In this document: piece after piece, positions 1 through 32,973 of the stretch
Position numbering within the stretch: the stretch's first letter is position 1
How the letters are laid out: the number at the start of each line of letters is the position of its first letter
Assembly: GCF_003838195.1 (NCBI RefSeq)
Contig: NZ_RCBY01000069.1
Location: forward strand, 1 to 32,973
Length of the DNA stretch: 32,973 nucleotides
Origin: Okeania hirsuta
GTDB lineage: Bacteria; Cyanobacteriota; Cyanobacteriia; Cyanobacteriales; Microcoleaceae
Reading direction: 5' to 3'
The notes under the pieces: model-generated
Told to the model about the DNA's origin: nothing
Database searches by the model: none
What the model saw: only the letters and a program-made list of their open reading frames with translations
Position numbers and translations under genes: made by a program

Positions 1-43
1 TACTTTTGAATTTCAAATGACTATCACAGGTAAGATAGCTGTA

Positions 44-1168
44 TTACTTTTGACTTTTGACTTTTGACTTTTGACTTTCAAGAAGCGATCGCAACTTTAG
101 CCAAGCATATTCTTGCCACCAACCGACTATTCCATTAGGTAATATTGTCACGACTAATAAAAATAACGCACCTTGAAAAAATAACCAGATTTGGGGAAAT
201 TGTTCGCTTAAAAAAGTACGTCCGAAATTAACTAATAATGTACCAATAATTGCACCGACTAAAGTTCCTCTACCTCCTACGGCAACCCAAATAACCATTT
301 CAATTGAAAAAGCTACTTCCATATAACTAGGGGTAACAATACCACTTTGAACTGTATATAATGCTCCAGAAATTCCGGCAATGGCACCAGAAATAGCAAA
401 TACTAAAACTTTAAATTCGGTGGGATTATATCCAGAAAATCTTACTCTAGTTTCATCATCTCTAATGGCAATTAATAGACGACCAAATCTACCACTGGTT
501 AGCCAACTACAAATTAAATAAGTGGCGATTAGACTAATAATTGTTACTTCATAAAATATTAATTGTGCTTGGTCAGACCCTGCTAAAATACCGAAAAATT
601 TTTCTGTGTCTGTTTTTAAACCGTTTGTACCGTTGATTAATTTTTGTTGACCGTTGAAAAAGTTAAAAAATACAAGTAAAGCTGCTTGAGTAAGGATGGA
701 AAAGTAGACTCCTTTAATTCGATTTTTAAATACTAGATAACCGAGAATTGCTGCCACAATAGCAGGGAAAATTATAATTGCTAAAATTGTGAGAGGAAAG
801 GAGTGAAAAGGCTGCCAAAATAGGGGAAGTTTTTCTACACCATAAAGAGTGAAAAATTCTGGTAATTCTCCTTCTGACAATTGTAGTTTGAGGTGCATTG
901 CTAAGGCATAACCTCCTAATGCAAAAAATATGCCATGACCTAAACTTAATAAGCCAGTATAACCCCAGATTAAATCTATGCCTAAAGCCACAATTGCTAG
1001 AGAGATAAAACGCCCTAATAATTTTAGTCTAAATCCTGGTAAAGTTAATGGCATTATGATGGCAAAGATTAAAGTTATTGCTGTTATTATGCCGATTTTA
1101 ATTAATAATTTATGATGTTGATTTTTGATCATATTTGGGGAATAAGGAATATGGAGAATAGTAGACAT
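44..1168 (-). CDS. urtC: Urea ABC transporter permease UrtC
   Basis: One of the two inner-membrane permease subunits of the UrtABCDE urea importer, LivM-like branched-chain amino acid permease family. The 374-residue protein has about eight to ten hydrophobic segments. It carries the family signature around residues 60-85 (DLIWGYTGLLSLGHG) and a cytoplasmic loop rich in I/R/D (IRDDETRVRFSGYN) followed by AISGAIAGISGALY. Length fits the family. The start may be the first Met or Met13 (MIKNQ), since the first 12 residues look unconserved. The C-terminus (SQKSKVKSQK) is encoded entirely by a 7-bp tandem repeat, so the native stop has been replaced. The gene is 2.7 kb downstream of urtB rather than adjacent, with marC between. 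urtD and urtE are expected to the left of the window. Confidence 0.93.
   Translation of the reverse strand: MSTILHIPYSPNMIKNQHHKLLIKIGIITAITLIFAIIMPLTLPGFRLKLLGRFISLAIVALGIDLIWGYTGLLSLGHGIFFALGGYALAMHLKLQLSEGELPEFFTLYGVEKLPLFWQPFHSFPLTILAIIIFPAIVAAILGYLVFKNRIKGVYFSILTQAALLVFFNFFNGQQKLINGTNGLKTDTEKFFGILAGSDQAQLIFYEVTIISLIATYLICSWLTSGRFGRLLIAIRDDETRVRFSGYNPTEFKVLVFAISGAIAGISGALYTVQSGIVTPSYMEVAFSIEMVIWVAVGGRGTLVGAIIGTLLVNFGRTFLSEQFPQIWLFFQGALFLLVVTILPNGIVGWWQEYAWLKLRSLLESQKSKVKSQK
46..82. repeat. Short tandem repeat (TTTTGAC)n over the urtC 3' end
   Basis: About five copies of a 7-bp unit ACTTTTG lie in tandem, of the short tandemly repeated repetitive type common in filamentous cyanobacteria. 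On the minus strand it encodes the last residues and the stop of UrtC. The 7-bp period cycles through all three frames, which gives the S-Q-K-S-K-V-K-S-Q-K tail. Confidence 0.85.
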
Positions 1169-1373
1169 ATACAGTTAATTTAGTGCAAAATTTGTAGTAG
1201 ATCGTTTCATCTTATACCAAATCTGATGAGAGTAAGGAGATATTCACAAAATTCAAAATCTTCGCCTGATAAAGATTTGAATATTTAGGTAATACCAAGC
1301 GTTATAAATGTTTGCTACAAGATGTGGCGATCGCTTTCTTTGTCTGATAACTAATGTTATTTGTTTAGTTTTT

Positions 1374-1388
1374 GGAGGAAAAATTATT
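1374..1388 (+). promoter_or_regulatory. Shine-Dalgarno and ATT codon deciding the DUF6888-like start
   Basis: GGAGG at 1374-1378 sits 7 nt before an ATT codon at 1386. The codons that follow (PTQAQLLQ) are where proteins of this family normally begin after Met. The in-frame ATG at 1308 lies before a stretch with no family resemblance that contains a HIP1 octamer. The simplest reading is that an ATG has become ATT. Confidence 0.55.
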
Positions 1389-1556
1389 CCTACACAAGCA
1401 CAACTCTTACAATGTTATATCCTATCTTGTTGGGTAACAAAATTTTATTTACCAATTAACTTGATAAGATTAGATGAGCATAGTAAGAATATATTTATGT
1501 TAATTGAGGAAGATATTGAGATTCAAATTCAACCTAATGGTGAATGGAGCAAATGA
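1386..1556 (+). CDS. Small DUF6888-like protein, start codon apparently ATT
   Basis: A protein of about 56 residues: PTQAQLLQCYILSCWV, then LPINLIRLDEH, IFMLIEEDIEIQI and PNGEW. This resembles a family of 55-60-residue cyanobacterial proteins (DUF6888 as I recall it) that sits beside a DUF6887 partner. Function is unknown; the pairing suggests a two-gene module, possibly toxin-antitoxin-like, which is inference. An in-frame ATG at 1308 exists, but the Shine-Dalgarno at 1374 and the family length favour 1386, where the codon is ATT. The stop overlaps the ATG of the next gene (ATGA at 1553-1556), so the two were translationally coupled. The pair runs opposite to the flanking urt and marC genes. 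Confidence 0.55.
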   Translation: MPTQAQLLQCYILSCWVTKFYLPINLIRLDEHSKNIFMLIEEDIEIQIQPNGEWSK

Positions 1557-1782
1557 ATAAAAAACCTGATTTTAAAACTATGACTTCTCAAGAGTTAAAA
1601 ATTATGTTTTATCTAATCAAGATGATGAAGAGGCTTTTTCTGCTTACATTTATCAAGTAAATCAAAGGAAAGATAGAGTAGTTTATCCACCTTTAAAATC
1701 ATTAGAATATATGGATAAATATCCCGAAGTTATTGAACGAATGCGTCAGTATTCCAGGAATAATTTTTGGAAAAATACTTGA
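1553..1782 (+). pseudogene. DUF6887-like small protein with a 1-bp deletion
   Basis: The first frame gives MNKKPDFKTMTSQELKIM and then goes astray. The next frame continues LSNQDDEEAFSAYIYQVNQ, then PPLKSLEYMDKYPEVIERM, to a TGA at 1780-1782. Restoring one T near 1602 (AAAATTATG to AAAATTTATG) gives the continuous sequence SQELKIYVLSNQDDEEAF. That matches the usual pattern of the DUF6887-like partner (MSxxELxxYVLxHRDDxEAF). The restored protein would be 76 residues. It starts by a 4-bp overlap with the upstream DUF6888-like gene. Function is unknown. A sequencing error is possible, but the upstream partner also seems to have lost its start codon. Confidence 0.6.
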
Positions 1783-1913
1783 TTTTTTTGTTTTGGTTTT
1801 TCTTTTGGAATCATAGAGCGATCGCCTTCTTTTCAGTTATCAATTATCAGTAGTCTAGTAAGGTGGGTTACATTTCATTAATGCACCCTACTGAATTTGA
1901 TATTATTTCTTGG

Positions 1914-2813
1914 TTAGGATGTCAAAAGCGATCGAATTACTAAAACTTCCATTCTAATGGCTGTAAATATCCAGGTAATACCTAGAGAAAGCTGAACCAT
2001 TCCTAACACCAGTCCTACAACTTTGAGAATTGATGGCTTCAACACCTTGAGAATTTGACGGGCATAAAGCATACTTAATAGGTTGAGTACCATAATCACC
2101 ATTAACAATCCCAAAACCAAAACTTCATGGCCTATTACTTTCTTCAGAATGGACATGATGAGCATAACTATGGCAATTCCATAGGGGGTTAAGATTGTAG
2201 GAAAAATTAGGGGAGTAACAACTAAATCAAGGGATGGATTTTCTGGAGAAGATGGAGGGGGAGCAGCCGAGCCATACTGAGTCATTATGATTCCTAGTGA
2301 GACTAAAAACAGCACAATTCCTGCTGCCATCATTAGAGCAGAAATAGGGATTCCATATTTGTCCACTATTTCTATACCGACAAGGGAAATCAACATCACA
2401 ACTAAGGTCGAAATCCAAAACCCACGAAATGCCATTTTCTTTCGGAGTGTATCATCAGCATTAGCAGTCAGACTCACAAAAATAGGTACAATTTTGAGTG
2501 GCCCAAGAGTCAAAAAGAAGATAGTGAAGACAGAAGAAATACTTCCTTTCCTAGCCTTACTGATATATTCGCGTATAAGTGTTGTACCATCCACATCTTG
2601 AATAATTGCCTCATCTGTTTTTTTGCTGGCTTCTGAAGGTTGTAAAGTTTGCGCTAACATTACACTATCTCCTGGCGAGGCTGTTGCCATTGGGGTAGGG
2701 GAGGAGGTAAATATCATCAGCAGGTTACAAACTACCACCACAAAAATGATCAAGCGGGAGACGACTGCCCTGAAGGTACTGAGAAGTTGTTGTATTTGTC
2801 TACATTGTCTCAT
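1914..2813 (-). CDS. MarC-family integral membrane protein with N-terminal extension
   Basis: Residues about 95-299 form the MarC/UPF0056 domain: five to six membrane segments, with the family motif TLGPLKIVPIFVSLTA near residue 101 and a second half containing TPLIFPTILTPYGIA. MarC proteins are usually 200-220 residues. This one has about 90 extra at the N-terminus: a basic start, a hydrophobic segment (LIIFVVVVCNLLMIF, possible signal peptide or anchor) and a polar linker (QPSEASKKTDEAIIQDVDG). Its transport role is unknown; the family was once linked to multiple antibiotic resistance, later doubted. It lies between urtB and urtC on the same strand, but with gaps of about 750 bp and 1 kb, so it is probably not part of a functional urt operon. 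Confidence 0.85.
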   Translation of the reverse strand: MRQCRQIQQLLSTFRAVVSRLIIFVVVVCNLLMIFTSSPTPMATASPGDSVMLAQTLQPSEASKKTDEAIIQDVDGTTLIREYISKARKGSISSVFTIFFLTLGPLKIVPIFVSLTANADDTLRKKMAFRGFWISTLVVMLISLVGIEIVDKYGIPISALMMAAGIVLFLVSLGIIMTQYGSAAPPPSSPENPSLDLVVTPLIFPTILTPYGIAIVMLIMSILKKVIGHEVLVLGLLMVIMVLNLLSMLYARQILKVLKPSILKVVGLVLGMVQLSLGITWIFTAIRMEVLVIRSLLTS

Positions 2814-3365
2814 AAGTTTTTTTATTATAACTAACGTTTCTTTTTTATATTGAGAGTATCACAGGGAATATCATACTTAATTGATAAGTTCAGTAGTAGA
2901 CTGACACAGCTAAAACGGCGTTGGTAAATCAAGAGATGAAACTTTAAGAGTAATCTGTTTCTGATACCTCTAAATATCTAACCAGAGTAAGTGATGGTAT
3001 CACCCCTAGTAGAAAATCATCTTACCAATTACCAACGCCTAAAACTGTGCAATAGATTTTTGTTTCTAGGTGTCTCGATCTCCCCATCCCCCCCACCTCC
3101 CATCTCTCATCTAAATTTAATCCACGTCAACAAGAATGGTCTCATCATTTTTAATGGAGTTCTTACGGGACAAAAATTGAAGGTATAACTGCTGTTAGTC
3201 GAGCTACAGTTACAGCTTTAAGAACTAATAATCCGGTAGAGTTGCTGCTAGAAAACTTTGGGTAGCTGTTGGTTGGCATCCTCCTTTAGATTAGACCTTT
3301 TCAACAATCAAAAATAATATCAATTATTATCTATTAAGTTATCAATAAAGTTCCATAGTTTTGAG
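2814..3365. other. Gene-free stretch with an inverted repeat
   Basis: No convincing gene. GGCGTTGGTAA at 2917-2927 is matched by its exact complement TTACCAACGCC at 3029-3039, bounding a 123-bp segment that could be a small non-autonomous element. A frame at 3164-3265 reads YGTKIEGITAVSRATVTAL and stops; it is slightly reminiscent of an FMN-binding-domain motif but too short to name. Confidence 0.45.
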
Positions 3366-3830
3366 GTAAGCATTCAGCTATTAGCAGTTAGCAGTCAGCT
3401 CCTAGCAATAAAAATGAATGAAGCCAGCGTTTTTTTAACTTCTACTAAATTTTCAGGCGTTGCTGAGTGGTAATGATTTTGAGATTAACTTTGGGCACAA
3501 AACATCAGTTTTTCAATTTTACCTTCAGCTAATAGACATCTCCAAGAATCAAAAATCAATATCTATATCCCAAAGGAATTATCAATTCTTTACCCCTATA
3601 GCAAAGCTGCCTACTCCCTACTCCCTATGGGTGGAGTAGATGTCTAATTATCATTACATTTAAGCAACGCCAATTTTCAACCATAAATCTGAGTTATTAA
3701 ACCATATAATTTGTGGCAGGAAATTATAGATGTATCTCAAAAGCTGTTAACGTTAGCGTTAGCGAAGCTCCTCTGAAAGAGGCAGCTCCTCTGAAAGAGG
3801 CTAGCTGTTAGCTGACTGCTGAATGCTTAC
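3366..3830. mobile_element. MITE-like element, family A (TIR GTAAGCATTCAGC), 465 bp
   Basis: The left end GTAAGCATTCAGC (3366-3378) and the right end GCTGAATGCTTAC (3818-3830) are perfect 13-bp inverted repeats. Each continues inward into degenerate CAGCTATTAG/CAGTCAGCT repeats. The inside is non-coding and carries two copies of AGCTCCTCTGAAAGAGG near 3769-3800. It also has a segment around 3530-3560 (agacatctccaagaatcaaa) resembling sequence at 13258-13280 and, inverted, at 19770-19785. No transposase is present. No clear target duplication at this copy. Confidence 0.7.
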
Positions 3831-3851
3831 CATTAGCTTCTTTATCAATTA

Positions 3852-5009
3852 TCAATTATCCATTCGACCTTTTTGTGGAAATAGTCCTGCTGGTTTAACT
3901 TGTAAAAAGACAATAATTAAAGCAAATACTGTTACTTTTGCCATGCTGGTAGTTGCCAAAAAATTGAAGAAGTCAGTCAAAAATTTTAGACTTTCTATAT
4001 TTCCCAAAATTAAAGCTATAGTTCCTGAACCAATTAAATAATTTGTAATGCCAATTCCCATAGCAGCAATAACAGTACCAAATAAATTACCTACTCCACC
4101 AACGACTACTACCATAAAAGCATCTACTATATAATTTTGCCCTGTATTTGGACCGACTGAACCTAATAAAGTAATTGCGCAACCAGCAATTCCAGCTAAC
4201 CCCGAACCCAAAGAGAATGTAATAGCATCAACCCGGTCTGTTGGAATACCCAAACAAGCACTCATGCTTCTATTTTGAGTGACAGCTTTAATTCTTAAAC
4301 CCCAATTTGATTTATTCAAAAATAAGTAAATACCTAGCAAACTTATAGCAGTTAATATAATGATAAAAATCCGAGAATAGGGTAATTGAAACTCACCAAT
4401 AGGTAATCCACCTTGTAACCAAACAGGAGCAGTAACATCAACATTTCTAGAACTAAACCAAGGTTTGGTTAATCCAGGACTTGTCAATAAAAATCCCAAA
4501 GTAGTAGCGATCGCTAAAGACAGGAAACAAATAATTGCTATTGCTAAATTTTTAATTTTTTCCCAATCATAGCGACGTTTTTTGAGGAAGTAAAGACTGC
4601 CAAAATAAAACAGACAAAAAACTGTTATGCCAATAATTAAGACTCCATTTACACTGCGGACAAATTGACGCAAAATCAGACTAACTCCCCAAGTTGCTAA
4701 TAGAGTTTCTAAAGGTCTGCCATAGAGAAAACGTATCACCCCTTTTTCTAAAATTAAACCAGCGATCGCTACGACTATAAAGGCAATAGGAATGGCGAAA
4801 AAAATATAAATATTAGAAATAGGTTCACCTATGCTATTACAAATATTTTGAACTACGAAAGTAGTATAAGCACCTAACATCATTAATTCACCATGAGCTA
4901 AGTTAATTACTCCCATTAGTCCAAAAATAATGGCTAATCCTAGAGCGACAATTAGTAAGACTGAACCAATACTTATACCGTTAAATATGGCGATTAATAA
5001 TTCTTGCAT
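3852..5009 (-). CDS. urtB: Urea ABC transporter permease UrtB
   Basis: Second membrane subunit of the urea importer, LivH-like, 385 residues, the usual length. It begins MQELLIAIFNGISIGSVLLI and carries the family signature GLMGVINLAHGELMMLGAY near residues 30-48, LETLLATWGVSLILRQ near 100, and ALGSGLAGIAG-type sequence (LGSGLAGIAGCAITLLGSVG) after the EAA-like loop LRIKAVTQNRSMSACLGI. About eight to nine membrane segments. The C-terminus LQVKPAGLFPQKGR is typical of UrtB. No clear Shine-Dalgarno precedes the start; a purine-rich tandem repeat on the plus strand lies directly upstream. It is separated from urtA by about 770 bp of repeats, unlike the compact urtABCDE clusters known in other cyanobacteria. 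Confidence 0.94.
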   Translation of the reverse strand: MQELLIAIFNGISIGSVLLIVALGLAIIFGLMGVINLAHGELMMLGAYTTFVVQNICNSIGEPISNIYIFFAIPIAFIVVAIAGLILEKGVIRFLYGRPLETLLATWGVSLILRQFVRSVNGVLIIGITVFCLFYFGSLYFLKKRRYDWEKIKNLAIAIICFLSLAIATTLGFLLTSPGLTKPWFSSRNVDVTAPVWLQGGLPIGEFQLPYSRIFIIILTAISLLGIYLFLNKSNWGLRIKAVTQNRSMSACLGIPTDRVDAITFSLGSGLAGIAGCAITLLGSVGPNTGQNYIVDAFMVVVVGGVGNLFGTVIAAMGIGITNYLIGSGTIALILGNIESLKFLTDFFNFLATTSMAKVTVFALIIVFLQVKPAGLFPQKGRMDN

Positions 5010-5030
5010 TTTAATTAAGGTAAGGAAGAG

Positions 5031-5077
5031 GGAAGAAGGAAGAAGGAAGAAGGAAGAGATAAGAGGGAAGAAGGGAA
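5031..5077. repeat. GGAAGAA-type tandem repeat in the urtB leader
   Basis: A run of GGAAGAA/GGAAGAG units is almost pure purine on the plus strand. On the transcribed sense of urtB the leader is therefore pure pyrimidine just ahead of the start codon, with no ribosome-binding purine tract. A shorter piece of the same kind is near 5346-5364. Confidence 0.8.
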
Positions 5078-5079
5078 AA

Positions 5080-5342
5080 TAAAATCAGGTAAATAATGAC
5101 AAGATATTAGTCAGTTATCGGATCAAACGGAGCCACTTCTAATCAGAAATTTCCAGCTTTCCTTTTTTTCCGTTTTTTTTGATAATTACTCCAGAATTAT
5201 AAATAGGAAAAAGACAACAATAAATCAAGGCAAATAATGATATAGATAGGTCATTTCTCGGATTAAACAGATGAAACCGAGCCACTTCTAATCAGAAATT
5301 TCCAGCTTTTATTTTCTTCCGTTATGATAATTATTCCAGAAT
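5080..5342. repeat. Imperfect direct repeat of about 115 bp between urtA and urtB
   Basis: Copy 1 is about 5080-5197 and copy 2 about 5220-5342. Both share AAATAATGA, then GAGCCACTTCTAATCAGAAA, TTTCCAGCTTT and GATAATTA-TCCAGAAT. The phrase 'gccacttcta...cagaaattt' also resembles the start of the 83-bp units at 13988-14462, so this may be a dispersed family. Confidence 0.75.
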
Positions 5343-5644
5343 CAGAAAGAAAGAAGAAGGAAGAATAAATTTAATAGTCATCAATTAGAATTAAAGGAAT
5401 TTTCAAGTTGAGAAAGTAGAAGTTTTTAGGATTTTTCGCGAATAATTAAAGTTGAACACCTCTTCTTAGCTGCGCCACTATCTGTCGCCCTACAAAGAGA
5501 GAAAATTATTTTAGTCAATCATATCAATTTTCAGGAAAGGTAATAGTTAATTATTAATTATTAATTTTTTGGCTAACACTTAACAAAGAGCAGGGAATAA
5601 AGTAAATAATTAATATTAAACTCAACTTTACCATCCGAGAAAGC
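5343..5644. other. Gene-free stretch between urtA and urtB
   Basis: AT-rich and non-coding in all frames as far as I can see. It contains a TTAATTATTAATTATTAATT run near 5547-5565 and nothing else I can support. Confidence 0.5.
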
Positions 5645-5683
5645 GCTGTAATTAGTGAGCTATTTAGACCAACTAATTACAGC
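5645..5683 (-). terminator. 12-bp perfect hairpin just downstream of urtA
   Basis: GCTGTAATTAGT (5645-5656) pairs exactly with ACTAATTACAGC (5672-5683) across a 15-nt loop, 100 nt after the urtA stop in the direction of transcription. There is no strong U-tract, so it may be an RNA-stabilising stem or attenuator that raises urtA message over urtB, rather than a classical terminator. That role is inference. Confidence 0.5.
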
Positions 5684-5782
5684 ACACAAAATTAGATATT
5701 TTGTAGAAACATTAAACCTACATATTTATCCACCACTCGTACAAAATTCTACTCTAATTTCTGACTTATAGCCAAAGACTTA

Positions 5783-7060
5783 TTATATCTTGTATTTACC
5801 ACCTTTATTAGGGTCACTCCAGTCACAAGCAAACCCCTTAGTTGCTGGAACAAATTGATTCCAAGGTATAGGTTTAATAGCTCCTTCAGTAGACCAAACT
5901 ATATTAAATAAACCATCATCACGAACTTGACCTATTCTCACAGTTTTAGAAATATGATGATTAGCATTCATAGTAACCAAACCTTCAGGAGCATCAAAAG
6001 TTTGTCCGATAGCTGCCATCCTTACCGCATCTAAATTATCAGTAGTACCAGCTTTTTCCACTGCTTGTTTCCAAAGATAAACCATAATATAAGCAGCTTC
6101 CATCGGGTCATTTGTTACTCGGTCTGCACCATATTTTGCCTTAAAATCTGCCACCCATTTTTTATTAGCTTCTGTCTCAACAGTTTGGAAATAATTCCAA
6201 GCAGCATAATGACCTATAAGAAACTCCTTACCAATTTGTCTAACTTCTTCCTCAGCAATACTCACCGACATAACTGGATATTGTTCCGGAGTCAGACCAG
6301 CACCTTTCAACTGTTTAAAAAAGGCAACATTACTATCACCATTAAGACTATTAAAAATCACTCCACCATTAGGTAAAGCCTGTTTAATCTTAGTAATAAT
6401 CGGAGTAACTTCCGTATTTCCTAAAGGTAAATAATCTTCACCAACAGTAGTACCACCTTTAGCTTTTAACTGCTCCTTAATAATCGTATTTGCAGTACGA
6501 GGAAAAACATAATCAGAACCAACTAAGAAAAATTCCTTTCCCTTATTTTCTAACAACCAATCTACAGCAGGTTCAATTTGTTGATTAGGAGCAGCACCCG
6601 TGTAAAAAATATTTTTCGAGCATTCTTGACCCTCATATTGCACCGGATACCAAAGCATATGATTCTTAGATTCAAAAACAGGCAAAACAGACTTCCGAGA
6701 AGCAGAAGTCCAACAACCAAAAACAGTAACTACCTGGTCTTGGTCAATAAGTTTATTAGCCTTTTCAGCAAAAGTAGGCCAGTCAGAAGCACCATCTTCT
6801 ACAATTGCTTCTATTTGCTTACCTAATACACCACCAGCAGCATTTATTTCCTCAATAGCTAACTTTTCCGCTTCAACTACCGTAGTTTCGCTAATTGCCA
6901 TTGTGCCACTGAGGGAATGGAGAATACCCACTTTAATTGTGTCAGCCCCAGATGTAGTGTTAGTGTTATTAGCACCACCACAAGCTTTGAGAAAAATACT
7001 CGTACCTAGAGCAGCAGAACTATAAATTAAAAATTTCCTGCGTTCTAATCCTTTAGCCAT
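5783..7060 (-). CDS. urtA: Urea ABC transporter substrate-binding lipoprotein UrtA
   Basis: Periplasmic urea-binding protein, 425 residues, of the type-I periplasmic binding fold. The N-terminus is basic (RRK), then hydrophobic, ending in a lipobox LKAC with the acylated Cys at 27. The mature protein starts with an Asn/Thr-rich linker and then [17 protein letters not shown]. UrtA-typical stretches include [48 protein letters not shown] and [13 protein letters not shown]. These separate it from general branched-chain amino-acid binding proteins. It is first in the urt transcription order. I found no convincing NtcA box (GTA-N8-TAC) in the 240 bp upstream, which instead contains a large imperfect palindrome. 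Confidence 0.95.
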
Positions 7061-7130
7061 AACAAAAATACTTCACTATAATTAATTTCAAACTTAACTT
7101 TACCAGGACTTAGGCACTTTTTAAGTTCCA

Positions 7131-7194
7131 AACACTATATATCTATAACGTTATAGTTTTTTCTCACTAGACTAGATATATAGATAGTGTTTTT
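7131..7194. promoter_or_regulatory. Nested palindromes upstream of urtA
   Basis: CTATAACGTTATAG (7143-7156) is a perfect 14-bp palindrome. Around it, AACACTATATATCTAT on the left is answered imperfectly by ATATATAGATAGTGTT on the right. This lies 70-135 bp upstream of the urtA start and could be an operator or a transcribed hairpin. No regulator can be assigned. Confidence 0.4.
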
Positions 7195-7299
7195 GAGTAA
7201 AACCCTCAGTATAGCCATCATTACTCAATAGTTGTCATTTTTGCCTTCTATTACTTCTTGCTAAGATTAGTTTAACTTTGATTTTAGCGTTGATGAATT

Positions 7300-8048
7300 A
7301 TGAACAAAAACAAATTGATAATTATCTGTTTATCAATAATTATATTAGTTTCAGTAGGGCTGAATTTCCTATTTTTTAGGAGTAGGAATTATTATTTACA
7401 ATTAAACTCTCTACAATTAAATCCACTTGCCATAAAATATTATCCGATTGATACTAATCCCAAAGAGGCTAAAAATCTCAATCAAAAAAAACTATATTTT
7501 TTTTTGGAGATTCTCGTGCCCGTGGTTGGAATTCACCTAAAGGTTTTGATGATTTTAATTTTGTTAATCGAGGAATTTATGGGCAAACTACAGGGCAAGT
7601 TTTAGGAAGATTGAATCAACATCTAAAACCTTTATCTCCGGATATTGTGATAGTTCAAGTTGGTGTGAATGATTTATACAGAATTCCAATATTTCCTGAG
7701 AATAAAGAGATAATTATTTATGACTGTAAATCAAATGTCAAAGAAATTGTCAAGCAATCTCGTCAGCTTGGTGCGGTTGTGATTCTGACAACTATTTTTC
7801 CTATTGCTGAAGTGCCACTTGAGAGAAAACTTTTTTGGTCGCCGGATGTAGAGTTAGCTATTAAGGAAGTGAATGATTTTATTTATTCTTTGGAAAACAA
7901 GGATGTGATAATTTTCGATACAAAAGCGATTTTGGCAAATGAACAAGGAAAAGTTAAGGAAGAATATAGTAGAGATTTTCTTCATCTTAATCGGGCAGGA
8001 TATAAAGCATTCAATGAAAAATTAATGCCTATTTTGAAAAGGTTATAG
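7300..8048 (+). pseudogene. SGNH/GDSL-family hydrolase interrupted by a frameshift at T9
   Basis: The first frame gives a short signal anchor (LIIICLSIIILVSVGLNFLFF). After the homopolymers A8 (7484-7491) and T9 (7497-7505) the correct frame moves: read from 7506, GDSRARGW follows directly. It continues VNRGIYGQTTGQVLGRLNQH, then VQVGVNDLYR and DFLHLNRAGYKAF. These are SGNH block I (GDS, nucleophile Ser), block III (GxND, oxyanion Asn) and block V (DxxH). The restored protein would be about 249 residues, N-terminally anchored and facing the periplasm, probably an esterase or acyl-hydrolase. Either one T is missing or two are extra. Slippage on T9 could also rescue expression. The gene diverges from urtA. 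Confidence 0.75.
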
Positions 8049-8130
8049 ATTTGGTTGAATTTGAATATAGCAATTTTCGTACTGATAAGGTGTAAAATTA
8101 GTTTGTTTTAGCAAAAAAAAATCATAAAAA

Positions 8131-8238
8131 ATCGCCTGTAATTTATCTAAGATTTTTTGATTAGCTGACTGCCATAAACCTCGTTGATTTGCTTCTAATA
8201 ATCTTTCTGCCATATCTCGCAATGCCCAAGGATTTTTT
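8131..8238 (-). pseudogene. Exact 108-bp duplicate of the cobN C-terminal coding segment
   Basis: Base-for-base comparison with 8743-8850 inside cobN shows identity over all 108 positions. On the minus strand it encodes KNPWALRDMAERLLEANQRG, then LWQSANQKILDKLQAI. It has no start and cannot be a gene by itself. Identity implies recent duplication or ongoing gene conversion with the real cobN end. Confidence 0.85.
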
Positions 8239-8359
8239 GAATGAAAAAGTTGGGTAACAATGACAAAATATGACTTGACTTTCTAATAAAATTTTCAACT
8301 ATTTCTGCATACAAATTACTTCTGAATTCTCAATTCATAATTCTCAATTGCTTAAGTGA

Positions 8360-8474
8360 GCGATCGCCTGCAATTTTTCCAACATTTTTTAATTAGCTGA
8401 CTGCCAGAAACCTCGTTGACTTGCTTCTAATAATCTTTCTGCCATATCTCGCAATGCCCAAGAATTTTTTGAAT
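8360..8474 (-). pseudogene. Diverged second copy of the cobN C-terminal segment
   Basis: It aligns with 8741-8850 with about ten substitutions (for example CCAGAAACCTCGTTGACTT against CCATAAACCTCGTTGATTT). A further shared segment, beginning ACTTGACTTTCTAATAAAAT, follows at 8262-8334 after the exact copy and again at 8609-8681 before the true cobN end. The whole interval therefore looks like successive segmental tandem duplications. Confidence 0.75.
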
Positions 8475-8675
8475 GACAAGGTTGGTTCAATAATTAATAA
8501 TTAACAATTAATAATTAATAATTACCTCTTCTTTTTCAGAATAGGATTGTTTAAAAGATTTTTTTTTCTCCTTGAAAGGAGAAGCTTTCCACCTTAATTT
8601 TTCGGCAAAAATGACAAAGTTTGACTTGACTTTCTAATAAAATTTTCAACTATTTATGGGTACAAGTTACTTCTG

Positions 8676-8720
8676 AATTCTGAATTCTGAATTCTAAATT
8701 CTGAATTCTAAATTCTCAAT
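8676..8720. repeat. GAATTCT tandem repeat over the cobN stop
   Basis: Repeated TTCTGAATTCTGAATTCTAA-type units supply the last codons and the stop of cobN. Similar AATTCTCAATTC sequence is at 8324-8348, beside the first duplicated cobN end. Confidence 0.75.
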
Positions 8721-11700
8721 TATTCCTTCTGCCTCTAGAGCGATCGCCTGTAATTTATCTAAGATTTTTTGATTAGCTGACTGCCATAAACCTCGTTGAT
8801 TTGCTTCTAATAATCTTTCTGCCATATCTCGCAATGCCCAAGGATTTTTTCCTTGAATAAATGATTGTACATTCTCATCAAAAATATAAGTTTCTGCTAC
8901 TCCTTGATACATAAAATCTTCTACACATTTTGCTGTAGCATCGTAGGCAAATAAATAATCTATTGTGGCTGCCATTTCAAAAGCTCCTTTATAACCATGA
9001 CGCATTACTCCAGCTATCCATTTAGGGTTAACTACTCTGGAACGATAAACCCTAGCAATTTGTTCTTTCAATTGTCGAACTTTGGGATTTTCTGCCATGG
9101 AATTATCGCCAAAATAAGTATGAGGATTTTTGCCAGTTAAAGCACGAACTGCAACGGTCATTCCTCCTTGAAATTGATAATAATCATCTGAATCTAATAA
9201 GTCATGTTCTCTATTGTCTTGATTATGCAAAACTATCTGCATTTCTTTAAGACGTTGAGAAAATGCTTCGGGAGAATTTATTGCTCTAGCTTCCTGGTTA
9301 TAACTATTATTAATTCCTGTATAAGCATAGCCACTCCAATTAATATAAGCTCTGGCTAAATCTTGGTCATCTTGCCAATTTTGAGATTCGATTAAACCTT
9401 GTAAACCTGCACCATAAGCTCCTGGTTTAGAGCCAAATATTCGATAATGGGAACGTGCTTTTGCCTGAGTTTCTGTTAATCCTAATTCTTGCCAATATTT
9501 GACTTCTTTTTTAACTTGAGCAGCTAAAGGATTTTCTGTTTCAGGTTCATCTAAATTAGCCACAGCAATAACAGCTTGGTCGAATAAATCGATAATATTA
9601 GGAAAAGCATCTCTAAAGAAACCAGAAATTCTTAAAGTTACATCTACACGGGGTCTTCCTAATATTGAAACTGGCAAAATTTCAAAGTCGATAACTCTTC
9701 GAGAAGGTCTATCCCAAACAGGTTTTACACCTAATAAAGCAAGTGCTTCGGCAATATCATCTCCACCAGTTCGCATCGTGGAAGTTCCCCATACTGATAA
9801 CCCTAAAGTTTGAGGATATTCGCCATTTTCTTGAGTGTATCTTTCGATTAAATTTTCTGCTGCTAATTGTCCTACTCTCCAAGCAGTTTCTGTAGGAATG
9901 GCGCGAATATCTACAGAGTAAAAATTCCGACCTGTAGGTAAAACGTCTGGTCTACCTCTTGTAGGAGCGCCAGATGAACCACTAGGGATATATTTGCCAT
10001 CTAATCCTATTAATAAGTTGATAATTTCTTGGTCTGTTTTTTGCAGAGAAGGTAGAAGTTTTTGACGAATCCATTCTAATTCTTTATTTGTCTGTTGGAA
10101 GGGAGAGTTAATCTGATTTTGGTTAATTAAATTTTCGACTAAATTAGCTGCTTTTTGTTCGAGTAACTCCACAGCATCACCCACAGTACGACAGACTTTT
10201 CCATCCATAATTAAATTCTCATCAATAATTGTAGAAAAGTCATCTGTGAGAGGGTCAAAATCCAAATTCAAATCTTCAGCTAAAGCGCGAGTCAAACCCA
10301 AACGAGTAGTACTAGGATGACGAGTGATCGCTATGATTAAATCTCGTAGTTGTCGCTCTTGAGGACATTGTCCAAATATATGTAAACCATCCCTTATTTG
10401 TGCTTCTTTTAATTCACAAAGATAGCCATCTGCATTAGTGATTAATTCGGAAAATCTAGTATTTTCATCCTTTTCAATTTTCTCTCTTTTTTTTAAGGGG
10501 AGTTGGGGAGAATCTAAATCTTTGAGCAAAAAGCAGAAATCTTGGTTCAAAGATTCTAATTCTATGAAAAACTTATCCCTATTTTTGGAAGAAGGTGAAA
10601 GGGAATCTAAATCTTGGGGAAAAAAGGATAAATTTTGGTTTAAAGCTTCTACTTCTATGAAAAATTTATCCCTACTTTGAAACGAAGACTCGGAGAAATC
10701 TAAATCTTTGGGTAAAAAGGATAAATCTTGATTCAAAACTTCTACTTCTATAGAAAATTTTTCCCTACTTGGGAAAGAAGACGAAGAGGAGTCTAAATTA
10801 TTTCCCAAAAATGATAAATCTTTATCCAAACCTTCTGTTTCTATCAGATTAATAATCCGATCGCGAATCACAGATAACCGAGATGGGTCTAAATTTTGTG
10901 CTTCATAATATTCGTCAATTAAAGTTTCTAATTGTTGCAAAGGGCCATAAAGTTCTGCACGGGTCATGGGTGGTGTTAAATGGTCAATAATTACAGCTTG
11001 AGACCTCCGTTTAGCTTGAGAACCTTCCCCTGGATCGTTAACAATAAAAGGATAAAAATGTGGCAAAGCACCGAGAGCTATTTCTGGAAAACATTCTTGA
11101 GATAAACCGACACTTTTACCGGGCAACCATTCTAAATTTCCATGTTTTCCCACATGAATAATTGCATCTATTTGAAATTTTTCTCTCAACCAATAATAGA
11201 AAGCTAGATAATTAGGGGTAGGTTCTAAATCTGGAGCATGATAATTTAAACTGGGGTCGATATCGTAACCCCGCGAAGGTTGAATACCAACAAAAATATT
11301 TCCTAGCTGAATACCTGGAATAGGAAAATTATCTATTTCTTTTACCTCACTATCTTTCTGAAATTCTGAAAAATTACTAGAAATATATTTTTCCAAAGAT
11401 GGCGGAATTTTTGTGGAATTAATCTGTACATCAGTGGCAAAATTTTCGTCGTTTTCTTTTTTCTGATTATCTTTCTGAAATTCTGAAAAATTACTAGAAA
11501 CATCTTTTTCTAAAGATGGCGGAATTTTTGTGGAATTAATCTGTACATCAGTGGCAAAATACGTGTTTGCCATGACAAAATCTCTGTCATTTATATTTCC
11601 CCATCTCTGAATAATTTTTTCTTGTACAACCTGTGGCAAACTAGCAAAATATGTTTCAAATTCTGCCAAGGATAAAGACTGGAAAACAGGACGTAATTCA

Positions 11701-13052
11701 CGACTTTCCAAATCGTTTTTTACCCCCGAAGTTAGACATTTAATTAACTCATCCCCTGTTGCTGGAATATTTTCCAAATAATAACCAGCTTGTTGTAAAG
11801 CTTGAAGAATTTCTACACAACTAGCAGGAGTATCTAACCCGACTCCATTAGCAAGACGACCGTCACGATTAGGATAATTTGCTAATATTAATGCGATGCG
11901 ACGTTGAGATGCTGGAGTTTGTCGTAACTTTATCCAATTAGCAGCTAATTCTGACACAAATTCAATCCTATCTTGAACCGGAAAATAACTAATTACATCT
12001 GTTTCTAAATCCGAATTCCAAGTTTGAACCGCCTTAAAAGAAATTGCCCGACTAATAATATTTCCATCTACTTCTGGCAGTGCAATATTCATTGCCACAT
12101 CCCGTGGCGAAAGACCTTGAAACTGACTTTCCCACTGCTCAAAATTTCCACCACTAAAAATTACTTGTAAAACTGGAATGTCTAAATTTTTTCCCTGTCT
12201 TAGCAAGGGTGGGTTAGGAGATTTTTCCAGTGCAAAATCTTGATTATTCACAACAGAGACAGCAAAACTGGTCGTGTTTAACAATAATTGAATTGCTTCA
12301 GCATTTTCAGGTTGAAAATATTCCAATATTTCTCCCTGTACTTCTACATCTCTAGGAGAAGAAACAAAGACTGGTACAGGTTCTAAATTTTTTTCTATTA
12401 AAGCTTGGCAAAGAGCATCTATAGGAGCAACATTTCCAGATAGATAATGAGCGCGATAGAATAATATTCCGATTTTTGCTTTTGTGGTTTGCTCTTCTTT
12501 TTGCCAAGGATAAATTCCGACTCGCGACACTGGTATAGGTAAGGCAAAATCATAATCTTTTCCCAGACAAATATTAGCGATAAACTTGAGACCATTAACA
12601 AAATTATCTACCCCACCTTCTATTAAATATTGCCAGAATTGATTAACTAGAGAAATTGAAACATTAGAATGACTAATTAAATCTGGATCTGGGCGGTTAT
12701 CTCCAGGAATTACTATTAGTTTTGCCCCTTCTTTTTCGATCGCTTCTAGCAAGACTTCCAAACCATAAGACCAATAGGAGCGCCCCCCTAAAAGTCGAAC
12801 AATAATTACTTTTGCCTTAGATAAAATATCATCAGCATAAGTATCAATAGTTAACTGTTGTTGTAAGTGAAGTAAATTAGCAACTCGTAGTTGTGGAAAA
12901 TCAAAAGGTAACTTATTAACTGCTGCTGCTAATGTTTGAATATCCGTATCTGCTGCTGTTAAAAATATTATTGGTGCGGGAGTTTGTTCGATAAAAATTA
13001 CCCCTTCTGCTTGAGGGTTCCAACCACCAGGAGTAGCTGCTATTCGGTGCAT
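8694..13052 (-). CDS. cobN: Cobaltochelatase large subunit CobN, expanded by in-frame repeats
   Basis: Large subunit of the ATP-dependent aerobic-type cobaltochelatase (CobN/ChlH superfamily), which inserts cobalt into the corrin ring in B12 synthesis. It begins MHRIAATPGGWNPQAEGVIF, the cyanobacterial CobN start. Strong signatures include IHVGKHGNLEWLPGKS, FIVNDPGEGSQAKRRSQA, GAPTRGRPDVLPTGRNFYS, SVWGTSTMRTGGDDIAEALA and MRHGYKGAFEMAATIDYLF. Usual length is about 1250-1300; this protein has 1452. The surplus sits in a 39-residue duplication (about residues 494-574), a four-unit 31-residue array (about 740-870) and a small proline-rich insert (about 274-288). All are in frame and lie between conserved blocks. 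The final residues (ENLEFRI) come from a GAATTCT tandem repeat. No cobalamin riboswitch was found upstream. Confidence 0.95.
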   Translation of the reverse strand: MHRIAATPGGWNPQAEGVIFIEQTPAPIIFLTAADTDIQTLAAAVNKLPFDFPQLRVANLLHLQQQLTIDTYADDILSKAKVIIVRLLGGRSYWSYGLEVLLEAIEKEGAKLIVIPGDNRPDPDLISHSNVSISLVNQFWQYLIEGGVDNFVNGLKFIANICLGKDYDFALPIPVSRVGIYPWQKEEQTTKAKIGILFYRAHYLSGNVAPIDALCQALIEKNLEPVPVFVSSPRDVEVQGEILEYFQPENAEAIQLLLNTTSFAVSVVNNQDFALEKSPNPPLLRQGKNLDIPVLQVIFSGGNFEQWESQFQGLSPRDVAMNIALPEVDGNIISRAISFKAVQTWNSDLETDVISYFPVQDRIEFVSELAANWIKLRQTPASQRRIALILANYPNRDGRLANGVGLDTPASCVEILQALQQAGYYLENIPATGDELIKCLTSGVKNDLESRELRPVFQSLSLAEFETYFASLPQVVQEKIIQRWGNINDRDFVMANTYFATDVQINSTKIPPSLEKDVSSNFSEFQKDNQKKENDENFATDVQINSTKIPPSLEKYISSNFSEFQKDSEVKEIDNFPIPGIQLGNIFVGIQPSRGYDIDPSLNYHAPDLEPTPNYLAFYYWLREKFQIDAIIHVGKHGNLEWLPGKSVGLSQECFPEIALGALPHFYPFIVNDPGEGSQAKRRSQAVIIDHLTPPMTRAELYGPLQQLETLIDEYYEAQNLDPSRLSVIRDRIINLIETEGLDKDLSFLGNNLDSSSSSFPSREKFSIEVEVLNQDLSFLPKDLDFSESSFQSRDKFFIEVEALNQNLSFFPQDLDSLSPSSKNRDKFFIELESLNQDFCFLLKDLDSPQLPLKKREKIEKDENTRFSELITNADGYLCELKEAQIRDGLHIFGQCPQERQLRDLIIAITRHPSTTRLGLTRALAEDLNLDFDPLTDDFSTIIDENLIMDGKVCRTVGDAVELLEQKAANLVENLINQNQINSPFQQTNKELEWIRQKLLPSLQKTDQEIINLLIGLDGKYIPSGSSGAPTRGRPDVLPTGRNFYSVDIRAIPTETAWRVGQLAAENLIERYTQENGEYPQTLGLSVWGTSTMRTGGDDIAEALALLGVKPVWDRPSRRVIDFEILPVSILGRPRVDVTLRISGFFRDAFPNIIDLFDQAVIAVANLDEPETENPLAAQVKKEVKYWQELGLTETQAKARSHYRIFGSKPGAYGAGLQGLIESQNWQDDQDLARAYINWSGYAYTGINNSYNQEARAINSPEAFSQRLKEMQIVLHNQDNREHDLLDSDDYYQFQGGMTVAVRALTGKNPHTYFGDNSMAENPKVRQLKEQIARVYRSRVVNPKWIAGVMRHGYKGAFEMAATIDYLFAYDATAKCVEDFMYQGVAETYIFDENVQSFIQGKNPWALRDMAERLLEANQRGLWQSANQKILDKLQAIALEAEGIIENLEFRI
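10485..10845 (-). repeat. Four-copy 93-bp in-frame array within cobN
   Basis: Translated units are about 31 residues: DKDLSFLGNNLDSSSSSFPS..., NQDLSFLPKDLDFSESSFQS..., NQNLSFFPQDLDSLSPSSKN... and NQDFCFLLKDLDSPQLPLKK.... The first three end R-[DE]-K-F-[SF]-I-E-[VL]-E-x-L. The period of 93 bp preserves frame. The last unit ends in SPQLPLKKRE, which corresponds to a dispersed cyanobacterial short repeat (CTCCCCAACTCCCCTTAAAA) on the coding strand. Confidence 0.85.
11347..11570 (-). repeat. 117-bp in-frame tandem duplication within cobN
   Basis: TATCTTTCTGAAATTCTG occurs at 11351 and again at 11468, a period of exactly 117 bp (39 codons). The encoded copies share FATDVQINSTKIPPSLEK and SSNFSEFQKD with very few differences, so the duplication is recent. 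Confidence 0.85.
12187..12229 (-). repeat. Dispersed palindromic repeat inserted in frame in cobN
   Basis: It encodes EKSPNPPLLRQGKN between FAL and LDIPVLQ. This peptide is the translation of a short repeat common in cyanobacterial intergenic DNA (CCTAACCCACCCTTGCTAAG type). Insertion inside a coding region without loss of frame is like the palindromic elements known in Rickettsia proteins; that comparison is mine. Confidence 0.6.
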
Positions 13053-13456
13053 ATATTTGTATTGTTGAAAAAGCCTAATAATATTACCATAAACTTTCCT
13101 TCTTGTACCAAATAAAAAGGAAGAAGTTAAGCATTAAGCAGTCAGCTATCAGTTTTATTACCTTTAAAAGAGAAAAAAGCAATTTTATCTAAGCTTCAGA
13201 GTACGAATCTCAGGTTGAGAATGTAGTAGAAATTAAATGAATGCTTGCTTCATTCATGAGACATCTCCAATAATAAAAAATCAAATCAACTATAAAAAAT
13301 TATTAACTAAACTGTATTGTTTTATAGTATTTTTTTTCAAAGCGGTATTATCTATTAATACTTAGACTAAATGATAAGCGCTTTAACTTCCGGAATTTTT
13401 GTTGTGATCGCTGTATATTTAATGTAATAGCAATTAAATTAAATTTAAAATTAGAG
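13053..13456. other. Gene-free stretch upstream of cobN
   Basis: It contains a half copy of the family A repeat (AAGCATTAAGCAGTCAGC near 13130) and AGACATCTCCAATAATAAAA near 13259, shared with family A elements elsewhere. I see no riboswitch, RNA gene or coding frame. It holds the divergent promoters of cobN and the gene at 13457, not individually identifiable. Confidence 0.5.
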
Positions 13457-13957
13457 ATGGAAATGATAGAAGTAAATTTGACAACTTGGAGAATATTCTC
13501 GATAGTATTATCAATATTTGTGGGAGTTGTGAGTGGCATGAGCGGTTATATATTTACTAAATATCAACTATCTCAAACTCCATCTATAACTATGGAAGTT
13601 CAAAAAAGTAATTCTCTAATATATTTAACAGGTACAGTTATAGAAAAACCTTGGAGTAAAACTACTGAATCTTGGATAGCAGGAGATGGTAATTATTATG
13701 TCTTAGATATAGGAGATTTAGAAATAGAAAAACGTTCTGCTGAAGAAGGTGTAATTCTGCATGTTTCAGAGGCGATCGCTTTTGAAAATTTTGCCGAATA
13801 TGTCGGGAAAACAGTTGAAGCAAAAGGAGAATATGTTGATAGTAAACCATATCAACCGAAGAGTGCTTATGGGTCTTATCCAATGGGAATGGATGGCATA
13901 CCTTTACCTAGAGGTGCAGGATTTAAAGTTTATGAAATTAAGGTGTTAAATGAATAG
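13457..13957 (+). CDS. Membrane-anchored protein of unknown function
   Basis: 166 residues. One N-terminal membrane segment (about residues 11-33, IFSIVLSIFVGVVSGMSGYIF), then a small soluble domain of mainly beta character. This domain has LIYLTGTVIEKPWS, WIAGDGNYYVLDIGDLEIE, VILHVSEAIAFENFAEYVGK and TVEAKGEYVDSKPY, ending GAGFKVYEIKVLNE. The pattern 'effect on a value, then V-G-K-T-V-E-A-K-G' is reminiscent of small OB-fold-like periplasmic domains, but I do not recognise a named family. It could start at Met1 or Met3 (MIEVN). It diverges from cobN with 400 bp between and is followed by a tandem repeat array. Codon use is like its neighbours. Confidence 0.7.
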   Translation: MEMIEVNLTTWRIFSIVLSIFVGVVSGMSGYIFTKYQLSQTPSITMEVQKSNSLIYLTGTVIEKPWSKTTESWIAGDGNYYVLDIGDLEIEKRSAEEGVILHVSEAIAFENFAEYVGKTVEAKGEYVDSKPYQPKSAYGSYPMGMDGIPLPRGAGFKVYEIKVLNE

Positions 13958-13987
13958 ATATTAGTTGTTTGTCACAATGCAAAATGT

Positions 13988-14462
13988 GCCACTTCTAGTC
14001 TCTTCCCTCACCCAAGTCAGAAAAATTTCTAGCTTTTCCCCTCTACTATTTATTTGAGAGGAAAAAATTTGCCACCTCTAGTCTCTCCCTTTGCCCTAGT
14101 CAGAAAAATTCCTACCTTTTCCCTTCTACTATTTATCTGAGAGGAAAAAATTTGCTTGCTTGAGTTCTGTGTTAGGAGAAAGTTAGAGAAAATTTCTATA
14201 TTTTTGACTCTACTATTTACTGGAGAGGAAAAAATTGTCACTTCTAGTCTCTCCCTTTGCCCTAGTCAGAAAAAATTCCTACCTTTTCCCTTCTACTATT
14301 TACTCTAGTATCTTCCCTCCCCCAAGTCAGAAAAATTCCTACCTTTTCCCCTCTACTATTTACTGCAGAGGGAAAAAATTACTACTTCTAGTCTTTCCCT
14401 TTACCCAAGTCAGAAAAATTTCTAGCCTTCCCCTCTACTATTTATTTGAGAGGCAAAAATTT
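13988..14462. repeat. 83-bp tandem repeat array, about 5.7 units
   Basis: Units start at 13988, 14071, 14154 and 14237 (spacing exactly 83), then a shortened unit at about 14303-14380 and a last unit from 14381. Each begins near GCCACTTCTAGTCTCTCCCT, passes AGTCAGAAAAATT and CTCTACTATTTA, and ends GAGAGGAAAAAATT. The third is the most diverged. The period is not a multiple of three and no frame is open through it. The last unit runs into the 3' end of the neighbouring minus-strand glycosidase gene. Confidence 0.9.
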
Positions 14463-15678
14463 ACGACTTCAATGGTTTTCCTTCTTTCTTTGAACTAGAG
14501 ATATGTGGTCTTGAAATCTTTCCCTGAAATATTTTTTCCAAAGCTTCATTTCTGATATTTTCTGATTCTTTTCCCCACTTCCATAAACTTTCATAGAAAA
14601 AGAACGATACTCCCGCAAAATTTCTCTTCCGCACTGCTTCTACTTGTTCTTCAATTGTCGTTATCGGAGTAGAATTATTTTTCAAACCACTCAAAATTCC
14701 AATGGCAAAAGGAATATTATTTTTAGCTAATTTAACCTCTGTTCGTTCCAACTCATTAATAAAACGTTTAATATCTGGACGATAAACTTGTAAAACAATT
14801 TCATCAATCCATTTTTCTGTTTCCCAAGTCAACCAGTCTTGCAAATAAGCAGGTAAAGCAAAGTGCAAAGGATTAGGAGATACAGAAATAATACAGTCTG
14901 GTTTTATCGCTTTTATTTCTTCAGAAACCCGCCCCATAAAATTATTAATTTTATCCGCTCGCCAACGCACCCAAAAAGTTTCTTGATAATTTTCAGAAGG
15001 GGATAAACCAGGAAGTTCTTTTTCATATAATTTGACTGTAAAATCGTCATAACCAAATTCGGCAGGTAAGCCAAAATGGTCGTCAAATTGAATCCCATCT
15101 ATATCATATTTAGTCACAATTTCCATTACTAAATCTAAGATAAATTGTTGTACTTCTGGATGAAAGGGATTAAGCCAAACTCGCTGATATTCACCTTCCA
15201 TTTTTATAGTAGTTCCATCTCTACGTTTGCTTAACCAATTAGGATGTAATCTTACTAATTCTGAATCTGCTGGTGCCATGAAACCAAATTCAAACCAAGG
15301 AATAATTGTTAAATTTTTTTCATGTGCTTCGTTAATAACTTCTTGTAAAAAATCTCGTCCTTGTAAACCAGGTGTAGGGTCTAAATATTTGCCAAATACT
15401 TGTTGAGCTACTTGACTAGGGTAGAGAGTATAACCTCCTTGCCAAACAGTAGAATATAGTGTGTTGAAGTTGAGATTTGCTAAACGATTTACTGCTGCTT
15501 TTGTTGCTGTAGTGGAAAATAAAACTTCGCTGTCAATATTGGTTATCCAAACACCACGAATTTCTGTTTTTTGTGGGGTTTTGCTAATTTGATTAGATGC
15601 AAATACCAATGTAATTGTTGTGAAAATTGCAATTAGTGTTAAGAGGATGATTCGGTAAATTGATTTGGATTTATACAT
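14461..15678 (-). CDS. GHL10/DUF187-family glycoside hydrolase-like protein
   Basis: 405 residues. Signal peptide or anchor (residues 8-28, IILLTLIAIFTTITLVFASNQ), then the YngK/DigH-like TIM-barrel domain (glycosyl hydrolase-like 10). Typical landmarks are EIRGVWITNIDSEVLFS, LNFNTLYSTVWQGGYTLYPS, LTIIPWFEFGFMAP, WLNPFHPEVQQFILDLV, YDIDGIQFDDHFGLPAEFGY and IISVSPNPLHFALP. The DGIQFDDHF stretch holds the likely acidic catalytic residues. Members act outside the cytoplasm; DigH of E. coli cleaves denuded peptidoglycan glycans, so a cell-wall role is likely. It is complete in length, and its stop lies at the edge of the 83-bp repeat array. A copy of its first 15 codons lies upstream at 15800-15862. 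Confidence 0.9.
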   Translation of the reverse strand: MYKSKSIYRIILLTLIAIFTTITLVFASNQISKTPQKTEIRGVWITNIDSEVLFSTTATKAAVNRLANLNFNTLYSTVWQGGYTLYPSQVAQQVFGKYLDPTPGLQGRDFLQEVINEAHEKNLTIIPWFEFGFMAPADSELVRLHPNWLSKRRDGTTIKMEGEYQRVWLNPFHPEVQQFILDLVMEIVTKYDIDGIQFDDHFGLPAEFGYDDFTVKLYEKELPGLSPSENYQETFWVRWRADKINNFMGRVSEEIKAIKPDCIISVSPNPLHFALPAYLQDWLTWETEKWIDEIVLQVYRPDIKRFINELERTEVKLAKNNIPFAIGILSGLKNNSTPITTIEEQVEAVRKRNFAGVSFFFYESLWKWGKESENIRNEALEKIFQGKISRPHISSSKKEGKPLKS

Positions 15679-15799
15679 TAAATTTTGGTAGAGATTGAAA
15701 TTATTTGTGATTGAGCGATCGCTCAGATTCAGAGATTGACAATTAATCTAAATATAAAGACTCTTTAGATTCAATGCTTGACATTATATTCTCAAAATT

Positions 15800-15862
15800 T
15801 TTGATAATAATGGAAATAAGTATTAGGAGGATAATTTGAGAAATTGATTTGGATATAGACAT
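15800..15862 (-). pseudogene. Duplicated 5' fragment of the GHL10 gene
   Basis: The minus strand reads MSISKSISQIILLILISIII, similar to MYKSKSIYRIILLTLIAIFT of the complete gene. Both copies have matching upstream sequence ending in a GCGATCGC octamer (15715-15722 and 15898-15905). Only the signal-peptide region was duplicated; the frame stops near 15745 without any catalytic domain. It could act as a decoy start or simply be debris. Confidence 0.65.
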
Positions 15863-16055
15863 GATATTTTTATCGGAATTAAGTTTTGTTTTGTGAGCGA
15901 TCGCTAATATCTATAAATTGATAAATTAAGGTAAATAGAAATAGGAAAAATCAAGGTTTACTATTTGATAATATACTTCTTTATAGTAGTTGTCAATTTG
16001 AAATAGATAGTTAAGAATTGAGTCTAATCTCAGATGGTATAATCAAAATTAAAGA

Positions 16056-17198
16056 ATGGCAGTCAAACCTATGAGCAGTCAAGAAAATTCAAACAAATAT
16101 CAAGAGGCAGAAAATGATGAGGAGGAAGCTTATGAAAAATATGAGTTAATTTACGATCCAGAGAAAATTAATTTTATTACTAGAGAACCTACAATTGAAC
16201 AGTTGGTGAGAAGAATAAATGAAAAAGTTCTTGATTTAGCTCCAGATTTTCAGCGTCATTCTGATATATGGAAAGATGACGTTAAAAGTAGATTTATTGA
16301 ATCTATTATTATTAGGATTCCTTTGCCACCTTTTTATATCGATGGTACTAATGAAGACAACTGGTTAGTCATAGATGGATTGCAAAGACTTTCAGCTTTA
16401 AAGCAGTTTATTATTAAAAGCGATAATAATTTACGGTTAACAGGTTTAGAATATCTGGGCAATGAACTTGATGGTAAAACCTATCAAAAATTACCTCGTA
16501 AATATCAACGTCGTATTGAAGAAACTCAAGTTACTGTATATCTAATTGCACCAGGTACACCAGCTAAAGTTAAGTACAATATTTTTAAACGTATTAATAC
16601 AGGAGGAGAACGTTTAACTCCTCAAGAAATACGTCATGCTCTTAATCCTGGTAAAGTCCTAAAATTATTAGCTGAACTTGCTAAATATCCAGAATTTACT
16701 AATGTTATTCAACTCGGTGAATCACGAATCAAACGTATGGATGATCGGGAATTTGTACTAGGCGCTTTAGCAGTTATGCTTACATCTAATTCTTATAAAA
16801 ATTATGCCAACTCTGGCAGAGAAGAATTTTTAGATAATGCTATGAAAAAAATTAATGATTTATCTGATTATGAAATTGAAGAACTTGAAAATAAATTCAA
16901 AAAGACTATGATTGTTTGTCAAGAAATATTTGGCGATGAAGCTTTCCGTAAATCGAAGAAACAAAGAAAATTTCCAGTTAATAAAGCTTTGTTTGAAACC
17001 TGGTCATTTCATATTAGTCAGCTTAATTCTCAACAAACTCAAAAACTTAAAAATCAGACGCAATAATTATTAGATAACTTTGCTAAATATGTAGATCAAG
17101 ACAAAGAATTTGCCAAGTCTATATCTCAAGCTCAAGATAAGATAGAATATCGTTTTGAAACTATTGAAAAAATAATCCAGGAAGTTCTAAATGATTAG
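16056..17198 (+). pseudogene. DUF262 (GmrS/ParB-like) protein with an internal stop
   Basis: Residues 40-260 form a DUF262 domain. Visible landmarks are DFQRHSDIW (residues 64-72), RIPLPPFYIDG (87-97), VIDGLQRLSALKQF (105-118, usual core DGQQR with the first Q replaced by L here) and FKRINTGGERLTPQEIRHAL (177-196). The domain is ParB/Srx-like, may bind or hydrolyse nucleotides, and occurs in GmrSD type IV restriction and other defence loci. TAA at 17064-17066 stops the protein at 336 residues. The same frame then continues with good codon use (LLDNFAKYVDQDKEFAKSI) to TAG at 17196-17198, giving 380 residues if restored. The next gene overlaps its end by 8 bp. The 336-residue form may still fold, as the domain core is complete. 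Confidence 0.75.
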
Positions 17199-17367
17199 TT
17201 CAGTACATCTAAAAAACTTTAAACATTTTGCCAATCAGCTTTTATCATTTAAACCACTGACTTTGCTATCTGGTCTAAATAGCACAGGCAAATCTTCTGT
17301 CTTACAAGCATTACTTTTAATGCGTCAATCTTATCAACTTGGTTATATAGGCATTAAGTTAAAATAG
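17191..17367 (+). pseudogene. Truncated AAA/ABC-type ATPase (DUF3696-like), 58 residues
   Basis: It begins MISSVHLKNFKHFANQLLSF and includes a Walker A motif, GLNSTGKSSVLQALLLMRQS, then stops at TAG 17365-17367. This is the N-terminus of the SMC/RecF-like AAA ATPases found next to DUF262 proteins in cyanobacteria and defence loci. The other several hundred residues, including Walker B, are missing. The truncation abuts a family A inverted-repeat element, and the stop lies inside the 8-bp sequence TAAAATAG that is repeated on the far side of that element. Since the gene body does not resume beyond the element, the deletion or truncation seems to have come before the insertion. Confidence 0.7.
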
Positions 17368-17600
17368 GTAAGCATTCAGCAGTCAGCTATCAGCTATTAA
17401 CTTATTATCTTAGAAGGAGAATTCAAAATTATGTTTGCGTAGCATTCCGCAGTCAAGAAAAAGGTCACTAACTAACTTTAGTAAGTCCTGTACGTTCATA
17501 CATCTGTTTGCGTAGCATGACAAACGGAAATGCTGTTTGCGGAGCATTCCGTAGGAAATGCTAATAGCTGTTTGCGTAGCATGACAAACGGAATGCTTAC
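17368..17600. mobile_element. MITE-like family A element with 8-bp target duplication
   Basis: Left end GTAAGCATTCAGC (17368-17380), right end GAATGCTTAC (17591-17600; the inner three bases of the inverted repeat differ). TAAAATAG occurs immediately outside both ends (17360-17367 and 17601-17608), the clearest target-site duplication of this family in the window. The inside carries several copies of TGTTTGCGTAGCATGACAAACGG-like palindromic sequence. Confidence 0.75.
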
Positions 17601-17656
17601 TAAAATAGTGACAATATTTTTGATAGTTAAATCCATATAGATATTATCTAAACTCC

Positions 17657-17848
17657 ATGAGTAAAAATTCTAATTTTCCAATTCCCCAATTTTCTTACAT
17701 TTGTGGCATCCTCACAATTTTAACTCTATTAGTATGGCTCCTCAGAGGCTTAAAAATTCTGGCATTTTTACCAGGAGGAGTGCTTTTACTTCTAATTTTT
17801 TTATCCATAACAACTGGTGTGATTAGCCTTTTACAACGACCACATTAA
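17657..17848 (+). CDS. Small hydrophobic membrane protein, conserved-looking
   Basis: 63 residues with two membrane segments (about 12-29 and 34-58) joined by a short turn, RGLKILAFLPGG. The pattern LLRGLxxLxFLPGG...LLIFLSITTGV looks like small cyanobacterial membrane proteins of unknown function. No Shine-Dalgarno is obvious (TCTAAACTCC precedes ATG). It lies between two family A elements, as a lone short gene. Confidence 0.6.
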   Translation: MSKNSNFPIPQFSYICGILTILTLLVWLLRGLKILAFLPGGVLLLLIFLSITTGVISLLQRPH

Positions 17849-17875
17849 TTCAGACTTTTTTTGCCGTTTTTTCTA

Positions 17876-18048
17876 GTAAGCATTCAGCTATTAGCTATCA
17901 GTTCTCAACAAAAGGAGGGGGTTTAAATGAATATAGACTTTTTCAGCTGACTTTTATAGTAAGATTTAATTCTCACTCAGTTAGTAAAGCTTTTATCTAA
18001 AACTAAAAACAATAGCTGATAGCTGATAGCTGGCGGCTAAATGCTTAC
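17876..18048. mobile_element. MITE-like family A element, 173 bp
   Basis: Left end GTAAGCATTCAGC (17876-17888); right end GCTAAATGCTTAC (18036-18048), one mismatch in the 13-bp inverted repeat. Subterminal TAGCTATCAG and CTGATAGCTG repeats lie at either end. It ends 30 bp from the stop of the yihY-like gene. Confidence 0.7.
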
Positions 18049-18078
18049 TTTCTCATACTTTACTCCTCCTTCTATAAC

Positions 18079-19212
18079 TTAGCGTTCCTGTAGTAGATGC
18101 GGAACATTATCCCGTGCCATTGCCTCCCCTACTGTTACATTTAATTGTGCCCCAATTAATACCACCAATGAACTAATATATAACCACAACAATAAAATAA
18201 TAAAAGTACCAATAGTTCCATAGGTTCGGTTATAGTTACCAAAATGAAAAACGTATAAACGAAATAAATTAGAAGCTCCTGCCCACATTAATGCTGATAT
18301 AATTGCACCAGGCATAATAGGTGTACCTTTCCTTCTACGACTCGGACCAAAACGATAAACAAAAGCAAAAGCTGTAGAAACTATTCCTAAAGTAATCGGC
18401 CATCTTAATTGACCCCAAGTTTCTAATAATTGTGACTTCAACACACAATTATCAACTGGTTCTTGAAATAAACAACTAGCAACCTGGTCAGGGGGACAAT
18501 TTGGCAGAGTTTCTAGTAAACAACTTTGCCGAGCAATCATGTCTACAATTAAGTCACTAACTAATACTAATCCAGAGGCAATAATTAATAGTATGAGAGT
18601 ACCAATAGTTAGTCCTAAAGAAACTAATTTTGCTTTCCAAAAAGGTCGTTTTTTCTCAAGAGGAACTTGATGAATTTCGTCAAGAGCTGCCATAGCAGAA
18701 GTCAGTACGCTAGAAAATATCCATATTGAGCCAATAAAACTGAAAGAAAATATTTCTTTGTTGCGGGTTTTCAGAATTTCATCAACAGCACTGCTAATTA
18801 AAAATCGCACTTGATTAGGTACTATATCTGTTAGTAAACTACCCATTTGTAATAGAGGCAATCGCAAAGATTCAAATAATCCAATTGCTGCAATTATTGT
18901 TAATAATCCGGGAAATAAAGCGAGCATAGCATTATAGGCCATCTCGGCTGATAAACCTGATAATCTGCTTTTGCCAGCACAAATACATACTTGTTTAATG
19001 GTATTAAAATTTAGATGAAGAAGGAACTGAAAAAAGCGAATTATTCGCTTCAGTATATGTTTGACTATCCTTTTTAATATCGTCAATATCATGCCATAGC
19101 CACGTTTAGCAATTGGAGTTAATAAGTTGAAAAATCGCTGCCTATTGGAGTGGTTTAAAACTTCTCGCAATGTGGCAGAATTAAAGTGACGTAAAAAATG
19201 GAAAAAGCTCAT
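18079..19212 (-). CDS. YihY/virulence factor BrkB family membrane protein
   Basis: 377 residues; the conserved domain spans about 85-365 with six membrane segments. Family landmarks are GLSAEMAYNAMLALFPGLLTIIAAIGLF near residue 85, WIFSSVLTSAMAALDEIHQV, WPITLGIVSTAFAFVYRFGP, MPGAIISALMWAGASNLFRLYVFHFGNYNRTYGTIGTFIILLLWLYISSLVVLIGAQLN (shown in parts in the protein). The transported substrate is unknown; despite an older label the family is not RNase BN. Two features are odd. The N-terminus FFHFLRHFNSATLREV is partly repeated 60 residues later as FFQFLLHLNFNTIKQV, which suggests an internal duplication. A four-cysteine loop (CLLETLPNC...C...C) lies between membrane segments. Confidence 0.9.
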   Translation of the reverse strand: MSFFHFLRHFNSATLREVLNHSNRQRFFNLLTPIAKRGYGMILTILKRIVKHILKRIIRFFQFLLHLNFNTIKQVCICAGKSRLSGLSAEMAYNAMLALFPGLLTIIAAIGLFESLRLPLLQMGSLLTDIVPNQVRFLISSAVDEILKTRNKEIFSFSFIGSIWIFSSVLTSAMAALDEIHQVPLEKKRPFWKAKLVSLGLTIGTLILLIIASGLVLVSDLIVDMIARQSCLLETLPNCPPDQVASCLFQEPVDNCVLKSQLLETWGQLRWPITLGIVSTAFAFVYRFGPSRRRKGTPIMPGAIISALMWAGASNLFRLYVFHFGNYNRTYGTIGTFIILLLWLYISSLVVLIGAQLNVTVGEAMARDNVPHLLQER

Positions 19213-19249
19213 AGGGCTTTTAGGTAAAAAGGTTTATCTGAGTTACTTG

Positions 19250-19363
19250 TATAGCAGGGAATAGGGAATAGGAAATAGGGAACAGGGAACAGTGGGAAAA
19301 ATATTTATCTGTCTTACAATTCATCATCAATATCAGTCAAATACCAACTCGTTCCTTGCTATA
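19250..19363. mobile_element. MITE-like element, family B (TIR TATAGCARGGAA), 114 bp
   Basis: Left end TATAGCAGGGAA, right end TTCCTTGCTATA (19352-19363). The inside has GGGAATAGGG/GGGAACAGGG repeats and CTGTCTTACAATTCATCATC. A second copy lies in reverse orientation at 30781-30896. TA at both tips is consistent with a TA-target (IS630/Tc1-like) origin, which is inference. Confidence 0.7.
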
Positions 19364-19623
19364 GTAGAGAATAATTTGTCAACTAACAAAAACTTCAAAA
19401 TAACAATTATAAATTTATAAATTTCGGAAAATGTACTAAGATAAATTACTTTATTTCGGGCAAAAATAAAAAGTAAATAGTAATCTTTTATAGAAAAAAA
19501 TTACTAAAAAAAATAAACATTAAAGTCATACACAGATAAAAAAAATCCAATCTAGGTATCAAAAGTCTATAATTATATAAGGTATTATACCAATTTTAAC
19601 AAGTGATTTTACAAAAAAAAATT
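19364..19623. other. AT-rich gene-free stretch
   Basis: Very A/T-rich (poly-A runs near 19494-19515 and 19610-19620). I see no gene, RNA or clear repeat. Confidence 0.5.
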
Positions 19624-19828
19624 GTAAGCATTCAGCAGTCAGCTATCAGCTATTAGCTCTTAGCTCTTAGAAGTAATTATTGATTAGAAATAGGCGTGGA
19701 AATTAAAAATAAAATCAATTATTATCTATAAATTGTCAATTATTTCTCCCTACTCCATGTTCCCTCTTTTATGGAGATGTCTACTACTCATATTGCTGAT
19801 AGCTGAGTGCTAATAGCTGAATGCTTAC
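19624..19828. mobile_element. MITE-like family A element, 205 bp
   Basis: Perfect 13-bp terminal inverted repeats GTAAGCATTCAGC (19624-19636) and GCTGAATGCTTAC (19816-19828), with subterminal AGCTATCAG and CTGATAGCT repeats. The internal TGGAGATGTCTACTACTC is shared, inverted, with the 465-bp copy and with 13255-13270. Confidence 0.75.
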
Positions 19829-20028
19829 ATAAAATCCGTAGCTTACTGAGGTATTTATATTATATGAATTATCCTCATTTACCTTTATCACGAGTCAAAT
19901 TCTCAGTTAAATATTAAGCATAAATACTTATTTTACTTTTAACTTTTGACTTCTTACTGAGGAATATCAAGAGCATATTTATGTAGCGCTATAGTATTTC
20001 CCTGTTTCCTTTCAGTATCTACTGTCCT

Positions 20029-20054
20029 AAACTATACTTCTCTTGGTATAGTTT
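20029..20054 (+). promoter_or_regulatory. 9-bp inverted repeat upstream of the coiled-coil gene
   Basis: AAACTATAC (20029-20037) and GTATAGTTT (20046-20054) are exact complements around an 8-nt loop, 70 bp before the start at 20125. Operator or leader hairpin; no regulator can be named. Confidence 0.4.
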
Positions 20055-20124
20055 AAAATTGCAAAGACAACCTTCGCGGGAAAATCACCCGATTAAATGA
20101 ACACTCTATAATCTAAAATATGAT

Positions 20125-20748
20125 ATGAGTCAGGACATAACTCCGTGGTTAAATGAAATTAAGGCTCTTCAAGAGAAAATAGTAAAACTTCAAACAGAAT
20201 TAAATGTTGCCCAGGATAGTGCCTCTAAGTGGCGTCAACTCTACAATACTGAAGCTCAACAACGACGAACGGAAACTCAACTGGCTCAAGAAACTATTCA
20301 GACTTTAAAAGCCCAAGCTCAGAAATTACAAGGTTTTCCATCTGTTGAAGAGAGTATAGATGAAAGTGCAACAACTATTGAACAGCAAATCGAAAATTTA
20401 CAAACTTTAGCTGAATTTAAGGCCAAAATAATTGAAGTAGTCCAAGAACGGGAGCGTGCTTTTGCACAAGTCCAAAAATTAACTGAAGCTCTCGAACAAG
20501 AGAAAGTCAATCATACAAATACTCGTACAAGTTTAACAAATGCTTTGGCAGATGCAGTAGATATTCTGGCCAAAGCAAAAGCAAGCAAACAACAGAAATC
20601 GGAAATTACTCCTGATATTCAGCCAAAAACAGAAGCCAATATTCAAGCTCAAAATCAAATCCAACTAAAGGAAAGCTTATCTCCCAATGCTGCTCAGTTG
20701 CCGCCCAATGAAAGGCCATTGCCCCGCTTACCCAGTAGTAAAGATTAG
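20125..20748 (+). CDS. Coiled-coil protein of unknown function
   Basis: 207 residues, no membrane segment or signal. Residues 5-150 are almost entirely heptad-like, rich in E, Q, K, A and L (WLNEIKALQEKIVKLQTEL, EQQIENLQTLAEFKAKIIEV, QKLTEALEQEKVNHTNTRTS). A low-complexity tail ends PPNERPLPRLPSSKD. It resembles hypothetical proteins widespread in filamentous cyanobacteria; no enzymatic motif is visible. Convergent with thrC, with 56 bp between stops. A scaffold or adaptor role would be typical for such a protein but is only inference. Confidence 0.75.
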   Translation: MSQDITPWLNEIKALQEKIVKLQTELNVAQDSASKWRQLYNTEAQQRRTETQLAQETIQTLKAQAQKLQGFPSVEESIDESATTIEQQIENLQTLAEFKAKIIEVVQERERAFAQVQKLTEALEQEKVNHTNTRTSLTNALADAVDILAKAKASKQQKSEITPDIQPKTEANIQAQNQIQLKESLSPNAAQLPPNERPLPRLPSSKD

Positions 20749-20804
20749 AGAGAAAAGCTCAAAAGTAGAACCAAAAATATTTTCCTTTTTCCTTTTTCCT
20801 TCCT

Positions 20805-21896
20805 TTAAAACCCCATAACTTCCGCTACTGCCTCTATATTTGGCTCTATTCCCTGCCGAAACTGATTATTGCTATGTTTAATCGCCACATCTGGGTCTTT
20901 GAGACCATGACCAGTAAGTACACAAACTACTTTTGCTCCTCTGGGAACTTGGTCTTTGACTTTCAATAAACCCGCAACAGAAGCAGCACTAGCAGGCTCG
21001 CAAAAAATTCCTTCATTGGACGCCAATAAACGATAAGCCTCTAATATTTCTTCATCGGTAACCGCTGTAAAACTTCCTTGACTAGCTTGTTGAGCTGCTA
21101 CAGCTTTTTCCCAACTAGCAGGATTGCCAATTCTAATGGCGCTGGCCACTGTTTCCGGTTGGACTACAGGATGACCTTGAACAATGGGTGCCGCCCCTGC
21201 TGCCTGAAAACCCATCATTTGCGGAAGGCGATCGCATTTTCCGATTTGATGGTATTGACAAAATCCCATCCAATATGCTGTGATATTTCCGGCATTTCCT
21301 ACAGGAATACATAACCAATCTGGGGCATCCCCCAAAGTGTCCACTACCTCAAAAGCTCCTGTTTTTTGACCTTCTAGGCGATAGGGATTAACTGAGTTAA
21401 CTAAAGTGACAGGATATTTAGCGGCCACATCTCGGACAATTTCTAAGGCTTGGTCAAAATTTCCCTTGATGGCTAAGACTTCTGCACCATACAATAAGGC
21501 TTGGGCTAATTTTCCTAATGCAACATAACCATCTGGGATTATGACAAATGCTCGCATCCCACCTCGTCTAGCATAAGCAGCAGCGGCAGCTGAGGTATTG
21601 CCTGTGCTAGCACAGATTACTGCTTTTGCCCCTTCTTCTTTGGCTTTGGATATAGCTAAAGTCATGCCCCTATCTTTGAAACTACCTGTGGGGTTAAGGC
21701 CATCATATTTGATAAAGACTTCTACTTGGCCGCCTATTTGATGGGCGATCGTCGGCACAGGTATGAGAGGAGTATTACCTTCTTGCAATGTGATTACAGG
21801 AGTTTCTTCTGTCACTGGTAGATAGGATCTATATGCCTCTATCAAACCAGGCCAGCCTTGTAATTTTGACTGAGAAAAGGGCCGTGTTAAGGTCAT
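20805..21896 (-). CDS. thrC: Threonine synthase
   Basis: PLP enzyme converting O-phosphohomoserine to threonine, cytoplasmic, last step of threonine synthesis. 363 residues, the short bacterial class. The PLP lysine is K74 in [11 protein letters not shown]. The phosphate-binding loop is [13 protein letters not shown] (97-109), with [21 protein letters not shown] and [15 protein letters not shown] following, and [15 protein letters not shown] near the C-terminus. It is complete. It stands alone on the minus strand, convergent with the coiled-coil gene. There is no clear hairpin terminator after the stop, only a pyrimidine-rich run (CCTTTTTCC) near 20785. Confidence 0.95.
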
Positions 21897-21985
21897 TTTT
21901 AAGTTTTGAATTTTTTACTGTAAAGTTTAGTTTTTTTACCTTAGGCCAAAGCTATAAATAACTTTTTGGTCAATTTTTAGTAAGG

Positions 21986-22450
21986 TTGACACTCCACTGG
22001 ATAAATCCGCGTGGATTCGTGATTAGGAGTTTTCTATCGGGATAAATCCGCGATTTTCACATTGCTCGTAACGGCCACATTGCCATTACCGTACCATAGT
22101 ACGCATACAGCAGCAGCTCACAAGGCGGTGCCAATCGCCACTACCCTCTCCGGTCATTCGACCATTGAGACTACTTTTAAAGTTGTTGGTTGATTCACTC
22201 GCTTTGAGGTACAAGGTGCTGACTAACGGCTGGAAACAGAGTGCTGGCTAGCACTGGGCTACCTTTTCGGTTAACCACCCTTTAACTGAAGCGTCCATTA
22301 GCTAACGATGCTCTCACCATGGTTCAAAGGTCATTGTGTCTTTATACCTTGATTATCGCATATTTTGACTACGCTTTATTACCCGTCGCGTTGTTTCCAT
22401 CGAGCCGTTAAACTGGCACTTTTCCCACTTACCGAATTTTTACAATGAAA
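21986..22450 (-). ncRNA. IS200/IS605-type end with a probable TnpB omega-RNA, no tnpB
   Basis: On the minus strand the segment ends GAATCCACGCGGATTTATCC followed by AGTGGAGTGTCAA. This is the same layout as the right end of many cyanobacterial IS200/IS605 elements, where GAATCC-stem-GGAGTGTCAA closes the element. The 400 nt before it are clearly more GC-balanced than the surroundings and form several stems: GTAACGGC/GCCATTAC (22065-22090), GTACCATAGTAC (22091-22103) and AGTGCTGGCTAGCACT (22239-22254). No frame encodes a TnpB zinc ribbon or RuvC motif. I read it as a non-autonomous remnant keeping the guide-RNA region. The left limit (about 22450) is only where the structured composition ends. 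Confidence 0.55.
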
Positions 22451-22630
22451 ACTTAATCAAATCTATGGTTAAGAAGGATACTAAACCTTACTAATCTTAT
22501 TGTATTATCCAAATGTTTAGTGTTGGATATGGTACTCCAACTTTTTAATGCCGGAAGTTAAATAGTTTAATTTGTTGTAATTTATCTTAATATTCCGGTT
22601 ACAATAGAAAAATAAGTGAAGTAAGTATAA
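22451..22630. promoter_or_regulatory. Upstream region of the 79-residue gene
   Basis: AT-rich leader containing the likely promoter of the small gene at 22631. AGTGAAGTAAGTATAA precedes the start, with no strong Shine-Dalgarno. Confidence 0.3.
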
Positions 22631-22870
22631 ATGGCTAGTAAGTTACTGATGTCTAACAGTATATCCAATTTGTCCAGTGCATCTGTTTCTGTAGATACTT
22701 CTAAAAGGGTAAATGTTTCAGGGGTATCAAGCAATCAAAACTACACTCAAGAAAAGATGAAATCTTTGTATCAAACAGATCAACAAGTTAAGTTGCTCCA
22801 TCTTGAGGCAGAAGTAGAAACTTTATTGTTGGAATTGCGGACTATAAAAGAACGAAACTTAGAAAATTAG
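22631..22870 (+). CDS. Small Ser/coiled-coil protein of unknown function
   Basis: 79 residues. A Ser/Val-rich N-terminal half (SNLSSASVSVDTSKRVNVSG) is followed by a helical C-terminal half with heptad-like leucines (QQVKLLHLEAEVETLLLELR). No known domain recognised; similar small proteins occur in filamentous cyanobacteria. It lies 335 bp upstream of desA on the same strand, and a hairpin with a T-run stands between them, so it is probably transcribed separately. The start could be Met1 or Met7. Confidence 0.6.
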   Translation: MASKLLMSNSISNLSSASVSVDTSKRVNVSGVSSNQNYTQEKMKSLYQTDQQVKLLHLEAEVETLLLELRTIKERNLEN

Positions 22871-23115
22871 TCTCAGAGGTTGAAAAATAATTCAATCAAT
22901 AAAAATTGTGAATAAATAAATGATTGCTCAACTTGATGAATAAAAAATCAGATAGTAGTAGTAACCAAATCAATTAATTGACTTTGATAATGACAAGATT
23001 ATGATGTAACAAGAAAGGTTTTACTACAGTGTTATTGTGTACAAAATTGACTAAGATTCACTAAGTTCTAGTATGTCTTAAAAATTTCTGTTAACTACTT
23101 TCTGTGGTCAAAACT

Positions 23116-23147
23116 GCCAGCAAAGTATTTGCGCTGGCGTTTTTTTT
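23116..23147 (+). terminator. Intrinsic terminator between the small gene and desA
   Basis: GCCAGC (23116-23121) pairs with GCTGGC (23133-23138); a G and eight T follow (23139-23147). It lies 245 nt after the small gene's stop and 58 nt before desA. Given that distance it could also act as an attenuator in a desA leader. Confidence 0.75.
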
Positions 23148-23204
23148 CGGAATCATAAATCTACTACATAACCACAAAAAAAATACGGAGAACTCAAATA
23201 ATTT

Positions 23205-24260
23205 ATGACAGTATCAATTGCAGAATCTACTCATGGAAATTCTGAGATTAGAAACGAGCAACTACAACTTAAAGATATTGTAAAAACTCTACCTCGTGAA
23301 GTTTTTCTCAAAGATAAATGGAAAACATGGACAATGGTAGCAGTCAATATTTTTATGGTTGTATTAGGTTACTGGGGACTAACAATTACACCTTGGTTTT
23401 TATTGCCCCTACTTTGGGTTTTCACTGGCACAGCATTGACTGGTTTTTTTGTTATTGGCCATGACTGCGGTCATCGTTCTTTTGCTAACCGTCGCTGGGT
23501 CAACGACCTGGTTGGTCACTTAGTGTTTTTGCCTTTAATTTATCCCTTTCATGGCTGGCGAATAGGCCATAATTATCACCACAAACATACGAATAAAATG
23601 GGGGAAGATAATGCTTGGCAACCTTGGTATCCAGAAGATTATGGGAATGCAGGTAGCTTGATGCAGTCAGTGTATCAGTTTATGCGTGGAAGATTTTGGT
23701 GGTTAGGATCTGTTGCTCACTGGGCGGTTGTCCATTTTGATTGGAGAAAATTTGAAGCTAAAGATAGGGAAGATGTCAAGTTTTCTGCGTTGGTAGTTTT
23801 CGGGTTTAGCGCGATCGCCTTTCCTCTGCTTATCGCTACAGTTGGCCTGTGGGGTCTGGTCAAGTTTTGGTTAATGCCTTGGTTGGTTTACCATTTCTGG
23901 ATGAGTACATTTACTATTGTTCACCATACAGTACCAGAAATTCCTTTTACTCCTGTAGAAGAGTGGAATGAAGCGGAGGCTCAATTATTTGGTACAGTAC
24001 ATTGTGATTATCCCCGGTGGGTAGAGTTTCTTTGCCATGATATTAATGTGCATATTCCCCATCATGTCTCTACAGGAATTCCTTCATATAATCTCAGGAA
24101 AGCACATCAATTTTTGAAGGATCAATGGGGAGATAAACTTTATGAAACTAAGTTTTCTTGGTCTTTAATGAAGGAGATAACAGAGAAATGTCATCTGTAT
24201 GATAAAACTAAGTTTTACCTAACTTTTAAAGAGTATGATGCTCAGAAAGTTTCCCAGTAA
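23205..24260 (+). CDS. desA: Acyl-lipid delta-12 fatty acid desaturase DesA
   Basis: Membrane di-iron desaturase that makes the second double bond (delta-12) in glycerolipid-bound C18 acyl chains, important for cold tolerance of photosynthetic membranes. 351 residues, the standard DesA length. The three histidine boxes are intact: HDCGH (86-90), HNYHH (122-126) and HIPHH (283-287). Other DesA-typical sequence is WRIGHNYHHKHTNKMGEDNAW, KFWLMPWLVYHFWMSTFTIVHHTVPEI (in two parts) and GTVHCDYPRWVE. Four membrane segments. ATG at 23205 follows a purine-rich ACGGAGAACTC (Shine-Dalgarno about 10 nt upstream). Flanked by terminators on both sides, so monocistronic. Confidence 0.95.
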   Translation: MTVSIAESTHGNSEIRNEQLQLKDIVKTLPREVFLKDKWKTWTMVAVNIFMVVLGYWGLTITPWFLLPLLWVFTGTALTGFFVIGHDCGHRSFANRRWVNDLVGHLVFLPLIYPFHGWRIGHNYHHKHTNKMGEDNAWQPWYPEDYGNAGSLMQSVYQFMRGRFWWLGSVAHWAVVHFDWRKFEAKDREDVKFSALVVFGFSAIAFPLLIATVGLWGLVKFWLMPWLVYHFWMSTFTIVHHTVPEIPFTPVEEWNEAEAQLFGTVHCDYPRWVEFLCHDINVHIPHHVSTGIPSYNLRKAHQFLKDQWGDKLYETKFSWSLMKEITEKCHLYDKTKFYLTFKEYDAQKVSQ

Positions 24261-24264
24261 TTTT

Positions 24265-24312
24265 AGTCAGGAAAGCGGTCAGCTATCAGCTATTAGCTAT
24301 CAGCTTCTCAAG
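24265..24312. repeat. Half copy of the family A subterminal repeat
   Basis: AAAGCGGTCAGCTATCAGCT followed by ATTAGCTATCAGC. This is the inner part of family A ends without a matching opposite end nearby. Confidence 0.6.
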
Positions 24313-24378
24313 GTTTTTAATAGGGATTCAAACCCCATTAACACATACCACTAATTTTTCATTTATCAATTTTTATAT

Positions 24379-24406
24379 AATCCGGCATTTTGACCGGATT
24401 TTTTTT
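24379..24406 (+). terminator. Intrinsic terminator after desA
   Basis: AATCCGG (24379-24385) and CCGGATT (24394-24400) form a 7-bp stem with an 8-nt loop, followed by T8. It lies 120 nt after the desA stop. Confidence 0.85.
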
Positions 24407-24635
24407 ATAGGGTATCTTGATACTCAACGGGAGCAAGATGCTCTTAGAAAAATAACCCCAAGCAGAATAAAATTAATTGATAATACCACTTTTATAAATT
24501 GGTATAAAACTGTAAAAATACTGAAAAAAAAGTAATACAACTGAATCAAATTGTCAAGATTGACATCAATTAATCCGTTGGATAGGATCGGATAAATTAA
24601 TCAAGGAAAAAATTCAAAATTAAGGAATAATCACC
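24407..24635. other. Gene-free stretch upstream of the nuclease-ParA pseudogene
   Basis: AT-rich, no gene seen. AAGGA near 24622 could be the old ribosome-binding site for the TTG at 24636. Confidence 0.4.
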
Positions 24636-26040
24636 TTGAGTTTTAATCCAGACTTATGTCGCAATGAAAGCGAAGTAGAAAGTAAACTAATTGTTAGTTA
24701 TCTACTGCCAAAATTAGGATACGGTATCGAACATTGACATCAAGAACTAACTTTGGGTAGTATCCGTTTAGACTTTTTATCATTTGCTGTCCAGAAGTTA
24801 CCTTTTCGTTTAGATGGAGATTCTCCATTGAGTTTAGTTATGGAGGCAAAACATCCGAGAGAAAATTTAGACCGCCATCAACGAAAACTGAGGCATTATT
24901 TAACAAGTATAAATGTAAAATATGGGTTGTTAACTAATGCTAAATAAATTAGGATTTATCAAAGAGACAGAAATCAGATTGAGTTAATTTTTAGTTGTTT
25001 GGGAATTGAAATTGATGACAAAATAGAAGAAATTAAAAAAATAGTAGGTCGAGACTATTTGCGTCAAAAAGAGAGTTGTAATATACCAGAAACTCCGGTA
25101 GAAAAAGCAGGTGTAAGTGAGGCGATCGCTACTCAATCTGAGACAAAAGAAATTGTTAGCAATATTCCCGAAAATCAGGAAAACTTAGTAAACATTGAAA
25201 CAGAGTCTAATCCAATTAATCAAGGTAGGATAAATTCTATGAAAGTAATTGCTGTCTATCACAATAAAGGTGGAGTTGGAAAAACGACAACAGTGGTTAA
25301 TTTAGCTGCCGCTTTGAGTAAAAAAGGTTATCAAGTTATTGTTATTGATTTAGATAGTCAGGCGAATACAACTTTTGCGACAGGTCTAATTAAATTTGAT
25401 GATGAACAATTTGATGATATCAAAGACTCTTATATTTATCATGTGTTGAGATACGATGAATATTCTAGTATTCCAGAAGTAGCTAGAGCTTCTAGGTTTA
25501 ATAATCCAGAAGTAGATGTAATTCCTTCTCATATAAATTTAATGGATCTTGAAGGTGAGTTAAACGGTCTGAGAAGTACTCAAACTGCGCTAATAAAAAA
25601 ACTAAAATTTGTCTAATAAAAATATGATATTGCCCTGATAGATACACCACCTTCTTTGAATTTGTATGCCTTTGTTCCCCTAGTTAGTGCTAACTATTTA
25701 ATCATTCCTTCAGACTTAAAACCATTTGCTAATCAAGGTTTATCTAATGTTAAAAATTATCTTCAGCGAGATGTTAACCGTTTTAGACAAATGATGAATA
25801 AACCAGACATAGAAATATTAGGTGTACTGCCTTGTAAAATTAACCCTAACAATAGATTTGTACAATATACATTACCAAAACAGATTCAAGCAGTTTCTCA
25901 ACGTTACGAGCTTAATGTTATGGAAACAGTCTGGAGAAAACTTAACTTGGGAAAATCTTAAACAACAAACTAAAAAGGGAATTGGTTTCGGGAAAACAAC
26001 CTACGAAAAACTCAGAAAAATAGCATATATACCAGAATAG
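24636..26040 (+). pseudogene. HsdR-N-like nuclease domain fused to a ParA ATPase, multiply interrupted
   Basis: One frame runs from TTG 24636 (SFNPDLCRNESEVESKLIV) to 25961. It is broken by TGA at 24735 (expected Trp in EHWHQELTLGSIRLDF), TAA at 24945 (expected Glu in NAKEIRIYQRDRN) and TAATAA at 25614-25619. A frameshift near 25935 moves to a frame ending at 26040. Residues 1-140 resemble the type I restriction HsdR N-terminal PD-(D/E)XK domain (GSIRLDF...VMEAKHP, the D and E-x-K residues). A charged linker follows, then a ParA/MinD ATPase from 25239: YHNKGGVGKTTTVVNLAAAL, VIDLDSQANTTF, IALIDTPPSLNLY and IPSDLKPFANQGL. The architecture looks like a cyanobacterial family of unknown function. 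Because most lesions are single substitutions, decay is recent. Confidence 0.75.
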
Positions 26041-26084
26041 AAAGTAGCGATCGCATTCCCTCACACCAAAAATACCAAGTATCC

Positions 26085-26396
26085 GTAGGTTGGGTTGAGT
26101 GCGACTCGTTGGGTCAAAGAAGCCATGACTGCAACATGACCCTTTAACCAAAAGGTTAAAAACTTATACCCTATGCAGGTTCAATTCCTCCCCTCTCAGC
26201 TAGGGAGTGACTTCGCAGCTCAGGTTTAATGGGTTAACAACCATTACTCGAGGGTGCATGGGCTAAAAGCGGATAAGCCTGAAGGACTAAGGACGATACT
26301 GCCAGAGAAGTAAGTCTTGGTGAAGAACATGAATCCTGTCAAACGTTTCCTACAGAATGCTGCGCAAACGCTAACACTTCGTTCTACCCAACCTAC
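26085..26396 (+). ncRNA. Probable HEARO RNA (IscB omega-RNA) without IscB, inside an inverted repeat
   Basis: The outer arms are GTAGGTTGGGT (26085-26095) and ACCCAACCTAC (26386-26396), the ends of a palindromic repeat common in cyanobacteria. The inside is GC-balanced and structured: TTTAACC-AAAA-GGTTAAA (26143-26160), CTCCC...GGGAG near 26188-26207, and AGGACT pairing with AGTCTT around ACGATACTGCCAGAGAAGTA (26285-26320). The tail ATGAATCCTGTCAAACGTTT (26328-26347) resembles, from memory, the 3' part of the HEARO RNAs that lie upstream of IscB nucleases. No IscB reading frame follows. The element end lies only 12 bp from the stop of the nuclease-like gene at 26409. Confidence 0.5.
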
Positions 26397-26408
26397 TTTT
26401 GATAACTC

Positions 26409-27320
26409 CTACCAATCCCTATCAAAAAAACTCTGACACTTTTCCCTCTGAGGACAAATATCGCATAAATACTCATGCTCCGTTGCTGGAGGTGGGTCTG
26501 GTTGAGACTCCTCCCACCTTAACCACACCCGCATCTCCTGTAACTTAGCAGGAATTAAACTCTCCACCATATTCTCAAGTTTTTCCCATGAATAATGATA
26601 CTCTCCAAACTCAGGCAAAACCCAATAAACAACCGCATTAACAGGCACTTTTTTCTTTTGCTTCAGTAGAAAACTATACAAAGCAACCGCCATTAACTGA
26701 GACGATACTTCTACAGTTTCATAAGTCTGATAATTAACCACACATAAACGACGATACTCAAAATCAAAAATTAAATTATTAACTTTTCCTGTTAACTTTT
26801 GATTCTCACCATCTGGTATTTTAAAAGTATAATCTAGTAGTATTTCCCTTGTAATTAATGTGCGACGAACTACAATACTTTCATGGCAGTAACGCCGATT
26901 TTTAACAATAATTTTAGATATATTTAAAATTAGTTTAATTAAGACCTGCCAACTTTGATAGAGTGCTGTTGCTAGACTAGAATCCTTTGTAATTATTGTG
27001 TCTAAATAAGGAAAGAAAATCAACTCATAAAATAATTGTTGTATTTGATTAGCGATCACTTCTACCATCAATTCCTCAAACTTCCCCTTAAACAAAGCTT
27101 GAATCCTAGATTCTTCTCTAATCATATTAATCAACTGATTAGCTAAGTCGAGAAAAGCACTATCAATTTCCTGGATATAATCTTTTGGCAAAAATATATG
27201 GTCGCCCCCAAAACGTTGTTTGAGATAAAATAAACGCGGGCACTCAAAAGCAACTTTAACATTGGTAACACTGAATGGGGGAGACTGTAGTTGAGGTTTA
27301 TTAGTTATTGGCATTGACAA
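26409..27320 (-). CDS. PD-(D/E)XK / Fe-S (Cas4/AddB-like) protein with altered catalytic residues
   Basis: 303 residues. C27 (FECPRLFYLK) and C286, C289, C295 (CDICPQREKC) form the four-cysteine pattern of Cas4/AddB-type nucleases that hold a 4Fe-4S cluster. Between them LTGKVNNLIFDFEYRRLCVV (176-195), then NYQTYE, corresponds to the RecB-like motif G-x-[IV]-D...[VI]-[DE]-Y-K-T. Here the D is N181, the second acid is N196 and the lysine is Q198. The helix motif Q208...Y215 is present. So the fold and cluster seem kept but catalysis is probably lost; it may act as a structural or DNA-binding partner. It is on the same strand as the ATPase gene upstream (124 bp gap) and probably co-transcribed. 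Confidence 0.75.
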   Translation of the reverse strand: MSMPITNKPQLQSPPFSVTNVKVAFECPRLFYLKQRFGGDHIFLPKDYIQEIDSAFLDLANQLINMIREESRIQALFKGKFEELMVEVIANQIQQLFYELIFFPYLDTIITKDSSLATALYQSWQVLIKLILNISKIIVKNRRYCHESIVVRRTLITREILLDYTFKIPDGENQKLTGKVNNLIFDFEYRRLCVVNYQTYETVEVSSQLMAVALYSFLLKQKKKVPVNAVVYWVLPEFGEYHYSWEKLENMVESLIPAKLQEMRVWLRWEESQPDPPPATEHEYLCDICPQREKCQSFFDRDW

Positions 27321-27444
27321 ACTATCCTGATTTTCCAGGTTTTTAAGCAGTTAAGATCACTAAAAAAATTTCAAAAACTATCAGTTTGATCTACTAAATA
27401 TTGATTTTAATTTATCGTTCCTAACTTTAATTAAATGTTCGTTA

Positions 27445-29448
27445 TTAAATAGGAATAAAACAAACTAGTTTTCGATCTAATTTTGATGTAGGAGTAATAT
27501 TTTTGATTTTCTGTTCTCCTTCAAGTTCCTCAATAATTGTATAAATTTTTGACTGCTCTATGTTAATAAATTTATTTAGTGTATTTTCAATTATGTTTTT
27601 GCGCTCCATAAAACATTCTGTTTTAATTAAATTTACCACAAAATCCTTCACCTCATCTAAATCTGATAAATCTGAATCGCTTTGTTGTTCTTGATTATCT
27701 GTTGAGTCAACTACAGATAAATCTCGTAATAGACTACAACTGTTTAAAATCTGTGATTCACAAATTATTTCTTCTAACTCTTTGAGACTAATAATCTTAC
27801 CTTCAATCATTAATTCATTAGCTAGAGCAGCATTCACCAAACTATGATATGTAGCCAAAAAATATACAGATTTCAGGTTGGGCTGAATATGACAATTTTT
27901 CAACCTACCCTTAAAAATTTTTCTATATATTCTATTGCTCATATTTTTGGCATTTCCAACCTCAGCAGCTCTCACTAGATATAAAGTTTGGCATAAACTT
28001 TTATCTGCCACTTTCTGGCAAGCATTCATAGTATTATAAAAACTATTCATATTTTTATCTTCTGTCCAAACAACACCGATAATTCCCTCTTTATTTTGTT
28101 GTTGATAGCTCAAAGAATGACTAGCATATTTACCGCTTAATAATTTAGTTTTTACCTCTTTACATTCTACAGCAATTAATACTTCTTGTAGCATTCTAAT
28201 CAATTCTTGTGCTGCAAAATCGGTAATTTTATTAATTTTTTTCTGAGTTTTTTGATATTTATCTTGCCAAATTAATTTAAAAGTTTCTAATTTTGTTTCT
28301 GGTGTTAATTTTTGGACATTTCCTGACTCATATAATAATTTGTTTTTGTATCGATCGTATTCCTTACGTCCCAATTCCAATATATTACGAGGCAGAGTTT
28401 TACCTCTAGAAAACTTCTGTTCTAATATTTCTGTTGACAAAGGAAATATAGGTGATTTAGGCTTTGGTTTTGCCAGAGAATGCAAAGGGATCAAACGAGC
28501 TGCCAATATTGCTTTTCCCTGTTCTAAAGTAATTGGTTTAAGATGAAAATATCCAGCATTTACTCTAGTTTTATCTGCAGGTTGAATCCATTCATAATTT
28601 TGTTTCCATGTACTCGTAATAATACTAATAATTATCAGAAAATTTTGTGGACAATGAGTATGAATACTAGAATTGACATTAAATAATGCTTGTAAATCTA
28701 ACGAGCCATCCAATAACCGAGGAATATTATCAAGATTATCAAAACATAAAATAATCGGTTGAGATGCAGCCGAAATAATTCCCAAATTCGTCATAATTTT
28801 CTGAGCAGAATCTTCAGAATCTATACTACTTTTAATTCCCAAAGATTTTAAATCATCTTCGTCCAAATTGTCCCCCCGTAACCACTCACAAGCAATCGAT
28901 ATGTAATTTGAATTTAACAGATGATAAAAGGCGCTGAAAAAATCATTAGGATTATAAATTCCAGAAGAATAAATACCTTTGAGATTTCTAATAAATACTT
29001 TTCTTTCACCAATAATTTTTTGGAATAAACTACTATTTTGTGAATCTAGTAGACCTTTTAACCATAGTAACAACTGAGAATCTGTTTGACCCTCTGGAGT
29101 TTTCATCAGAGAGTCTACTGTTTGACGCAAAATATGACGCCAAATGTAATCACTATCAGGCCAAGGATCAATATAAACGAAAAAAGCTTTTGTGTTGAAT
29201 AATTTTTTGATTCTTCCTAAAAGATAACTTTTACCAGAACCAGAGTCACCAGTCAGTATCAAAGTTCGGGGACGATTTTCCTGGGCAACCTGCTCTAGCA
29301 CTGTTTCTATATCAGAGATAATATTTTGATGGATAGAATCGACATTCCAGTTAGGATTTTGTTGCTCTTGCCAAAAATTAATAGTATAAAGAGTTACTTG
29401 ATCGAAAGGATTGGTTTCTCTTTGAATAATCTGATCTATAGATGTCAT
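27445..29448 (-). CDS. Large P-loop ATPase with C-terminal winged-helix-like domain
   Basis: 667 residues. Walker A GDSGSGKS (67-74), Walker B-like IILCFDNLDN (232-241), then a sensor-like stretch IIISIITSTWKQNYEW, as in AAA/STAND-type ATPases that act on DNA or proteins. It begins TSIDQIIQRETNPFDQVTLY, which looks like the anchor sequence of AAA proteins loading onto partners. The middle (about 400-560) has a domain with VECKEVKTKLLSGKYASHSL and ACQKVADKSLCQTLYLVRAA. The final 75 residues (DEVKDFVVNLIKTECFMERK, IYTIIEELEGEQKIKNITP) look like a winged helix. I do not know the family's function. It lies between the Cas4-like gene and the winged-helix gene, all on one strand. Confidence 0.75.
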   Translation of the reverse strand: MTSIDQIIQRETNPFDQVTLYTINFWQEQQNPNWNVDSIHQNIISDIETVLEQVAQENRPRTLILTGDSGSGKSYLLGRIKKLFNTKAFFVYIDPWPDSDYIWRHILRQTVDSLMKTPEGQTDSQLLLWLKGLLDSQNSSLFQKIIGERKVFIRNLKGIYSSGIYNPNDFFSAFYHLLNSNYISIACEWLRGDNLDEDDLKSLGIKSSIDSEDSAQKIMTNLGIISAASQPIILCFDNLDNIPRLLDGSLDLQALFNVNSSIHTHCPQNFLIIISIITSTWKQNYEWIQPADKTRVNAGYFHLKPITLEQGKAILAARLIPLHSLAKPKPKSPIFPLSTEILEQKFSRGKTLPRNILELGRKEYDRYKNKLLYESGNVQKLTPETKLETFKLIWQDKYQKTQKKINKITDFAAQELIRMLQEVLIAVECKEVKTKLLSGKYASHSLSYQQQNKEGIIGVVWTEDKNMNSFYNTMNACQKVADKSLCQTLYLVRAAEVGNAKNMSNRIYRKIFKGRLKNCHIQPNLKSVYFLATYHSLVNAALANELMIEGKIISLKELEEIICESQILNSCSLLRDLSVVDSTDNQEQQSDSDLSDLDEVKDFVVNLIKTECFMERKNIIENTLNKFINIEQSKIYTIIEELEGEQKIKNITPTSKLDRKLVCFIPI

Positions 29449-29685
29449 ACTATAAACTGGTAATATTTTTTGGACTGGTTAGAGAATTACGATAGCAGAT
29501 ATAGGAAAATTGGTGTTGCTGAAGCGCGTGTATGATATTAATCTTAATGATTTAGGAGTCAGGAGTCAGGAGGGAAGAAAGAGTAGTAGAAGGAGAAGGT
29601 TTTTTGTTCACGCTCTTATCCATTAGCGTAGCTCCCCCGGAGGGGACACAGGATATTATACCTCAAATCACCAACACCGGAAAAT
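29449..29685. other. Spacer with AGGAGTC repeats
   Basis: AGGAGTCAGGAGTCAGGAGG at 29553-29572 is a 7-bp tandem repeat. GTAGCTCCCCCGGAGGGGAC near 29630-29648 is a palindromic dispersed repeat of cyanobacterial type. No gene. Confidence 0.55.
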
Positions 29686-30507
29686 TTAGTAGGGAATTAT
29701 AAAAAACAAACTTCCACCAATATCTTGAGGTATACCTGCTTCAAATTGTTCTGGAGTGTAGGAGCTTACTTCTTGTAAGGAGCTTAATTCTATCTGGTCA
29801 CTTTTTTCTAGACGGTAAAGTGCTAGATCTAGTTCTTCTCTAGATAAAGGAGGTTGTAATTTGTGTCGCAGATGAAAAATGGGTAGATAGTTATTTGTGC
29901 CTAGATTTTGGTCTAAATCTCGAATCACAGCTAAAATCTCAGAGTCAGTGGGTTGATCAGGCATCTTGGAAAACTGCTGTTTTTCTTGTTTAGGGAAGTA
30001 AAGCGAACAGTTAGTACGCATTAAATCAAGATAGTCGCTTAACATTTTTAAGGATATCTCTTTTGCAGTGCTGCGAGAAGAATATTCTTGGCACAAAAAT
30101 TGCTTTCCTTTTTCTGTCAACCAAACATCTTTGATTTTTTGATCTATAACTTTAATCAAACCTTGCTGTAGTAAGTCTGTGATAACAGCTTTCCTATAGC
30201 TAGTATCAAGACCAGTCTCCGCTGGAGAAATAGCAGCTTTAGCAGTTGCTTTGAGCACTTTCAATTCTTCGGTGGTAAGTAAGTTAACAGCTTTTTTATT
30301 ATTTAGGAGTGATTTTCCTTGAGGTGCTATATTAATTTTTGTAACTTCTCCAGTAAATTTTACCAACCCTCGATCGCAAAGTCTGGAGCAAATTTCATTT
30401 TTCTCAGAGACCTTCATTTCAGACTCTAGTTGAATTTTAGTAAAAGATACTTGATAATTTTTATAGCTCAGTAATTTTAATAGAAATTTTAAATCCTTAA
30501 CATCCAT
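29686..30507 (-). CDS. Winged-helix DNA-binding-like protein
   Basis: 273 residues, no membrane segment. It seems to consist of repeated winged-helix modules. Module one is MDVKDLKFLLKLLSYKNYQV with EKNEICSRLCDRGLVKFTGE; module two is LTTEELKVLKATAKAAISPA with KAVITDLLQQGLIKVIDQKI and VWLTEKGKQFL. A C-terminal module (residues about 195-273) has DSEILAVIRDLDQNLGTNNYLPIFHLRHKL in part, then LSREELDLALYRLEKSDQIE. The pattern of two or three wHTH domains suggests DNA or ATPase-partner binding. It is transcribed toward the ATPase gene (237 bp apart) and diverges from the ParB-like gene 870 bp away. Function unknown. Confidence 0.75.
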   Translation of the reverse strand: MDVKDLKFLLKLLSYKNYQVSFTKIQLESEMKVSEKNEICSRLCDRGLVKFTGEVTKINIAPQGKSLLNNKKAVNLLTTEELKVLKATAKAAISPAETGLDTSYRKAVITDLLQQGLIKVIDQKIKDVWLTEKGKQFLCQEYSSRSTAKEISLKMLSDYLDLMRTNCSLYFPKQEKQQFSKMPDQPTDSEILAVIRDLDQNLGTNNYLPIFHLRHKLQPPLSREELDLALYRLEKSDQIELSSLQEVSSYTPEQFEAGIPQDIGGSLFFIIPY

Positions 30508-31381
30508 GCGATCGTCTGTTCCTCACTTGCAAAAATCAACCAATTAATATTATTATTAATCAGATAGGTACACCTTGACTATTTTTTGCAAAAAAGTTAA
30601 AAAATAACTACAGATATTTGGATGGAGTAATGCGATCGCTCCCTGATATGGCCATAAAATCTACTGCCATAAGCTAATTTAATTCAGAGTAATTGAAGCA
30701 GAGCGCCATTCCTACAATCCTAACTGGGTAATACCTAGTCAAAATTGTAGTCTTAAAGTGATAACTGCAACAAAAGGTAGTATAGCAAGGAACGAGTTGG
30801 TCAGGACTTATGTTAATGATGAACCGTAAGACAGAGAAATACTTTTCCCATGCGTCTGTCCCACCCCGCGGGGTCACACCGCTGTTCCCTGCTATAAGTG
30901 TTGACTGAGTTCATAGCAAAAAATCAATTGCTACTAAGATGATAAATTATTTGTCTTCCATAGTCAATGAAAGTATGCTAAAGTAACTTTGTGAAAGTAA
31001 AATCTGGGTAAGAAAAAAAATAAACTAAGGCATAGCAAAAACTAACAAGTTCAAAAAGTAATGTTGGAGATCGTACTTACTTATAGCTGTATGAATTTCT
31101 AGCCTGAGAATTAATTATAATTTCCCAGATTATGCAATAATCATAAGTCCTGTTTGGCAGCACTAAGCAGTTTGCTCACCTCCCGACACTTAATCCTATT
31201 TTATCAAACTGTGATGAAATTATGGTTTTTCCAATAGCTGTAATAGCTGGAAATCTTGAATTTATCATCAAAAGTGATAAATGAGGAGCCACAAAAAAAA
31301 TGTAACCGGGAGAATGCTATCTAGGCAGTATTAGCCCAAAACCTTTATTTGATTTTAGGAACCAAGGAAAGTTGAAAGCAA
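30508..31381. promoter_or_regulatory. Divergent intergenic region of the wHTH and ParB-like genes
   Basis: Apart from the family B element at 30781-30896 there is no gene. A hairpin TTTATCA/TGATAAA lies at 31261-31281, followed by AATGAGGAGCC. The ParB-like start at 31382 is preceded by AAGGAAAG. The region must hold the divergent promoters; a site bound by the ParB-like protein could lie here but none is recognisable. Confidence 0.45.
30781..30896. mobile_element. MITE-like family B element, 116 bp
   Basis: TATAGCAAGGAA (30781-30792) and TTCCCTGCTATA (30885-30896). AACGAGTTGG, then CGTAAGACAGAGAAATA, match in reverse the copy at 19250-19363. It contains a GACCCCGCGGGG-type palindrome near 30865-30875. 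Confidence 0.7.
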
Positions 31382-32503
31382 ATGGTTTCATCAACGAAGC
31401 GAAAAAATCGACAAGAAGATTTACCAGTACAACCAGTAAGTTTGGAATTGACTCCCATATCCCAAATCACTGTACCAGACTCTCAGGTAAGAGATATTCC
31501 TGCTGAAAGACATGAAGCTCTAGTTAAGAGTCTTTCTGAACAAGGCAGTAACTTAATCCCATTAATTGTGAGATTGACAGATCATGACGATTCCGAGCAG
31601 CAATACGAAATAGTTCGTGGTGCTGATTGGTATCAAGTTGCAAAAGAAGCTGAAATCAAGGAACTATGGGCCTGGATTTATGAAATGACAGATGAACAAG
31701 CAAAGATAGCTGTGGCAGAGATAGAGCAGTTAACTCAACCACCTGTTGTAGAAACACCAGACTTTGAGCATCTAATGCAACAACTTGAGGTATCATTCGA
31801 TAAAAAAGTAGATTCTCTCACAAAAAAAATCGATCAATCTATCAAGAAAAATGAGGAGGTACTCAAAAAACAAGTAAAATCTTTGCAGGTTCGAGGGACG
31901 GATGTTGTTCAAATTGAACAGCTCAAAAATTTGATTACAAATCTAGAAAATTCAGTTAACGATAAGGTAGAAAAATTGGCAAGAAAAATCACAAGCTCAA
32001 CAACAAATAAAACAACCTCTAATTCTTTATCAGGAGTGAATGTGGACTTATTATCAAAACAACTTGACGATCTCGATAAACAAATAGAGAAAAAACTGGA
32101 AGGAATTGTCAAAACAATTAATCAGTTCTCCCAGTTAGTTCAAGATATTGAAGATGACTTAAAAACTCAAGTATCTGCGGTTCGGCGTCAATTACAAACA
32201 ATACCAGAAGCCACTTCTACCGAAGAAGTTGCAACTAAAGCTGAGACACCGCGTAAGACAACAACCAAGAGTAAACCAAGTTCTACATCATCAAGGTCTA
32301 AGTCGAGTACAACAAAAACTACTACTAGAAAGACTAAAGCTCAAGCTGCTGCAGAACCAGAAGTTCCCATTGATGATTATGATACCAAATCACTCAGACA
32401 ACTGAAGAAAATTGCCCAAGAGCGGAAACTTCGTGGCTATGCGCGTATGAAACGTCCTGAAATTCTCAAAGCTCTCCGAGAAGCTGACGCTGCTGCTAGT
32501 TAG
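31382..32503 (+). CDS. ParB-like N-domain, coiled coil and Rho-N/SAP-like C-terminus
   Basis: 373 residues in three parts. Residues 18-120: ParB/Srx-like domain (LELTPISQITVPDSQVRDIP, HEALVKSLSEQG, PLIVRL, YEIVRGADWYQVAKEAEIKE). The usual GERR box of CTP-using ParB is GADW here, so CTPase activity is doubtful. Residues about 125-275: coiled coil rich in K, D, E and I. Residues 285-325: Ser/Thr/Lys-rich linker (TTTKSKPSSTSSRSKSSTTK). Residues 328-373: DDYDTKSLRQLKKIAQERKL with GYARMKRPEILKALREA, like the Rho-N/SAP fold that binds nucleic acid. It looks like a DNA-binding clamp or adaptor rather than a partition ParB. It diverges from the wHTH-ATPase-nuclease cluster. Confidence 0.8.
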   Translation: MVSSTKRKNRQEDLPVQPVSLELTPISQITVPDSQVRDIPAERHEALVKSLSEQGSNLIPLIVRLTDHDDSEQQYEIVRGADWYQVAKEAEIKELWAWIYEMTDEQAKIAVAEIEQLTQPPVVETPDFEHLMQQLEVSFDKKVDSLTKKIDQSIKKNEEVLKKQVKSLQVRGTDVVQIEQLKNLITNLENSVNDKVEKLARKITSSTTNKTTSNSLSGVNVDLLSKQLDDLDKQIEKKLEGIVKTINQFSQLVQDIEDDLKTQVSAVRRQLQTIPEATSTEEVATKAETPRKTTTKSKPSSTSSRSKSSTTKTTTRKTKAQAAAEPEVPIDDYDTKSLRQLKKIAQERKLRGYARMKRPEILKALREADAAAS

Positions 32504-32539
32504 GATGAGTGTAATCCGAGTATCAGTAGTGTAAAATAG

Positions 32540-32558
32540 CGCAGGCAGTTAGCCTGCG
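32540..32558 (+). terminator. Stem-loop after the ParB-like gene
   Basis: CGCAGGC-AGTTA-GCCTGCG, a 7-bp GC-rich stem 36 nt after the stop, followed by TCAAAAATTC instead of a T-run. Probably a factor-dependent terminator or an RNA-stabilising stem. Confidence 0.55.
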
Positions 32559-32813
32559 TCAAAAATTCAGTCAAAAGTTGCTCATCACAATAGGCACTGC
32601 CTCCTAATATAATTGTTAAATTTACGGAGAGTTTCAATCACCGTTTTGAACATCTGTTAAAGGAACGAAGAGTAACTTTTGACTATATTGCTATGACTAA
32701 TATAGCAGAAGGAAGAAAGAAAAATCTTATGTTGCCTGAGTTTTAAGCTTTTGATCTTTCCTAAGCTTTCCTTCGACTGCTATAAATTTATATTTATCTT
32801 TTGTGTGGCGGGT
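32559..32813. other. Gene-free stretch at the right end
   Basis: No gene seen. ATATTGCTATGACTAATATAGC near 32684-32705 is a weak inverted repeat. Confidence 0.4.
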
Positions 32814-32916
32814 TTACAGCGCTTTTCATTTAAGTAGACCACAGTAAGGACGTTCTGGAACGTCCCTAAAGGATTTTGATTGTGACGATGTGGTTTCAAT
32901 ATGAAAACCGCTGTAA
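32814..32916. mobile_element. MITE-like element, family C (TIR TTACAGCG), 103 bp
   Basis: TTACAGCG (32814-32821) and CGCTGTAA (32909-32916) are exact inverted repeats. The pairing continues imperfectly inward (CTTTTCATTTAAGTAGACCACA against TGTGGTTTCAATATGAAAACC). The inside has a GGACGTTCTGGAACGTCC hairpin at 32848-32866. No coding capacity; the remainder of the window to 32973 shows no gene. Confidence 0.65.
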
Positions 32917-32973
32917 TATCAAATCCGGTAGCATCGGAGTAATTAAACCTGAATTTTCGGCCACCAATGGTAC

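Follow-up and report, generated by a model that had tools for sequence, protein, structure and literature searches.

Described systems of comparable make-up

The closest described counterparts of the locus are the 'Orc/CDC6-coupled HerA/FtsK capture systems', which were predicted in 2024 to act as anti-invader machines (PMC10853773). According to that publication, these systems comprise an Orc/CDC6 AAA+ ATPase with an extra domain before its C-terminal winged helix, a protein of 2-4 winged helices, an active nuclease and a HerA/FtsK motor; one set carries an FtsK-alpha domain, which is linked there to cellular FtsK, and in some a 3'-5' exonuclease is fused to the motor. BREX-Related Capture systems (PMC12839542) likewise join a HerA/FtsK motor to two partners, an AAA+ protein of ORC/Cdc6 type and a DNA-binding protein with a winged helix, but are built on PglZ, DUF6079, GNAT and TGT, none of which was matched here. 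The SspFGH/DndFGH systems (PMC8092258) share a three-gene logic of Walker-A ATPase, second protein and FtsK-like translocase. In the DNA end-resection pair HerA-NurA, an FtsK/HerA-type motor is coupled to a nuclease.

The locus in Okeania hirsuta

The window, i.e., the whole stretch of 32,973 nucleotides that was analysed from Okeania hirsuta (contig NZ_RCBY01000069.1), contains the following features.

29686..30507, minus strand: triple winged-helix protein (gene 1), 273 aa, predicted winged-helix units at residues about 3-60, 79-130 and 188-272
27445..29448, minus strand: Orc/Cdc6-like AAA+ ATPase (gene 2), 667 aa, Walker A GDSGSGKS, Walker B LCFDN
27811..28227, minus strand: alpha-beta domain of gene 2, following the AAA+ core and preceding the C-terminal winged helix (model secondary structure)
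27448..27672, limits approximate, minus strand: C-terminal winged-helix-like tail of gene 2 (model secondary structure, mapped by eye via alignment)
26409..27314, minus strand: stand-alone Cas4-like PD-(D/E)XK domain (gene 3), four cysteines, catalytic site lost
31382..32503, plus strand: ParB_N, coiled-coil and Rho_N protein, a neighbour (Pfam, distribution)
24999..25961, plus strand: ParA gene, a neighbour, split into two ORFs (24999-25616 and 25656-25961)

A first-pass annotation had described four intact genes in a window full of broken ones. All four ORFs are open throughout; breakage was found in the adjacent ParA gene, the sole one checked, which is a single ORF in four same-genus relatives versus two in the window genome. 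The Cas4-like ORF spans 26409-27320 from a TTG codon, and an alternative ATG start at 27314, giving 301 aa, may be the true one. No Rfam matches were obtained.

Domain structure of the three minus-strand proteins

The domains named in the first-pass annotation were largely recovered. In the AF2 model of the gene 1 product (pLDDT 82.4) the helix/strand pattern of a winged helix recurs three times, although a pTM of only 0.47 leaves the mutual order of the units unsure; winged-helix matches in Pfam were weak, as were all Foldseek matches of the model, none of which reached E 0.001. The gene 2 product has the expected P-loop, with AAA_16, AAA_22 and KAP-like matches in Pfam, and its winged-helix-like tail is visible C-terminally in the predicted secondary structure. 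An orthologue from a relative (locus L041), 54% identical to the window ATPase, gave a model of pLDDT 85.5 and pTM 0.87, for which ORC/Cdc6 chains were the top PDB matches in Foldseek (E 4.5e-5, prob 1.00), with a TM over the target of about 0.4 and with other AAA+ proteins following, also below E 0.001. By its predicted fold the window ATPase is Orc/Cdc6-like. Walker A is present in all 115 ATPase rows. The alpha-beta domain that precedes the tail shows in the model the order H-E-E-E-H-E-H-E, as in restriction-endonuclease folds, without a (D/E)xK motif; no credible sequence match to it was found in PDB or Pfam, and none to a REase. An inactive restriction-endonuclease fold is putative for this domain; it is read from predicted secondary structure, and this was counted against the main reading given below.

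Members of the Cas4 family carry one N-terminal and three C-terminal cysteines around a PD-(D/E)XK core. The window protein resembles Cas4 nucleases in both its core and its four cysteines. Its direct match to PDDEXK_1 is weak (E 0.0011, 19.4 bits, under the Pfam gathering score of 22), and the fold is clear through homology to three relatives that match the same family at 5e-15 to 3e-12. The altered active site reported earlier was confirmed: where relatives have GxxD...(D/E)xK, the window protein reads GKVN...VNYQ, and thus lacks the catalytic D...(D/E)xK of Cas4 nucleases. The four cysteines are intact here and in all 17 rows of the Okeania/Trichodesmium clade, and an Fe-S cluster would be expected from them.

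The full module in relatives

Unlike Cas4 nucleases, the Cas4-like domain of the relatives belongs to a motor protein. Among 91 distinct loci, a chosen set whose fractions are not prevalences, there are 57 in which it forms the middle of a single protein of ~850 aa, composed of exonuclease, Cas4-like, FtsK-alpha and FtsK regions. For the fusion of L041, the Pfam matches were FtsK_SpoIIIE (6e-42), DNA_pol_A_exo1 (4.2e-26), PDDEXK_1 (5.3e-15) and FtsK_alpha (2.5e-6), and the PADLOC Cas4 profile matched at 6e-7. The motor is visible in 61 of the 91 loci, and in 90 of them a winged-helix gene precedes an ATPase gene of the same orientation. The usual module, as read from sequence, is wHTH - Orc/Cdc6-like ATPase - [DEDD 3'-5' exonuclease - Cas4-like nuclease - FtsK-alpha - FtsK motor]. 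The 91 loci were drawn from 20 picked stretches, the window and a further 79 loci, which came from the best 80 among 206 confirmed stretches; eight duplicates and L052 were removed. In the literature, no paper on an exonuclease-Cas4-FtsK fusion was found among the matches listed.

In a sample of 244 genomes from the phylum, each of the 23 genomes that encode the Cas4-FtsK protein had the ATPase and the winged-helix gene as well, and in 20 of the 23 the Cas4-FtsK gene adjoins the ATPase gene. The ATPase itself, above 500 bits, was confined to 30 of the 75 genomes of the order and found in none of the other 169; this limit was chosen after a clear gap appeared (569 vs 72 bits), and of 37 genomes the 7 with weaker matches were dropped. 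Within the order, membership of which was taken from a listing arranged by kinship, the fusion occurs in 23 of the 30 genomes with the ATPase vs none of the 45 without it, and the wHTH gene in 28 of 30 vs 1 of 45. The fusion count left out 32 of 55 genomes, in which nothing more than exonuclease matches, fragments, FtsK proteins of another kind or, for the window, the Cas4 domain was present; 3 of the 23 retained (G131, G151 and G186) have no exonuclease part. The wHTH count omitted G240, G197 and G076 (164, 78 and 31 bits), the first two lying outside the order with stops within the match, and kept G183 (150 bits, at a contig start).

The catalytic residues of the module are well conserved outside the Okeania/Trichodesmium clade. 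GxxD and (D/E)xK were found in 65 of 66 Cas4 rows, the DEDD residues of the exonuclease in 66 of 66 rows (5 being separate exonuclease genes) and the Walker A motif of FtsK in 63 of 63, all counted with duplicates still in. Partial forms also exist: FtsK fragments in G059 and G076, and the exonuclease alone in G224. The conserved unit, on comparison of these loci, is the triple winged-helix protein, the Orc/Cdc6-like ATPase and the Cas4-like protein, and the window Cas4-like gene is, by its relationship to them, a relic of the fusion.

The gene neighbourhood was surveyed in 93 records (the 91 loci, one duplicate and L052). A GT4 glycosyltransferase homologue lies within the fetched stretch in 43 of these, for the most part in one orientation. 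The Cas4 tree follows families, with 33 changes against a minimum of 27 and a shuffled mean of 53, in a test that mixed NCBI names with group codes and left out 6 of 76 rows. Because of this neighbourhood and the family-like tree, the data argue for mostly vertical inheritance of the module. Such a pattern is unusual for a mobile defence system, and it was counted against the main reading given below. A phage or virus origin was considered, and neither phages nor viral contigs gave a match, which was likewise counted against the main reading.

Comparison with the described systems

The first-pass annotation knew of no named system with this combination of genes. For the ancestral module this is incorrect, as it fits the Orc/CDC6-coupled HerA/FtsK capture systems, a kind already known, from computation only; the annotation's guess at an anti-invader complex agrees with the prediction made for such modules in PMC10853773. 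Shared features are the Orc/CDC6-type AAA+ ATPase (L041 model) and a protein with three winged-helix units, within the 2-4 range. The alpha-beta domain of the ATPase may correspond to the inactive REase domain of those systems: it has a fitting place and helix/strand order and no catalytic motif, and no REase was matched by its sequence. The cyanobacterial module differs in its nuclease, which is Cas4-like with four cysteines, and in its neighbourhoods, which look mostly stable, those of the described systems being called mobile in that paper. The window clade differs further in having no motor, exonuclease or active nuclease. The terms 'Cas4' and 'cyanobacteri' are absent from the main text of PMC10853773, and cyanobacterial members may be in its supplementary data.

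Resemblance to SspFGH is limited. The FtsK region of L041 was matched by the PADLOC SspH profile (2.1e-67), but this similarity is confined to the motor of the fusion, the SspF match to the ATPase spans 45-56 P-loop residues, and neither SspG nor DndG appeared among the matches listed. A specific link to phosphorothioation within the order was rejected on the distribution of DndC, a result that was also counted against the main reading: DndC occurs in 24 of 26 module genomes, but is common throughout the order (65 of 75, vs 1 of the other 169), with 28 of 30 ATPase-bearing genomes vs 37 of 45 others (p 0.30), and where DndC and the ATPase share a contig they lie >80 kb apart. The nucleases of HerA-NurA are different from those of the module. 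In contrast to that pair, the module nucleases are fused in one protein, alongside which the triple winged helix and Orc-like ATPase are encoded; the window has no motor.

Loss of motor and catalysis in Okeania and Trichodesmium

The exonuclease and motor are gone in all 11 Okeania/Trichodesmium loci, window included, and the catalytic GxxD and (D/E)xK in all 17 clade rows (11 distinct loci). The solo Cas4-like domains form one clade in the tree (support 100/100, stem 0.68). In the genome of the window, the fusion matched, beyond the window gene, only a separate 208-aa ORF (36% to the exonuclease, E 7.9e-8), and the best FtsK match, at 23.3 bits, did not reach the cut-off of 24 bits. On these results the idea that motor or exonuclease had been split off and are encoded elsewhere in the genome was rejected. 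Two clade members, G002 and G021, have FtsK matches of about 45 positions that barely pass the cut-off, with 24.8 and 25.7 bits, respectively, which was counted against the main reading. Twelve stretches were searched for leftover DNA of the exonuclease or motor and gave six matches with E 0.009 to 0.40, none of them between the ATPase and Cas4-like genes or directly after the latter.

What remains has been retained under constraint. Open frames cover the matches in the window and 10 further clade loci, and the Walker motifs are kept. For the clade Cas4-like domain, none of the 55 pairs has a dN/dS of 1 or more, and the median is 0.33, i.e., selection is purifying, if relaxed: the partners have 0.21 and 0.20 and the active fused domains elsewhere 0.19, a difference that counts against the main reading, as does the lower dS of the dead domain (0.28 vs 0.51 and 0.72). 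The genes are loosely spaced in this clade, so that joint transcription is only putative, a further point against the main reading: profile matches lie as much as 1144 bp apart, with distances of 244 and 173 bp in the window.

Possible functions of the armed and disarmed forms

We favour, with somewhat better than even confidence, the reading that the window carries a derived, disarmed DNA-binding remnant of a cyanobacterial translocating nuclease module, kept for sensing or regulation. The full machine probably destroys foreign DNA. In it, the target would be marked by the triple winged-helix protein together with the Orc-like ATPase, an ATP-dependent switch or loader; the FtsK motor would pump the duplex; and the two nucleases would degrade DNA, most likely foreign, caught replicating, entering or segregating. 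In the window, the winged-helix protein, the ATPase and the catalytically dead Cas4 domain may still assemble on DNA, without translocation or cutting, as a DNA- or redox-sensing regulator or as a sensor passing DNA to nucleases encoded elsewhere.

It is possible, if rather unlikely, that the full module is instead a housekeeping machine for DNA-end processing or chromosome handling, like HerA-NurA, in cyanobacteria often without another FtsK motor, and that the window holds its reduced remnant. The recurrent glycosyltransferase neighbourhood and family-like tree speak for this, as do the 23 of 39 genomes (own included) with no FtsK match above 26 bits and the FtsK-alpha domain, linked in PMC10853773 to cellular FtsK; yet the ATPase is present in only 30 of the 75 genomes of the order and, above 500 bits, in none of the other 169, repeated truncation or partial loss does not look essential, and one copy of the ATPase and Cas4-FtsK genes resides on a conjugative plasmid. 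Decay of the window genes as a pseudo-operon heading for loss, with no present function, would account for the lost motor, exonuclease and catalytic residues, the widened gaps, the selection weaker than in active forms and the broken ParA, but is quite improbable in view of the open frames, the dN/dS below 1 in every pair and the intact cysteines.

The first-pass annotation had further treated the ParB/Rho-N gene as a fourth member. Its domains were correctly recognised, ParB_N and Rho_N both being over the Pfam cut-off, and the other three genes do adjoin each other in distant genera, but the ParB gene mostly fails to accompany them outside the window's family. Of the 93 records, 15 have a homologue within the stretch fetched, namely the window clade, L115 (Hydrocoleum), L043 (G012), L135 (Oscillatoria princeps) and L146 (Leptolyngbyaceae). 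Among the 39 genomes, however, they occur in four without an ATPase match (G014, G017, G022 and G023) and are absent from all eight same-order genomes with a strong one (G025-G028, G030, G031, G034 and G038), and in G010 and G021 the ParB gene is broken while the remaining three are open. A fourth subunit is unlikely on this distribution, in spite of the homologues that L135 and L146 have close to the ATPase; the gene is most likely a mere neighbour, and a single chromosome-organisation system of all four genes has only a very slight chance of being correct.

Implications

The predicted anti-invader class would gain a well-bounded cyanobacterial family, in which an exonuclease-Cas4-FtsK protein is combined with an Orc-like ATPase and a triple winged helix. 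Comparison of its armed and disarmed forms may separate the parts that recognise DNA from those that merely destroy it. One clade provides a natural experiment, having dropped motor and catalysis while selection still acts on the remainder, and one may ask what purpose a disarmed machine serves. Trichodesmium is an important marine nitrogen fixer. There is a small chance that a machine for shredding invader DNA was turned into a host factor in Okeania and Trichodesmium, a new DNA-binding complex of nuclease-dead Fe-S Cas4 domain, Orc/Cdc6-like ATPase and triple winged-helix protein that would sense DNA damage or redox state, or act on the host chromosome during its replication or segregation.

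Genes of the window and their surroundings

The window is one contig of an 8.8-Mb cyanobacterial genome, and the four genes that the first-pass annotation had grouped as an intact cluster all proved to be open reading frames:

26409-27320, minus strand, Cas4-like ORF, intact; weak PD-(D/E)XK match (Pfam)
27445-29448, minus strand, ATPase ORF, intact; AAA_16/AAA_22/KAP-like P-loop ATPase (Pfam)
29686-30507, minus strand, winged-helix ORF, intact; weak winged-helix matches (Pfam)
31382-32503, plus strand, ParB/Rho-N ORF, intact; ParB_N and Rho_N above cut-off (Pfam)

For the three minus-strand proteins, NCBIfam gave nothing near cut-off, and PADLOC matches were weak and local only. Elsewhere in the window, the ParA gene (24999-25961) is split into two ORFs; in four same-genus relatives (loci L033-L036) it is uninterrupted (489-534 aa), with a ParB-like gene after it that is split in L035. 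A 341-bp sequence at 26060-26400, probably a small mobile-element remnant, has a second copy (~293 bp, 89% identical) on contig C165 of the same genome, a further 83-bp piece on C116, and at least 35 short matches of 23-58 bp (40 of 278 candidates scored).

Architecture in relatives

In relatives, the Cas4-like region forms the middle of a ~850-aa protein, in the order 3'-5' exonuclease, PD-(D/E)XK, FtsK-alpha and FtsK motor. Among 91 distinct loci, this exonuclease-Cas4-FtsK fusion occurred in 57, Cas4-FtsK without a full exonuclease in 4, and the Cas4-like domain alone in 11, which constitute the Okeania/Trichodesmium clade, window included. A wHTH-ATPase-ATPase operon without a nuclease was found in 9 (L044, L045, L112, L113, L117, L119, L135, L142 and L156), and the remaining 10 were partial, 7 of them flagged at the stretch end.

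Several individual arrangements were also observed. A wHTH-ATPase-ATPase module directly precedes a nuclease-bearing module in L042, L136, L144 and L145, that of L136 being without the exonuclease. In L048 (11508-14873) a Ser/Thr protein kinase domain is inserted between the exonuclease and a degenerate Cas4 domain of the fusion, alongside an intact stand-alone Cas4 gene (6925-7788). The Cas4 domain of Hormoscilla L091 (12948-15822) is interrupted, a short piece (12948-13046) being followed after ~2 kb by the remainder, and in genome G224 (C10:168149-168694) only the exonuclease part is left beside the ATPase, a reduction unlike that of the window.

Co-occurrence and distribution

The winged-helix gene, the ATPase and the Cas4-like gene form a conserved unit. 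Of 39 genomes searched at E 1e-5, the window's own among them, 24 have an ATPase match, in some cases a weak one. In 20 stretches drawn around ATPase matches, tblastn with the window proteins located the winged-helix gene in all 20 and a Cas4-like match in 17. Across a phylum sample of 244 genomes (own included; ATPase counted above 500 bits), the ATPase was present in 30, the Cas4-FtsK protein in 23 and the winged-helix gene in 29, with all carriers inside one order (75 genomes sampled). Within that order the fusion accompanied 23/30 genomes with the ATPase versus 0/45 without (Fisher p 1.7e-13), and the winged helix 28/30 versus 1/45 (p 3.8e-17), related genomes not being independent. By coordinates, the fusion adjoins an ATPase in 20 of 23 genomes (exceptions G085, G131 and G257). 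A collection-wide scan (best 80 of 206 confirmed stretches) yielded at least 79 loci, all cyanobacterial by title, including Leptolyngbya, Nodosilinea and Oculatella. The proposed four-gene grouping holds for three members; by its distribution, the ParB/Rho-N gene most likely lies outside the module, while two more distant loci with a ParB neighbour point toward membership.

The probably disarmed Cas4-like gene

The altered active site suspected in the first-pass annotation was borne out. Catalytic residues are kept in none of the 17 window-clade rows (aligned sequences, duplicates included) versus 65 of 66 Cas4 rows elsewhere, and all four cysteines are kept in 17/17. The sole exception outside the clade is a fused Cas4 domain in G028, whose locus also has an intact stand-alone Cas4. 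The 11 clade rows form one group in the tree (support 100/100) on a long stem. The dN/dS ratio of the clade gene was below 1 in 55/55 pairs, with a median of 0.33, higher than those of its two partners (0.21 and 0.20) and of active fused Cas4 domains from 19 other loci (0.19); selection is purifying but relaxed. Median dS within the clade was 0.28 for this gene (26409-27314 in the window), lower than the partners' 0.51 and 0.72.

The ATPase-to-Cas4-like gap in the clade (median 609 bp, 173-1033) is about as large as a lost exonuclease; in 49 canonical loci the gap before the exonuclease has a median of 36 bp (3-1027). In 12 stretches searched for exonuclease or motor DNA, no remnant was recognised in that gap or just after the Cas4-like gene. 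Within the window's own genome, the fusion's only matches are the Cas4-like gene itself and a 208-aa exonuclease ORF encoded separately (36%), and no FtsK motor exceeded the cut-off. Judged from sequence, the Cas4-like gene of the window is a relic of the exonuclease-Cas4-FtsK protein.

Predicted structures

The ATPase orthologue of L041, a fused relative, was modelled at pLDDT 85.5 and pTM 0.87, and its nearest solved folds were ORC/Cdc6 chains. The AAA+ core is separated from the C-terminal winged helix by a domain (helix/strand order H-E-E-E-H-E-H-E, without (D/E)xK) for which sequence searches gave nothing credible; the model suggests an inactive restriction-endonuclease fold. After the Walker-B aspartate, 109 of 115 ATPase rows have N or Q in place of E (4 rows unmatched by the pattern); hydrolysis may accordingly be slow and behaviour switch-like. 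The winged-helix protein of the window was modelled with three winged-helix units (pTM 0.47); matches to solved structures were weak.

Relation to known systems and possible role

A 2024 comparative study (PMC10853773) presents capture systems in which a HerA/FtsK motor works with an Orc/CDC6 ATPase. This ATPase has an inactive REase ahead of its C-terminal winged helix, and a protein of 2-4 winged helices and an active REase accompany it; the motor of one set includes FtsK-alpha, and some systems have a fused 3'-5' exonuclease. Interception of invading DNA is the role proposed there. The relatives of the window genes match this feature list, their inactive REase domain being a putative one, so the module belongs to a kind already known from computational description; in the window two defining features are missing, and its form is probably a disarmed variant. 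SspFGH, which according to PMC8092258 damages phage DNA, is built on a comparable three-gene plan; its SspH profile matches the FtsK motor of the module, but the remaining parts do not match. A link to phosphorothioation failed its control, DndC being common throughout the order regardless of the module. DndC is nearly universal there (65/75 genomes versus 1/169 other sampled genomes over cut-off; own-genome instance G000:C57:56958-58289).

Against a purely mobile defence role of the module stand its recurrent neighbourhood, with a GT4 glycosyltransferase homologue in 43/93 stretches and GT2 in 29/93, and a Cas4 tree that follows families. Against a housekeeping role stand its patchy presence (ATPase in 30/75 genomes of the order), its recurring truncations, and a Pseudanabaena PCC 7367 conjugative plasmid that carries both the ATPase and Cas4-FtsK, the sole record with the ATPase among 72,556 plasmid records. 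Upstream of the winged-helix gene, L041-type loci in several families hold glycosyltransferase homologues, most of which point the same way.

In the complete module, the winged helices and the Orc-like switch would mark DNA, the FtsK motor would pump it, and the two nucleases, presumably of opposite polarity, would degrade it. In the Okeania/Trichodesmium clade, marking or sensing alone would remain.
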